Shown in pieces: positions 1 to 64,000 of a DNA stretch of 64,000 nt. Position numbers and translations under genes: made by a program. Source of the stretch: Paenalkalicoccus suaedae (GTDB lineage: Bacteria; Bacillota; Bacilli; Bacillales; Salisediminibacteriaceae). Within the stretch, counting starts at the first letter, position 1; every line of letters starts with the position of its first letter. Location: assembly GCF_006965545.2 (NCBI RefSeq), contig NZ_CP041372.2, forward strand, positions 2,790,001 through 2,854,000. Reading direction: 5' to 3'. The notes below the pieces were generated by a model that saw nothing but the letters and a program-made list of their open reading frames with translations, had not been told where the DNA came from and ran no database searches.

Positions 1-686
1 ATCGTAACAGGCACTGCGGTCTTTACAACAGCGGTATCCGTAGCAAATGGAATAACGACTTTTACGTCGACTTCAATATCCACAGAGACGCTTAAGTACG
101 CATTATTAATCCCTACAGACATCACTTCATGCTTCATTTGCGACTTCACGTCCCCAATCGCTGAGAGTCTGACAGGAATCTCAGGACCCAAGTGGGCGAG
201 TAGCGCATTCTTCGTTGCCTGCCCTAAAGGAATCATATGAATAATACCATCTTCAGAAAATGATGCTCCATCGTGAGGCAACGAGTCATCCGGAGCTACA
301 TGATAATCACGAATCTTGCCCTGTTCAATATCATTTAAGTAATTTTGCACTCTCTTCGTCGTTTCTTGAAGAACACGATTGACGATAACGGGGTTTAACT
401 GGACAGAGTTAACTTGCTGATTCTGATCATATTCATAAATGAGGACATCCTCCATGTGGCTCTCCTCTAAAATTTGACTGGAGATGGCATCATTGATAGC
501 GAGTGTCGCTATACGTTGAGTCTCTGTTTTAGCTATGGCAATAATAGTTGGTCGAACGCCTTTCTCTACTAAGATTAACCCCTGTACAGTCAGAACAATA
601 AAAATAGCACAGGACAAGAGAAAGACGACTTTGAGTGGTAACGGTCCTCTTCGTGACTGTCTTCGGCGCAAGCGCTGCTTTAACAT
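1..686 (-). CDS. yunB: Sporulation protein YunB (C-terminus outside window)
   Basis: The frame is open from an ATG at 686 to the window edge, about 228 codons, so the C-terminus is missing. The N-terminus is very basic (many Arg in the first 15 residues) and is followed by one hydrophobic segment at about residues 18-40. Then comes the conserved stretch IAKTETQRIATLAINDAI, which I recognise from the YunB family, known from B. subtilis as a mother-cell sporulation protein. The position next to yunD, yunE and yunF fits that chromosome region. A GGAAGGGG sequence lies upstream of the start. Identification comes from memory of the family, not from a search. Confidence 0.85.
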   Translation of the reverse strand, partial: MLKQRLRRRQSRRGPLPLKVVFLLSCAIFIVLTVQGLILVEKGVRPTIIAIAKTETQRIATLAINDAISSQILEESHMEDVLIYEYDQNQQVNSVQLNPVIVNRVLQETTKRVQNYLNDIEQGKIRDYHVAPDDSLPHDGASFSEDGIIHMIPLGQATKNALLAHLGPEIPVRLSAIGDVKSQMKHEVMSVGINNAYLSVSVDIEVDVKVVIPFATDTAVVKTAVPVT

Positions 687-725
687 GATTGTCCACGCCC
701 CTTCCACACAAACTATGCAAAAAAA

Positions 726-750
726 GCCACTCTCATGCTAAGAGAGTGGC
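726..750 (-). terminator. Rho-independent terminator overlapping the end of dfrA
   Basis: On the minus strand a perfect 9-bp stem (GCCACTCTC/GAGAGTGGC) with a 7-nt loop is followed by a T run. The dfrA stop codon at 738 lies inside the hairpin, so gene and terminator overlap. It should end the thyA-dfrA transcript before yunB. Confidence 0.85.
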
Positions 751-1232
751 TCAACCGCATCATATGTACGGAAGTAGAAGTCATACGGATTCTTTTCATC
801 CTTGACCCCTTTTTGTTCTTCTTTTAACACCCATTTAGTTGGGTCTAGTTCTGGGAAATAGGTATCCCCTTCAAACTCACTGTCAATATACGTCACGTAG
901 ACACGGTCCACTTTATCCAAGTAGTAACGGAATATCTCTGCTCCACCTATGATAAATGCTTTTTCATCCTGACTTAACAGCGTCGTTAATTCCTCAAAGG
1001 AATGAACGACTTCAGCACCTTCTTGGCTGTAGCCTTCGTTACGTGTGAGAATGATGGAGCGTCTATTAGGTAGTGGTCTACCGATCGACTCAAACGTTTT
1101 GCGACCCATCACGATCGTAGACCCGGTCGTAGTCCGCTTAAAAAAAGCGAGATCCGCTGGGAGATGCCACGGCATCGCATTATCACGTCCAATAACTCGA
1201 TTGCGATCATGTGCTACTATCATTGCAAGCAT
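738..1232 (-). CDS. dfrA: Dihydrofolate reductase
   Basis: Reduces 7,8-dihydrofolate to tetrahydrofolate with NADPH, regenerating the cofactor that thymidylate synthase oxidises. The N-terminal IVAHDRNRVIG, the MPWHLPADL substrate-site segment, the VMGRKTFESIG cofactor loop and FIIGGAEIF near residue 95 are all DHFR hallmarks. Length is about 164 residues, normal for the family. ATGs occur at 1238 and 1232; AGGAGG lies about 7 nt before the second, which I chose. It starts 16 bp after the thyA stop, so the two are co-transcribed and form a dTMP cycle. Confidence 0.95.
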   Translation of the reverse strand: MLAMIVAHDRNRVIGRDNAMPWHLPADLAFFKRTTTGSTIVMGRKTFESIGRPLPNRRSIILTRNEGYSQEGAEVVHSFEELTTLLSQDEKAFIIGGAEIFRYYLDKVDRVYVTYIDSEFEGDTYFPELDPTKWVLKEEQKGVKDEKNPYDFYFRTYDAVEPLS

Positions 1233-1247
1233 CGTCATTCCTCCTTG

Positions 1248-2192
1248 TTAGACTGCGATAGGTGCTTTAATAGAAGGGTGAGGCTCATATCCTTCCAGTG
1301 TAATGTCCTCGATCTCTGCGTCAAAGATAGACGTTAACGACTCGTTAATCGTAATGGTTGGAAGAGGCTTCTCGTCCCGTGAAAGTTGCAAGTTCACTTG
1401 CTCTACGTGATTCGAGTAAATGTGCGCATCTCCTAGTGTATGAACGAAATCTCCAACTTCTAAACCGCACTCATGCGCAATTAAATGAGTGAGTAAAGCA
1501 TAGCTTGCAATATTAAACGGTACTCCTAAAAAGACATCTGCACTCCTCTGATAAAGCTGACAGGAAAGCTTGCCATCTGCTACCCAAAATTGAAACATCG
1601 TATGACAAGGGGGTAGCGCCATAGATGGAACGTCTTCTACGTTCCAGCCCGAGACAATATGTCTTCTTGAGTCAGGGTTCGTCTTAATGCTCTCAATGAC
1701 TTCCTTTAACTGATCAATGCCTTCACCTTGAGAGGTTCGCCAGTCACGCCACTGCTTACCGTAAATATTACCTAATTCTCCGTACTTACTAGCAAAAGCG
1801 TCATCCTCTAGAATGCGTCGTTTGAAGACTTCCATCTCTTTCTCATAGGCTTCTTTAAACGTGTCATCCGTTTGAGCACGATTGCCAAAGTCAGTCATAT
1901 TAGGCCCTTTATACTCATCGCTTTCCACCCAATTCTTAAACGCCCATTCATTCCAAATATTATTATTATGTTGTAGAAGGTAACGAATGTTTGTATCTCC
2001 CTTAATAAACCAAAGTAATTCACTTAAAATTAAACGAAATGGCACACGCTTTGTCGTTAAGAGAGGAAAGCCCTCTTTTAACGAAAACCGCATCTGATAG
2101 CCAAATGTACTAATTGTTCCCGTTCCTGTACGATCTTCCTTTTTAACACCAGTCTCTAAAATGTGTGTGCATAAATCGGCGTACTGCTTCAC
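1248..2192 (-). CDS. thyA: Thymidylate synthase
   Basis: Makes dTMP from dUMP using methylene-tetrahydrofolate, which becomes dihydrofolate for the adjacent DfrA. The phosphate-binding [10 protein letters not shown] segment is near residue 17 and the catalytic cysteine is Cys196 in the [12 protein letters not shown] motif. At 314 residues it is about 50 longer than E. coli-type ThyA. The extra segment at about residues 85-135 resembles the insert known in Lactobacillus casei thymidylate synthase. The start is GTG with AAAGGAG 9 nt upstream. This is the folate-dependent ThyA class, not flavin-dependent ThyX. Confidence 0.96.
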
Positions 2193-2215
2193 ACGTATCG
2201 ACTCCTTTCCTTTAG

Positions 2216-3313
2216 TTAAACTTGCTCATGCTTGATAGATTCTGCTTCTGTGATCGTTACATTTAATGTGTCCGCTAAATCAATTTCGATAGGCTGAATA
2301 GGTTGCCCTAGTCTAGAAAGCACGCGAACCCTAGGTCGTGAAGGCATGTTTTTATTCGTCTCCACCACTACTCCAACAGACCCGTCACTTAGCGTAACTT
2401 CAAGACCAACTGGATAAATGGCGACAGTGTGCGCGAACACCTCAACCATTCGCTTATCAAATAATGTCGATGCTCCACTATAGAGCATTTCTAGCCCTTC
2501 GTGCGGAAGCCGCGCTCCTCGGTAGACGCGGTTTGAAGTGACAGCATCAAACACATCAACAATTCCTATTATCTTTGCAAAATCGTGGATCTCGTTGCCC
2601 TTCAGTTGTCTTGGATAGCCTGTCCCATTTATCCGCTCATGATGCTGATACGCGCAGTGGGCAGTTAAAAGTGACATTGTATGACTGCGACGAATCATAT
2701 CAAATCCGACAGTTGTATGCTCTTTAATCATGTTAAATTCTTCATCCGTTAACGATTCCTGCTTATTTAGTACAGTCTCAGGGATACCAACCTTACCAAC
2801 ATCATGCAAAATCGCACCCATGCCTAGCTTATGTAAATCCTTCTCGCCAAGTCCTAACTCCTTGCCTAAAGATAGCGCATAGATCGTGACATTTAAAGAG
2901 TGATGAAACACATAAGAATCATAGCAAATAACGTCGGACAGCAATGATACAGCCTCTTTCTTTCCGTAAATATCATCTAAGATCGTATTCACGATCGATG
3001 AAAAAGAGGAAGAGACAGAATCTAGATTAACGACTTTTTGTAACGTCGTCATCTTTGTAATTCCCTCAAAGTGATGCTTAATTGATTTTATTGACTTCGC
3101 TCGTTTAATAGGGTCGATCGTGTCAGAAGCAAAAATATCTTCTGTCCCCTCTTCTTCAATATAAATAAATGAGATACCTTTATCCTTTAATCGCTGAAGC
3201 AAACGACTGGTGAGCGTTACTCCGCTCTTTAAAAGAGGTTGACCATCTTCGTCGTAAATCGTTTTCGCTAAGCGGTCATCTTCATTCACACGATGAACGG
3301 ATATCATTTTCAT
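2216..3313 (-). CDS. HD-GYP domain phosphohydrolase
   Basis: Predicted metal-dependent phosphohydrolase; HD-GYP proteins typically degrade cyclic di-GMP. The N-terminal 100 residues carry a DUF3391-like region ([18 protein letters not shown]). The HD half has [12 protein letters not shown] and the GYP half has [11 protein letters not shown], with further metal-site residues in [12 protein letters not shown]. There is no signal peptide or membrane segment, so it is cytoplasmic. The start at 3313 is the second in-frame ATG, 8 nt after AGGAGG. It sits between thyA and yunD, 23 bp before thyA. The substrate is inferred from the family only. Confidence 0.88.
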
Positions 3314-3338
3314 CCACATACCCTCCTAAGTCGTTGTT

Positions 3339-4691
3339 TCATGATGGTTTTATTACTTGCTGCTTGAGCTTCCAGGCTAGTACATCTCGCAAAAATTCCG
3401 GCATATAATAACGTGCCTCCTGCGCTTGCAAAACTGGATATAGAGGGCTAAACGTATACATATCAAGCGTTGCGAGCGTGTAATCTTTATGTAATTCAAG
3501 CTGCTCACCCCGAATATAAAACGTGTCGCCTTTTTGAGTCACATGATCAAAGTACGTGTATCCAACTACCTTCCCTCTAAAGCCAAATCCGTGTAGCTTT
3601 AAATGGACCATATCTTTACTTGCGCTCTCTTCAATGACCTGGAGAATTGTTTCACCTTTTACTCGAACCTTTGCTGGATTAATAGGATGTGGACAAATTT
3701 GATGGAGCATTCTTTTTGTAACAGCCCCATGTTGTATACTATCTAAGAGCACCCCTGCATTCACCATCGATAGATCTGCCTCACACCACTCCGTCAGCGC
3801 TTCTCCTAAAAGCGTTGTAAATGGAGATGGCTCGTACCAGTCAACAGCAAGACGCTCCTCTATCTCTGCAATCTCTTCATTTAAGCTTTTTGCCGACTCC
3901 CGCTCTAGCTTCTCTAACAACTTAGTGGTCTCCGCGTCTTCTTCCACATCTACTACTGGGTGAGAAACAACGCGAATCTCCTTATAAGAAGGATCAAATT
4001 GAACCGTTACTTCACCTAAATGAGTACCTGATCGTCCACATTGATTAATCCACGTGCGATTCACTTTCTTCCCATTTTCTAAAATATGATGGGTGTGAGA
4101 TCCTAAGATAAGATCAAGCTTGGGGTAATCTGTAGCAAGCTGTTCGTCTGTTGACAGGCCTAGGTGTGATAGTAAAATAAGGAAATCGCAGTCCTGTAGT
4201 CTCTCGATCTCTTCTGCAATCGCTTCTGCCGCATCCGTAGCTTTCCAGCCTAATCGATCATAGAAGGAATAAAAGGGGATCGTGACACCGATAACCCCAA
4301 TTGTTGTGCCATTTTGTAGGGTATACGTTGTAGAGGGCTTGCACCATGTAGCTCGCTTATCATCGTCATAGAGATTGCCCAATAGCACCTCGAAAGTTGC
4401 ATCTTGATATAAGTCATTCAATTGCTGTTTGGAGAAGGTGATGCCTTCATTATTCCCTATCGTAACAGCATCATAGTTCATAGCGTTCAATAATTCGACG
4501 TTGCCTCTCCCCATCAATCCCTCTGTAATAGGATTGGCACGATCGCTATGATCGCCAATATCAAAAAGAAGCACGTCATCTCCACGTTCTAGTGCCTCCT
4601 GACGCTTTTGTTTAATAAGTGATGTGACATAAGGCCACTGGTCAAGCTGACTATGTAAATCATTTGTATGCAGAATGGTTAACTGATGCAT
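3339..4691 (-). CDS. yunD: Metallophosphatase / 5'-nucleotidase family protein YunD
   Basis: Calcineurin-like metallophosphoesterase with a 5'-nucleotidase C-terminal domain. The metal-site motifs are visible in order: ILHTNDLHSQL at the N-terminus, DIGDHSDRANP, IGNNEG near residue 80, LLSHLG and LGSHTHH near residue 195. The C-terminal half (from about 290) has the nucleotidase-type VNAGVLLDSI and FSPLYP regions. Unlike secreted UshA-type enzymes it has no signal peptide, so it is probably cytosolic, as expected for YunD. Its neighbours yunE and yunF follow the B. subtilis order. The substrate cannot be read from sequence. Confidence 0.85.
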   Translation of the reverse strand: MHQLTILHTNDLHSQLDQWPYVTSLIKQKRQEALERGDDVLLFDIGDHSDRANPITEGLMGRGNVELLNAMNYDAVTIGNNEGITFSKQQLNDLYQDATFEVLLGNLYDDDKRATWCKPSTTYTLQNGTTIGVIGVTIPFYSFYDRLGWKATDAAEAIAEEIERLQDCDFLILLSHLGLSTDEQLATDYPKLDLILGSHTHHILENGKKVNRTWINQCGRSGTHLGEVTVQFDPSYKEIRVVSHPVVDVEEDAETTKLLEKLERESAKSLNEEIAEIEERLAVDWYEPSPFTTLLGEALTEWCEADLSMVNAGVLLDSIQHGAVTKRMLHQICPHPINPAKVRVKGETILQVIEESASKDMVHLKLHGFGFRGKVVGYTYFDHVTQKGDTFYIRGEQLELHKDYTLATLDMYTFSPLYPVLQAQEARYYMPEFLRDVLAWKLKQQVIKPS

Positions 4692-4712
4692 CGTGCACTC
4701 CTTCTACGATCG

Positions 4713-5516
4713 CTAGAATCCGTTTGCGATCATGCGTAGTCCGATTATAAGTAAAAACAGCTGAAAAATCCTAACAAGCAGAACACTATTCATGCGACGA
4801 TTAATCGCCGCTCCCACCTTCGCACCAATCCAAGCAGTTGGAATCAACACGAGTGCGTATAAATAGACAATTTGCTCAAGTAACACGTGTGATGTTGCAC
4901 TTGTTAAAGCCGATAAGAAAACTAAAAACATCGATGTCCCGACCGCTAAATGAGGTGGGAACGCAAATAATAAAATCATTGCAGGGACCATAATCGAGCC
5001 ACCGCCAACTCCGAATAGACCTGATAGCATCCCGACAAAAAAGGATAGAACAATAGCAATCGACGGGGTGAGACCGTATTGGTGGGTAACTCCGGTATCA
5101 TCTACGTGAAGCTTTATCCGTTCCTGCCTTATAGGTAAAGGCTTCACCTTATCTTTGAATGTCAAAATGATAGATAAAGCTATGATAAAGATCCCGAAGG
5201 CTAGAAAGAAACCATCTATATCTAATCGCCTATTGATGAGGACGCCAGCAATAGCTCCAGGTCCGCTCCCAATAAAAAAGAGTAGTCCACTTCTTATATC
5301 GACTTTTCCCTGCGCTTTGTAAGCAATTGTGGATGATAGTCCTGTAAATATCATAATAAGTAGTGATGTTCCGACCGCAAGCTGTGGCGTCATTTCGACC
5401 GAAAGCTGATCAATCAATAATAAAGCTGGAACAATTAGTATTCCACCGCCAAGCCCAAGCAGACTACCAACTATCGCAGCAATAAAACCTACTAACGCTA
5501 GTATAATCCATTCCAT
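4713..5516 (-). CDS. yunE: TauE/SafE family membrane transporter YunE
   Basis: Integral membrane protein of the sulfite exporter TauE/SafE family. Two homologous halves are visible, each opening with a glycine-rich motif: GSLLGLGGGILIVPALLL near residue 17 and GLFGVGGGSIMVPAMILL near residue 167. About eight hydrophobic segments surround a hydrophilic loop near residues 125-150. The transported anion is unknown; family members move sulfite, sulfoacetate and other small organic anions. It lies 21 bp before yunD and is probably in the same operon. Confidence 0.88.
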   Translation of the reverse strand: MEWIILALVGFIAAIVGSLLGLGGGILIVPALLLIDQLSVEMTPQLAVGTSLLIMIFTGLSSTIAYKAQGKVDIRSGLLFFIGSGPGAIAGVLINRRLDIDGFFLAFGIFIIALSIILTFKDKVKPLPIRQERIKLHVDDTGVTHQYGLTPSIAIVLSFFVGMLSGLFGVGGGSIMVPAMILLFAFPPHLAVGTSMFLVFLSALTSATSHVLLEQIVYLYALVLIPTAWIGAKVGAAINRRMNSVLLVRIFQLFLLIIGLRMIANGF

Positions 5517-5558
5517 AATGAACTCCTATTTTATTTTAAAATCTACTGGCTTATACGT

Positions 5559-6410
5559 CTATTCATCAAATAAATTTAGCTGACGTGGTGCCAATCCATC
5601 GTATGTAATAGTTAGCATGGAAATAAAAGACTGCGCATTAGAAGCCGCGTGTCCACCAGAGTTATTATTAAAAACGACTGCCGTTTGCTTTACTTCCTTA
5701 CTAATAGAGGTGATTTTCTCAGCTAGATCTTCAAGCTCCTCATGAGAGTAGTCATATAAGTATCTCACTTCTCGCCAACTTTGACCATTGGTCGGTTTTT
5801 GCCAAGCCGCTTTGTTGCGACCATGAAGCCGAACAAACGCCCACTCTTTAGAAGTTGTAATTGCAACAAAAGGAACTGACCTTTCCCCAATTTGCGGCTC
5901 ATCACAAATACTGTGAATCCAGTCATCCTCGCGCATGTAGTCCATCGTCTTTTGCATAAACGCCTCACTATACCAAGAATGATGCCTAAACTCTAGCGCA
6001 CAGGGGAAATCACGCAATTGCTCACGAAGCCAGCGTAAGTAGCGGACGTTTTTAGTCTGACAGTCAAACCACGGTGGGAACTGGCAGAGAACGAACGCTA
6101 GCTTATTCGCCTCCATTAGAGGACGAAAGGCTTTTATATACGCATCTATCATCTCTTCTTTTGAATCAAAAGGTATGTCTCCACGCTGGTGCCCTGTCAT
6201 TCCTTGATACGCTTTTGCAACAAATTTAAACCGTGACGGTGTCTCCGCTATCCACTTCTTAATAGAGGCCTCTGCTGGAATAGCATAAAAGGAGGAATCC
6301 AATTCCACTAAAGGAAAATAGCTTGCATATGCTTCGAGCTTTAGTCTTGCTGGAACTCCCTCATACAGGCTATCGTGATCTCCCCAGCCCGTTACTCCAA
6401 TCTGTATCAT
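5559..6410 (-). CDS. yunF: DUF72 family protein YunF
   Basis: DUF72 protein with a predicted TIM-barrel fold and unknown biochemical function. Recognisable segments are the N-terminal IQIGVTGWGDHDSLY, VELDSSFYAIP, FKFVAKAYQGMTG, CALEFRHHSWY and the C-terminal VVFNNNSGGHAASNA. Three ATGs are possible. AAGGAGG lies 6 nt before the one at 6410, giving MIQIGVTG, which I prefer over 6416 or 6437. It heads the yunF-yunE-yunD run. Confidence 0.88.
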   Translation of the reverse strand: MIQIGVTGWGDHDSLYEGVPARLKLEAYASYFPLVELDSSFYAIPAEASIKKWIAETPSRFKFVAKAYQGMTGHQRGDIPFDSKEEMIDAYIKAFRPLMEANKLAFVLCQFPPWFDCQTKNVRYLRWLREQLRDFPCALEFRHHSWYSEAFMQKTMDYMREDDWIHSICDEPQIGERSVPFVAITTSKEWAFVRLHGRNKAAWQKPTNGQSWREVRYLYDYSHEELEDLAEKITSISKEVKQTAVVFNNNSGGHAASNAQSFISMLTITYDGLAPRQLNLFDE

Positions 6411-6558
6411 CGTCATCCTCCTTACGTGTTCACGCATTGTACTACCTTCTTATCATTGTACAACTCTCGAGAAGGTGTGACAAATAAGGACAGAATATGT
6501 GAGCATGTTTTCAATGTTTTCTCATAAATTTGAGAAGTAATGATCACAAAAGGAGGCT

Positions 6559-7404
6559 ATGCCTGTGTTTTTTCATGTTAAAGAATTGCAGTACGAGGCA
6601 AAGGTAACAAGGCCAGATCCTGTGTTTGCGAAGATGCTCCAAGAGGTGTTAGGAGGTCAATGGGGAGAAATCTCTGTAGCCATGCAATATATGTTTCAAG
6701 GATTTAATGTGCGAGGGAACAAACGTTACCGAGATTTATTAATGGATATTGGTACCGAGGAAATAGCACACATTGAAATCCTCGCAACCTTGATTGCACG
6801 TTTATTAGACAATACATCGTTAAAAGAGCAAGAGCATGCTTATCATGCGGATCCAGCCGTTGCAGCAATTATGGGTGGTATGAATCCGCAGCATGCGATT
6901 GTGTCCGGACTTGGTGCCATGCCGGCCGATAGCGTTGGTAACAGATGGACGGCAGACTATATTATAGCTAGCGGAAATCTACTAGCAGACTTTAGAGCAA
7001 ACTTAACCGCTGAGTCACAGGGTCGACTTCAAGTGTCTAGACTTTATGAAATAACCGACGATCCTTTAGTAAAAGATACGCTTAGCTTCCTTATAGCGCG
7101 AGATACTGCACACCAAAATCAATGGATTGCAGCGATTCGTGAGCTAGAAGAGGTGGAGCAAGACGTTGTTGTTCCTACTACCTTTCCTCGTGAATGGTCC
7201 AAACAAGAAGTGGCGTATGATTTCTATAATACTTCTAGAGGTCAAGCTGATGCAGATGGTCCATGGGCAAACGGCATAGCTCCTGATGGGCGCGGACAAT
7301 TTCGTTACGTGCAACAGCCGCATCCATATGGACCTAAACCAGTCCTGCCGCCTGCGCCTGAAGATGTTTATGATACGCCGCCTATTGTGGAGCCTGAAGA
7401 GTAA
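6559..7404 (+). CDS. Manganese catalase family protein
   Basis: Disproportionates hydrogen peroxide at a di-manganese site. The ferritin-like core is visible: Glu-rich helices with QWGEISVAMQYMFQGF (about residues 35-50), GTEEIAHIEILATLIARLL (about 70-88) with the Glu-x-x-His metal pair, and a second AARDTAH-like pair in ARDTAHQNQWI near residue 182. The C-terminal 50 residues are Pro-rich. At 281 residues it fits the Bacillus YdbD/CotJC type, some of which are spore-associated. AAAGGAGG precedes the start. It is transcribed opposite to yunF; the 148-bp gap must hold both promoters. Confidence 0.9.
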   Translation: MPVFFHVKELQYEAKVTRPDPVFAKMLQEVLGGQWGEISVAMQYMFQGFNVRGNKRYRDLLMDIGTEEIAHIEILATLIARLLDNTSLKEQEHAYHADPAVAAIMGGMNPQHAIVSGLGAMPADSVGNRWTADYIIASGNLLADFRANLTAESQGRLQVSRLYEITDDPLVKDTLSFLIARDTAHQNQWIAAIRELEEVEQDVVVPTTFPREWSKQEVAYDFYNTSRGQADADGPWANGIAPDGRGQFRYVQQPHPYGPKPVLPPAPEDVYDTPPIVEPEE

Positions 7405-7549
7405 TCATGTGTATGGGGGTTATTTGGTAGATGTAAACTGTCGCTTCTTTTTAGTAGCCGTTGGTTCACATTCGCTAAGCATCTCTATTGAATCGTTCGA
7501 CGTTAAAAAAGCGCGATGTTTATCATGACTATTTTGAAGCGACTCAAAA

Positions 7550-7753
7550 TTAATTAGCAGGATTCTTTCCATTAAACCGAACGAAAAGCACAATAAGTCC
7601 GATCACAAATGCTACAATTGCTAGCCACGAAACAGTCATGGAGATTGGTATAATATCAAGCAAACCTAGTACGCCTATTATTGGTAGTACAAAAATGGTT
7701 CCCATTATTCCTTGGAATCGCGCATGTGACGCTCTTTCTTTCGTAGATGGCAT
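7550..7753 (-). CDS. Small two-helix membrane protein, unknown
   Basis: Short protein of 67 residues with a hydrophilic N-terminus (about 15 residues), two hydrophobic segments at about 17-36 and 41-58, and a short positive tail. AAAGGGGG lies 7 nt before the ATG, a strong ribosome-binding site, which supports a real gene. I do not recognise the family. It is transcribed toward the catalase gene and stands alone. Confidence 0.6.
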   Translation of the reverse strand: MPSTKERASHARFQGIMGTIFVLPIIGVLGLLDIIPISMTVSWLAIVAFVIGLIVLFVRFNGKNPAN

Positions 7754-7954
7754 AATAAATCCCCCTTTTTATGTCTATTATCCACCTCCCCTCTTCGGGG
7801 GATTTGAAACATTTGTAAGTTGTAAAGGGGATGCGTTAAATGAGGTGGGGGATTGCTTCAAATTAATTATGCAATCTGATGCAATCCGTCACTCCAACCT
7901 TACTTCCCACAAATACAACCCATTTACTATGCTAACTACTCCATCATCAACATT

Positions 7955-7983
7955 CAAAAAAGACAAGCCGCATTGGCTTGCCC
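7955..7983 (-). terminator. Terminator after the lipoprotein gene
   Basis: On the minus strand, GGCAAGCC and GGCTTGTC form a stem around AATGC, followed by TTTTTT. It is 39 bp past the stop of the 8022-9020 gene. The remaining bases between 7754 and 7954 show no gene. Confidence 0.8.
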
Positions 7984-8021
7984 TTAAAGTAATAATAAAC
8001 TAAATCCATTCCTCAACTCTA

Positions 8022-9020
8022 TTAACTAACTTGACCCGTATAAAGCTCATAGCGCTTCTCATCTCTTAACCAGTTAAAATACGTCAGCTCATAAAATTCA
8101 CCTGTATCTATCTCGATTTCCAACGTATCAGTAAAACCGTCCTGTTCCCAGTCTAATTCAAACATCTCTCCGGCATTTTCGAAATGAGTAAGGTGCTCTA
8201 AGCCATCCTCTTGCAACAGGTGAGCCGTGTAATAATACGTCTTATGTCCATTTAAAACAAACAGCTGATGCGAATCGCGAGTATTGATTACTCTCACCGA
8301 TAACACCTGGTCATCTACCCCATTCGTTAACTGCTTCCCAGAAAAGGATTCTAGAAGATCACCAGTCGTATTCATCAGCACACCCTCAGATACCATATCA
8401 ACAGGATCTGTCGGATAGACAAGGGATACTGCAAAAAAGTGATCTTCCCCGATGTAAACGTGTTGGATATTCGCGTCAGCTCCAAGCTCTTCCTGAGCAC
8501 GTGTAAGTAGCTCTTGCTCAGATAATGGTTCGGCCTCAAATACCACATGATAAATAAACGACTCCATGATAGCATCGACATCCACTTGCTCATTATCCAA
8601 CGCCTCATACCCTATCATGAGCCCTTCACTAGTGCCCAGATATTGCATTCCTTCCTCAAACTGCTCAACTGGCACGTGAACAACGCGGAACAACGGCGCC
8701 CCCTCGAGTGTTTGGAAGGTAACCCCCTTCAGCTCATAAAATGCTTCAAATTGACCATCCCACTCATCAGGGAATGACAACGTAAATAAGTCATCGCGAT
8801 GAACAAATTCAGCAGGCTCTCCTGAAGGAATCTCTTCTACCTCATCCTCTTCATTAACCACATCAGTAGGCTCAACAACTTCTGAACTCGTCGTCTCTGA
8901 TTCAACGCTATTCGTTTCAAACTCCGCTTCTCCTGCCTGCACTTCTTCTACATTAGTAGACTCTCCACACCCAGCTAATAAACCTATAAGTACACTAAAT
9001 AACACTATGTATGTTTTCAT
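8022..9020 (-). CDS. Predicted lipoprotein, function unknown
   Basis: Begins with a lipoprotein signal peptide: Lys, a hydrophobic core, then the lipobox LLAGC with Cys18 as the lipidated residue. Residues 19-70 are low-complexity and rich in Glu, Thr, Ser and Val, a likely extended linker. A folded region follows with DLFTLSFPDEWDG near residue 78, similar in style to PsbP-like domains, but I cannot assign a family. It is very acidic. GGAG precedes the start. It is a single-gene unit with its own terminator. Confidence 0.75.
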   Translation of the reverse strand: MKTYIVLFSVLIGLLAGCGESTNVEEVQAGEAEFETNSVESETTSSEVVEPTDVVNEEDEVEEIPSGEPAEFVHRDDLFTLSFPDEWDGQFEAFYELKGVTFQTLEGAPLFRVVHVPVEQFEEGMQYLGTSEGLMIGYEALDNEQVDVDAIMESFIYHVVFEAEPLSEQELLTRAQEELGADANIQHVYIGEDHFFAVSLVYPTDPVDMVSEGVLMNTTGDLLESFSGKQLTNGVDDQVLSVRVINTRDSHQLFVLNGHKTYYYTAHLLQEDGLEHLTHFENAGEMFELDWEQDGFTDTLEIEIDTGEFYELTYFNWLRDEKRYELYTGQVS

Positions 9021-9159
9021 CGCTCTCTCCTTTAAATAGAATACGTTAAGTATACAAGGCTCTACGAACGGTTAATGTGACATGCATCACGTTCTTACAT
9101 TTTATTAAAGATAACTTTGTTGTTTTTAAGAAGCACCACATAAAAAACCTTTACACACA

Positions 9160-9192
9160 AAAAAAGACGAGCCACAAGGGCTCGCCTTTTTC
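9160..9192 (-). terminator. Terminator of the suf operon
   Basis: GGCGAGCC/GGCTCGTC stem around CTTGT on the minus strand, followed by a run of seven T. It lies about 25 bp after the sufB stop codon and closes the suf operon. Confidence 0.88.
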
Positions 9193-9211
9193 TATATCAA
9201 GAGGAGCATCA

Positions 9212-10609
9212 TTACCCGATGCTTCCCTCCATTTCAAATTTAATCAGACGGTTCATCTCTACTGCATACTCCATTGGAAGCTCCTTCGTGAATGGCTCGA
9301 TGAAGCCCATTACGATCATTTCTGTTGCTTCCTGCTCTGAGATACCACGGCTCATGAGGTAGAATAATTGCTCCTCAGATACCTTCGATACTGTCGCTTC
9401 GTGCTCTAGCGTAATATCGTTATTTAGGATCTCATTGTATGGAATTGTATCAGAAGTAGACTGATTATCCATGATGAGTGTATCACACTCGATGTTGGAC
9501 TTAGAGCGCTCTGAGCGACGTCCGAAGTGAACGATACCACGGTATGTTACTTTACCACCATGCTTCGAGATAGACTTCGATACGATACTAGATGAGCAAT
9601 CAGGTGCTAAATGGTGCATTTTAGCTCCAGCATCCTGGTGCTGCCCTTTACCAGCGATGGCGATAGAAAGAACGTTACCACGTGCTCCGCGGCCCTTCAT
9701 CACTACTGCTGGATACTTCATTGTAAGCTTCGAGCCGATGTTACCATCAACCCACTCCATTGTTGCATTTTCTTCCGCAACCGCACGCTTTGTAACGAGG
9801 TTAAATACGTTAGGCGCCCAGTTTTGGATCGTCGTATAACGGCAGTATGCATCCTTTTTAACAATGATCTCAACTACCGCACTGTGTAGAGAGTTCGTTG
9901 TGTAAACAGGAGCTGTACAGCCTTCTACGTAATGCACGGAGCTGTCTTCGTCAGCAATGATAAGCGTACGCTCGAACTGACCCATGTTCTCCGAGTTAAT
10001 TCGGAAATATGCCTGAAGTGGTGTATCCGTCTTGATTCCTTTTGGAATGTAGATGAATGATCCACCAGACCATACTGCAGAGTTTAACGCTGCAAACTTG
10101 TTGTCAGTTGGAGGAATGACTGTACCGAAGTGCTTACGGAAAATGTCTTCATTTTCCTTAAGAGCTGTATCTGTATCCTTAAAGATGATACCTTGCTCTG
10201 TTAGCTCTTCTTTCATGTTGTGATACACAACCTCTGACTCATACTGTGCAGAAACCCCTGCAAGATACTTTTGCTCTGCTTCTGGGATACCAAGCTTATC
10301 AAATGTATTTTTGATTTCTTCTGGTACTTCATCCCACGAACGCTCTGAGCGCTCAGACGGCTTTACGTAGTACGTAATTTCGTCAAAGTTTAGTTCTGCT
10401 AAGTTCCCACCCCATTGAGGCATAGGCATTTTATAAAATTGCTCTAAAGATTTTAAGCGGAAATCAAGCATCCACTGTGGCTCTTCCTTCATTCGAGAGA
10501 TCTCTTCCACGATTTCACGAGTCAAGCCCTTCTTTGAGCGGAAAATCGACACGTCTTTATCAGAAAAACCGTATTGGTATTCACTGATTTCTGGCATTTT
10601 TTTAGCCAT
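9212..10609 (-). CDS. sufB: Fe-S cluster assembly scaffold SufB
   Basis: SufB is the scaffold subunit that, with SufC and SufD, builds Fe-S clusters before transfer to target proteins in the cytoplasm. The sequence has the expected length of 465 residues. It shows the SufBD beta-helix core with [19 protein letters not shown]-like [19 protein letters not shown], and the conserved C-terminal [20 protein letters not shown]. It is the last gene of the sufCDSUB operon, the order seen in B. subtilis. It resembles SufD of the same operon, as expected for these paralogues. Confidence 0.96.
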
Positions 10610-10711
10610 GTGAAACCCTCCTTGTTCAATCTAATCGTGCATGGTGCACTAAAAATGACGGGCTTATCTGCTATACGTCCATTCTACAGGAACGAGCGGA
10701 GAAAGACAAAA

Positions 10712-13669
<2,958 letters not shown>

Positions 13670-13696
13670 AGCATTTCCTCCTCCTAAAACCAGTAA

Positions 13697-14479
13697 TTAG
13701 TCTTGTCCTACAGTCTCGTCTTCGATTCCAAGCTCATCTTTAATCCAGTCATAGCCTTGCTCTTCTAGCTTCTGAGCTAGTTCAGGACCACCAGATTTAA
13801 CGATGCGGCCTTGCATCATAACGTGTACGAAGTCTGGCTTAATGTAGTTTAGTAGGCGCTGATAGTGCGTGATGATTAGGCAACCAAAGTCATCGCTACG
13901 CATATCATTAATACCTTCTGCTACTACTTTAAGTGCATCGATATCAAGACCAGAGTCAATCTCATCTAAAATAGCAATCTTTGGCTCAAGCATAAGAAGC
14001 TGAAGAATTTCGTTACGCTTCTTTTCTCCACCAGAGAAGCCTTCGTTTAGATAACGGTGCTGGAACGACTGATCCATATCTAACGTGCTCATCTTGTCGT
14101 CGATCTTACGGATAAATTGCATAAGAGAAACCTGCTCGCCCTCTTCTTTGTCTGCATTCATTGCAGAACGAATGAAGTCTGCGTTTGTTACTCCAGCAAT
14201 TTCAGATGGATACTGCATCGCTAGGAATAGACCAGCACGTGCGCGCTCATCTACTTCCATCTCGAATAGGTCTTCCCCATTTAATGAAGCGTCTCCAGAC
14301 GTTACTTCATACTTGGGGTGTCCCATTAGAGCAGATGCTAATGTAGACTTACCAGTTCCGTTCGGTCCCATGATCGCGTGAATTTCTCCACCGTTCACTT
14401 CAATTCCGAATCCCTTTAAAATTTCTTTTTCTTCAATAGATACATGAAGATCATTTACGGTCAAATTAGGCTTAGTCAT
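13697..14479 (-). CDS. sufC: Fe-S assembly ATPase SufC
   Basis: Cytoplasmic ABC-type ATPase that drives the SufBD scaffold. Walker A is GPNGTGKST near residue 38, the signature is FSGGEKKRNE near 148 and Walker B is KIAILDEIDSGLD near 172, with the switch His in IITHYQRLL. EIDSGLD and FSGGEKKR are typical of SufC rather than transporters. It is the first gene of the operon; GGAGGTATG precedes the ATG. Confidence 0.96.
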   Translation of the reverse strand: MTKPNLTVNDLHVSIEEKEILKGFGIEVNGGEIHAIMGPNGTGKSTLASALMGHPKYEVTSGDASLNGEDLFEMEVDERARAGLFLAMQYPSEIAGVTNADFIRSAMNADKEEGEQVSLMQFIRKIDDKMSTLDMDQSFQHRYLNEGFSGGEKKRNEILQLLMLEPKIAILDEIDSGLDIDALKVVAEGINDMRSDDFGCLIITHYQRLLNYIKPDFVHVMMQGRIVKSGGPELAQKLEEQGYDWIKDELGIEDETVGQD

Positions 14480-14518
14480 GAATCATACCTCCAGTTGATT
14501 TTGAAAGTTAGATAAAAA

Positions 14519-14539
14519 ACATGTTATAGTATAACATGT
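14519..14539. promoter_or_regulatory. Perfect 10-1-10 palindrome in the suf promoter region
   Basis: The arm ACATGTTATA is repeated exactly as its reverse complement around one central base, 40 bp before the sufC start. The minus strand of the palindrome contains TATACT and TATAAC, either of which could be a -10 box, so a bound protein would block the promoter. The 100 bp farther upstream hold several TGAGAAT/ATTCTCA words (14556-14760) that resemble Fur-type half sites. Which regulator binds is unknown. Confidence 0.55.
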
Positions 14540-14779
14540 GAATCTTTTTATAGATTCTCAATTTATTCTCATTCTAATCTTATTACAAACGAAAAAACAG
14601 TTCAAGGAAAATACACAAATCTTTTCAGGAATATAGATTTTATGATAATCTCAACGTCTTTCCGCATGGTGAATACGACTTGATCACGTTCACTCTCTCA
14701 ATGTGACATGAATGCAATTCTCAATAACCGAACATTTTTCGATTCTAATTGAGAATGAATCTTAATTAAAAACAGGATG

Positions 14780-14807
14780 AAAGGGTACCCGATTTCGGGT
14801 ACCCTTT
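14780..14807. terminator. Long symmetric hairpin, probable terminator
   Basis: AAAGGGTACCCGA pairs with its inverted copy across two bases, a 13-bp nearly perfect stem with A and T ends. It lies just past the 3' end of the short open frame at 14832-15014, on the side expected for a terminator. The flanking T tract is weak on both strands, so direction is uncertain. Confidence 0.55.
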
Positions 14808-14831
14808 ATCTGTTCTCTATTATATAGGTCT

Positions 14832-15014
14832 TTATCCTTGATGTAAACGTTCGGCAATTTCCTTCGTCTCCGCATACTCTTTATCGCGCTGTTGCTCCAC
14901 TTTTAAAATGTTATCAAGCTTACTGCCATACTCCTCATATCCCATTCCATGAGATAGTTGCATTGCCTTTTCCATTTCACTCGTGTGTTTCGCCTCGATA
15001 TTATGGATAATGAA
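14832..15014 (-). pseudogene. Short reading frame without a good start, possible gene remnant
   Basis: The minus frame is open for 60 codons up to a TGA at 15015 and has protein-like composition (SEMEKAMQLSHGMGYEEYGS, then a Glu/Lys-rich helix). No start codon lies in the first 13 codons; the first ATG at 14975 would give 47 residues with only a weak ribosome-binding site. A hairpin terminator follows. I read it as the 3' remnant of a small helical protein gene, or a very short gene. I do not recognise the family. Confidence 0.35.
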
Positions 15015-15019
15015 TCAAT

Positions 15020-15490
15020 TCCCTTCTCGTTATAATGTACAGAAGCTATCATACCATGCAGGTACCGAGCTACCTATTACCGCCTACTGGCAAATAATCT
15101 GACAATAGCTGCTGATGGTAGTTCTCTACCCCTCACGTCTTTTATAGAAACAATTTTGGCGTAATTTCTCCATATAACGAGCAGATCACAACCTTCAGCT
15201 TAGATTTGGAAGGAAAAGGTTTTATGCAAATGTAAATTAGTGGTTTTTAGTTTCACCTTTTTAATATGTAGTTATTATTTTTAGCTTTATTTGCGCGTCC
15301 TGCTGACACTTCGTTTGTTCTTCCTTCTCTCCTTTGCGCTTCCTTAGACCTTGTTTGCTCGTTCTCAAGCCTTGCTTGTTCTCCCTTCTATTTACCTTTG
15401 AATGTCCACGCACCACCTCATATATTCTTCCGGCTTTCATTTACTCCTGCTTCTCTTTTAACCTTCCGCCACACAAAATCGCTGAACAAA
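15020..15490. other. Intergenic gap with a faint 20-nt periodic tract
   Basis: No gene is supported. From about 15305 to 15390 the plus strand is pyrimidine-rich, and TTTG/CTTG words with TTC words recur about every 20 nt. This resembles the clearer periodic arrays elsewhere in the window, but it is much more degenerate. Confidence 0.35.
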
Positions 15491-15494
15491 AAAA

Positions 15495-15528
15495 CAACCT
15501 CGCTAGGATAAAGATCCTAACGAGGTTG
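15495..15528 (-). terminator. Terminator of the metNPQ operon
   Basis: Minus-strand stem CAACCTCGTTAGGATC/GATCCTAGCGAGGTTG (roughly 15 bp) around a short loop, followed by TTTTTTT. It begins about 15 bp after the metQ stop. Confidence 0.9.
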
Positions 15529-15542
15529 CTGCATACTATTTT

Positions 15543-16493
15543 TTATTGCTCTGCAGGTACTACTGCGTTGTTGTATTCTTCAAGGATGAAGTCACGTACT
15601 TCGTCAGATAGTAATACATCTACAAGAGTTTGAACGCGTGGATCATCTTCGTCACCGCTGTTTACAGCAATTACGTTTACGTATGGGTTCTCAGAATCTC
15701 CAGCTTCAATTGCGATAGAATCTTCTAATGGGTTTAACCCTGCATCAAGTGCATAGTTAGAGTTAATTAAAATCGCGTCACCTTCGTTATTTTCGAAAGC
15801 CGTTGGTAGAAGAGCTGCTTCTACGTTATCTTGGAAGTTAAAATTGTTTGGATTTTCTTCAATATCATCTAAAGTTGCGTTAATGCCAACGCCCTCTGCT
15901 AAAGTGATAAGTCCTTCTTCTTCAAGAAGTCGTAGAATACGACCGTGGTCAGCTACCGAGCTTGACATAATGATGTCCGCTCCTTCAGGAAGCTCTTCTA
16001 GTGTTGCGTAATCTTGAGAGTAGATACCGATTGGCTCGATGTGAATTCCACCAGCGTTAACGAAATCATAGCCAAATTCTTCGATTTGAGACTCAAGATA
16101 AGGAATGTGCTGGAAGTAGTTTGCATCCAGTTCGCCTTCGTTTAATGCTTGGTTAGGAAGAATGTAGTCGTTGAAAGATTGAATCTCAAGCTCTACACCT
16201 TGCTCTGCTAATAGAGGCGCAGCAAATTCTAAGATTTCTGCGTGAGGTACGTTAGACGCACCTACCACAAGTGTTCCTAAATCTTCTGATGCTTCACCGT
16301 TTGCATTGTTCTCTGCCGGCTCGTTTGTATTGTCTTCAGCTGGCTCATTCGCTGCATTGTTTTCTGCAGTGTCGTTCACGTTATTTGCTGGTGCGTTCTC
16401 TACGTTTGTATCGTTTGCGTCGTTCCCTCCGCAAGCCGCTAAGAATGCTACTGATAATGATGCTACTCCTGCTACCTGTAGTGCTTTTTTCAT
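15543..16493 (-). CDS. metQ: Methionine ABC transporter substrate-binding lipoprotein
   Basis: NlpA/MetQ-type binding protein anchored outside the membrane. From the chosen ATG the protein starts MKKALQVAG, followed by a hydrophobic core and lipobox LAACG. A linker of about 45 residues made of Asn, Glu, Ala, Asp and Pro repeats follows. The mature domain has LVVGASNVPHAEILEFAAP, LEIQSFNDY, GELDANYFQHIPYLE and DAILINSNYAL, all MetQ hallmarks. An upstream ATG at 16538 is open, but AAGGGGG lies 9 nt before 16493. The SAM riboswitch ahead of metN supports methionine as the ligand. Confidence 0.93.
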   Translation of the reverse strand: MKKALQVAGVASLSVAFLAACGGNDANDTNVENAPANNVNDTAENNAANEPAEDNTNEPAENNANGEASEDLGTLVVGASNVPHAEILEFAAPLLAEQGVELEIQSFNDYILPNQALNEGELDANYFQHIPYLESQIEEFGYDFVNAGGIHIEPIGIYSQDYATLEELPEGADIIMSSSVADHGRILRLLEEEGLITLAEGVGINATLDDIEENPNNFNFQDNVEAALLPTAFENNEGDAILINSNYALDAGLNPLEDSIAIEAGDSENPYVNVIAVNSGDEDDPRVQTLVDVLLSDEVRDFILEEYNNAVVPAEQ

Positions 16494-16524
16494 GGATAAA
16501 TCCCCCTTAAAAAGTGTTGTAAGC

Positions 16525-17208
16525 TTATCGCTTATCAATTTTATTCGTTAAATAATCGCCAATAAACTGAAGAATAAAGACGATTATTAGGACGATAATC
16601 GTTGCAACAATCGTAATCTCTGGATTGTTTCGTTGGAAACCATCGCGGAATGCGAGGTCACCTAGTCCACCCGCTCCAATAACCCCTGCCATTGCGGTAT
16701 AACTGACAAGCGCAATCGCTGTTACAGTAATACCAGATACTAAGGCTGGCATGGATTCAGGTAGTAAAACCTTCATAATAATTTGTCCATTAGAAGCTCC
16801 CATTGATTTAGAGGCTTCAATAACTCCCTTATCTATTTCACGGAGCGCAATCTCTACCATTCGTGCGTAGAATGGTGCTGCTCCTATAATAAGCGCTGGT
16901 AGTGCGGCGGAGGGACCTAAGAATGTCCCTAAAATAGTTCGTGTAAATGGAATTAATAAGACAATTAAAATGATAAACGGAATCGATCTAAAAATATTTA
17001 CATAAGCACCGATCACAAAGTTTATTACTTTATTTTGCCAAAGTTGTCCTCGACTCGTTAAGAAGAGAAGCAGCCCTAACATAATCCCTAATACAAATGT
17101 AACTACGAGTGCAATAAGAGACATATACAGTGTCTCAAGCGTTGCATCCCACATGTTCTCCCAGTTTACATCACCTAAAAATACAGATCCTAGTAAAAAG
17201 TTAGCCAT
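16525..17208 (-). CDS. metP: Methionine ABC transporter permease
   Basis: Membrane subunit (MetI/MetP type) of the D/L-methionine importer. It has 227 residues and about five hydrophobic segments. The conserved permease loop EASKSMGASNGQIIMKVLLP near residue 135 docks to the ATPase. The N-terminus NMWDATLETLYMSLIAL is typical of MetI. It overlaps the end of metN by 8 bp, so translation is coupled. Confidence 0.93.
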   Translation of the reverse strand: MANFLLGSVFLGDVNWENMWDATLETLYMSLIALVVTFVLGIMLGLLLFLTSRGQLWQNKVINFVIGAYVNIFRSIPFIILIVLLIPFTRTILGTFLGPSAALPALIIGAAPFYARMVEIALREIDKGVIEASKSMGASNGQIIMKVLLPESMPALVSGITVTAIALVSYTAMAGVIGAGGLGDLAFRDGFQRNNPEITIVATIIVLIIVFILQFIGDYLTNKIDKR

Positions 17209-18226
17209 GGTGGATCACCTCCACGTCTACTTTTTGCTCTTGGATAAACGCAATAGCTCCATCAACCTGGCTCTTGTCACCTGACATACTGATGAATAGA
17301 GAACCGTAAGGACCGTTTTGCGTTTGCGAGATCTTTCCTTGCAAAATACTAATGGAGACATCAAATTTACGAACAACGTCCGTAATGAGTGGTCGCTGTG
17401 CTTCTCCGCCTACAAATGTAAGCTGTAGCACGTGCCCAATCCCATCCTCTTTAAAGAGGTGGTTGATTGCTTCTTCTGTCTCTTCAGGCTCAGTAACCTG
17501 CTTGACGAATTCCTTTGTCATTGCCTGCTGTGGTTTGCGGAAGACATCCAATACAGGACCTCTTTCTACAATTTTACCTTGCTCCATTACGGCAACCTGG
17601 TGACAAATCTTCCGGATAACGTGCATCTCGTGTGTGATGAGCACGATCGTTAATCCGAGCTTTTTATTAATATCCGTTAGTAGCTCTAAAATAGAGTCTG
17701 TTGTCTTCGGATCAAGTGCCGATGTCGCTTCGTCACATAATAGCACCTGAGGATTGTTGGCTAGTGCTCGCGCAATACCGACGCGCTGCTTTTGCCCTCC
17801 AGATAGCTGAGATGGATAGGATCCCCCTCTACCTTCTAGTCCTACAAGCTTAATGAGCTCATCGACTCTCTTCTTCTGATCAACCTTTGAGACCCCTTTA
17901 ATCTCTAGAGGAAACGCAATGTTCTCTTCGACAGTTCGTGACCATAAGAGATTAAAATGCTGGAAGATCATCCCGATCTCCTGTCTTGCTTGTCTGAGCT
18001 GTCTTTTAGAAAGCTTATTCATTTCTTTCCCAGCAACCGATACAGTACCGGATGTTGGTGCCTCAAGCATATTTAGCAGTCGAATAAGGGTACTTTTACC
18101 TGCACCACTGTAGCCAATGATGCCGTAGATTTCGCCTTTATCGATCGTTAAATCAATATTATCGACAGCTGTCACATTTCCGTCACGAGTACGGAATGTC
18201 TTTGCTATTTTTGATAAAGTAATCAA
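17201..18226 (-). CDS. metN: Methionine ABC transporter ATP-binding protein
   Basis: ATPase of the methionine importer. Walker A is GYSGAGKST, the signature LSGGQKQRVGIARAL, Walker B VLLCDEATSALD, and the switch His is in LITHEMHVI. The C-terminal 90 residues form the NIL regulatory domain, where methionine binding inhibits transport. A longer frame reaches 18286, but GGAAGGA lies 9 nt before the TTG at 18226. That start gives about 341 residues, as in B. subtilis MetN, so I chose it. First gene behind the SAM riboswitch. Confidence 0.93.
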   Translation of the reverse strand: MITLSKIAKTFRTRDGNVTAVDNIDLTIDKGEIYGIIGYSGAGKSTLIRLLNMLEAPTSGTVSVAGKEMNKLSKRQLRQARQEIGMIFQHFNLLWSRTVEENIAFPLEIKGVSKVDQKKRVDELIKLVGLEGRGGSYPSQLSGGQKQRVGIARALANNPQVLLCDEATSALDPKTTDSILELLTDINKKLGLTIVLITHEMHVIRKICHQVAVMEQGKIVERGPVLDVFRKPQQAMTKEFVKQVTEPEETEEAINHLFKEDGIGHVLQLTFVGGEAQRPLITDVVRKFDVSISILQGKISQTQNGPYGSLFISMSGDKSQVDGAIAFIQEQKVDVEVIHHG

Positions 18227-18319
18227 CGTCGTCCATCCTTCCACAATAACTGTAATCAATATTCGTTTAACGCATAGACGCGTCAACCGAATAAAAAAAT
18301 CCTCGTAAGGATACGAAAA

Positions 18320-18353
18320 AACCCTTCTGTCATATAGATGAACAGAAGGGTTT
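18320..18353 (-). terminator. Riboswitch-controlled terminator before metN
   Basis: Minus-strand AACCCTTCTGT/ACAGAAGGGTT stem with a T run, about 90 bp before the metN start and just after the SAM-binding domain. It is the expression platform: with SAM bound, transcription should stop here. Confidence 0.92.
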
Positions 18354-18373
18354 ACTTAAAAGTAAAAAGCCTT

Positions 18374-18483
18374 CCTCTCATCTTTCAAAGCACACGCTTT
18401 GTTGGAATTGGCACCTTCCAAGCGAATGCTTGATGGTTGCCGGGTTTCATAGGGCCAGTCCCTCCACCTCTCTGGATAAGAAG
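18374..18483 (-). ncRNA. SAM-I (S-box) riboswitch of metNPQ
   Basis: The minus strand carries the S-box core in order: the P1 side CTTATCCAGAGAG, then GGTGGAGGGA, CTGGCCCTATGAAACCC, GGCAACC, a variable hairpin, GGTGCCAATTCC, the P4 hairpin AAAGCGTGTGCTTT, and GATGAGAGG closing P1. These are the conserved bases of the SAM-I class. It represses methionine import when S-adenosylmethionine is plentiful. Confidence 0.97.
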
Positions 18484-18514
18484 ATATCTTTATTCGTTTA
18501 TTAGTCTGATATGG

Positions 18515-18543
18515 ATATTATCATTCCCTATTCGTTCTGTCAA
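18515..18543 (-). promoter_or_regulatory. SigA-type promoter of metNPQ
   Basis: Minus strand TTGACA (-35), 17-bp spacer, TAATAT (-10), about 30 bp before the riboswitch starts. Consensus match is very good. Confidence 0.85.
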
Positions 18544-18601
18544 CAAAAAACATCGTTCGTTTTCAGAAATGTGTCTACGCTTTTCCTACGAGGTTTCTCC
18601 C

Positions 18602-19852
18602 CTAAGAAGTGGGCTTATTATGACGGAAGACAAGGAAGAAATACGTCGTGCCTAAAATATACAGTCCTGCGGTGATACTAAACACGATTGCATAGCCGTT
18701 GTAAGCGCCATAGACCAGGACAATCGTGGTCGAAACTGGACCCATGACCGCCCAGCCGAGCTGGAATACCGCTTGACCAACAGAATTCGCGAGGCCCTTG
18801 ATCGAATCATCGACGCTCCGCATCATCAGAGACATCTGAATCGGATTCCCGGCGTTCATCAGCGCTTGTCTGAATAGGAAGCCAAACACTGCAAGCCAGA
18901 GCTGCTCCGTAAAGGCAGTAATAAGCAAGAACGGAATTGACATGAGCTGCAGAAGCACAACGGCCCGCACCTCACCAAGCCGCTTCACTACCGCCGGTCC
19001 GATCATCATCGCAATCGCCGTCATCAGCTGTCCAGACGAGAGAATCAGTCCGACAGACGTATACGACGCATCAAATCGATCGACAAAATATAAGTTCAAA
19101 TACGGAATCACGAGCCCTGATCCAAAGCCAATAATAATCTGCGCCACCGCAAACAGCATAATAATTTTAAGCCCTTTCCGATTCGTTTGAAAAAGTTGGC
19201 GGAAGGATTTCTTCTGAACATTCGCTGTTCGAATCTTGCGCTCTTCGCGGATTTTTGTAATTGGAATAATCGCAGCTATATAAAACGTTGCTCCAATTAA
19301 TAATGTCAATCGGATACTCCAAAGCTCCGATACTTGGAAGAGAAAAATGAAGAAATCACTTAACGAGCCTCCAAGTAAATTTCCGATAACATTTGCAATC
19401 ATAATGACGGCAAAGTTAAAGCTGAACAAATGAACGCGCTGCTTTTCCGTTGAGTTTTCAGCAAGTAAGGGAATGGCTGTGACTTGAATAAAGGCCATGA
19501 AGAGTCCCGTCATGAACGCTCCGCTTAGGAGAAGGGACTCAGCCCCCACCATCGCGCGCACGAAGAGACTGACTCCTGCAAAAATGGTGCCTATTAAAAT
19601 GATTTTTTTACGGCCCGTTCGGTCACTAAGGATACCAATAGGTAATAAAGTGATCGCAGTTGCGGTTGCCTGCATGGCGATGACGGACCCGTTTGTTTGA
19701 TCATTAAAGCCGAGCTCTCGTATGTAGTAGTTGTAGATGATCATAAAGATGCCCATCCCGATGTTTACGAGGATGGAGCTTAGTAAGAATAAACGGACGT
19801 TTTTGTTGTACTGTTTAAATTGGTCGCGCCAATCACCAGCTAGTGATCCCAT
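18602..19852 (-). CDS. MFS transporter
   Basis: Major facilitator protein of 416 residues with about 12 hydrophobic segments. The loop between helices 2 and 3 carries GILSDRTGRKKIILIG near residue 75, a textbook MFS motif A. A hydrophilic central loop lies near 200-220 (KIREERKIRTANVQKKSF), and a second half begins near 225. The substrate cannot be read. It is downstream of the metN promoter region but reads in the same direction, with its stop 59 bp from that promoter. Family A repeat copy 1 lies 170 bp upstream of its start. Confidence 0.85.
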   Translation of the reverse strand: MGSLAGDWRDQFKQYNKNVRLFLLSSILVNIGMGIFMIIYNYYIRELGFNDQTNGSVIAMQATATAITLLPIGILSDRTGRKKIILIGTIFAGVSLFVRAMVGAESLLLSGAFMTGLFMAFIQVTAIPLLAENSTEKQRVHLFSFNFAVIMIANVIGNLLGGSLSDFFIFLFQVSELWSIRLTLLIGATFYIAAIIPITKIREERKIRTANVQKKSFRQLFQTNRKGLKIIMLFAVAQIIIGFGSGLVIPYLNLYFVDRFDASYTSVGLILSSGQLMTAIAMMIGPAVVKRLGEVRAVVLLQLMSIPFLLITAFTEQLWLAVFGFLFRQALMNAGNPIQMSLMMRSVDDSIKGLANSVGQAVFQLGWAVMGPVSTTIVLVYGAYNGYAIVFSITAGLYILGTTYFFLVFRHNKPTS

Positions 19853-19970
19853 TGTTGCCTCCTGTGCTATGTTTATCGAATTAGTTCGTCTCTCTAAATA
19901 ATAAGGTAGTTTTGGGATTTTGTATAGCTTGGATGTGAAGTGTCAACTAGTTAAATACAAATACCTTCTC

Positions 19971-20010
19971 AGCTCTTCGAGCTGAAATTGCTGGAGTGCT
20001 AACTAGTTTA
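19971..20010. repeat. Element C, copy by 20.0 kb
   Basis: Palindromic AGCTCTTCGAGCT, then GAAATTGCTGGAGTGCT, then AACTAGTTT. The same succession (palindrome, a TTGCTaaAGTGCC-like core, AACTAGTT) occurs beside most family A copies in this window. Plus-strand orientation here. Confidence 0.7.
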
Positions 20011-20022
20011 AATCTTCTCTCC

Positions 20023-20187
20023 GAGTTGTCAGCCCTCCGGACACTCTACGACATCCATAGGGCCGGTCTTTGAGCTTCCTCGTCGGCAGGACTCGACTGT
20101 CGTCTCCTCCTAAGCGCCTCCTGTGGGATCTCAAAAACCTCTTTCCCCTATGGATTGTCTCCGAATGTCCTCCGGGTCTGCCAGCTC
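20023..20187 (-). repeat. Family A structured repeat, copy 1 (inverted)
   Basis: Reads on the minus strand, opposite to copy 2 only 400 bp away. The terminal arms GAGTTGTCAG and CTGCCAGCTC pair. Inside are GGACATTCGG/CCGGACACTC-type arms and the subtype-2 stem CCATAGGG/CCCTATGG, followed by an inner GGAGGAGACGAC...GTCGAGTCC hairpin. It lies ahead of the MFS gene start. Most similar to copy 4 at 23737. Confidence 0.85.
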
Positions 20188-20297
20188 TGCGTTTGATTTA
20201 AAAAAGGCATAGATAAAGAGCCTTTCTCTTTGTTGAAAAGCTTTTCTTTTTAAGTATATGGTTGTAGATAAGTGACTTTTTAGCAATGAAGATTTTT

Positions 20298-20462
20298 ATG
20301 TACCGTATAAAAAATAAATGTACCGTATTCGGAATGAATGTACCGTATTCGGAATGAATGTACGTTGAGGCTTATTTTCTTTAGGAAATGTACGCTGTGC
20401 GAGATTTATGTACCGTATAAAATATTTATGTACCATATACAAGAGAAATGTACCGTGAGCAA
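20298..20462. repeat. 20-nt periodic array, ATGTACCGTAT type
   Basis: The word ATGTAC begins at 20298, 20318, 20338, 20358, 20388, 20408, 20428 and 20448: exact 20-nt steps with one 30-nt step. The following 5 bases are mostly CGTAT, and the remaining 9 vary and are AT-rich. There is no coding potential. It sits between the inverted family A copies 1 and 2. Confidence 0.9.
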
Positions 20463-20591
20463 GAATTGCTCTAACACAACGTTTGTGCAATTTAAGAACT
20501 TTTCACTTTGATACTATGGTTTAGATCTTGCATTCTATTCTGCTAAGATCGGCTTTTGTATTTAAATTTACTCTTATCATCTAGAAGCTCT

Positions 20592-20760
20592 AGAGGAGGC
20601 AGACTCGGAGAATACCCGGAGACAATTAGCAGGAATAGGCTGGAGATAAGACCACGCAGAAGGGCGTTCAGGAAGAGACGACAGTCGACTCCTGCCCGAC
20701 GAGTAGGCTTAGATTCAGACCCTGCTAATGTCGAAGGGTGTTCGTAGAGCTGACTCCTCT
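20592..20760 (+). repeat. Family A structured repeat, copy 2
   Basis: Terminal arms AGAGGAGGCAG and CTGACTCCTCT pair. The next stem TTAGCAGG/CCTGCTAA differs from the usual TTAGTAGG/CCTACTAA at both paired positions, a compensatory change. The stretch 20640-20700 forms the central hairpin region. An element C-like tail (AACTAGGTGGCATTTAG) follows at 20790. It lies behind the gcvH terminator. Confidence 0.88.
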
Positions 20761-20856
20761 ACCCTTGTGAAGCTAAGAAAACTTAACGAAACTAGGTGGC
20801 ATTTAGACAATTTGAACTTTGAGCGTGGGAGGACCGGAGGTAATCCCACCTTCAAA

Positions 20857-20881
20857 ACAAAAAGCGCCCACTAGGGGCGCC
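20857..20881 (-). terminator. Terminator of gcvH
   Basis: Minus-strand GCGCCC/GGGCGC stem around CTAGT, followed by TTTTTG. A second hairpin, GTGGGA/TCCCAC with a 13-nt loop, lies just beyond at 20825-20849. Confidence 0.85.
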
Positions 20882-20890
20882 ATGCGTTAC

Positions 20891-21274
20891 TTAGTCTTCA
20901 TCGATTAATTGCTCATATGCTTCTGCATCCATCAGCTTGTCAAGCTCGCCGCTGTCAGATGGCTCTACTACGATCATCCATGCTTTTTCGTATGGAGATT
21001 CGTTTACTAGCTCAGGAGAATCTTCAAGCTCCTCGTTGATCTCAACTACTTTACCGGAAACCGGTGCATATAGTTCTGAAACAGTTTTAACAGATTCGAC
21101 GCTTCCGAAAGGCTCGTCGGCTTTTACTTCGTCGCCTACTTCTGGTAGCTCGACAAAGACGATGTCACCTAGCTCGTCCTGTGCAAAATCTGTGATACCG
21201 ATTCGTACAGACTCGCCCTCTTGTTTGACCCACTCGTGCTCTTCTGAATACTTGAAATCCTTTGGTACGCTCAT
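20891..21274 (-). CDS. gcvH: Glycine cleavage system H protein
   Basis: Carries the lipoyl arm that shuttles the aminomethyl group between the P, T and L proteins; in Bacillus GcvH is also the entry point for lipoyl relay. The lipoylated lysine is Lys63 in [13 protein letters not shown]. The N-terminal YSEEHEWVK and the acidic C-terminus are typical, and the length of 127 is normal. It stands apart from the other gcv genes, as in B. subtilis. GGAGG precedes the ATG. Confidence 0.97.
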
Positions 21275-21364
21275 GTGTACATCCTCCTTCAGCTTTGTGC
21301 TATGTAGATTGATTCACTCTTCCACTATAATATAGCGATAATGGAAGAACAACCTTCTATCCTA

Positions 21365-21721
21365 CTACTTCCACATTTCCTCATAGATATCCTCTTTAAA
21401 CCCGATCGTGACGTTCTTGCCGTCCGTCGCAAGCGGGCGCTTAATTAACATTCCGTCCGATGCTAGGATCTCTAAAAGCTCGTCTTCGTCGGCAGATTGC
21501 ACCTTATCCTTAAGCCCAAGCTCGCGATATTTCTTTCCACTCGTGTTGAAAAACTTTTTGATCGGCTGGTCACTTTTAGATACAAGCTCGCGAAGCGTCT
21601 CTTTTGAAGGCGTATCTTCTACGATATGAACCGATTCGTAGGAGACATCGTTGTCCTTCAACCACTTCTCTGCCTTTTTACATGTGCTACACGCTGGGTA
21701 TTGATAAAACGTTACTGTCAT
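21365..21721 (-). CDS. ArsC/Spx-family protein (YusI-like)
   Basis: Thioredoxin-fold protein of 118 residues with a CSTC motif (Cys11, Cys14) near the N-terminus and the family stretch TPSKETLRELVSKSDQPIKKFFNTSG. The C-terminal region has MLIKRPLATDGKNVTIGF, typical of this family. It matches B. subtilis YusI in context (beside gcvH/YusH). True arsenate reduction is unlikely; the role is unknown, and Spx-type RNA polymerase binding is an alternative. Confidence 0.85.
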   Translation of the reverse strand: MTVTFYQYPACSTCKKAEKWLKDNDVSYESVHIVEDTPSKETLRELVSKSDQPIKKFFNTSGKKYRELGLKDKVQSADEDELLEILASDGMLIKRPLATDGKNVTIGFKEDIYEEMWK

Positions 21722-21804
21722 TATTCATCGACTCCTTTTTAGCCTATTTCATTTCCAGTGTACCTTAAAAAGTGCCCTTTCATCATCTATTTTGCATAGA
21801 GCCC

Positions 21805-21854
21805 TTGCAAATCGTAACCTTTCCTATTAATATAAACCGTAATGATTACGAATT
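21805..21854 (+). promoter_or_regulatory. SigA promoter with a Zur-type operator
   Basis: TTGCAA (21805-21810), a 17-bp spacer and TAATAT (21828-21833) form a promoter. Directly after the -10 box, 21837-21851 reads CCGTAATGATTACGA. This matches the B. subtilis Zur box TCGTAATnATTACGA at every fixed position but the first. The operator would cover the transcription start, so a bound Zur repressor should block the flavoprotein gene when zinc is sufficient. PerR and Fur boxes differ at the CG positions. Confidence 0.8.
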
Positions 21855-21871
21855 AAAAAGGATGATGAAGA

Positions 21872-23020
21872 ATGACTCATACATGGACGATTATTGGTGG
21901 CGGAATACAAGGGATCACAACTGCCGTCCACTTACTCGAGCACAACATTGTTTCAGTCCAAAACCTACGGATTATTGATCCACACGGTGAGCCGCTGGCG
22001 CAGTGGCGCTTCCGCACGAATCGAATTGAGATGCCCTACCTGCGCTCATCCTTTGTGCATCACTTATCCTCCAAGCCCTTCACGTTAGAAAATCATGCCG
22101 AAGGTGACTCACCATTTTTGGGTCGCTATAAGCGACCAGAGCGAGCATTCTTCCATGAGTATTGTGAGCAGGAAGTGAAGCGTCACAAGCTGGATTCTTG
22201 TTTTATTAAGGATTCCGTTACTGGATTAAAAAAGAATGCTACATGGGAAATAGAGCTCGCATCTGGAGAAACCATGTACTCCGATAAAGTAGTGTTAGCG
22301 TTGGGTGCTGGACAAAAGCTTTCGATTCCTGCATGTTTGAAGCCTTATAATGGGCAGCACGTGCACCACATTTTCGACACAGAATTAGACCTTGAGAGTA
22401 TGGAGGGAAAGATTGCGATTATCGGGGGCGGGATTACGTCTGCGCACACGGCGGCGCTTTTGAGTAATCGATATCCTGGGCAGGTGACTTTGAGTAAGCG
22501 TCATGCGTTTAGGGTGCATGCGTTTGACTCAAATCCTGGCTGGCTCGGCCCGAAGAAGATGAGTAGTTTTAAGCGAGTCGAGAGCTATCAGGAGCGCCGG
22601 TCATGTATTCACGAGGCTCGAAATCGCGGGTCGATTACGCGTGATCTTTTGTTTAAGCTACGGAAGCTTGAGCGGGAGCAAAAGCTTGAAATTATAACAG
22701 AGGAATGGACGGATGTTACGCGTAAGGACGGGCGCTATGTGCTTTTTAATGAGCAGACTAGTTTAGAGGTTGACCACATTGTGTGCTGTACAGGATTTGA
22801 ACCGGTATTGCCTGGTAAAGAGTGGCTTCAGGCTACGATTGACGCCTACTCTCTCCCTTGCGCGCAGTGTGGCTTTCCGATTTTAACGTCCTCTCTCATG
22901 TGGGCGGAGGATTTGTATGCCGTTGGCGCTCTAGCAGAGCTTGAGATTGGACCTGTCGCGCGAAATATTTCGGGAGCGCAGCGTGCTGCTTCGCGTATTG
23001 TCGAGAGTCAGCTGGCTTAG
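21872..23020 (+). CDS. FAD/NAD(P)-binding protein, likely Zur-regulated
   Basis: Two dinucleotide-binding motifs are visible: WTIIGGGIQGITTAVHLLE at the N-terminus (FAD) and KIAIIGGGITSAHTAALL near residue 180 (NAD(P)H). DKVVLALGAG and the C-terminal VDHIVCCTGFEP with DLYAVGALAELEIGP complete a flavin monooxygenase/pyridine-nucleotide oxidoreductase layout. SidA/IucD-type N-hydroxylases share this outline, but I cannot assign a substrate. It is 382 residues, monocistronic, with GGATGATGAAG before the ATG. The Zur-type operator suggests a job under zinc limitation. Confidence 0.82.
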   Translation: MTHTWTIIGGGIQGITTAVHLLEHNIVSVQNLRIIDPHGEPLAQWRFRTNRIEMPYLRSSFVHHLSSKPFTLENHAEGDSPFLGRYKRPERAFFHEYCEQEVKRHKLDSCFIKDSVTGLKKNATWEIELASGETMYSDKVVLALGAGQKLSIPACLKPYNGQHVHHIFDTELDLESMEGKIAIIGGGITSAHTAALLSNRYPGQVTLSKRHAFRVHAFDSNPGWLGPKKMSSFKRVESYQERRSCIHEARNRGSITRDLLFKLRKLEREQKLEIITEEWTDVTRKDGRYVLFNEQTSLEVDHIVCCTGFEPVLPGKEWLQATIDAYSLPCAQCGFPILTSSLMWAEDLYAVGALAELEIGPVARNISGAQRAASRIVESQLA

Positions 23021-23135
23021 TTTGCTGAAGTGCCACTTATTTAAGAGCAGCTCTTCGAGCTTTATGATGATTAAGTGCCGACTATTTTAGTTCAGCTCTA
23101 TCGAGCTTGGATTGCTTTAGAGCCAACTAGTTCAA
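23021..23135. repeat. Element C, two copies after the flavoprotein
   Basis: AGCTCTTCGAGCT at 23049-23061 and AGCTCTATCGAGCT at 23094-23107. Each is combined with a gAAGTGCC or TAGAGCC core, and the last is followed by AACTAGTT. They start right after the flavoprotein stop codon and read in its sense direction. Confidence 0.7.
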
Positions 23136-23162
23136 GAACAGTTTAATGAGTTACATGGAGTA

Positions 23163-23306
23163 AGAGGAGTCAGCTCTACGAACGCCCTTCGACATTAGCG
23201 AGAAGTCTGCGAACTTTGCAGACGAACGAAAGCATCAAGGAAGCTAGCCTTGTAGTTAGAAATCAGTGAGTGCTTTTCTCGCTGGTTTCAGGCTAGCGGT
23301 TGATGC
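23163..23306. repeat. Chimeric family A half joined to a different hairpin
   Basis: The first 35 bp (GAGGAGTCAGCTC... to GACATTAG) are one arm of family A in minus orientation. The other arm is absent. A small hairpin GTCTGC/GCAGAC (23205-23223) comes next, then a 75-bp nested hairpin at 23232-23306 with pairs GCATCAA/TTGATGC, GCTAGCCT/AGGCTAGC and GAAATCAG/CTGGTTTC. I see no second copy of the latter in this window. Confidence 0.7.
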
Positions 23307-23320
23307 TAACCATATAAAAA

Positions 23321-23412
23321 GAGGAGTCAGCTCTACGAACGCCCTTCGACATTAGTAGGGTCAGTGCCTGAGCCTACTAATTGTCTCCGGACATTCTCCG
23401 AGTGTGCCTCCT
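23321..23412 (-). repeat. Family A, internally deleted copy
   Basis: Only 92 bp. The outer arms (GAGGAGTCAG ... TGCCTCC), the GAACGCCC/GGACATTC arms and the TTAGTAGG/CCTACTAA stem remain, but the central hairpin is replaced by a short GTCAGTGCCTGAG loop. The basal stem survives intact, which shows that the core can be lost as a unit. Confidence 0.8.
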
Positions 23413-23533
23413 TTTGAGCTTCTTTAAAGAGAAAGGTTCTTTGATGCATTAATATTTTCTTTTGTTAATATTACTAGGCGAAAGAACCTTGCCTAGCTCT
23501 TAAAGATGCAACAGGTCTATTGAAATGCTGCAA

Positions 23534-23660
23534 CGTTCATTTATTTCGCTTACGGTTCATTCTTTCTCCATGCGGTTCATAAATTTCCTATACGGTTCAT
23601 TCTTTTCTCATACGGTACATAAATCTCTCGTGTGGTACATTCTTTTCTTATATGGTTCAT
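23534..23660. repeat. 20-nt periodic array, GGTTCAT type
   Basis: GGTTCAT or GGTACAT (first unit CGTTCAT) begins at 23534, 23554, 23574, 23594, 23614, 23634 and 23654, an exact 20-nt step. In the later units the spacers alternate between AAAT... and TCTT..., giving a 40-nt super-period. On the minus strand the word is ATGAACCGTAT, close to the ATGTACCGTAT word of the 20.3-kb array. It lies between family A copies of opposite orientation. Confidence 0.9.
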
Positions 23661-23736
23661 AAAATCCAATTGCTCAACTGCCGTCCTATAAAAACCTACA
23701 TCTATTTGGTGGACTTCCCTTTATCACCTGCTCGCA

Positions 23737-23901
23737 GAGCTGGCAGACCCGGAGGACATTCGGAGACAATCCATAGGGGAAAGAGGTCTTTGAGATCCCA
23801 CAGGAGGCGCTTAGGGTAAGGCGGCAGCCGCACCCTGCCGACGAGGAAGCTCAAAGACCGGCCCTATGGATGTTGTAGAGTGTCCGTAGGGCTGACAGCT
23901 C
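23737..23901 (+). repeat. Family A structured repeat, copy 4
   Basis: Terminal arms GAGCTGGCAG/CTGACAGCTC. It carries the subtype-2 stem AATCCATAGGG/CCCTATGGAT, as in copy 1, and the central AGGGTAAGGCGGCAGCCGCACCCT hairpin region in 23815-23840. It lies behind the fadE terminator. Confidence 0.88.
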
Positions 23902-23933
23902 GGAGAGCTGTGTGAGAATTCCAAAATAAAAAA

Positions 23934-23960
23934 GGCGCAGATCCAATTAAGGACCTGCGC
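23934..23960 (-). terminator. Terminator of the fadNAE operon
   Basis: Minus-strand GCGCAGGTCC/GGATCTGCGC stem followed by TTTTTTATTTT. It is about 120 bp after the fadE stop. A second hairpin, TTTTGGG/CCCAAAA, lies nearer the stop at 24037-24063. Confidence 0.85.
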
Positions 23961-24079
23961 ACACAAGAGAGAAGAATGCTCCTTCTTAAAGAAAGAGTTG
24001 ATTATACATACTCGCAAATTGCGCGTATGATGATAAATTTTGGGACAGGGGAGTGCCCCAAAATGGGATAACTACTTAC

Positions 24080-25861
24080 TTAAACAACATACTTTTCTTG
24101 TGCAATAACTACTTGCGCTAGCTCACGCTTTTTCGCCACAAGGTTAATTGGAGTGTGACGCGTTAGCTTCTTAAGAATGGATAGCATCGTACGAAGGCTA
24201 TCACCATCTTCTAATGCTACTAATGATTCTTTTGCAATTGCTTCGATATGATTGAATGCTTCTTGCGCATAGATTTGCGTCATAAGAAGCTTTGTTGCTG
24301 CTTTTTCTTCGCCAGAGGCATTCATCGCCTTTTCTGTACGAAGGATTGTGGATTCTAGGTTAAAGATTTCGTTGACGATATCGGCAACGTTTGCAAGCAT
24401 TTCTTGCTCACGCTGAAGCTTTTCGCCGTACTTTTGTGCTGCTGTTCCTGCGATCATGAGGAAGATTTTCTTCGCGTTCTCAAGCAGATACTTTTCCTGC
24501 TCAAGTGGCTCATCGCCGACTTCTTGTGGCATCATCATCATGAGCTCTTCTTGAAGACCTGCTGCCTGCTCTAATAGCGGTAGCTCACCCTTCATTGCTT
24601 TTCTCATAATTGTTGCTGGCACGAGCATACGGTTGATCTCGTTTGTACCTTCGAAGATTCGATTGATGCGAGAGTTACGATACATCATCTCCACTTCATA
24701 CTCCGCCATAAATCCATATCCACCGTGAATTTGAACCGCTTCATCGACAACGAAATCTAGCACTTCTGAACCGAAGAATTTGTTGAGGGAGCACTCAATT
24801 GCATATTCCGCAATTGCCTTACCAACCGCAACGCCATCCTTTTGCTCATCGGCTGTCAGACCTTCAAACGCCTCGTCAATCAAGCCACCTGTACGGTAGA
24901 TCGTGCTTTCCATTGCGTACGTGCGAGCTGCCATTTCCGCAAGCTTCTTTTGGATTAGCGTAAACTTAGAGATCGGGATTTTAAACTGCTTGCGCTCGTT
25001 TGCGTATTTAGCCGATAGCTCAATCGCACGCTTCGCGCCACCGATACAGCCAACTCCAAGCTTATAGCGACCAACGTTTAAAATGTTAAATGCGATTACG
25101 TGCCCTTTGCCAACTTCTCCAAGCAGATTATCGACAGGTACTTCTACGTCTTGCAAAATAAGCGTACGCGTCGATGAGCCTTTAATCCCCATCTTCTTTT
25201 CTTCTGGACCTGTGGAAACACCGCCAAACTCTTTTTCCACAATAAACGCTGAGAACTGCTCCCCGTCTACTTTTGCATAGACAACAAATACGTCTGCAAA
25301 GCCGGCGTTCGTAATCCACTGCTTTTCTCCGTTTAGCACGTAGTGTGTACCCGCTTCGTTTAATACAGCCGTTGCCTTAGCACCAAGTGCATCTGATCCA
25401 GAGCTAGGCTCTGTTAACGCGTATGCGGCAATTTTTTCACCAGTAGCAAGCTCTGGTAGATACTTATGCTTTTGCTCTTCTGTTCCGAAGAACACGATTG
25501 GAAGTGTTCCGATACCAACGTGTGCTCCTTGTGTTAACGAGAAGGAACCTGCGCGGGCAAATTTTTCTGTAATAAGAGAGGAGCTAATTTTATCTAGGCC
25601 AATTCCGCCGTACTCTTCTGGAATGTCTGCGCCTAGTAGTCCGAGCTCTCCAGCTTCTTTCATAAGACGTACAGAGCGATCAAATTCGTGGTGCTCAATG
25701 TACTCAATCTCAGGGACAACTTTGTTTACAACGAAGTCCTCTGTCGTTTTTGCGATCATGATATGCTCGTCAGAGAAGTCCTCTGGTGTAAAAATGCGAT
25801 CTGGTGAGATCGACTCGAGTAAAAATCCGCCACCTTTAACTTTGCTTTCAGTCGTTGACAT
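24080..25861 (-). CDS. fadE: Acyl-CoA dehydrogenase
   Basis: First step of fatty-acid beta-oxidation, FAD-dependent. AYALTEPSSGSDA near residue 155 is the family's FAD/substrate loop. VQIHGGYGFMAEYEVEMMYRNSRINRIFEGTNEI is split over residues 370-405 and includes the catalytic-region signature. At 593 residues it has a C-terminal extension of about 200 residues beyond the standard enzyme, as in B. subtilis FadE (YusJ). Last gene of fadNAE. Confidence 0.93.
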   Translation of the reverse strand: MSTTESKVKGGGFLLESISPDRIFTPEDFSDEHIMIAKTTEDFVVNKVVPEIEYIEHHEFDRSVRLMKEAGELGLLGADIPEEYGGIGLDKISSSLITEKFARAGSFSLTQGAHVGIGTLPIVFFGTEEQKHKYLPELATGEKIAAYALTEPSSGSDALGAKATAVLNEAGTHYVLNGEKQWITNAGFADVFVVYAKVDGEQFSAFIVEKEFGGVSTGPEEKKMGIKGSSTRTLILQDVEVPVDNLLGEVGKGHVIAFNILNVGRYKLGVGCIGGAKRAIELSAKYANERKQFKIPISKFTLIQKKLAEMAARTYAMESTIYRTGGLIDEAFEGLTADEQKDGVAVGKAIAEYAIECSLNKFFGSEVLDFVVDEAVQIHGGYGFMAEYEVEMMYRNSRINRIFEGTNEINRMLVPATIMRKAMKGELPLLEQAAGLQEELMMMMPQEVGDEPLEQEKYLLENAKKIFLMIAGTAAQKYGEKLQREQEMLANVADIVNEIFNLESTILRTEKAMNASGEEKAATKLLMTQIYAQEAFNHIEAIAKESLVALEDGDSLRTMLSILKKLTRHTPINLVAKKRELAQVVIAQEKYVV

Positions 25862-25886
25862 ATAAATCTCCTCCTAAAATAGTGGT

Positions 25887-27068
25887 TTATAGTAGTTCGA
25901 ATACGCCAGCGGCACCCATGCCTCCGCCAATACACATCGTAACAACACCGTACTTTTCATTGCGGCGCTTCATTTCATGAATCAGGCTAAGCGTAAGCTT
26001 TGTGCCCGTGCAACCTAGTGGATGCCCTAAAGCAATAGCGCCACCGTTTACGTTTACCTTTTCAGGGTCAAGCTCAAGGTGTCGAATAACTTGAATCGAC
26101 TGAGAGGCGAAGGCTTCGTTTAGCTCGAATAAGCCAATATCAGATAGCTCTAGCCCAGCTTCTTTGACTGCCTTTGGGATCGCTTCAACAGGACCAATTC
26201 CCATGATTTCTGGTGGTACACCAGCTACAGCAAAGGAGAGTACTTTAACAAGTGGCGTTAAGCCTTCCTTCTCTGCCACTTCACGGTCCATAACGAGTAC
26301 GGACGCTGCTCCATCGCTCATCTGGGACGCGTTACCTGCTGTAACCGATCCTCCAAATGGCTTGAAAGCTGGACGTAGCTTTGCTAGAGCTTCTACCGTT
26401 GTTTCTTCCCGAACGCCTTCGTCGCGCTCTAGTAGTACCTCTGTCTCAACGAGTTTATTGTCGCCGTTTACGTGTCTAAGAATAACTGGGACAGGGACAA
26501 CTTCTTCGTCGAATTTCCCTTCTGATAGGGCACGTGCAGCTTTACGATGACTTTCCACCGCGAACGCATCTTGATCCTCTCGGCTAATGCCGAAACGGCT
26601 TGCTACTTCCTCTGCTGTGTAGCCCATGCCCATATAGTATTCAGGTGCATTTTCTACAAGCGTTGGGTTAGGTGCAATCACGTGACCACCCATAGGGATC
26701 AAGCTCATTGATTCTGCTCCACCCGCAATGATTGCCTCTGCCTTACCAAGCTGAATGCGCTCAGCTGCATAGGCAATACTTTGTAGCCCGGACGAGCAGT
26801 AGCGATTGATCGTGATCGCTGGTACTTCGTCTGGTAGTCCTGCTAGCGCAGAAATATTTCGTGCCATATTCATACCCTGCTCTGCTTCTGGCATCGCACA
26901 CCCGATGATGACATCTTCGATACGCGCAGGGTCAAAGTTATTTGCTCTCTTTAACGTTTCTTTGATCGTTAGTGCGGCTAAATCGTCTGGTCGCACGTTC
27001 GCTAATGTTCCTTTTTTCGCTTTTCCGACAGGTGTCCGTGCACCTGCTACAATCACTGCTTCCTTCAC
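25887..27068 (-). CDS. fadA: Acetyl-CoA C-acyltransferase (thiolase)
   Basis: Thiolytic cleavage of 3-ketoacyl-CoA, the last step of beta-oxidation. Catalytic Cys is in [18 protein letters not shown] near residue 88. The C-terminal His is in [17 protein letters not shown] and the second Cys in [15 protein letters not shown]. Length 393 is standard. It lies 15 bp after fadN and 25 bp before fadE. Confidence 0.95.
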
Positions 27069-27083
27069 ACACGATCCCTCCCC

Positions 27084-29462
27084 TTAGTTACGTAATGGCT
27101 TGCCTTTTGTGAGCATATGTTGCATACGCATTTGAGTTTTTGGCTCTCCTACTAAACTTAAGAATGCTTCGCGTTCAATATCTAATAAGTACTGCTCATC
27201 AACAAATGATCCGCGAGGTACACGACCACCAGCGATGGTAAATGCTAATTTCTCAGCGATTTTGAGGTCATGGTCAGAAATGAGTCCGCCAAACTTCATC
27301 GTCTTCGCACCTAATAGCATTGCCGCGTAGCCCGGCTCTCCAACGACTTGAATCTTTTCACGTGCTGGTGCACGGTAGCCAGAATCAGCAAGATGGATAA
27401 CCCTTTGCTTGGCGTCATGTAAGAGATGATCTCCGTTAATACTGATGCCGTCTTCTGGACGAATAAACCCTAAATCTTCTGCTTCCTGCGCACTCGTGCT
27501 CACTTTCGCCATCGCAATCGTTTCAAACACGTTGTTTGCTACAGCCTGTAAGTCTAGGCTCGCTCCTTTTGGCAGGTTATTTAGGTGGCGCAAGTAAAGC
27601 TCCTTGTTTCCTCCACCGCCAGGGATAAGTCCAACTCCCACTTCTACAAGCCCCATATACGTCTCCATTGACGCTTGAATGCTTGCGGCTGGTAGGGAAA
27701 TCTCGGTACCTCCACCGAGCGTCATTGCAAACGGTGCTGCTACAACTGGCTTCTCCGAGTTGCGAATTTTCGCCATGGACTGCTGGAACTGACGGACAAC
27801 TAAATCAATCTCAGGGAAGTTCATATCCTGCGCTTCCATCAAAATCATCATCAAGTTGGCGCCAACACAGAAGTTTTTCCCTTGGTTATTTATAACAAGC
27901 CCTTTGTAATTCTTCTCGACTTCATCAATAGACTTATTGATCATCTGCATGACATCAAGTCCGATCGAGTTATTCGGAGAAGTGAATTCTAGAACTGCAA
28001 CCCCGTCTCCCAAATCGACTAGCGAGGCGCCCGTGTTTTTCATGATTACGTTGCCTGAATCTTTTAGGCTCTTAATGTTAATCACTTTTTCGTTAATTTC
28101 AGCTTTCGTGTAAGACCCGTTGTCGTAGTACGTAGTGCGATCTTCGTAGAAGCTCGTTTTTCCACTTGCAAGCATCTCTTCTACCCACGATGGAATCGTC
28201 TCGCCTTCTTCCTTCATACGTGCTACCGACTTCTCAACGCCAATGGCATCCCACGTCTCAAATGGTCCGAGCTCCCAGCCGAAGCCCCACTTCTTCGCCT
28301 GATCAATGTCATAGATCGAGTCCGCTACTTCAAACGCTTTTTCCGCTGAGTAGAGTAGCGTTGGCTTTAAGATGTTCCAAACGAGCTCTCCAGCGCGATC
28401 GTTCGCGTAAACTAGCGTTTGAATTTTCGCCGCTTTGCCCTTAGCCTGCTTCGATTGTTGGATAGAAGGCGCTTTCATTTTTTTACGCGTTTCATATTCA
28501 AAGGTCTCGTAGTTTAATTCTTTAATTTCGCTACCTTCTTTTGTCTTTTCTTTATAGAAAAATCCTTTGCCGGATTTCGCACCAAGCATGCCGTTCTCCG
28601 CCATTTTTTTCATGAATGCAGGAGGATCAAATGTCTCTTGCTCCTGTCCTTCTACTTGGTCGTATACGTTTTTCGCAACATGTAAGAACGTGTCCAGACC
28701 AACGACGTCAAGCGTACGGAATGTAGCTGACTTCGGACGACCTAATGCCGGTCCAGTTACAGAATCAACCTCTCCAACAGAATACCCTCCGCGCATCATT
28801 TCCTGCACCGTTACAAGCAGTCCGTATGTGCCGATACGGTTCGCGATAAAGTTAGGCGTGTCTTTTGCTTCTACAACGCCCTTCCCAAGAACGTCTTCAC
28901 CAAATTGCTTCATGAAGGATAGTACTTCAGGGTCCGTTTCCTTTGTCGGAATCACTTCAAGTAGCTTTAGGTAACGAGGTGGATTGAAGAAGTGCGTGCC
29001 AAGGAAGTGCTTTTTAAAGTCCTCCGAGCGTCCTTCTGTCATTGCCTCTATCGAAATACCAGATGTGTTGGAGCTGATGATCGTGCCTGGCTTTCTAAAT
29101 TCCTCTACTTTCGTGAAAACTTGCTTTTTAATTTCTAAGTTTTCAACAACAACCTCAATGATCCAGTCAACGTCTTTTAACTTCTCAAAGTCGTCTTCGA
29201 AATTTCCTGGAGTAATGAGTGCTGCATTCTCTTTGCGAGCGAGTGGAGCGGGCTTTTGTTTTTGAAGCTGCTTAATTGCATTTGTTGCAAGTACGTTTCG
29301 CTCTGTTTTTCTTGCGGTAGCAACAGATGAATCTCCTTGCGCCTCTTCCTTTGGAACAATATCAAGAAGCATGGTTGGTATACCAATATTAGCTAAGTGA
29401 GCTGCAATGCCTGAACCCATGACGCCTGAGCCTAAGACCGCCGCCTTTTTAATGTGTCTCAT
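27084..29462 (-). CDS. fadN: 3-hydroxyacyl-CoA dehydrogenase / enoyl-CoA hydratase
   Basis: Bifunctional beta-oxidation enzyme. The N-terminal half is the dehydrogenase: AAVLGSGVMGSGIAAHLAN binds NAD, and SSNTSGISIEAM with THFFNPPRYLKLLEVI follow. The C-terminal half (from about 490) is crotonase-like with an oxyanion-loop GLVEVGVGLIPGGGGNKE segment near 635. This is the reverse of the E. coli FadB domain order and matches B. subtilis FadN (YusL). The start at 29462 has AGGAGG; a longer open frame to 29507 lacks one. First gene of the operon. Confidence 0.94.
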   Translation of the reverse strand: MRHIKKAAVLGSGVMGSGIAAHLANIGIPTMLLDIVPKEEAQGDSSVATARKTERNVLATNAIKQLQKQKPAPLARKENAALITPGNFEDDFEKLKDVDWIIEVVVENLEIKKQVFTKVEEFRKPGTIISSNTSGISIEAMTEGRSEDFKKHFLGTHFFNPPRYLKLLEVIPTKETDPEVLSFMKQFGEDVLGKGVVEAKDTPNFIANRIGTYGLLVTVQEMMRGGYSVGEVDSVTGPALGRPKSATFRTLDVVGLDTFLHVAKNVYDQVEGQEQETFDPPAFMKKMAENGMLGAKSGKGFFYKEKTKEGSEIKELNYETFEYETRKKMKAPSIQQSKQAKGKAAKIQTLVYANDRAGELVWNILKPTLLYSAEKAFEVADSIYDIDQAKKWGFGWELGPFETWDAIGVEKSVARMKEEGETIPSWVEEMLASGKTSFYEDRTTYYDNGSYTKAEINEKVINIKSLKDSGNVIMKNTGASLVDLGDGVAVLEFTSPNNSIGLDVMQMINKSIDEVEKNYKGLVINNQGKNFCVGANLMMILMEAQDMNFPEIDLVVRQFQQSMAKIRNSEKPVVAAPFAMTLGGGTEISLPAASIQASMETYMGLVEVGVGLIPGGGGNKELYLRHLNNLPKGASLDLQAVANNVFETIAMAKVSTSAQEAEDLGFIRPEDGISINGDHLLHDAKQRVIHLADSGYRAPAREKIQVVGEPGYAAMLLGAKTMKFGGLISDHDLKIAEKLAFTIAGGRVPRGSFVDEQYLLDIEREAFLSLVGEPKTQMRMQHMLTKGKPLRN

Positions 29463-29492
29463 GAAGGCCTCCTCTTTCTGATACGTATTTTT

Positions 29493-29510
29493 TGAATGAA
29501 CACTCATTCA
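29493..29510. promoter_or_regulatory. FadR operator upstream of fadN
   Basis: Palindrome TGAATGAACACTCATTCA, which matches the B. subtilis FadR box core TGAATGAnTAnTCATTCA at all but one fixed position. It lies about 30 bp before the fadN start. FadR represses beta-oxidation operons until long-chain acyl-CoA releases it, so fadNAE should be induced by fatty acids. Confidence 0.85.
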
Positions 29511-29655
29511 TTTTTACACGAAAAAAATAAATCCGTTACCGTTACTATATATAATTTCTGCCAATTCTGCAACCATAATTGTGGAACTTTTTCGTATATT
29601 TTTTCTGTGAAATGGTGATCTTACGAAATGAACGTATTTTGAAGGAGGCATTTAC

Positions 29656-29880
29656 ATGCAAAATAATACGCAACCACCTGATGTCATTACGGTGAAGGAT
29701 CACCTCTATTTAGAGGACATGCTCTCATGGAATTTGCTTGCGATGAAAAAGGCAAATGCCTTATCTGAGCAGTGCACGGACCCAAGTTTAAAGGAGACGC
29801 TAACTGCCGCCGGTCGCATGCACGAGCGCCACTACCAAAAGCTTCTTACACATTTGCAACCTGGAGGTCACGTACAATGA
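29656..29880 (+). CDS. Small coat-associated-type protein (YusN-like)
   Basis: A 74-residue helical protein with HLYLEDMLSWNLLAMKKANAL and a C-terminal MHERHYQKLLTHL. This resembles CotF-domain helices and the small gene beside fadN in B. subtilis (yusN). GAAGGAGG lies 8 nt before the ATG. Its stop overlaps the next start (ATGA). A spore-coat role is inferred from similarity and position. Confidence 0.75.
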   Translation: MQNNTQPPDVITVKDHLYLEDMLSWNLLAMKKANALSEQCTDPSLKETLTAAGRMHERHYQKLLTHLQPGGHVQ

Positions 29881-30197
29881 CACAAAAAATCACGAATCCA
29901 GCAACTCCCGTCCCTCAGACTCCTGCGCTAAATGATCGTGACTTACTAACTGATATGCTTACAGTAGAAAAATATATTACGGATGCGTATTCAACGGCGA
30001 TGAACGAGTCCAGTCATTCGCGATTGTTTGAAGATGTGTTTAGCATCTTTGAAGAGTCTCAGCGATGTCAGCGTGATATTTTTAACACGATGTTTGCTTA
30101 TGGCTGGTATTCTCTTGAAGCTGTCGATGCGCAGAAGTTGCAGCAAACGTATCAGCAGTTTAGTGGATATATGGAGCAGTCTCCTTATCAGAACTAG
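29877..30197 (+). CDS. CotF-family spore coat-type protein
   Basis: 106 residues from the ATG that overlaps the previous stop codon. The core DRDLLTDMLTVEKYITDAYSTAMNES is split over residues 24-50, and a second helix SIFEESQRCQRDIFNTMFAYGWY carries the CotF-type metal/helix signature. The N-terminal 20 residues are Pro/Thr-rich. An upstream in-frame ATG at 29772 lies inside the previous gene and is not needed. Expected to be made in the mother cell during sporulation. Confidence 0.8.
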   Translation: MTQKITNPATPVPQTPALNDRDLLTDMLTVEKYITDAYSTAMNESSHSRLFEDVFSIFEESQRCQRDIFNTMFAYGWYSLEAVDAQKLQQTYQQFSGYMEQSPYQN

Positions 30198-30212
30198 GTG
30201 GTAGGGGAAAAT

Positions 30213-30480
30213 TAAGGTCAAGGACGAGATTAAGGTCAAAGGCGGGCACCTTCGGAGCCCCTCCGCGGCGTTTGCTACTACCTGTGGATGCTTACTCAAC
30301 TATTTCTGACGGCCAAACCAATGGCCGTCAGAAAGGATTTTCGCTGCGCGAAAGAGCTACCACGGGTAGTTACGCAAACGCCGCTTCGGGTCTCCTTCGG
30401 TTACGGTAAATATATAATCTTTGACCTTCTTTTTTGTGGAGGATACGAGGCGAGAGATCATTGCCTCGATGTTATTTTGT
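30213..30480 (+). repeat. Family B structured repeat, copy 1
   Basis: Outer pair AAGGTCAAAG/CTTTGACCTT, next GCGGCGTTTGC/GCAAACGCCGC, then an apical 13-bp perfect stem TTTCTGACGGCCA/TGGCCGTCAGAAA. A small hairpin GAGGC/GCCTC (30447-30467) with TTATTTTGT after it could terminate a plus-strand RNA. It starts 15 bp after the CotF-type gene. No protein is supported. Confidence 0.82.
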
Positions 30481-30524
30481 AAAATAGTTGTTGCATCACG
30501 TTAAGAGCCTTCGTTTGTTGAATG

Positions 30525-30690
30525 GCACTTCCTTTACGGGTTACTTCTATCAAGTTCCGCATTACTTCTTTTTTCCACCTTACTTTAACCAAGTTCCGCG
30601 CTGTTTTCCGGGTCATTCCGCGTTCGTTCTAGCAACTTGCTCTTCATAACTATGTACTTCCTCTTCACAACAGCGGTGGTTCTTTTCATT
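30525..30690. repeat. 20-21-nt periodic array, TTACTTC type
   Basis: TACTTC or close variants recur at about 20-21 nt (for example 30542, 30563, 30581, 30655), with TTCCGCGN words between them. Degenerate in the middle. Same word family as the 54.5-kb and 57-kb arrays. It lies between family B copy 1 and family A copy 5. Confidence 0.7.
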
Positions 30691-30798
30691 TTGACACTTA
30701 AAATAGATATATACTTTTGAGTAAATTTAGGTTTAGGTTTTGACCTTGCACTTAAGCTTAACCAGCATTTGAATTTACCCTAGCCCTATAGAAGCTCA

Positions 30799-30966
30799 GG
30801 AGGAGGCAGACTCGGAGAATGCCCGGAGACAATTAGTAGGAATAGGCTTGCGATGAGACCACGCAGGAAGGCGCTTAGGAGGAGACATAGTCGACTCCTG
30901 CCTGACGAGTAGGCTCATCGTAAGACCCTACTAATGTCAAAGGGCGTTCGCAGAGCTGACTCCTCT
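30799..30966 (+). repeat. Family A structured repeat, copy 5
   Basis: Arms AGGAGGCAG/CTGACTCCT and GAATGCCC/GGGCGTTC, stem TTAGTAGG/CCTACTAA, then CTTGCGATGAG/CTCATCGTAAG, an 11-bp stem with one G-T pair. It lies behind secY and its terminator. Confidence 0.9.
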
Positions 30967-30994
30967 TACCCTTAATATGTAGTAAAACTGAACG

Positions 30995-31071
30995 AAACTA
31001 GTTGACTTTTTAGCAATCAAGCTCGAAGAGCTAACGCACTAAACTAGTTGTCCCTTCACCAATCAAAAGCT
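30995..31071. repeat. Element C, two units behind secY
   Basis: AACTAGTTGACTTTTTAGCAATCA then AGCTCGAAGAGCT (31020-31032), and a second AACTAGTTGTCCCTTCACCAATC ending in AAAGCT. Reverse orientation relative to the plus-strand copy at 19971. It sits between family A copy 5 and the secY terminator. Confidence 0.7.
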
Positions 31072-31082
31072 AGCCTAAATAA

Positions 31083-31124
31083 CAAAAAAAGCTGCCTCAC
31101 AGGTTTCTACCTGCGAGACAGCTT
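31083..31124 (-). terminator. Terminator of secY
   Basis: Minus-strand GCTGTCTCGCAGGT/ACCTGTGAGGCAGC stem with loop AGAA, followed by TTTTTTT. It starts about 26 bp after the secY stop. Confidence 0.9.
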
Positions 31125-31149
31125 TGCTTTTGTTTCCTTCAAAAACGTA

Positions 31150-32451
31150 TTACGATGATTTTCTCATGAAGCCTTTGTATCGGCGATCGATCATTTGGCT
31201 CTCGATTCGCTTCATCGTATCAAGGGCTACCCCTACGACGATGAGGAGTCCGGTACCACCGATTTGAATCGATGGTGGGAGTCCAGCTGCGCTACCTGCG
31301 ATAAGCGGTAGGATTGCAACTGTAGCAAGGAAAAGAGATCCAACGAACGTAAGACGATAAAGTAGCTTTGTGATGTAAGCTTCTGTCGCTTTACCTGGGC
31401 GTACACCTGGAATAAATCCATTTTGACGCTGTAAGTTTTGAGACATTTGCTCTGGGTTCATTTGAACGAACGTATAGAAGTATGCGAATGCAATGATGAG
31501 AGCGGCATAAACAATCATTCCGTACACATTCGTATAGTCAAATACGCGAACGACCCACTGTGCTACTGCACTTTCTGTACCAAAGAAATTGGCTACAGTT
31601 GGTGGGAAAATGAAGAGTGACATCGCAAAGATTACCGGAATAACCCCTGCTGTGTTAACTTTTAATGGTAAGTGAGACGACTGGCCGCCGCTTGGACGTC
31701 CGCCAGCTGTTAATTGCTTTGCGTATTGTACAGGTACTTTACGCTCCGCCTGCTGAACGTAGATAACTCCAATAACAATCGCAAGGATCGCAAGAAGAAT
31801 GAGTGCGACAATGACGATATTAATGAACAGTGCTTCACCTGGGTTTGCTAAGTATGTCGCATAAAGTTGCATAACTCCGTTTGGAATACCGGCAGCAATA
31901 CCTGCGAAGATGATGATAGAAATACCGTTACCAACACCGTTAGCAGTGATCTGTTCACCTAACCATAATAGGAAGGCTGTACCCGCAGTTAACGTGATTG
32001 CGATGAGTAAATACGTGGTAAACGATGGGTTTGGAACAAGTCCTGGCATAATGTTGTTAAATCCAATGGACATACCAAGTGCTTGTACAAACGCGATACC
32101 GATTGTACCGTAACGTGTTACCATAGCAAGCTTTCGTCGACCTGCATCTCCTTCTTTTGCCCATTCAGCAAATTTAGGAACAACGTCCATACGTAAAAGC
32201 TGGACGATAATCGAAGCCGTTATGTACGGCATAATACCCGTTGCAAATATCGAGAAGTTCTCCAGCGCACCACCGCCAAAAGTATTTAAAAAGCCTAGTG
32301 CTGCAAAGTTATCAAAGTTTACGGCGTCGGCGTTAACTCCTGGTGCCGGAAGATGAGCCCCGATTCGGAATACGATCAGTATTCCTAAAGTGTAAAAGAT
32401 TTTATTCCGTAAGTCCCCTACACGGAACATATTCTTAAGTGCATCAAACAT
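31150..32451 (-). CDS. secY: Preprotein translocase subunit SecY (stand-alone gene)
   Basis: Channel subunit of the Sec translocon with ten hydrophobic segments. TFGGGALENFSIFATGIMPYITASIIVQLL (split, about residues 58-88) and SGGQSSHLPLKVNTAGVIPVIFA mark SecY. The C-terminal cytosolic loop GFIPGVRPGKATEAYI near 350 is conserved, so it should couple to SecA and the ribosome. Length 433 is canonical, unlike many SecY2 proteins. It is monocistronic: no ribosomal protein or adk genes are nearby. The ATG at 32451 has AGAGG 8 nt upstream. Confidence 0.93.
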   Translation of the reverse strand: MFDALKNMFRVGDLRNKIFYTLGILIVFRIGAHLPAPGVNADAVNFDNFAALGFLNTFGGGALENFSIFATGIMPYITASIIVQLLRMDVVPKFAEWAKEGDAGRRKLAMVTRYGTIGIAFVQALGMSIGFNNIMPGLVPNPSFTTYLLIAITLTAGTAFLLWLGEQITANGVGNGISIIIFAGIAAGIPNGVMQLYATYLANPGEALFINIVIVALILLAILAIVIGVIYVQQAERKVPVQYAKQLTAGGRPSGGQSSHLPLKVNTAGVIPVIFAMSLFIFPPTVANFFGTESAVAQWVVRVFDYTNVYGMIVYAALIIAFAYFYTFVQMNPEQMSQNLQRQNGFIPGVRPGKATEAYITKLLYRLTFVGSLFLATVAILPLIAGSAAGLPPSIQIGGTGLLIVVGVALDTMKRIESQMIDRRYKGFMRKSS

Positions 32452-32688
32452 AAACTCCACCTCTACTCTTTCCCCAAAATAATGCCGTGCGGTCCGTTCC
32501 GCTTCTCATATAATACCATACATAGCGTACTAGATTGCACTATAATTTTGCGAAAATTGGAATATAACCTAAGATTTTTTAGCGCTTACTTTTTAGCCTG
32601 TCTTTAGTCTCTCTCATTGTCTACTTAAATAAACGACCATATGACACGTTTAGATCATTTTTTTGATAAGAAACTACCATCAAAAAAC

Positions 32689-32722
32689 AGACCAGCACTC
32701 GCCTAAGGCATGCTGGTCTAGC
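32689..32722 (-). terminator. Terminator of the FrnE-like gene
   Basis: Minus-strand AGACCAGCATGCC/GGCGAGTGCTGGTCT stem followed by GTTTTTTGA. It starts about 10 bp after the stop at 32732. Confidence 0.88.
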
Positions 32723-32731
32723 TTATCTATT

Positions 32732-33322
32732 CTACTTCGCTTCCTCAATCGCTTGTACGTAGGCTTCTTTTGACTGGAGCCCTGTTAATTTCTTTTCGCC
32801 AATAAAGAAGGTTGGAACGGCTGTCACGGCGTCTTCCATGCGCGCTCGCTTTAAATGAGCCTCGCGCTCTGCGCTAAACTCGCGGCTTGATACAGCAGCC
32901 TCAAACGCTTCGCCATCAAGGCCAACGTCTTCTGCTACCTGACGAAGCACGTTAATATCGCCTATATTTAAGCCATCTACATAAAATGCCGTGAAGACCT
33001 TATGCGCATAGTCGTTGCCACGACCATGCTGCTTACTAAATAAAAGACCTTCATGTGCAAGATATGTGTGTGGGTGTGGATCAGTCATATTTAAATGCAT
33101 CGTCACGCCTAGTTGCTGTGCCCAAGGTTCAATCGACTGCTTCCATGCACGTTGAATGTAATCTCCTTTTGGACTTAACGTTTCTGTTGGATAAGGTCGT
33201 AGCTCGAATGGAAGCCATTCAATCTCGAAATCCTTTCCTTCTAATGCTTCGAATAGCGGAGCCTCCGCTAAATAACAAAATGGTCAAACAAAGTCACTAT
33301 AAATACGTACTTTTACAGTCAT
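32732..33322 (-). CDS. Probable selenoprotein: FrnE/DsbA-like oxidoreductase with UPFC active site
   Basis: From the ATG at 33322 (GGAGGG 7 nt upstream, a possible -10 TATGAT at 33354-33359) the frame reads MTVKVRIYSDFV, then TGA at 33284-33286, then PFCYLAEAPLF and continues without interruption to the stop, 196 codons in all. FrnE-family DsbA proteins have SDFVCPFCY here, so the UGA replaces exactly the first cysteine of the CxxC redox pair, giving U13-P-F-C16. The rest is fully FrnE-like: EWLPFELRPYPTE, HEGLLFSKQHG, VPTFFIGEKKLTG with the cis-Pro. A SECIS-like hairpin follows the UGA. The alternative is a recent nonsense mutation. Without readthrough only a 124-residue fragment from 33106 is open. 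Confidence 0.85.
33254..33270 (-). promoter_or_regulatory. Bacterial SECIS-like hairpin after the UGA codon
   Basis: In the mRNA, TAGCGGAGGCTCCGCTA folds into a perfect 6-7-bp stem (TAGCGG/CCGCTA) with apical loop AGGCT. The loop begins about 20 nt after the UGA, within the 16-37 nt spacing usual for bacterial SECIS elements, and has G among its first loop bases as SelB binding requires. It lies inside the coding region, encoding LAEAPL. Confidence 0.8.
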
Positions 33323-33384
33323 ACGTGTTCCCTCCATTATTCAAGATATCTCTATCATAGCAGAATCCGTGTGCACCAAAAAAA

Positions 33385-33421
33385 GAAACGTCTCATGCAA
33401 CTACCTCGCATGAAACGTCTC
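33385..33421 (-). terminator. Terminator of the metY-hom operon
   Basis: Minus-strand GAGACGTTTCATGC/GCATGAGACGTTTC stem around GAGGTAGTT, followed by TTTTTTT. It starts 16 bp after the hom stop and separates the operon from the FrnE-like gene. Confidence 0.9.
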
Positions 33422-33436
33422 GGCTAATTTCATTTA

Positions 33437-34675
33437 TTAACTAACGACTCGTTCCTTCGATGTGCGAATACTACTTGCCTCTACAACATCACCTGTTACC
33501 GCAAACGTAACAACTTCAAGCCCGCTTAGCGCATCCGATGTACCTCGCACTATAACAGCCTCGCGACCATCATATCGCTCCACCGCTGACACAGCCTCCA
33601 CCGTATTTTCTAACGAAGAAGGTAGCTTGTTTGCCGTCACGAGGAAATACGAATCGGCGGTCTCAGCCACATTAGCAGTAGCTCGAGGTAGCTCCGAACT
33701 CTCAGGCTCCTGCTCACTCGTCCCCGTCCAATGGTTGATGACATCCTCGATGATCGCGCTTGCCGTCGGGAATTTACCAGCGCCAGGCCCTTGGAATAAT
33801 AGCTGACCGACAATACTTCCTTCGACATGAATACCGTTATTGACGCCTTCGACGCCATAAAGTGAATGGTCGCTTAAGACAAGCTTTGGCTCTACAGACG
33901 CGACCACACCCTCATGCGCCTCAATCGTGGCAACATGCTTGATGCGTGCGTCAAACCGTTCTGCCAGCACTAAGTCACGTACATCCACGCCTCGAATACC
34001 GCGCGGCTTATCCGCTGCCCATACAGGCGCCTGACCGTAAAGCCAATGGCTAATGATTGTCGACTTGTAGTACGCATCCCAGCCATCAATATCCTTGTCC
34101 GGCACAGCCTCTGCGTAGCCGTTCGCCTGAGCCTCCTCCAAGGCCAGATCAAAGGCAGCCCCCTCTTTCCTCATTTTAGAAAGGATGAAGTTAGACGTTC
34201 CGTTTACAATCGCCTCTATACGCGTTATATCGTTTGTTTTAAGCGTATGTCTTAGACTCGTTAATATTGGGATTCCTCCAGCTACAGCCGCTTCAAAATA
34301 CAGTCTGCAATGATAGATCTTTGCGAGCGCTAATAGCTCTTCGCCGTGCTTCGCCACTAGTTCTTTGTTGGCTGTTACAACGGTGATCCCGTTTTGAAGG
34401 AACTGTCTCACTAATGGATAAGCTGTCGTAGCATCTGTCGTCACTTCAACGACCGTATCCACGTTTGCTGCTAGCACATCGTTGACGTTGTTTGTTACGA
34501 GCGTTTCCTCTGAAACTGGTCGAATCTTATTCGTATTCTTTACAAGCACGACTGGAATTCGAAACGATCCGCCGATTAACTTTTCGATTTTGTCCCGCTT
34601 TGCATACAGCGCTTCATAGACGCCGGTCCCTACTGTTCCAAAGCCGGCAATTGCTACGCGTTTTTCTTTTGCCAC
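33437..34675 (-). CDS. hom: Homoserine dehydrogenase
   Basis: Reduces aspartate semialdehyde to homoserine, the branch point to methionine and threonine. The N-terminal RVAIAGFGTVGTGVYEAL binds NAD(P). VVTANKELVAKHG near residue 100, AAVAGGIPILTSLRHTL, IEAIVNGTSNFILSKM and the catalytic AVPDKDIDGWDAYYK (Asp/Lys, about 195-210) follow. The C-terminal 100 residues do not look like a standard ACT domain, so feedback control may differ from B. subtilis Hom (433 residues). Overlaps the end of acs by 22 bp; last gene of the S-box operon. Confidence 0.9.
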   Translation of the reverse strand: MAKEKRVAIAGFGTVGTGVYEALYAKRDKIEKLIGGSFRIPVVLVKNTNKIRPVSEETLVTNNVNDVLAANVDTVVEVTTDATTAYPLVRQFLQNGITVVTANKELVAKHGEELLALAKIYHCRLYFEAAVAGGIPILTSLRHTLKTNDITRIEAIVNGTSNFILSKMRKEGAAFDLALEEAQANGYAEAVPDKDIDGWDAYYKSTIISHWLYGQAPVWAADKPRGIRGVDVRDLVLAERFDARIKHVATIEAHEGVVASVEPKLVLSDHSLYGVEGVNNGIHVEGSIVGQLLFQGPGAGKFPTASAIIEDVINHWTGTSEQEPESSELPRATANVAETADSYFLVTANKLPSSLENTVEAVSAVERYDGREAVIVRGTSDALSGLEVVTFAVTGDVVEASSIRTSKERVVS

Positions 34676-36378
34676 TCGGAAGCCACCTCCTTCTGCATCT
34701 TTTCGATCTCTTGTTGTTTTAATAGACGACGTAAGATCTTGCCACTAATTTTCGTTTTCGGTAGCTCTTCCACGATTTCAATCTCACGAGGTGCCGCGTG
34801 TGCTGCAAGCTTCGTTTTCACAAACTGGCGAATCTCTTCAGTAAGACCGTCATAGTCCGAATAGCCATGACGTAGCGTAATGAACGCCTTAATAATGTGG
34901 CCACGAAGCTCATCTGGCTTCCCGATTACGCCCGCCTCTGCTACAGCAGGGTGCTCAATGAGCTTGCTTTCTACTTCAAAAGGTCCAACTTGTTCGCCAG
35001 CTGTTTTGATTAAATCATCGTCACGTCCTTCAAAAAAGACGTAGCCATCTTCATCTATGCGAGCGGTATCTCCTGATAAATACCAGCCATTGTCCGTAAA
35101 GTAGGAATCAAACTTCTCTTTATTTTTCCAGATCTCCTTCATGAGTCCAGGCCATGGTGCTTTAACAGCAAGCTTGCCAACCTCATTGGCAGGCAGTGGC
35201 TCATTATTTTCGTCCAAAATCCCTACAGTCACGCCTGGGAAAGCACGTCCCATCGAACCTGGCTTAATGAGGGCGGACGGGAAGTTAACGATGAGATGTC
35301 CACCAGTCTCCGTCATCCACCACGTATCGTGAATGCGAGCGTTGAAGACATCCTTTGCCCAATAAATCACTTCGGGGTTAAGTGGCTCTCCTACGCTTAG
35401 TAAATGGCGGAGAGACGTTAAGTTAAAGTCTTTATAGAGGTCGCCTTCGCTCATAAGCATGCGGAACGCGGTCGGTGCGCTGTACCAAATTGTTACGCCA
35501 AAGCGTTCGATAAGGCTATACCATTCTTTTGCATCAAAGCGACCACCGTGGATTACTACCGTTGCTCGGTTTAACCAAGGCGCAAACACGCCATACACAC
35601 TCCCTGTCACCCAACCAGGGTGAGAGGTGCACCAGTACACATCGTCGTCATGCACGTCTAACACGTATTTACCGGTGATGAGGTGGTGCGGTAACACCTT
35701 TTGTGCATGTAAGACACCTTTTGGCTTACCAGTAGATCCTGACGTGTAATGAATAAGCATGCCATCCTGTTCGTCTAACCAAACGATTGGCGAGTCCGCA
35801 TCCTCGTACTGCTGTGCTTCACGATCAAACTCCTCGATGTCCCACGTTTTAAGTAAAGAAGGAACGTCATCAAACGGTACTCTCTTCACAAGATTCTCGT
35901 CTGTAATCAAATACTGCGCTTCACAATCCTGCATTCTCTCGCGAACCGCATCCTCCATAAACGCTTCAAACAGTGGTCCTGCAATTGCCCCTGCTTTGAT
36001 CGCTGCTAAAATCGTAAAATAGCACGCCGGAGATTTCGGGAGGAAAATAAAGACGCGATCTCCCACCTTCACACCAGATTCCTTCAAGACGTGCGCGTAA
36101 CCGTCCGTAATGTGCTTTACTTCAGCAAACGTGAATGTCTCATCGTGATCACCATCTGTAAAAAGAAGCGCCTTTTTATCGCCATAGCCTTCCGCAACGT
36201 GACGGTCAATACATTCGTAAGCGGCATTCCATTTGCCAGAAGGTGCCTGAGATAGTTCTTGTAGCGCATGATCCCATGTAAATAGCTCTTTTGTATTCTC
36301 ATAGCTTTGAAGGTTAGCACGTTTTGCGATTGTTTTGTCTGCTTCGATATGAGTACGTTCGATTTCTACTTGTGCCAA
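34654..36378 (-). CDS. Acetyl-CoA synthetase-type AMP-forming ligase
   Basis: Activates a short-chain acid (most likely acetate) to its CoA thioester through an acyl-AMP. The ATP loop YTSGSTGKPKG is near residue 212, VYWCTSHPGWVTGSVYG near 245 is characteristic of acetyl-CoA synthetases, WYLSGDTARIDEDGYVFFEG near 435 is the A8 region, and the C-terminal PKTKISGKILRR holds the catalytic lysine. At 574 residues it matches the short Bacillus AcsA type. Placement behind a SAM riboswitch suggests it supplies acetyl-CoA for homoserine acetylation. That link is inference. Confidence 0.88.
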   Translation of the reverse strand: MAQVEIERTHIEADKTIAKRANLQSYENTKELFTWDHALQELSQAPSGKWNAAYECIDRHVAEGYGDKKALLFTDGDHDETFTFAEVKHITDGYAHVLKESGVKVGDRVFIFLPKSPACYFTILAAIKAGAIAGPLFEAFMEDAVRERMQDCEAQYLITDENLVKRVPFDDVPSLLKTWDIEEFDREAQQYEDADSPIVWLDEQDGMLIHYTSGSTGKPKGVLHAQKVLPHHLITGKYVLDVHDDDVYWCTSHPGWVTGSVYGVFAPWLNRATVVIHGGRFDAKEWYSLIERFGVTIWYSAPTAFRMLMSEGDLYKDFNLTSLRHLLSVGEPLNPEVIYWAKDVFNARIHDTWWMTETGGHLIVNFPSALIKPGSMGRAFPGVTVGILDENNEPLPANEVGKLAVKAPWPGLMKEIWKNKEKFDSYFTDNGWYLSGDTARIDEDGYVFFEGRDDDLIKTAGEQVGPFEVESKLIEHPAVAEAGVIGKPDELRGHIIKAFITLRHGYSDYDGLTEEIRQFVKTKLAAHAAPREIEIVEELPKTKISGKILRRLLKQQEIEKMQKEVASEWQKKNA

Positions 36379-36381
36379 TTG

Positions 36382-37140
36382 TTACGCCTCCCTCACAACT
36401 TTCGGACGGATTGGTTTACGTCCGATTTCTAAGCTCTCTAGTATTTGCGATTTTACTTTTGCAAGCTCTGTATCTGCTTTATCTCTTGGTTTTGGCTGAT
36501 TTAGCTCAATATTTTTATATAGCTCTCCCGGCTGTCCTTTTAAAATAACAACGCGATCACACAGCGCTAATGCTTCATCAATATCGTGTGTCACGATAAC
36601 CATTGTTGGCTGGTAGTTATCCCACAGGTCTAAGACCATATCCTGCAACTGTAGCTTTGTAAATGCATCAAGTGCACTGAACGGCTCATCGAGTAGTAGT
36701 GTTGATGGCTCTGTTACGAGTGCTCGTGCAATTGCCGTACGCTGAGCCATTCCTCCAGATAGTTGCTTCGGGTAATGCTTTTCAAAGTCACTGAGTCCAA
36801 CAACGTTTAAGATTTCTCTTGCCTTTGCGTAGTTTTCTCTTTTAGAGCCTGTTAGTCCAAAACAAACGTTATCAATAACCGTCAACCACGGCATTAATCG
36901 TGGCTCTTGAAAAATGACACCTAGTTCACTTGATGTTCCACGCTTTTCTTTGCCATTAACACGTACCGTGCCGTCATAGCCTGTATCAAGACCTGAGATT
37001 GCTCGTAGTAGCGTACTTTTCCCACATCCACTTGTACCAAGCAGACCAACTATTTCTCCTTGTTTCACCTCAAACGAGATATCATTCACGGCAAGCTGTC
37101 CTTTAAACGTTCTGCTGACTTTTTCTACTTGTATACTCAT
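36382..37140 (-). CDS. SsuB/TauB-type ABC transporter ATP-binding protein
   Basis: ATPase of an importer of the nitrate/sulfonate/taurine family. Walker A GTSGCGKSTLLRAISGLD, signature LSGGMAQRTAIARALV, Walker B TLLLDEPFSALD and switch VTHDIDEALAL are all intact. The Q-loop FQEPRLMPWLTVIDNVCFGL is typical of SsuB/TauB. Length 252. It overlaps nothing but sits 3 bp from the ligase gene and 15 bp from the permease, so one transcript is likely. Confidence 0.92.
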   Translation of the reverse strand: MSIQVEKVSRTFKGQLAVNDISFEVKQGEIVGLLGTSGCGKSTLLRAISGLDTGYDGTVRVNGKEKRGTSSELGVIFQEPRLMPWLTVIDNVCFGLTGSKRENYAKAREILNVVGLSDFEKHYPKQLSGGMAQRTAIARALVTEPSTLLLDEPFSALDAFTKLQLQDMVLDLWDNYQPTMVIVTHDIDEALALCDRVVILKGQPGELYKNIELNQPKPRDKADTELAKVKSQILESLEIGRKPIRPKVVREA

Positions 37141-37154
37141 TGTTATCCGCTCCT

Positions 37155-38012
37155 TTATTGTTGACCGTTTAAGTTATCCTGCCAGTGCAGGGCGCGCTCT
37201 TGAAGTTTTTTGAGTAGAAAGTCTGTAAGCTTTCCTAAAATCGCAAAGAGGACAATACTCGCTAAAATCGTATCTGGTCTAAATGTGTTTTGCCCGATCA
37301 CGAGAAGGTATCCTAGACCTTGGCTTGCTCCTAGTAGCTCTGCTGCTACAACAAACATCCAGCCAAGTCCAAGTCCACTTCTAAGACCGATTAAAAAGGA
37401 TGGTAGAGATGCTGGTAAAATGATGCGACGTACTAGTTGGAATGTGTTAAGTCCGTATGCTTTTCCTACTTCAATTAATTTTCTGTCAACGGACTGAATC
37501 CCACCAACTGTGTTCAAATAAACAGGGAAAAATACACCGAGTGCGATTAGTGTTACTTTAGACGGTTCTCCAATTCCAAGCCAGAGGATGAATAATGGTA
37601 CCCATGCAAGCGATGGAATCGCGCGAATTGCTTGGATCGTTGGATCTAGTAGTGCTTCAATCACTTTGGACATAGCAACGAAGGAGCCAATGACTAGTGC
37701 AACGGCTGTCCCCCAGAAGAAGCCCCAAAGAATGCGGTACAACGTAATTCCGATGTGTCCCCAAAGGGAGCCATCGGCTGCAAGTGCAGTAATCGTTGCT
37801 AAGATAGTAGAAGGTACTGGCACGAGCGTTGTGTTGATCAGCTCTAGCCTACCTCCAATCTCCCATCCGGCTATTAGTAGTGCTGGGAATAAAAGGCCCA
37901 AGACGACCCGGGCTAGATGGGACGGCATCGCCTTGCTCACCTTCTTCTGTTTCGTCTCTGCTGTATTTAAGGCTTTCTGATTCTCAATTTGCTGTCCCTG
38001 TGTAAGTGCCAT
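37155..38012 (-). CDS. SsuC-type ABC transporter permease
   Basis: Membrane subunit of the same importer, 285 residues with about six hydrophobic segments after a hydrophilic N-terminus of 30 residues. The ATPase-docking loop EVGKAYGLNTFQLVRRIILP near residue 190 is the conserved EAA-type motif. GWMFVVAAELLGASQGLGYL near 220 is typical of SsuC/TauC. Confidence 0.92.
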   Translation of the reverse strand: MALTQGQQIENQKALNTAETKQKKVSKAMPSHLARVVLGLLFPALLIAGWEIGGRLELINTTLVPVPSTILATITALAADGSLWGHIGITLYRILWGFFWGTAVALVIGSFVAMSKVIEALLDPTIQAIRAIPSLAWVPLFILWLGIGEPSKVTLIALGVFFPVYLNTVGGIQSVDRKLIEVGKAYGLNTFQLVRRIILPASLPSFLIGLRSGLGLGWMFVVAAELLGASQGLGYLLVIGQNTFRPDTILASIVLFAILGKLTDFLLKKLQERALHWQDNLNGQQ

Positions 38013-38040
38013 GAGTCGTCTCCTCCTTTACATTCGTAGT

Positions 38041-39048
38041 TTAGTTAATAACACGTTCTGCATAAGCTGGATCAATGAGGCTGTTTACAAGTTCCTCAAG
38101 ATCTAAGCTTGCATCTAAATTACCTGATTCCTGTAACACTTCACCAGCGGCTGTCAACGCATCAATGTGCTCCTGACCTGGCTGTGGATTACTAAAGTTG
38201 TTTCGCTCTAGCTGAAGTGCGGCTACCTCTTCACTAATTCCTGCTTCATCTACTAAAATTTGAATCGTCTCTTCTGGATTTTCTTCCACCCATTCACGAG
38301 CTAGCTCATACGCTTCAATGACTTTATCAACCGCGTCTGGATACTGCTCCGCGAATTCTTCTCTTACATTAAGGAAGCCGTACGTATTAAACGATTCGTT
38401 GCGGTAAAATAGCTCGGCGTTCGTCTCTACTTCTTGACGAGCCATGTGTGGATCAAGGCCTGCCCAAGCATCAACATCTCCGTTTGCCAGTGCACTAGCA
38501 CCGTCTGAGTGCTGAAGTGGCACGACTTCAAGATCGCTCTCCGTTAGACCAACTTCGTCCAATGCTCGGATGAGGAAAATATAAGGGTCTGTACCAGGTG
38601 TTGCAGCGACTCTCTTTCCTTCTAGTTGCTCGACAGTATCAAGGTCACTTCCCTCGTTTGTCACGAGTGCCGTCCATTCTGGCTGCGAATAAATGTACAC
38701 GTTTTTGATCGGTGCGTTATTTCCTTTTGCCATTAATGCAGCTGCACCAGCCGTTGAACCGAAGTCAACGCTTCCTCCTGATAGGAATTCAAGTGCGCGG
38801 TTACTACCTTGGCTTAGTACATATTCAAACTCGACGTCTTCTCCTTCAAATACTTCATCGAGGAAGCCTTGCTCCTTTAGTACAAGACTAGTTGGAGAAT
38901 AAAACGCGTAGTCTACCGTAATTGTTTCGGGTGTTGACGAGTTGTCGTTCGTATTTGCTGTTCCTGCTTCTGTGTTTGATTCGGAGCCACATCCTGCAGC
39001 TACTAATCCTAACGCTCCGATACTAAGTCCTAATAATGTCTTTTTCAT
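38041..39048 (-). CDS. SsuA-type substrate-binding lipoprotein
   Basis: Periplasmic-binding-type lipoprotein of the importer. Signal peptide MKKTLLGLSIGALGLVAAGC ends at the lipidated Cys20. A Ser/Thr/Asn linker precedes a NMT1/SsuA-like domain with TVDYAFYSPTSLVLKEQGF, SGGSVDFGSTAGAAAL and KRVAATPGTDPYIFLI. A GTG at 39060 is open, but GGAG favours the ATG at 39048. It follows metY by 20 bp. The S-box context suggests a sulfur-containing organic ligand. Confidence 0.9.
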   Translation of the reverse strand: MKKTLLGLSIGALGLVAAGCGSESNTEAGTANTNDNSSTPETITVDYAFYSPTSLVLKEQGFLDEVFEGEDVEFEYVLSQGSNRALEFLSGGSVDFGSTAGAAALMAKGNNAPIKNVYIYSQPEWTALVTNEGSDLDTVEQLEGKRVAATPGTDPYIFLIRALDEVGLTESDLEVVPLQHSDGASALANGDVDAWAGLDPHMARQEVETNAELFYRNESFNTYGFLNVREEFAEQYPDAVDKVIEAYELAREWVEENPEETIQILVDEAGISEEVAALQLERNNFSNPQPGQEHIDALTAAGEVLQESGNLDASLDLEELVNSLIDPAYAERVIN

Positions 39049-39068
39049 ACTCGTCTTCACTCCGTTTC

Positions 39069-40853
39069 TTATATTTCACACGCGAATGTGGATATTGTCC
39101 CTCTTAGTCGTTGTGCCTCTTTATACGTACAGCGGTTGTGGATAACCTCAAGCCCTGCATCCTTCGCGATCGATGCCGCCTCTTCTGAGATAACTCCTTC
39201 TTGTAACCAGAAAATACGTGGCTTCACTTCCGCAGCTTCATGGGCTAATTCAATGGCTGCTTCTGGGCTTCTAAATACTTGAACAATATCAATCGGTCCT
39301 TCAATGCTCTTTAGATCAGGGTATGATTTTTCCCCGAGAATTTCTGTTTCTCTTGGATTGACTGGGATAATCTTATAGCCAAGTCGTTGCATCTTACGAG
39401 CAAGTCGGTGACTTGGTCGTGACGGTGTACCACTTAGTCCAACGACTGCGATTGTTTTAATGCGTGTCGTATTATTTTCCGTTACATTTGGACTTTGTAG
39501 CGCCCATTTGATAACTCCTTCGTCGTTAATAACGGTGTTATCTGAAGAATTACCTTCGCCTGTTGCAATGGCTAGAGCGCGATCTAAGTCTTTCTTCAAG
39601 TCTTCAATATTTTCAAGTCCAACGGACAGTCGAACGAGATCTTCTAGTACACCTGTCTTCTTTAGATCGTCACCAGTTAACTGCTGGTGCGTCGTTGATG
39701 CCGGGTGAATGATCAAGCTCTTTGCATCCCCTACGTTTGCTAAGTGAGACCAAAGCGAGACATTATTGATTAAGTCTCTGCCTGCTTGGCGTCCACCTTT
39801 AATTCCGAAGTTTAGAACGGCACCTGCTCCGTGTCTTAACAGCTTCTTCGCATTTTCGTGAGCCGGATGAGATTCAAGCCCTGGGTACGATACCCAATCA
39901 ACTGCTGGATGCTTCTCTAAGTACTTCGCAAGCTCTAACGCATTCTCGTTATGACGAACGATGCGTAGATGCAGAGTTTCTAACCCTTGAATAAGCTGAA
40001 ATGCGTTATATGGGCTCAAACACGGACCAAAGTCTCGTAGTAGTTGCACGCGTAATTTAGTAATGAAGGCGAGAGTCCCAAAGTCCTTAGCGTACACGAT
40101 GCCGTTATAGCTTGGGTCTGGCTCGTTAAACACTGGGAACTTCTCTGACTGCCAGTTAAAGCGTCCTCCGTCGATTACTACACCACCGATTGTTGTACCG
40201 TGACCACCGATCCACTTCGTAGCGGAGTGGACCACGATATCAGCACCTTGCTCAATTGGCTTCGCTACATAAGGTGTTGCGAACGTGTTATCAATGATGA
40301 GTGGAATGCCTGCTTCGTGCGCCACATCTGCTACAGCCGGGATGTCAAGCACGTGAAGACTAGGATTCCCGATTGTTTCAGCAAAAACAGCCTTTGTATT
40401 CTCATTGATCGCCTGACGGAAGTTATCTGGATCAGTCGGATCAACGAACGTGACGTTAATACCGTATCGTGGTAGCGTGACTGCGAATAAGTTGTAAGTC
40501 CCGCCGTAAAGATTTGTCGCTGCAACAATCTCGTCTCCAGCGCTTGCTACGTTTAAGATGGATAAAGAGATCGCAGCCATACCGGACGATGTTGCAACAG
40601 CCGCTACCCCTTCCTCAAGTAATGCCAATCGCTTCTCAAGAACATCAACCGTCGGATTTCCGATTCGGCTGTAAATATTCCCCGGCTCATCTAACGAGAA
40701 TAAGCTTTCTGCGTGATCGGTATCGTGGAAAAGATACGATGTTGTTTGGTAAATCGGTACGGCCCGCGCCCCAGTTGTTGGATCTGGTGATTGTCCTCCG
40801 TGTAAGATAACTGTCTCCGGATTGTACGTTTCAAAAGAATTGTTATTTGCCAT
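39069..40853 (-). CDS. metY: O-acetylhomoserine sulfhydrylase fused to a CoA-binding domain
   Basis: Residues 1 to about 430 are a full MetY: NPETVILHGGQSPDPTTGA, TSSGMAAISLSIL, the PLP lysine in VHSATKWIGGHGTTIGG, and SLWSHLANVGDAKSLIIHPAST. It makes homocysteine from O-acetylhomoserine and sulfide. After a linker, residues 455-594 form a CoA_binding (Rossmann) domain with IAVVGLSGTPSRPSHRLARK, IIPVNP and a cysteine in HNRCTYKEAQRL, as in stand-alone YccU-type proteins. Normal MetY is about 430 residues, so this is a genuine fusion. First gene behind the SAM riboswitch. Confidence 0.93.
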   Translation of the reverse strand: MANNNSFETYNPETVILHGGQSPDPTTGARAVPIYQTTSYLFHDTDHAESLFSLDEPGNIYSRIGNPTVDVLEKRLALLEEGVAAVATSSGMAAISLSILNVASAGDEIVAATNLYGGTYNLFAVTLPRYGINVTFVDPTDPDNFRQAINENTKAVFAETIGNPSLHVLDIPAVADVAHEAGIPLIIDNTFATPYVAKPIEQGADIVVHSATKWIGGHGTTIGGVVIDGGRFNWQSEKFPVFNEPDPSYNGIVYAKDFGTLAFITKLRVQLLRDFGPCLSPYNAFQLIQGLETLHLRIVRHNENALELAKYLEKHPAVDWVSYPGLESHPAHENAKKLLRHGAGAVLNFGIKGGRQAGRDLINNVSLWSHLANVGDAKSLIIHPASTTHQQLTGDDLKKTGVLEDLVRLSVGLENIEDLKKDLDRALAIATGEGNSSDNTVINDEGVIKWALQSPNVTENNTTRIKTIAVVGLSGTPSRPSHRLARKMQRLGYKIIPVNPRETEILGEKSYPDLKSIEGPIDIVQVFRSPEAAIELAHEAAEVKPRIFWLQEGVISEEAASIAKDAGLEVIHNRCTYKEAQRLRGTISTFACEI

Positions 40854-40961
40854 TGGTAAATCCCTCCGTTTTAAGTTGACTTTCCTTATCGGAAAAGTAA
40901 GTTTAAAAGTTGTACGTGTTTCGTTGATTGCTACTCTTTTTAGGAAAAAATCAATAAAAAA

Positions 40962-40987
40962 ATCTCTCTATCGAAAGATAGAGAGAT
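40962..40987 (-). terminator. Riboswitch-controlled terminator before metY
   Basis: Minus-strand ATCTCTCTATC/GATAGAGAGAT stem with loop TTTC, followed by TTTTTTTATTG. It stands between the S-box aptamer and metY. Confidence 0.92.
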
Positions 40988-41009
40988 ACGGGTTCAGTAA
41001 AGAAACTCG

Positions 41010-41133
41010 TCCTCTCTCATCTTTCAGCGTTTTTATGAACGCTGATGGAATTGGCACCATACATCATACATATGAGTATGTGTTGGTTGCCGGGCTTCAT
41101 AGGGCCATTCCCTCCGCCACTCTTGATAAGAGA
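41010..41133 (-). ncRNA. SAM-I (S-box) riboswitch of the metY operon
   Basis: Minus strand: CTCTTATCAAGAG, GGCGGAGGGAATGGCCCTATGAAGCCCGG split over the core, GGCAACC, a longer variable hairpin (ACATACTCATATGTATGATGT), GGTGCCAATTCC, the P4 hairpin CAGCGTTCATAAAAACGCTG, and GATGAGAG. These are the SAM-I conserved positions in order. The operon is therefore repressed when SAM is abundant. Confidence 0.97.
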
Positions 41134-41172
41134 TCATTAAGTTATAATTGGTTAAATTTTTAATTAATGTGA

Positions 41173-41201
41173 ATCTTAACACGGTTAAACAGCTACGTCA
41201 A
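41173..41201 (-). promoter_or_regulatory. SigA-type promoter of the metY operon
   Basis: Minus strand TTGACG, 17-bp spacer, TAAGAT, about 40 bp before the riboswitch. Confidence 0.75.
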
Positions 41202-41429
41202 ATGTTTATTCGACTTTTCTAAAAGTTATTCACCTTTTCGTGAAAAACGATTAGTTGTCTGTTAGTCCGCGTTGATTTGTATGAGTCGTAGCTTATCATG
41301 GTTTGACTCGGTATGTCAAAGGATTTGACAGAATAATTTAAAAAGTTTCTTCTATTATAATAAGTAAGCACTTACATTGGTAAATGAGGGTTGTTTGATA
41401 CAGTTTATGTGTGATTTGTGGTTTGGTGC

Positions 41430-41620
41430 AAGGTCAAAGTCAAAATCAAGGGCGGCACCTTCGGCGCCCCTGCGCGTCGTTTGCTACTACCGTGGTTGCT
41501 TGCTCAACTATTTTGCCCGGCCAGCGGCCGTGCAAAAGGATTTTTGCTACGCGGAAGGGCTACCACTGGTAGTTACGCAAACGACGCTTCGGGTCACCTA
41601 CGGTAAGGTCATTATAGATA
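41430..41620 (+). repeat. Family B structured repeat, copy 2
   Basis: Preceded by GGTCAA-type short repeats. Stems CGTCGTTTGC/GCAAACGACG and TTTTGCCCGGCC/GGCCGTGCAAAA pair, the latter differing from copy 1 on both sides. The downstream GAGGC hairpin of copies 1 and 3 is absent. Very similar to copy 3 (54.2 kb) across the shared part. Confidence 0.82.
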
Positions 41621-41684
41621 AATAATTTGTAAAAAAGTTAGTCAAACTCTACCCTATTGAGAGAGATTGGTGAGCTCTTCAGAG

Positions 41685-41785
41685 GGGCTGTGCTGAATTT
41701 AAAGGTGGTGGTGCTAAAATCAGAGGCTGTTGTGATAAATTTAGGGGACTTTGTGCTAAAAAGCGAGCATGTTGTGCAAAAATGT
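41685..41785. repeat. 21-nt periodic array, GTGCTAAA type
   Basis: GTGCT or GTGAT/GTGCA followed by AAA begins at 41690, 41711, 41732, 41753 and 41774, an exact 21-nt step. AGG/GGGG words fill the spacers. Different word from the other arrays but nearly the same period. A degraded element C core (ATTGCTAAAGTGCCAA) lies at 41868-41885. The rest of 41202-42010 shows no gene. Confidence 0.8.
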
Positions 41786-42012
41786 AAATAAATTAGGTGG
41801 TTAATGTTCGTTTAAGGTGGACTGTCTCTGCCACAAGGACGTATGCTAATACGTTATATAAGTCAAATTGCTAAAGTGCCAAATTGGGAGTGCAAGTATA
41901 AAAATCAAAAGCATCTCGTTTGTTCCTTCGGCTTTTATTCGTGACTCTCACTGCTCATTTTACGTCTCTACGTCATTCGCGACTAATTAAATTACTTCCA
42001 CTTTTAATAAAT

Positions 42013-42044
42013 AACGCCACATCTCGAATACGAGATGTGGCGTT
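42013..42044 (-). terminator. Terminator of ilvD
   Basis: Minus-strand AACGCCACATCTCG/CGAGATGTGGCGTT stem around TATT, a near-perfect 14-bp hairpin 9 bp after the ilvD stop. The T tract is short (TATTTATT). Confidence 0.85.
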
Positions 42045-42052
42045 TTAAGCTA

Positions 42053-43741
42053 TTAATCCTGATCCGTTACCGCACCCTTCGCCGACGAAGCTACGAGACG
42101 CGCATACTTTGCCAAGACACCAGTCTTGTAACGTGGCTCTGGCTGTTGCCACTCACGCTTACGCTGTGCAAGCTCTTCGTCACTCACGTGCATGTTGATC
42201 TCTTGTGTATCGCTATCAATCGTTACCTTATCTCCTGTGCGCAGAAGTCCAATCGGACCACCTACCGCAGCTTCTGGAGCTACGTGACCGATTACGAAGC
42301 CATGTGATCCACCAGAGAAGCGTCCATCTGTCATAAGCGCAACCTTCCCGTTTAGGCCTTGTCCAACGATCATTGCTGTGACAGAAAGCATTTCTGGCAT
42401 ACCAGGTCCGCCCTTCGGCCCTACGTTACGGATAACAACTACGTCACCAGCTTTAATTTGACGGTTTTCAATAGCAACCGTTGCTTCCGCTTCACTATCG
42501 TACACCTTCGCGATTCCTTCAAAACGGCTAATTTTTTGACCAGACATTTTCGCCACAGCACCCTCAGGAGCTAGATTTCCCTTCATTACAACTAATGGAC
42601 CTGTTGGCTTAATTGGCGTATCAAAAGGAACGATAACCTTCTGACCTTCTTTAAGTGGTTCTGCTTCGGCTAGATTTTCTGCTAGCGTCTTGCCTGTGAC
42701 AGTTAAGCAATCGCCGTGCAACAAGCCATGCTCAAGAAGTAGCTTCATCACAGCCGGCACGCCGCCCACTTCATACAGATCCTGCATGACATATTGACCG
42801 CTTGGCTTTAAGTCCGCGATAAACGGCACACGCTTACGTACTGTCTCAAAATCGTCGTACGACAAATCAACGCCAGCAGAGCGAGCCATTGCGATTAAGT
42901 GCAAGAATGCGTTCGTCGAGCCACCAAGTGCCATCACAACCGTAATTGCGTTCTCGAACGCTTCTTTCGTCATAATGTCACGCGGATAGATGTCCTTCTT
43001 AAGTAGCTCAATCACAAGCTCCCCAGCCTGGCGACATTCCTCTTCCTTATAATTGTTCACAGCAGGCGTCGAGGACGAGCCAGGAATACTCATACCGAGC
43101 GCTTCTACCGCTGATGCCATCGTATTGGCCGTGTACATCCCGCCGCAGGCACCAGCACCCGGACACGCATTACACTCTACTTTATGCAGCTCTCCGTCAT
43201 CGATAATCCCTTCCTGATACTGCCCAACCGCTTCAAAGGAGGAAACAATATCGATGTCTTTCCCATTTAATTTACCGGGAGCAATCGTTCCACCGTATAC
43301 ATATACAGCAGGTAGATTCAGTCGACCAATAGAGATAATACAGGCAGGAGTCGTCTTATCACAGCCTCCAATTGCCACAAGCCCGTCAAGAGCTTCGGCA
43401 CTCATCACTGTCTCAATAGAATCAGCAATAACTTCACGGCTAGGAAGAGAATAGTTCATTCCCTCGTGCCCCATCGCAATGCCGTCCGCAACCGTAATCG
43501 TATTAAAGATCATCGGTGCTCCACCACCTGTTTTCGCGCCACCTTTGGCACTAATCGCAAGCTTATCAATATGTACATTACACGGTGTTACCTCACTCCA
43601 CGTGCTGGCAATACCGATCATTGGCTTTTTAAAATCCTCATCCGTAAATCCAACCGCGCGTAACATCGACCGGTTTGGAACTCGGTTAACTCCTTCACTA
43701 ATCACCTTACTGCGAATCCGCAAATCTTTTTCTTCACTCAT
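42053..43741 (-). CDS. ilvD: Dihydroxy-acid dehydratase
   Basis: Third common step of valine, leucine and isoleucine synthesis, an Fe-S dehydratase. Cluster cysteines are in [16 protein letters not shown] (about residue 116) and [19 protein letters not shown] near 190. [19 protein letters not shown] near 470 is also a family signature. Length about 562 is standard. The start at 43741 has AAGGGG 9 nt upstream; the ATG at 43759 does not. No other ilv genes are adjacent. Divergent from the peptidase gene. Confidence 0.96.
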
Positions 43742-43947
43742 ATGTGTCATCCCCTTCATGCTATGTCAGATAATATGCGTAAAAACTATAGTTCTTATCA
43801 TAACTCATTTTTAGAAACAGACGCAACGAGTTTTCTGAATAAACGATTTTTTCTGAAAATGTAAGCGGTATCAAGGCATTGAGATTTGCGAACTACTAGA
43901 AAGAAAGCTACACTAAGACGTAGATGAAATTAGAAAGGAAGATGATG

Positions 43948-45315
43948 ATGACACAGGAAGTTATTGATTATTTGAAAGAAAATGAAGAGCAGCTTTTGCA
44001 AAAATTACATACGTTTTTAGAGATCGAAAGTGTAAGTACGGATGCATCGAAAAAACAGGAGATGGAGAAGGCCGTCGACTTTTTAACTGGTTATCTGCGC
44101 GACATCGGATTTACGACAGTCGAGCGTAAAGATACGGGCGGTCACCCCCTCGTGTATGCAGAATGGACAGGAGCTGAAGATGCTCCAACGGCGTTATTCT
44201 ACGGTCACTATGACGTGCAACCAGCAGATCCATACGATCTATGGGACAGCGCGCCATTTAAGCCGACGATCCGCGACGGAAAAATCTTCGCGCGTGGCGC
44301 AAGCGACGATAAGGGACAAGTCTTCATGCACTTGGCAGTTTTCGAAGCATATTTAAAAACGCAGGGCTCCCTGCCGATCAATGTCAAGCTCGTGATTGAG
44401 GGCGAAGAAGAAATCGGAAGTGGCAACCTCTATCCATTCCTTGAGAATAACCAAGAGCTACTAAAAGCCGACTTCTCCCTTATTTCCGATTCTGGAATGG
44501 TCGATAAAGGCATCCCTACTATTCTATATGGCCTAAAAGGATTCACTGGTCTTGAAGTAACTCTAACTGGTCCTAACCGCGACCTGCACTCTGGTCTTTA
44601 CGGTGGTGCGGTGAAAAACCCTGCAATGGCTCTCGCGCAGCTTTTAGCTGGCATGAAGAACGAAGACGAAGAAATCACGGTCCCAGGCTTCCACGATGGT
44701 ATCGAAGAGCTGTCAGTTGGTGAGCGTAAGCTGATGAATGCAGCACCAGGCGAGAATTTTGTTTCCACAACAGGTGTCCCAGAGGAAGCGCCAGAGAAGG
44801 GCTTCACAGCCAAAGAGCACACGATGGCCCGCCCGACTTTCGAAGTCAACGGTATCTTTGGTGGCTATCAAGGCGAAGGAACTAAGACGATCATTCCATC
44901 GAAAGCGACAGCTAAGATCACGTGCCGCCTCGTGCCCGGCCAGGATCCAACGCACGTGCAGGATGCACTTGTCGCTTACATCGAGGAGCACGCGCCAAAA
45001 GGCGTTCACGTCGATATCAAGCGCGAAGCCCTATCTGCTAAAGCATACAAGGTCGACCCGAACCATCCGCTTTTAGAAAAGGCCGCTGAAAGCTACTCCG
45101 CAGCCTTCGGACGCGAGACAGTATTTGTCCGCCTAGGTGGTTCGATTCCAGTTGTCGAGACAATCGATTCCCTCTTTGGCATTCCAGTCGTACTGCTCGG
45201 CTTCGGAACACCAGAGGACAACCTCCATTCACCAAACGAAAGCTTCCCATTAGAGCACTTCTCTAAAGGAATGGAAGTCCTTGCAACGTACTATCATGAC
45301 GTAAAGAACGTGTAA
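43948..45315 (+). CDS. M20-family dipeptidase (CNDP-like)
   Basis: Metallopeptidase with a two-zinc site: FYGHYDVQPADPYDLWDS near residue 82 (His and Asp), ARGASDDKGQVFMHL near 110, EGEEEIGSGN near 145 (catalytic Glu-Glu), and a C-terminal LHSPNESFPLEHF near 435 with the last zinc His. The dimerisation lid is 185-370. This pattern fits CNDP/carnosinase-like dipeptidases of about 450-460 residues. Several ATGs run in series (43924 to 43948); AGGAAG favours one of the last two. Confidence 0.9.
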   Translation: MTQEVIDYLKENEEQLLQKLHTFLEIESVSTDASKKQEMEKAVDFLTGYLRDIGFTTVERKDTGGHPLVYAEWTGAEDAPTALFYGHYDVQPADPYDLWDSAPFKPTIRDGKIFARGASDDKGQVFMHLAVFEAYLKTQGSLPINVKLVIEGEEEIGSGNLYPFLENNQELLKADFSLISDSGMVDKGIPTILYGLKGFTGLEVTLTGPNRDLHSGLYGGAVKNPAMALAQLLAGMKNEDEEITVPGFHDGIEELSVGERKLMNAAPGENFVSTTGVPEEAPEKGFTAKEHTMARPTFEVNGIFGGYQGEGTKTIIPSKATAKITCRLVPGQDPTHVQDALVAYIEEHAPKGVHVDIKREALSAKAYKVDPNHPLLEKAAESYSAAFGRETVFVRLGGSIPVVETIDSLFGIPVVLLGFGTPEDNLHSPNESFPLEHFSKGMEVLATYYHDVKNV

Positions 45316-45340
45316 GAAAAAGCTTTATATGTAGTCATTT

Positions 45341-45372
45341 ACTGGGCGAGAATGTCTTGCCCAGTTTTTTTA
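45341..45372 (+). terminator. Terminator of the dipeptidase gene
   Basis: ACTGGGC/GCCCAGT stem with an 11-nt loop followed by TTTTTTTA, 26 bp after the stop codon. Confidence 0.88.
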
Positions 45373-45413
45373 TATGTGAATCGAGTTTGATATTCTAGGA
45401 GTTTCTAATGGGA

Positions 45414-45530
45414 GCGGATTACTTTCACTCGCAAGTGGTTTACTTTCCTCCCTGAACGGTTTACTTTTCAGCCCGAGCGGTTAACTTCCCCCACAAACGG
45501 ATAACTTCTCCCTATGAACGGATACCCCCC
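45414..45530. repeat. 20-21-nt periodic array, CGGTTTACTTTC type
   Basis: TACTTTC/TAACTTC words begin at 45420, 45441, 45462, 45482, 45502 and 45523, each preceded by CGGTT, TGGTT or CGGAT. No family A or B element lies beside this array, so arrays can occur alone. Confidence 0.85.
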
Positions 45531-45577
45531 TCTCTCTATCCGTATCACTAAACACTCCATCCACTATCACAACCAAC

Positions 45578-45607
45578 AAAAAAACAGAAGCCTCATCGGC
45601 TCCTGCT
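45578..45607 (-). terminator. Terminator of the FNT channel gene
   Basis: Minus-strand CAGGAGCC/GGCTTCTG stem around GATGA, followed by TTTTTTTG, close after the stop. Confidence 0.85.
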
Positions 45608-45611
45608 CTCC

Positions 45612-46394
45612 TTATACTTTAGGTAAGAACGGCTTGTTCATATAGTGGTACACGAGCGCCATAAAGATTGCGCCACCTGCAATGTTTCCGATTGTTACTG
45701 GAATCAAGTTATAGAACATTCCTTGAATCGTGATAACCTCTGACTGATTTAAGACAAACGCAATCGCAAAGGTACACATGTTAGCAATACTATGCTCGTA
45801 ACCGGAAATGAAGAAACAGAATACAAATAAAAGCATTGCTACAATTTTTGCCACATCATCCTTCATCGACATTGGCACAAAGAAAGCCATGCAGATGAGC
45901 CAGTTACATAAAATAGCTCTAAAGAAGAGTTGCATCTGCGGATCCGTCATCTTTTGTTCTGCTACCGTCATCAAAAATCCATTTACTAACGGATCGTCAA
46001 ATAGTCCAGTTGTAAAGATTAGACCCGCAAATAGAATCGCCCCTAACACGTTTCCTATGTACGTCAATGCCCATAGCTTTCCTACTAACGCCCACTTCAT
46101 TTTTTTCCTTATAGCGGTGTACGTATGATAAAAAGTGTTCCCCGTAAATAAATCCGCCCCGCCGTATGCGATAAGTATAATTGCAACTCCAAAAGTTAAC
46201 CCTGCGAGTGGATACGCCCACGGTGACCCTGCATTATAAAAGAAGCTTCCTGTGCGGAAGGATACGATAACACCAAATCCGATAAACATACTTGCAAGCA
46301 TCGCTCGGACTAAGTATCTGCCGATTCCGCTCTCATATATTTGGACTTTCTTAAATGATATTTGTTCGACTTGCTCGAGTGATTTAATTTCCAT
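45612..46394 (-). CDS. Formate/nitrite transporter family channel
   Basis: FNT-family pentameric channel for small monovalent anions (formate, nitrite or hydrosulfide). Six hydrophobic segments. FTGNTFYHTYTAIRKK near residue 102 matches the family's FTGN motif, and a second signature GYEHSIANMCTF near 200 carries the pore histidine region. Length 260 is normal. Which anion is carried is not clear from sequence. It is monocistronic, with no nitrite or formate enzymes next to it. Confidence 0.9.
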   Translation of the reverse strand: MEIKSLEQVEQISFKKVQIYESGIGRYLVRAMLASMFIGFGVIVSFRTGSFFYNAGSPWAYPLAGLTFGVAIILIAYGGADLFTGNTFYHTYTAIRKKMKWALVGKLWALTYIGNVLGAILFAGLIFTTGLFDDPLVNGFLMTVAEQKMTDPQMQLFFRAILCNWLICMAFFVPMSMKDDVAKIVAMLLFVFCFFISGYEHSIANMCTFAIAFVLNQSEVITIQGMFYNLIPVTIGNIAGGAIFMALVYHYMNKPFLPKV

Positions 46395-46576
46395 TTTGCA
46401 TTCCTCCCTGACTCATCATACGCCTTTTTATTCCCTTTGAATAGGGAGAAAATTATTTTTGCTCACCCCTTCACAAATAAAGCGTTTTCTTATGGGAGAG
46501 TAAGGCTCAGTGGCGCGATTCTCTCTTCTAAAGTTCGAGAATTCTGTGTATTCCCATTCCCCTGTAAAACAAAAAA

Positions 46577-46604
46577 ACAAGCGTAGGAATTCCCCCACAC
46601 TTGT
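46577..46604 (-). terminator. Terminator of the 46.6-kb lipoprotein gene
   Basis: Minus-strand ACAAGTGTGGG/CCTACGCTTGT stem followed by TTTTTTTG, directly after the stop codon. Confidence 0.82.
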
Positions 46605-46609
46605 TTTTC

Positions 46610-47107
46610 TTAATTTGTAAAATACTCAATATCTCTGTCAGCAAGCAGACCATTAATAAACGCTTCCGCTTCCTCATCTGCAGCGTCTAGATCGTCCTCA
46701 GCACCTTCTAAACCAATATTGTCCGTTACGAATGAGCTGATCAACATTTGTGTCTCCTGATAAGGAATATAGTACTCGTAGAAATAATCTTCCGCAGAAA
46801 CATCTAAATATTCCGCTCTCACGTTGATAAACTCCTCATCCTCTTCAAGCAAAAAGTCATTTGAACTCTCTGGCATATCATAGCCTGCTATAATTGCTTC
46901 TTGCGCAACAACTTCTTCCGCGACATATTTTTCTACAGCCGCATCTAACGTATCTTCCGAGTAATCTTGAAGGAGGAACACATCTTCTTCTGTCACTTCT
47001 ACTCCATCAATGGATGCAACCACGTTCTCATCTAGCGCCGCTTCCTCATTCTCAGAGCAGGCCATCAGTAATACGCTAGCCCCAATGAGCATCATTATCT
47101 TTTTCAT
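46610..47107 (-). CDS. Predicted lipoprotein with a SurA/PrsA-like N-terminal region
   Basis: From the ATG at 47107 (GGGGGAG 6 nt upstream) the protein has a signal MKKIMMLIGASVLLMAC with lipidated Cys17, an acidic linker, then VVASIDGVEVTEEDVFLLQD. That phrase is how SurA/PrsA-type chaperones begin, and the helical DAAVEKYVAEEVVAQEAI follows. At 165 residues it ends before any parvulin isomerase domain could fit. It is extremely acidic. A chaperone-like role is only a suggestion. A longer frame to 47155 lacks support. Confidence 0.75.
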   Translation of the reverse strand: MKKIMMLIGASVLLMACSENEEAALDENVVASIDGVEVTEEDVFLLQDYSEDTLDAAVEKYVAEEVVAQEAIIAGYDMPESSNDFLLEEDEEFINVRAEYLDVSAEDYFYEYYIPYQETQMLISSFVTDNIGLEGAEDDLDAADEEAEAFINGLLADRDIEYFTN

Positions 47108-47286
47108 TTTGATCTCCCCCTCTACTGTCTCTATGTATGACATACGCACAAGCACAGACTAAAGTTCCCTCTTTCAAACGCTTACCTATTTATCTTTACC
47201 TGGATGAAACGTTGAGGAAGCCGCTCCAATTAATAGACGATTCTCTTAGATGGCACCAATATAGAGGAAAAAAGCCAAATAAAAAA

Positions 47287-47309
47287 CCACCATATAAATT
47301 ATATGGTGG
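47287..47309 (-). terminator. Terminator of tmRNA
   Basis: Minus-strand CCACCATAT/ATATGGTGG stem followed by TTTTTT. It overlaps the last bases of the tmRNA, whose encoded CCA end lies in the stem. Confidence 0.85.
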
Positions 47310-47669
47310 AGACGGTGGGAATCGAACCCACGTCCAGAGATAACGCAACAGAAGCGTCTACGAGTGTAGTCAGTTAATTATCATTCGCCGATACTTCAGC
47401 CAACTAACAGGCTTCCGTATGACTAACCTGATTAATCTCTTCTACGTTTCCTCAGGTGGAGGATCCGTAGCGTATCCCACTATAAGTGAGTCCCTGATCC
47501 TTCACATGGGTGATGAAGGGAGGAACCGCTAACAGGGTTTTTACGCCGCTGCTAAAGCGAAATTGTTATCTTCTTTGCCAACTATAGGCGATGGGCGTTT
47601 TATACGAGGACACCCAGCTCGACTCGCAACTTAAGTCCGACCTATCCCTGTCGAATCCAGAACGTCCCC
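47304..47669 (-). ncRNA. ssrA: tmRNA (transfer-messenger RNA)
   Basis: The minus strand begins GGGGACG and ends CGTCTCCACCA, which pair as the tRNA-like acceptor stem with an encoded CCA. The T-arm GGGTTCGATTCCC and the 5' TTCGACAGGGATAGG D-region are intact. The tag reading frame GGCAAAGAAGATAACAATTT... encodes GKEDNNFALAAA and then TAA, so the degradation signal ends in ALAAA. It rescues stalled ribosomes with SmpB, whose gene lies 450 bp upstream. Length about 366 nt. Confidence 0.97.
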
Positions 47670-47719
47670 ATAAATGAGACATCAAGGATTAAACTTACTC
47701 TTCCTTAACGGTATCTTCT

Positions 47720-47747
47720 ATTATAACAAATGTGCAGAGCCTGTCAA
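47720..47747 (-). promoter_or_regulatory. SigA-type promoter of ssrA
   Basis: TTGACA, 16-bp spacer, TATAAT on the minus strand: both boxes match consensus exactly. It lies 51 bp before the mature tmRNA 5' end, consistent with a precursor trimmed by RNase P. Confidence 0.88.
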
Positions 47748-47833
47748 CTTTTTAAAAAACTAATGCTAAACCGTACTTTCATTCAATAAAGCAATAGTAA
47801 GTCAGCTCTAACCTTCCCTCACAAAAAAGCTCT

Positions 47834-47999
47834 AGAGCAGGCAGACTCGGAGGGCATTCGGAGACAATTAGTAGGAATAGGCTCTGGATGAGATCACGCA
47901 GGAGGCCTTCAGGGTAAGGCGATAGCCGCGCCCTGCAGGGCGAGTAAGCTTATCCAGAGACCCTACTAATGTCGTAGAGTGCCCGCAGAGCTGACTGCT
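47834..47999 (+). repeat. Family A structured repeat, copy 6
   Basis: AGAGCAGGCAG/CTGACTGCT arms, TTAGTAGG/CCTACTAA stem, CTCTGGATGAG/CTTATCCAGAG stem (11 bp, one G-T pair), and a central AGGGTAAGGCGATAGCCGCGCCCT hairpin region in 47910-47935. Behind smpB, upstream of ssrA. No 20-nt array is seen next to this copy. Confidence 0.9.
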
Positions 48000-48029
48000 A
48001 TTACTAAATTAAACTCCATAACCCGTTTT

Positions 48030-48072
48030 AAACTAGTTGGCACTTTATCAACAATAAAGCTCGAAGAGCTGG
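48030..48072. repeat. Element C behind smpB
   Basis: AACTAGTTGGCACTTTATCAACAATAA then AGCTCGAAGAGCT at 48058-48070. It lies between family A copy 6 and the smpB stop. A weaker AGTTGGCTTTTAGCAAAT follows at 48089. Confidence 0.7.
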
Positions 48073-48118
48073 TCTTATTCCTTAGCAAGTTGGCTTTTAG
48101 CAAATAGCCCTTAAGCAA

Positions 48119-48586
48119 CTATCTACCCAGATTGTCATCCTTAAACGCACGCTGAATCTCACGCTTCGCATCCTTCTTCTTCAGATCCTCACGCTTATCG
48201 TACTTCTTCTTACCCTTACCTAACCCAATCAAAAGCTTCGCCACACCATTTTTAATATAAATCTTCAGTGGTATAAGCGTATAGCCCTTTTGTTGTGTCA
48301 GACCAATAAGCTGATTAATCTGCTTCCTGTGAAGCAACAGCTTACGAGTGCGATCAGGGTCGTGATTGTACCGATTCCCCTGCTCATAGGGACTAATGTG
48401 CATATTGTGCACCCACGCTTCTCCGTTCGCAATACGTGCGAAGGAGTCACGCATATTTACACGACGGTTACGAATGGATTTGATCTCCGTGCCAGTTAGC
48501 ACCATACCTGCTTCATACGTTTCCTCGATGTGATAATCATGATTTGCTTTTTTATTTTGCGCAATTGGTTTACCGTCATTTGCCAT
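48119..48586 (-). CDS. smpB: SsrA-binding protein SmpB
   Basis: Binds the tRNA-like part of tmRNA and delivers it to stalled ribosomes. [20 protein letters not shown] at the N-terminus, [21 protein letters not shown] near residue 35 (tmRNA contact) and the basic C-terminal [20 protein letters not shown] are all conserved. Length 155 is standard. It follows rnr by 71 bp and precedes ssrA. Confidence 0.97.
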
Positions 48587-48627
48587 CGTGACACCTCTTC
48601 TCCTCTACATTCCTTAAGCGAGACAGA

Positions 48628-48649
48628 AAGGGGGATCCCCATCCCCCTT
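48628..48649 (-). terminator. Hairpin between rnr and smpB
   Basis: AAGGGGGAT and its inverted copy ATCCCCCTT around four bases, followed on the minus strand by only TCTGTC. Lacking a T run, it may reduce readthrough or shape mRNA processing between rnr and smpB rather than terminate fully. Confidence 0.5.
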
Positions 48650-48657
48650 AACAAACG

Positions 48658-51042
48658 CTAGTCTCTGTTCCGCTTTATCTTTTTCTTTTGTTTCTTTGGA
48701 AGCCCCTCATAAAACGGCTTCTTTTTCTTTTTACCGTTTGACAAGTTCAGACCACTTTGGCTCTTTTGCTTCGGCTTGTCCGTGCCTCCGCTCTTGCCAG
48801 TGCTCTTCCCTTTTCCTTTGCTTTCTTCCTTACGTCCACCTTTTTTAGAGCGTGACTTTCTCTTATCACTCTCTATCACAAACGGACGATCCTTACGGCG
48901 ATCCGCCTTACGCTTTTTCATCCCAACGATCTCAAAATCAATGATGCGCTCATCAACGTTTACATTCACAACGCGCACTTCAATTTCATCGCCAATACGG
49001 AAAATATTGCCGGTACGTTCGCCGATCATGGAATACTGACGCTCCTCAAAGCGGTAGAAATCGTCTGTCAAATAGCTAACGTGCACAAGGCCTTCAATCG
49101 TATTTGGAAGCTTGACGAACAAACCGAAGTTAGTGACACCACTTACAAAGCCGACAAACTCTTGTCCAACCTTGTCTTCCATATACTGTACCTTTTTTAG
49201 CTCGTCTGTTTCACGTTCGGCATCCTCTGCGCGACGCTCCATTTGAGACGCATGCATCGTAAGCTCAGGGAGCTTCTCATGCCAGTGAGCAACCACGTCA
49301 TCGCCCGTATTACCTTCAACTAAATACGTACGAATAAGTCTGTGCACGATAAGGTCTGGGTAACGGCGTATTGGAGACGTAAAGTGTGAATAGAAGTCAG
49401 CTGAAAGACCAAAGTGACCCACGTTCTCCGGATCGTACTTCGCCTGCTTCATAGAGCGAAGCATGAGTGTTGAAATAACCGCTTCCTCTGGCTCTCCTTT
49501 AACGCTATCTAATAGCTCCTGCATCGCACGTGGGTGAATCGTATTTGCTGTACCTTTCACCACGTAACCAAAGTTTGTGATGAACTCCAAGAATTGCTGA
49601 AGCTTATCTTCATCTGGATCCTCGTGAATACGGTACACAAACGGTAGTTTTAGCCAGTGGAAGTGCTCCGCAATTGTCTCGTTCGCACATAGCATAAACT
49701 CTTCAATTAATTTTTCAGCCACAGAACGATCGCGTAATACGATATCCTCTGGAGTACCGTCCTCATTGACTAATACTTTGGCTTCTTTAAAGTCGAAGTC
49801 AATCGCACCGCGACCAAATCGCTTCTGACGTAAAATCGCCGCGAGCTCCTCCATATCCTTAAAGAATGGCACGAGGCTCTCATAACGTGCCGTAACCTCT
49901 TCGTCCTCGTCCTGAAGAATCTTGCGCACGTCTGTGTACGTCATGCGCTCGGTTGTGTTAATAACGGCTTCATAAATATCGTGGTTCACGACCTCACCGT
50001 TTGGTGTAATCTCCATGTCACAGGAAAGCGTCAGACGATCTACCTGTGGGTTTAGCGAGCAAATACCGTTAGAGAGACGGTGTGGAATCATTGGAATAAC
50101 GCGATCCACTAAATACACACTTGTCGCGCGCTCATACGCCTGTTTATCAATCGGCGAGTCCTCTTTGACGTAGTGAGAAACGTCGGCGATATGCACGCCA
50201 AGTAAGAAGTTACCGTTATCAAGACGTTTTACTTGAACGGCATCGTCTAAGTCCTTTGCGTCTGCACCATCGATTGTTACGATCGTTTCGTTACGCAGGT
50301 CCCGACGACCTTCTAAATCCGATGGATCGATTGCATCTGGGACGTTGTTTGCCTGTTCAATAACATCCTCAGGGAATTCTCCTGGTAAGCCGTGCTTGTG
50401 AATAATCGAGATGATATCCACGCCAGGATCGTTTTTATGACCGAGGATCTTTTTTACGTGACCCTCTGCGCTTTTACGACCTTCAGGATATTGCGTAATT
50501 TCAACTAACACTTTATGTCCATCGACCGCTCCAAGGGATTGACCTTTAGGAATAAAGATGTCGGCTGGAATACGCTTATCGTCAGGGACAACAAAACCAT
50601 AGTAGTTATCATCGGAATACGTTCCTACTGTTTGCGTAACACCCCGCTTCACGACGCGGATAATAGTGCCTTCTGGACGCGCGCCAATCGATTCAGGCTG
50701 CACACGCACGAGAACCGTATCCTTATTCATTGCGCCATTCATATCTGTTGGCGGGATAAAAATATCATCCATGCCTTCTCCAGTACGAATAAAAGCGAAG
50801 CCCTTCGGGTGCATGATTACTTCACCCTTTTGGAGGTTCATTTTTTCTGGAGGACCGTAGCGATTCGAACGCGTGCGTACGAGCTCACCCTCCTCCTCCA
50901 ATTCATTCATAAGCTTGACGCATTCTTTGAATCGGTCTGAATCTCCGAGTCCAAATTCATCTTCTAAATCCTTCACAGTAAGAGGCTTGTCCACCTCTTC
51001 TTTAAAATATGCTAATAATGTTTCTTTCGTAAGTTCTCTCAT
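48658..51042 (-). CDS. rnr: Ribonuclease R
   Basis: Processive 3'-5' exoribonuclease that degrades structured RNA and works with tmRNA-SmpB. Order seen: an N-terminal winged-helix segment, cold-shock domains with [24 protein letters not shown] split over 75-100, the RNB catalytic part with [16 protein letters not shown] near residue 255 (metal-binding Asp cluster), an S1 domain near 640-720, and a very Lys-rich C-terminal tail. 794 residues, as usual for Bacillus. Confidence 0.96.
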
Positions 51043-51087
51043 AATAATTATGATGGTCTCCTTTCAATTGGTGAGACCAGATTTTAC

Positions 51088-51837
51088 TTACACGCTCCAA
51101 TCTAAGCTTTCTAAAAAGGCGTGTACATCAACATGCAGCTGGTCTCTTTCTTTATCTAATGTGATGACGTGGCCGGATTCTTCGTACCACTTTAATGTTT
51201 TGTTTTCTGCTTCGACAGCGTCATGAATAAACGTGGCACTCTTTGGGTCGATCATTTCATCATTTCTCGCCTGTGCTACAAACGTTGGCGTGTAGATCAT
51301 ATCTACATGATCTCGTACATCTGATACGAGCTCGCGTAGTTCCTTTAATGTTCCCATATGAGTTCCTTCAAAGGCTTCCATTTCTTTTTCGATCTGTTCT
51401 TCGTCTTTTCCTTCATACTTTTTATACTGACGAGCATAAGCTAGTACGCCATCGTAAAGCTTTTTCTCGTTATTTGTATACATTGGAGAACACATCGTAA
51501 AGATGCCCTTAACCGGTAGTGTGTACCCGAGCTTCAAAGAAAATACTCCGCCGAGCGATAGACCACCAACGGCAATCTCCTCATAGCCTAAATCCTTTAA
51601 ATGCTGGTACCCTTTTTGAACATCCTCCCACCAGTCTGATGGGCCTGTTTTTACAAGCTCTTCTGGAGGTACCCCGTGTCCCTTCATATGCGGAGCGTGA
51701 GAGCTATAGCCCTTCTTCTCTAAATAGCGCCCCATCATACGAACATCTGCTGAATTACCAGTGAATCCATGTAAGAGTAATACAGCTCTTTTACCTGCTT
51801 CAATGGTAAACGGTTTCGGTTGTGCGATCTTCATCAT
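51088..51837 (-). CDS. est: Carboxylesterase, Est30-like
   Basis: Alpha/beta hydrolase. [18 protein letters not shown] forms the oxyanion region, GGLSLGG near residue 93 holds the nucleophile Ser, DEMIDPKSA near 193 the acid, and ESGHVITLD near 224 the His. It matches the esterase that lies between rnr and secG in Bacillus. 249 residues, no signal peptide, cytosolic. It overlaps the 3' end of the upstream esterase gene by 38 bp. Confidence 0.92.
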
Positions 51838-52549
51838 CTACGTCTCGTTCCTTTCTCGCTGTCGTTGAATCTAAAAATTCATCTATTTTGTCAATTAGCT
51901 CCTGCTTTTCTTCCCCAAACCAAATGTAGTGCTTAGCGTTAGGGAAATAAAAAATCTGTTTATCCTCTGACTGAATGTGCGAATAAATGTAGTCCGCGCT
52001 TTTAGGCGGTACTAATCCATCACTCTCCCCTTGAACAATCAGCGTAGGCACATCAATATCGTCAAGCGCGTGGCGTAATTTACGCACAAGCTTGGCGAAT
52101 TCAATTGTCGCTGAAACGGGAGTGCGTTTTACTTTATCTAAATAGAAGTGGTATAGTTCGTTCTCTTCAAGCTCGCCGCGGATCCCCTCCATGAACCACC
52201 CAGTAGCATCCTGTGCGATCTGCTTAGGATTTAAATAGTAAACGGCAGAGCTTATTAAAACAAGCTTTGTAACTGGGTATTTAGCTGCGAGATAACCGGC
52301 GATGACACCGCCCATAGAAAAGCCGATCACATATACGGTATCACAGCGTTTAAGTAGCTCTTCAAGTGCTACTTCTGTTTTATATACCCAATGCTTGTAT
52401 GAAAATTGTTTAAGGGATTCTTTTGTTCCGTCGTGGCCAGGGAGCTCTGGACAATAGACCATCCAGGACTTGTCTTCAAGATGTTTGACAAGCTCATTTA
52501 CTTCCTTGGGATTACTCGTAAATCCGTGCACAAATAGGCATCCGATCAT
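51800..52549 (-). CDS. Second carboxylesterase-type alpha/beta hydrolase
   Basis: Paralogue of the downstream esterase, starting straight at [19 protein letters not shown]. Nucleophile in [15 protein letters not shown] near residue 77, acid in [15 protein letters not shown] near 190, His in NAKHYIWFG near 220. The polar C-terminal tail ([21 protein letters not shown], in part) extends over the next gene's start. Two overlapping esterase genes at this site are unusual; B. subtilis has one. Confidence 0.87.
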
Positions 52550-52686
52550 GATACGTCACCTTCTCTTAGAAGTCATTTTCTTTAGACTATTCCCATGAAA
52601 GGCAAAGGATAATCACGGATTTTAGTTATGCACCATCCACTTGTAAAGCTAACACCGATTCCTTTATTTTACGAAACAATACGAGA

Positions 52687-52714
52687 AAAAGCAGCAGAAT
52701 GATATCTGCTGCTT
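52687..52714 (-). terminator. Terminator of secG
   Basis: Minus-strand GAAGCAGCAGA/TCTGCTGCTTT stem around TATCAT, with TTTTT, 15 bp after the secG stop. Confidence 0.9.
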
Positions 52715-52728
52715 CGTTGCTTCCTGAT

Positions 52729-52959
52729 TTACAAGAAATATCCTAATGCAAGCGCAATAATAAAGAAAATAGTCCCTAAAACAGCTGTAGCCTTACTTAG
52801 CACAGCTTCTAGACCTCGCGCTTTTTGCTTCCCAACAAGCTGCTCAGCCCCACCTGAGATTGCGCCAGATAGACCTGCGCTACGGCTTGACTGAAGAAGC
52901 ACGGTAACAATTAGCAATATGGATACGATAACAAGCAATACAGATAGAAAAACTTCCAC
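52729..52959 (-). CDS. secG: Preprotein translocase subunit SecG
   Basis: Small two-helix subunit of the SecYEG channel. Hydrophobic segments at about residues 4-22 and 53-74 flank the conserved LLQSSRSAGLSGAISGGAEQ loop. The ATG at 52986 would add nine residues. The GTG at 52959, 8 nt after AAAGGGG, gives 76 residues like B. subtilis SecG, and I chose it. Confidence 0.94.
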   Translation of the reverse strand: MEVFLSVLLVIVSILLIVTVLLQSSRSAGLSGAISGGAEQLVGKQKARGLEAVLSKATAVLGTIFFIIALALGYFL

Positions 52960-53037
52960 TAACTCCACCCCTTTTAAAACGAACATCTATACCTTGCCAT
53001 ACTATAGCATGAATTGGACGTTTTGGCAAACGGTCTC

Positions 53038-54084
53038 CTATACGAGGGACACGGCTCTTCCCTCTTTCGCAGACTGATAAAATGCATCAACAAGTTGCTG
53101 GACAAACGTCCCCTGCCACGCCTCTACAATAGGCTTCGCTTTCCCATCTAATACATCAAACACGTGCTCCATTTGTCGTTCATAGCTTGATCTCGCATCC
53201 GTCTTGTGGATAAACGCGGGCGTCGTGTCTAACAGTTGCCCATACTTTTCCCCAAAAAGCTTAAGAGGATTCGTCTGTGACCCACCTTTATCCCCAAGTA
53301 GCTTGACGTTAAGCTCCTCCTCCTGCTCCACGTTAGCTGCATAAGCCGTCTCAAGCGTGAGCGACATCCCATTCTCAAATCGAATCGAGCCCGCCACAAA
53401 ATCCTCCACGCTAAACGTTGCCGGATCCCACTCTCCAAGCAGTCCTACACCAGGCTTTTTACCGAGCCGCTGATGCGTCATCGCCATCACCTCGGTTGGC
53501 TTCTGGAAGTCCGTCAAATACATCGCTAAATCCAGCATATGTACGCCAACGTCAATGAGAGGACCGCCCCCTTGCAACTCCTTGTCCGTGAATGCGCCCC
53601 AGCCCGGAATGCCGCGCCTCCGCACCGCTTGTACGTTCACGTGATAAATATCCCCAAGCTCTCCAGACACAATCGCTTTTTGGAGAAACATCGTTTCAAG
53701 ATTATAGCGATGATGATAGCCGTAGATGAGATGTTTGCCTTTAGACGTTGCAAGCTGTTCCATCATAAGCGCCTCCGCAGCATCCATAGCTGGCGGTTTC
53801 TCGCACAGGACGTGACATCCTGCTTCTAGCGCTTCCATCACATAAGCCGCATGAAATTTGTTCGGTGTTGCGACCAGCACGAGGTCAAGCTCTATATCGT
53901 GAAGCATCTTCTTCACATCCGTGTAGACGTTCGTAACGTGAAATTCTTTCGCTGCTTTTTGGGCCGTCGCTTCGGTACGTGAGCAAACGGCTGTAATCTC
54001 CGCACGTGGGTCCTTTTGAATGGCGGGCATATGTACAGATCTAGCAATGTCACCTGAGCCAATAATGCCAACGCGATAGGTCAT
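53038..54084 (-). CDS. Gfo/Idh/MocA-family oxidoreductase
   Basis: NAD(P)-dependent sugar or polyol oxidoreductase. The N-terminal Rossmann motif is VGIIGSGDIARSVHMPAI; GCHVLCEKPPAMDAAEA near residue 90 holds the conserved EKP lysine, and GGGPLIDVGVHMLDLAMYL near 170 the catalytic Asp/His region. 348 residues. Substrate unknown. Stand-alone between secG and family B copy 3. Confidence 0.9.
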   Translation of the reverse strand: MTYRVGIIGSGDIARSVHMPAIQKDPRAEITAVCSRTEATAQKAAKEFHVTNVYTDVKKMLHDIELDLVLVATPNKFHAAYVMEALEAGCHVLCEKPPAMDAAEALMMEQLATSKGKHLIYGYHHRYNLETMFLQKAIVSGELGDIYHVNVQAVRRRGIPGWGAFTDKELQGGGPLIDVGVHMLDLAMYLTDFQKPTEVMAMTHQRLGKKPGVGLLGEWDPATFSVEDFVAGSIRFENGMSLTLETAYAANVEQEEELNVKLLGDKGGSQTNPLKLFGEKYGQLLDTTPAFIHKTDARSSYERQMEHVFDVLDGKAKPIVEAWQGTFVQQLVDAFYQSAKEGRAVSLV

Positions 54085-54164
54085 GGTAGGGCCTCCTTTA
54101 AGTTTGGGCGTTCTGTCTTCACTATAGCGGAAATGGCGTTTTTTGGGAAGGATAGTATGTTGGA

Positions 54165-54438
54165 GGGCAAGATCAAGGTCAAGGGCAGGGGCAAGGGCAA
54201 GGTCAAGGGCGGCACCTTCGGCGCCCCTGCGCGTCGTTTGCTACTACCGTGGTTGCTTGCTCAACTATTTTGCCCGGCCAGCGGCCGTGCAAAAGGATTT
54301 TCGCTTCGCGGAAGGGCTACCACTGGTAGTTACGCAAACGACGCTTCGGGTCACCTACGGTAACGGTTAAAATACAGTCCTCCACTTCTTTTTTATAAGT
54401 TACGAGGCGAAAGGACGTTGCCTCACTTTTCTTTTGTA
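54165..54438 (+). repeat. Family B structured repeat, copy 3
   Basis: Preceded by GGTCAAG/GGCAAGG hexamer-like tandem units (54169-54208). Core as in copy 2: CGTCGTTTGC/GCAAACGACG and TTTTGCCCGGCC/GGCCGTGCAAAA. A GAGGC/GCCTC hairpin (54404-54424) and ACTTTTCTTTTG follow, as in copy 1. Reading frames across the core exist but break at stem changes in copy 1, so I do not call a protein. Confidence 0.85.
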
Positions 54439-54469
54439 AGATGGATGCATAAATGGGGAGAGCTTTGAT

Positions 54470-54680
54470 TGCGGAATACTTCTTACACAATGCGTTCTAC
54501 TTCTATTAAATTCCGATTTACTTCGTTTATATTGCGTTTTATTTCTTCACATTTCCACACTACTTCTTTTTAGCGAACTAGTTGAACCAACTTCCGAGCT
54601 GTTTCAAGACCGTTTCGCAATACTTTTGGCAATTTGCGTCTTACTTCTCATAAGTTACGTTTTACTTCTTGTTTCAATTA
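54470..54680. repeat. 20-21-nt periodic array, TTACTTC type
   Basis: TACTTC or variants at about 54478, 54498, 54519, 54540, 54561, then 54621, 54642 and 54663, with TTGCG/TTCCG words in the spacers. Between family B copy 3 and family A copy 7, the same layout as at 30.2-31.1 kb. Confidence 0.82.
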
Positions 54681-54805
54681 GTTTTTCATAGTGATGAGAA
54701 CACTTTGTTCTAAACAAAAAAGTAGAATGGTTATTCTCCACGTATTTGTAATTGAACTCTCGATTCACTAAGATTCTACTTTCAGCCTTCCCTTTTAGAA
54801 GCAAG

Positions 54806-54972
54806 AGAGCAGGCAGACTCGGAGAATGTCCGAAGACAATTAGTAGGAATAGGCTCTGGATGAGATCACGCAGGAGGCGCTTAGGGTAAGGCGGCAGCCG
54901 CGCCCTGCTGACGAGTAAGCTCAGACAGAGACCCTACTAATGTCGCAGGATGTTCGCAAAGCTGACTGCTCT
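54806..54972 (+). repeat. Family A structured repeat, copy 7
   Basis: Arms AGAGCAGGCAG/CTGACTGCTCT, GAATGTCCG/AGGATGTTCG-type arms, TTAGTAGG/CCTACTAA stem and the central AGGGTAAGGCGGCAGCCGCGCCCT hairpin region in 54890-54912. Behind the AbgT transporter gene. Confidence 0.9.
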
Positions 54973-55001
54973 TCCCCAACATATTGAGAAAAACGGAACG
55001 A

Positions 55002-55086
55002 ATCTAGTTTGCCCTTTAGCAATTAAGCTCGATAGAGCTGTCCTTTGAATAGTTAGGACTTTAGAAATAATAAAGCTCGAAGAGCT
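55002..55086. repeat. Element C, two units behind the AbgT gene
   Basis: CTAGTTTGCCCTTTAGCAATTA, AGCTCGATAGAGCT, then AGTTAGGACTTTAGAAATAATAA and AGCTCGAAGAGCT. The two units stand in tandem, about 42 bp apart. Confidence 0.7.
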
Positions 55087-55106
55087 TGTTAATTCTATAA
55101 TAAAAA

Positions 55107-55134
55107 CTCGCCCCACTTAGTGGGACGAGCCAGA
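55107..55134 (-). terminator. Terminator of the AbgT transporter gene
   Basis: Minus-strand CTCGTCCCACT/AGTGGGGCGAG stem followed by TTTTTATT, about 15 bp after the stop. Confidence 0.87.
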
Positions 55135-55144
55135 CGTTATTTTC

Positions 55145-56686
55145 TTACATATTAAATTCAATACCCGATCCCGGTCCTAACGGAAGACCAAGAAGCATCC
55201 ACACAACAAGCATAATCGTCCATGCGATTGTGAAGAAGATCGTGTAAGGGAACATAACGGAAATCATTGTTCCGATACCCATCTTCTTATCGTATTTCTG
55301 TGCAAACGTAATGATAATCGCAAAGTACGTCATTAATGGAGAAATGATATTTGTTGTTGAATCCGCAATTCGGTACGCCATCTGCGTTAGTTCAGGCGAG
55401 TAACCGAGCTGCATCATAATTGGAACGAATACTGGTGCCATCATGGCCCACTTAGCAGAAGCACTTCCGATAAATAGGTTAATAAAACCAGCCACTGCGA
55501 TAAACGCTAAAATAAGCGGAATACCAGTTAAGTTAATACTATCTAAGAATTCAGCACCTGCTACACCTAGCACAAGTCCCATGTTTGTCCACTCAAAGTA
55601 AGCAACAAACTGACCTGCTGTAAAGGCTAATACGATGAACATTCCCATCGAAGCCATGGTATCAGATAGCTGATTTGCAACGTCCTTGTCACTCTTAATA
55701 TTCTTCGTCACAATTCCGTAAATAAGACCTGGTACGAAGAATAGTAGCGTGATAATCGGAACGAGTGAGCTCATAAACGGCGACTGAATAATGTTATCCA
55801 CATACGTGGCGCCTTCTGTCCCCTGCATAGGAGCTCCTGGTGGTAACACAAGTAGTGCAGTCAATCCTAAACCAACGATGAACGATGCAGCTGCCCACGC
55901 AACCCCACGCTTTTCCACCGACTCAAGACCTTTAAGATCCTCGCGGTAGTCACCTTTGTACTCGCCTAGACGTGGCTCAACGACACGCTCTGTGACAAAC
56001 GCACCGACAAACGTCAGTAGGAATACCGAGACAATGATGAAGTAGTAGTTCATCGCGATCGTCATACCCTCAGCATACTCGGCGCTGATGATCGATGCCG
56101 CCTGAATCGTCAGCTCCCCGAGCATTGGATCCGTCGCCGACAAGAATAAATTCGCGCTAAATCCGGCAGAAACACCGGCGAACGCCGCTGCCAAACCAGC
56201 TAACGGATGACGGCCGAGCGCAGCGAAGATAACCGCTCCAAGCGGAGGTAACACAACGTAACCTGCGTCTGACGCTACAGACGACATAATCCCTGCAAAC
56301 ACAAGACCAGCAGTGATCAGTTGCTTGGGCACGGATAAAACAAAGCCACGTAAGCACGCACTGATAAGACCCGTACGCTCTGCAATACCGATACCAAGCA
56401 TCGTAGCAAGTACAACGCCAAGTGGCGCGAATCCAATAAAGTTATCCACCATACTGGTGAGCATATATTGAATCCCCTCAAAGGAAATCAGACTCTCAAC
56501 GGCTACAACCGTCCCCTCTTCCCCAGGGTGATCCACCGTAATATTAAATAACGAAACAATCCAAGATATACCAACAACCATCAATGCTAGAATAGCAAAT
56601 AATGTTATTGGGTGAGGCAGTTTATTTCCGACGTTCTCGACCATATCGAGAAAACGTTGAAATATTCCCCTTCTTTTTGATGCCAT
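55145..56686 (-). CDS. AbgT-family transporter
   Basis: Membrane protein of 513 residues with about 11-13 hydrophobic segments. LPHPITLFAILALMVVGISW at the N-terminus, SDAGYVVLPPLGAVIF near 135, GVSAGFSANLFLSATDPML near 170, and SASAKWAMMAPVFVPIMM near 405 are AbgT signatures. Family members take up p-aminobenzoyl-glutamate or export sulfonamides, driven by an ion gradient. The substrate here is not determined. 56687-56935 is AT-rich with no gene. Confidence 0.9.
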   Translation of the reverse strand: MASKRRGIFQRFLDMVENVGNKLPHPITLFAILALMVVGISWIVSLFNITVDHPGEEGTVVAVESLISFEGIQYMLTSMVDNFIGFAPLGVVLATMLGIGIAERTGLISACLRGFVLSVPKQLITAGLVFAGIMSSVASDAGYVVLPPLGAVIFAALGRHPLAGLAAAFAGVSAGFSANLFLSATDPMLGELTIQAASIISAEYAEGMTIAMNYYFIIVSVFLLTFVGAFVTERVVEPRLGEYKGDYREDLKGLESVEKRGVAWAAASFIVGLGLTALLVLPPGAPMQGTEGATYVDNIIQSPFMSSLVPIITLLFFVPGLIYGIVTKNIKSDKDVANQLSDTMASMGMFIVLAFTAGQFVAYFEWTNMGLVLGVAGAEFLDSINLTGIPLILAFIAVAGFINLFIGSASAKWAMMAPVFVPIMMQLGYSPELTQMAYRIADSTTNIISPLMTYFAIIITFAQKYDKKMGIGTMISVMFPYTIFFTIAWTIMLVVWMLLGLPLGPGSGIEFNM

Positions 56687-56935
56687 GATGATGAAACCCC
56701 TCTCTAAGATACTAGTTTCTCAATGTGAACTAGTATATCGGTATAACAAGTAGAAGAAAAGGGAATTACAATAATTTGGACAGTTAAAATAATTGGACCT
56801 AGTATCTATTTTCTTACTAGTTAGTTCGTTAGGTGGTATTGCTTCTTTATATTGGATTTATTGAGGGTATTATGGTAGGTAAAGACTCGTTTTACGTTTG
56901 GCAGTAAGTTTGGCGATCATTAGTCTCCCTTGCCT

Positions 56936-57240
56936 ATTCCGCGTTACTTCTGGTAACTTGCGTGTTACTTTTTTTGTGACTTACTTCTCTCAAAATGCGC
57001 GCTACTTCTATTTGGTTTCGTGTTACTTCTCCCATGTTTCGCATTACTTCCTCTTATTTTTACCTTACTTCTATTTTACGCATTACTTTAACCAACTTCC
57101 GCGCTGTTTCGTGCTCGTTCCGCGTTAGTTCTGGCAATTTGCGTGTTACTTCTCCTAGTTTGTGCGTTACTTCCATTACGACTTACTTCTCACAACATGC
57201 ACGCTATTTCTATTCGGTTTTGCTTTTACATTCGAACTTA
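56936..57240. repeat. Long 20-21-nt periodic array, GTTACTTC type
   Basis: About 14 units of GCGTTACTTCT-like words (GCGTTACTTC, GCGCTACTTC, GTGTTACTTC, GCATTACTTC) separated by variable ten-base spacers. It is the longest array in the window. On the minus strand the word is GAAGTAACGC. Located 40 bp before family A copy 8, upstream of the AbgT gene. Confidence 0.88.
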
Positions 57241-57280
57241 CTTTTACTAAGGCATTCCTTCCACTACCCTTAGAAGCTCA

Positions 57281-57447
57281 AGAGCAGGCAGACTCGGAGA
57301 ATGCCCGGAGACAATTAGTAGGAATAGGCTCTGGATGAGATCACGCAGGAGGCGTTTAGGGTAAGGCGATAGCCGCACCCTGCCGACGAGTAAGCTCAGG
57401 CAGAGACCCTACTAATGTCGTAGGGCGTTCGCAGAGCTGACTGCTCT
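57281..57447 (+). repeat. Family A structured repeat, copy 8
   Basis: Reference copy: AGAGCAGGCAG/CTGACTGCTCT, GAATGCCC/GGGCGTTC, ACAATTAGTAGG/CCTACTAATGT, CTCTGGATGAG/CTCAGGCAGAG, and the inner hairpin AGGGT-AAGGCGATAGCCGC-ACCCT. 167 bp. Behind eno and its terminator. Confidence 0.92.
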
Positions 57448-57475
57448 TACCCCATTAAACTCCTTAACCTTCTTT

Positions 57476-57518
57476 AAACTAGTTAGCTCTTTAGCAATGA
57501 ATCAGCTCGAAGAGCTGA
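57476..57518. repeat. Element C behind eno
   Basis: AACTAGTTAGCTCTTTAGCAATGAATC then AGCTCGAAGAGCT at 57503-57515. Between family A copy 8 and the eno terminator. Confidence 0.7.
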
Positions 57519-57537
57519 ACAAAGCTTAAAACAAAAA

Positions 57538-57567
57538 CCCCCTGCACCGTTACCGGCACAAGGGGCT
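57538..57567 (-). terminator. Terminator of the glycolytic operon
   Basis: Minus-strand GCCCCTTGTGCCG/CGGTGCAGGGGG stem around GTAA, followed by TTTTTGTTTT, about 12 bp after the eno stop. Confidence 0.88.
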
Positions 57568-57577
57568 CCAAAAAATA

Positions 57578-58882
<1,305 letters not shown>

Positions 58883-58946
58883 TTAGTGCTAAGTAAGAGA
58901 GTCAGGCTCCATCTGCGCTCTTACTTGCCTTATTGCTAAACGTACT

Positions 58947-62438
<3,492 letters not shown>

Positions 62439-62531
62439 GGAGAAACGCCTCCCTCTTCTTAGTAAGTAATGCATCAAAAGGCCATGAAGCCTTCTGATGG
62501 TAGATCCCTTATGTGAAAGAAAAATAAAAAA

Positions 62532-62557
62532 GGAGACAGGACACGTTGCCCGTCTCC
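62532..62557 (-). terminator. Hairpin between gapA and pgk
   Basis: Minus-strand GGAGACGGG/CCTGTCTCC stem followed by TTTTTTATTTT. It looks like a terminator and probably lowers transcription of pgk and later genes relative to gapA. Confidence 0.72.
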
Positions 62558-62596
62558 TAAAGGTTGATTCAGGATTGTGCTTTTTTTCTACCCGAA

Positions 62597-63604
62597 TTAT
62601 AGGCCTTTAGCTGCTACGTACTCAACTAGGCGTACAACCTGTGTAGAGTAACCAGTCTCGTTATCGTACCAAGAGATTACTTTAACCATGTTGTCTTCCA
62701 TAACCATTGTAGAAAGAGCATCGATTGTAGAAGCATAGTTGTTTCCGTTGTAGTCACGAGAAACAAGTGGCTCTTCGCTGTATCCTAGGATACCTTTAAG
62801 ATCGCCTTCAGCTGCTTCTTTGAATGCTGCGTTTAGCTCATCAGCAGTTACGTTAGTGTCTAGTTCAGCAACTAAGTCAACAAGAGAAACGTTAGGAGTT
62901 GGAACACGCATAGCTCCACCGTTTAGCTTGCCCTTTAGCTCAGGAAGTACTAGAGATACTGCCTTCGCTGCACCAGTTGATGTTGGGATGATAGACTCAG
63001 CAGCCGCACGAGCACGACGGTAGTCTTTGTGTGGTAAATCTAAGATGCTTTGGTCGTTTGTGTAAGAGTGAACAGTTGTCATCATTCCACGCTTAAGACC
63101 AAACTTATCGTTTAATACCTTCGCGAATGGAGCTAGGCAGTTAGTCGTACAAGATGCGTTAGAAATAACATCATGGTTAGCTGCATCGTACTTATCTTCG
63201 TTTACACCCATAACGATTGTTACATCTTCGTCAGTTGCAGGTGCAGAGATAACTACTTTCTTTGCTCCAGCTTCTAAGTGCTTCGCAGCAGCGTCGCGCT
63301 TTGTGAAGATACCAGTAGATTCTACTACGATTTCAGCTCCAAGCTCGCCCCACTTTAGGTTAGCTGGGTCTCTCTCAGCAGTTACAACGATTTCTTTCCC
63401 GTCAACTACTAGGTTATCACCCTTCGCTTCTACTGTTACGTCAAGCTTCCCGTGAACAGAATCATACTGAAGTAGGTGCGCTAGCATGTTAGCGTCCGTT
63501 AAGTCGTTTACTGCTACTACCTCTACGTTAGGGTTCTTTAGAGCTTGTCGGAATACGACACGTCCAATACGTCCAAAACCGTTAATACCAATCTTTGTTG
63601 CCAT
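62597..63604 (-). CDS. gapA: Glyceraldehyde-3-phosphate dehydrogenase
   Basis: NAD-dependent glycolytic enzyme. [16 protein letters not shown] binds NAD, the catalytic Cys152 is in [16 protein letters not shown], and [15 protein letters not shown] closes the protein. 335 residues. The second gene of the cggR-gapA operon, so it should be induced by glycolytic sugars. GGAGG precedes the ATG. Its place behind cggR marks it as the glycolytic GapA rather than the gluconeogenic GapB. Confidence 0.97.
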
Positions 63605-63708
63605 GATAAAATTCCTCCTTAAAGTAGGTAAATTTATATTTCAAAGGGGTTACCCTTGAATTAAAATGTGCCACTTAATACTCTTCACGTACTAAGCTAA
63701 AAATAAAC

Positions 63709-64000
63709 TTACAATTTCGCTAAAATTTCTTTAGCAGCTCCTTCATCGGTAATTAATACCTGACTTGGGCTTTTAATCAAATACGCTTGAATGGCTTCTG
63801 CTTTTGAAGCTCCGCCGGCAACCGCAATGATTGTGTTGATCGACTCAAGGTCGTTTAAATGCAGGCCAATTGTGGGTACTTTATGAACAATCTCACCAGA
63901 CTTATTAAAGTAATAGCCAAACGCTTCCGCTACAGCTTCTTTTTCTTTCAGCTTTGCTAAAACATCCTCTTCTGTATCACGCCTGTCTGCCATTGTCTGT
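63709..64000 (-). CDS. cggR: Central glycolytic genes regulator CggR (C-terminal end)
   Basis: Only the last 97 codons are in the window; the frame runs on past the edge. The stretch KEKEAVAEAFGYYFNKSGEI and the C-terminal QVLITDEGAAKEILAKL belong to the sugar-phosphate-binding domain of SorC/DeoR-type regulators. CggR represses its own operon and is released by fructose 1,6-bisphosphate. The identification rests on these segments and on gapA following 104 bp later. Confidence 0.9.
   Translation of the reverse strand, partial: QTMADRRDTEEDVLAKLKEKEAVAEAFGYYFNKSGEIVHKVPTIGLHLNDLESINTIIAVAGGASKAEAIQAYLIKSPSQVLITDEGAAKEILAKL

Follow-up and report, generated by a model that had tools for sequence, protein, structure and literature searches.

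The locus and its reading frame

In the window, a stretch of 64,000 nucleotides of the Paenalkalicoccus suaedae genome (contig NZ_CP041372.2, positions 2,790,001 to 2,854,000), the minus strand holds a frame that runs from 33322 to 32732 and is unbroken over 196 residues once TGA is read as selenocysteine (Sec, U). The features of this locus, in window coordinates, are as follows.

32732..33322, minus strand: gene of a FrnE/DsbA-type oxidoreductase, very probably Sec-containing, 196 residues; ATG at 33322-33320, stop TAG at 32734-32732; matches PF01323 and the FrnE structures 5cp1/5cnw
33284..33286, minus strand: UGA codon 13 (Sec), replacing the first Cys of CPFC; the same codon is TGA in 11 other family orthologues
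33275..33277, minus strand: TGT codon 16, the second (resolving) Cys of UxxC; C16 is invariant in 54 aligned proteins
33254..33270, minus strand: predicted SECIS element of 7 bp, TAGCGGA (33270-33264), loop GGC (33263-33261), TCCGCTA (33260-33254)
33330..33335, minus strand: ribosome-binding site GGAGGG, 7 nt upstream of the ATG, from reading the sequence
33385..33421, minus strand: terminator-like hairpin of 16 pairs with a T-run, between the upstream ORF and the Sec gene, from a hairpin scan
33437-34675: upstream ORF, homoserine dehydrogenase-like (named by eye)
32682..32719, minus strand: inverted repeat AGACCAGCA...TGCTGGTCT followed by a T-run, probable terminator of the Sec gene, from reading the sequence; its 13-nt loop exceeds the loop width of the hairpin scan

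With the terminator-like hairpin upstream and the inverted repeat with its T-run downstream, the gene stands by itself. The predicted N-terminus of the protein (TGA as U) is MTVKVRIYSDFVUPFCYLAEAPLF. A sequence-only reading of the window had placed a UGA at the first Cys of a FrnE/DsbA CxxC motif, and this is what we find: the TGA at 33286-33284 is codon 13, the Cys at position 16 is kept, and in the alignment with FrnE homologues, which that reading had recommended, the UGA falls on their Cys. The homology it had described on both sides of the UGA is also present, as the match to Pfam PF01323 (DSBA) crosses the TGA and spans residues 5-192 (1.5e-30, 106.9 bits vs. a cut-off of 25.6, with C written for U). 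NCBIfam gave only a weak partial match (36.3 bits vs. a cut-off of 190). The program-made list of ORFs contains no more of the frame than a piece of 124 residues (32732-33106), the fragment that conventional calling had been predicted to yield. Given that no NCBIfam model scores above its cut-off, such Sec genes are probably called as truncated fragments in public annotation.

The same 124-residue piece is what would be expected if the TGA were a nonsense mutation or a sequencing error, leaving either a pseudogene or a gene of which no more than the C-terminal part is made. We consider this explanation very improbable, even though other genomes do contain decayed copies (L200 of G299 and, probably, L191 of G053, with a second TGA and a disturbed hairpin): the TGA recurs at this codon in all 11 further orthologues of the family and in 36 genomes of the order (two smaller Sec clades counted), the codons after the UGA appear to be under purifying selection in those pairs of relatives that can be tested, and the hairpin codons are fixed (see below). 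In L200 the frame is lost, while bases resembling a remnant of the hairpin are still visible.

Elsewhere on the minus strand of the 64-kb window, Rfam models detected two SAM riboswitches and a tmRNA (18375-18482, 41014-41132 and 47304-47669).

Selenocysteine machinery of the host

The host genome (4.04 Mb) encodes selA (E 4.9e-152), selD (1.7e-122) and selB (6.4e-114), together with selC, a tRNA-Sec with the anticodon TCA that scores 59 bits, above the Rfam cut-off. These are the four genes that the host had been expected to carry if the gene encodes a selenoprotein, and the absence of which had been named as refuting that proposal. They lie in one cluster of about 5.6 kb, on alternating strands:

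L002 8285-13847 (G000:C3, about 1923284-1928846): selA (minus), selD (plus), selB (minus), selC (plus)

The selD gene contains an in-frame TGA (TKKAGUGCKI), so that SelD would itself be a selenoprotein. The alpha subunit of formate dehydrogenase, another Sec client, was sought in the host genome and not found, and when the window and two 20-kb stretches were scanned by motif for UGA candidates, inspection by eye showed no credible selenoprotein besides selD. An ORF that adjoins the sel cluster (L002 14689-15084) consists of tandem repeats with a unit of about 30 residues, MFLNLNLCSPFQIYVPRYEVMDFVIATPRV-like.

The presence of this complete system, including the tRNA with the TCA anticodon, bears on the possibility that the TGA is decoded as an amino acid other than Sec, through a changed code or through Trp or Arg readthrough. 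TGA is indeed rare as a stop in the window, where it ends 1 of 36 ORFs of at least 250 residues; it nevertheless still terminates that one long ORF, it sits in the gene exactly at the Cys of the homologues, and the hairpin codons accompany TGA and not TGC or TGT. Decoding as another amino acid is, in our estimate, the least probable of the alternatives and hardly credible.

Conservation of the UGA codon among relatives

We compared the window protein with genomes of the same family, order and class. At the family level, 29 of 35 genomes contain a match; the host genus has no further genome in the collection, and Alkalicoccus and Salipaludibacillus seem to belong to the family, since the loci of A. 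daliensis and S. aurantiacus have the same contig positions as those of G002 and G024. All 12 family orthologues (the window gene and L015-L026) have TGA at the motif codon, at 57-70% identity between the window protein and the 11 others, and a deeper Sec branch is represented by L027 and L028 (about 40% identity). A second FrnE-type paralogue has TGA in the motif at 8 loci (L029, L030, L031, L034, L035, L037, L038 and L040) and Cys at 5 (L032, L033, L036, L039 and L041). The remaining family matches are distant Cys proteins and a partial match in G015 (L043) that is limited to residues 84-191, where the TGA lies away from the motif and the motif codon is unreadable. The FrnE-type Sec clades beyond that of the window gene comprise L029-L031, L034, L035, L037, L038, L040 and L204 on the one hand, and L027, L028, L198 and L199 on the other. 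In the family, selA scored above the cut-off in 28 of the 35 genomes and in 20 of the 22 with a motif TGA; the two motif-TGA genomes without it are G006 (80% complete), where selB is above its cut-off, and G018 (76% complete), where it is not.

Among the 397 genomes sampled from the order, 102 match the window protein at E 1e-20 or better, and 36 carry the TGA form, with the motif codon checked in all 36; 33 of these belong to the main clade, defined by an alignment score of at least 440 to the window protein (a cut-off chosen here), and 3 (G166, G206 and G067) to two smaller Sec clades. In this set 60 further places were read, and none of the remaining listed places has TGA. The sequence-only reading had regarded Sec use as uncommon in Bacillaceae; in this order it is not, with selA (E 1e-80 or better) in 181 of the 397 genomes. 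The gene was found in 35 of the 36 genomes with the TGA form vs. 20 of the 66 that have other forms only (Fisher p = 7e-12, a test that ignores relatedness). The single TGA-form genome in which selA was not found, G405, is 99% complete, has no selB above cut-off and contains an intact UGA gene with the hairpin (L152); it may have lost the Sec system recently, or the assembly may have a gap where the sel cluster lies. Of 398 genomes sampled from the class, 61 match, and 12 of the 25 new loci that were read (L212-L236, with L225 and L234 as repeats) are further distinct Sec genes; the other listed places include several with TGA. The counts of selA cover the genomes of the family and the order.

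Sec and Cys copies of the main clade occur together in 4 genomes (G136, G239, G282 and G342). Separately, a Cys and a Sec gene of the FrnE type lie adjacent, in tandem, in G206 (L150/L199). As judged from these sequences, the position of the TGA together with its conservation among relatives is far beyond what would be expected by chance.

The hairpin downstream of the UGA

The loops of bacterial SECIS elements lie 16-37 nt from the UGA. In the window gene this distance is 20 nt, and the small apical loop contains a G, a feature of bacterial SECIS elements according to PMC1088965. The hairpin is the one that had been described beforehand with an AGGCT loop; its position holds and its stem has 7 bp, but the A-T closing pair had been counted as part of the loop. 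It had also been argued that a SECIS-like fold after a TGA at exactly the redox cysteine speaks against chance. The position of the TGA does so, whereas the hairpin on its own does not: under our own, loose criterion (G-U pairs allowed, loop of 3-14, start 16-37 nt after the UGA, a G as loop base 1 or 2), a stem of 7 bp was reached in 7171 of 20000 synonymous redraws of the gene (36%), and the folding energy was matched or beaten in 645 of 2000. Single-gene redraws thus do not set the hairpin apart, and we did not use the hairpin of one gene as support.

These redraws are also what favours the view that the hairpin arises only because the residues L-A-E-A-P-L are conserved, and plays no role in decoding. 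Comparison across genes argues otherwise. The codons GCG-GAG-xxx-CCG are present in all 49 distinct Sec genes of the main clade, in none of its 61 Cys rows and likewise in none of the 37 Cys rows with identical residues A-E-x-P (counted over distinct 45-base stretches, with L191, which is probably decayed, included), so that Sec genes have a fixed stem core and a fixed first G of the loop. This loop G comes from the third position of GAG, and 33 of the 37 A-E-x-P Cys rows have GAA instead. L176 encodes the same LAEAPL but lacks a hairpin of this kind, and its genome has no selA. L130, a Cys gene of G146 (genus g53) that groups in the tree with the Sec forms L125, L128 and L129, has kept the stem GCGGA...TCCGC but has lost the loop G, as it reads GAA; this resembles a SECIS element left over after a reversion from Sec to Cys. 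Within genus g53 there are genes with Sec, genes with Cys and this Cys gene with its remaining stem without the loop G. Taken together, these comparisons make a hairpin without a decoding role highly improbable.

In the main clade no pair of the stem shows compensatory changes, as the stem is nearly invariant; in the second Sec clade 2 pairs do, a number equalled by 100 of 500 shuffles. The second paralogue has its hairpin elsewhere, with the loop 29 nt after the UGA, and the deeper branch has a candidate hairpin at a third position. These differing positions suggest, without proving it, that Sec arose separately in each of the three clades.

A pseudogene, a changed code and a chance hairpin were accordingly rejected on the basis of the conserved TGA, the Sec machinery and the specificity of the hairpin codons to Sec genes. 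The original proposal of a probable selenoprotein is supported by the presence of the machinery in the genome and by orthologues that keep both TGA and hairpin.

Selection and exchange of Sec and Cys

For 16 pairs of genes we calculated dN/dS after the UGA. In 13 pairs the ratio was finite and ranged from 0.046 to 0.267; the other 3, which include both pairs with the window gene, had saturated dS. The 13 testable pairs of relatives, judged by their sequences, indicate that codons 3' of the UGA are subject to purifying selection.

A quick tree of 155 rows, with many weak branches, requires at least 10 changes between Sec and Cys, 4 of which are forced by starred branches; parsimony in the main clade, again with many weak branches, gives 6 Sec gains and 2 losses. 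The tree omits L042-L044 and L200-L202, which are distant, partial or decayed; L045-L048, which duplicate G-genomes; 26 of the 34 loci L068-L101, which are redundant and for the most part of the Burkholderia type; rows shorter than 150 residues; and identical proteins.

A C-terminal tail with at least two Cys is present in 43 of 50 main-clade Cys rows vs. 14 of 37 Sec rows (Fisher p = 4e-6), a contrast that was noticed post hoc. With rows from order genomes only and without L191, the counts are 40 of 43 for Cys and 13 of 36 for Sec; for a strict CxxxxC tail the contrast is weaker (30 of 50 Cys rows vs. 13 of 37 Sec rows, Fisher p = 0.03). By parsimony on the one quick tree, the pair was lost 7 times and regained once along Sec branches (exposed length 4.3) and lost twice along Cys branches (exposed length 12.7), with a binomial p of 0.0015 for the losses. 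Independent-pair tests on the tree, which correct for relatedness, lacked power: for Sec and Cys forms as such the starred branches supplied no more than 2 to 3 pairs, and the test of the C-terminal pair had no power either. These comparisons are suggestive of Sec forms often being without the C-terminal Cys pair that most Cys homologues in Bacilli retain.

Predicted structure and function

An AlphaFold2 model based on 54 aligned relatives (pLDDT 97.7, pTM 0.93) places U13, folded as Cys, directly before the helix formed by residues 14-18. Residues invariant in the 54 aligned proteins are D10, C13 (Cys or Sec), P14, C16, L41, L126, P170 and G181. The nearest solved structures are those of Deinococcus radiodurans FrnE, by sequence (E 2.7e-17 for 5cp1/5cnw) and by fold (TMq 0.82-0.84), and the probable assignment to the FrnE subfamily of DsbA (cd03024) rests on these structures, the CP(W/F)C-type motif and the DsbA-like domain. 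The window protein starts with the first strand, and no signal peptide is visible by eye; it is therefore predicted to be cytosolic.

We conclude with high confidence that the gene product is a disulfide oxidoreductase of the FrnE type within the DsbA superfamily, probably cytosolic, in which the catalytic first Cys is selenocysteine (UPFC). Insertion of Sec in this strain is what we infer from the evidence above. In the mechanism we propose, SelB, sitting on the hairpin 20 nt further down, would bring tRNA-Sec to decode UGA codon 13, and the Sec-tRNA would be supplied by SelA and SelD. Sec13, presumably near the conserved Pro170 loop as is general in enzymes with the DsbA fold, would attack a disulfide; the resulting mixed selenenyl-sulfide would then be resolved by Cys16. 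By analogy with the studied proteins of the FrnE/DsbA family, from which the function is carried over, the enzyme may act in the reductase or isomerase direction and may have a role in thiol-oxidative stress.

FrnE of D. radiodurans (DR_0659; 5cp1, 5cnw and 5co3), the best solved relative, shares the CP(W/F)C active site with the window protein but has Cys in place of Sec, is longer, and has a C-terminal CxxxxC, whereas the tail of the window protein contains no Cys and hence no such motif. PMC8945050 describes FrnE proteins as thiol oxidoreductases with a predicted cytoplasmic location and proposes that drFrnE acts as a disulfide reductase in the cytoplasm, its C-terminal CxxxxC regenerating the active site; the same source finds this motif in many but not all FrnE members and regards it as no strict requirement. 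Lmo1059 of Listeria monocytogenes, a member of the DsbA family, is a Cys enzyme with a CPFC motif where the window protein has UPFC; its first Cys is described as essential for GSSG reduction and diamide tolerance (PMC10715225). Closer relatives are the FrnE-type Cys homologues of Bacilli, such as L049 (Anoxybacillus vitaminiphilus) and L051 (Paenibacillus selenitireducens), which are 48-51% identical over nearly the full length and read SDFVCPFCY; they differ in having a Cys codon, no SECIS codon set and, usually, a C-terminal Cys pair.

Relation to known selenoproteins

COG2761 is, as we take it, the FrnE group. Selenoproteins of the DsbA-like UXXC type were placed under this COG, with 9 sequences, in a survey of the Sargasso Sea in 2005 (PMC1088965, main text). 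The main text of a 2016 survey counts 45 DsbA-like selenoproteins in 41 organisms (PMC5029168), and that of a 2026 review lists a DsbA-like form 1 with PF01323 and UxxC (PMC13188914). The window protein shares with the type, as it is described there, the DSBA domain, Sec as the first residue of the CxxC motif and a SECIS element directly downstream, a likeness of domain, motif and SECIS position. A survey of 2006 reported 3 selenoproteins of 3 families in Bacillales, which are not named in the passages covered here (PMC1794560); one of these could be of the DsbA-like UxxC type. A genome paper on Aneurinibacillus (Bacillales) reports genes for selenophosphate synthase and selenocysteine synthase, and its text does not mention DsbA (PMC7996765). 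In the passages covered by our literature search we did not find FrnE-type Sec proteins described in Bacilli. The window gene, to judge from these passages, belongs to a widespread branch of the already known DsbA-like UxxC selenoproteins, whose range in Bacilli they do not describe.

The hosts in the sampled order are presumably mostly aerobic. The share of their genomes with selA is relevant to the statement, in the 2026 review, that selenoproteins are rarely retained by aerobic bacteria (PMC13188914). We tentatively suggest, as an idea that may well prove wrong, that in Bacilli Sec in the FrnE active site removes the need for a C-terminal regenerating dithiol, and that where formate dehydrogenase is missing, as in the host here, a main client sustaining the Sec system of aerobic spore-formers would be Sec-FrnE, together with SelD. 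The clade allows the exchange of Sec and Cys to be tested among close relatives.
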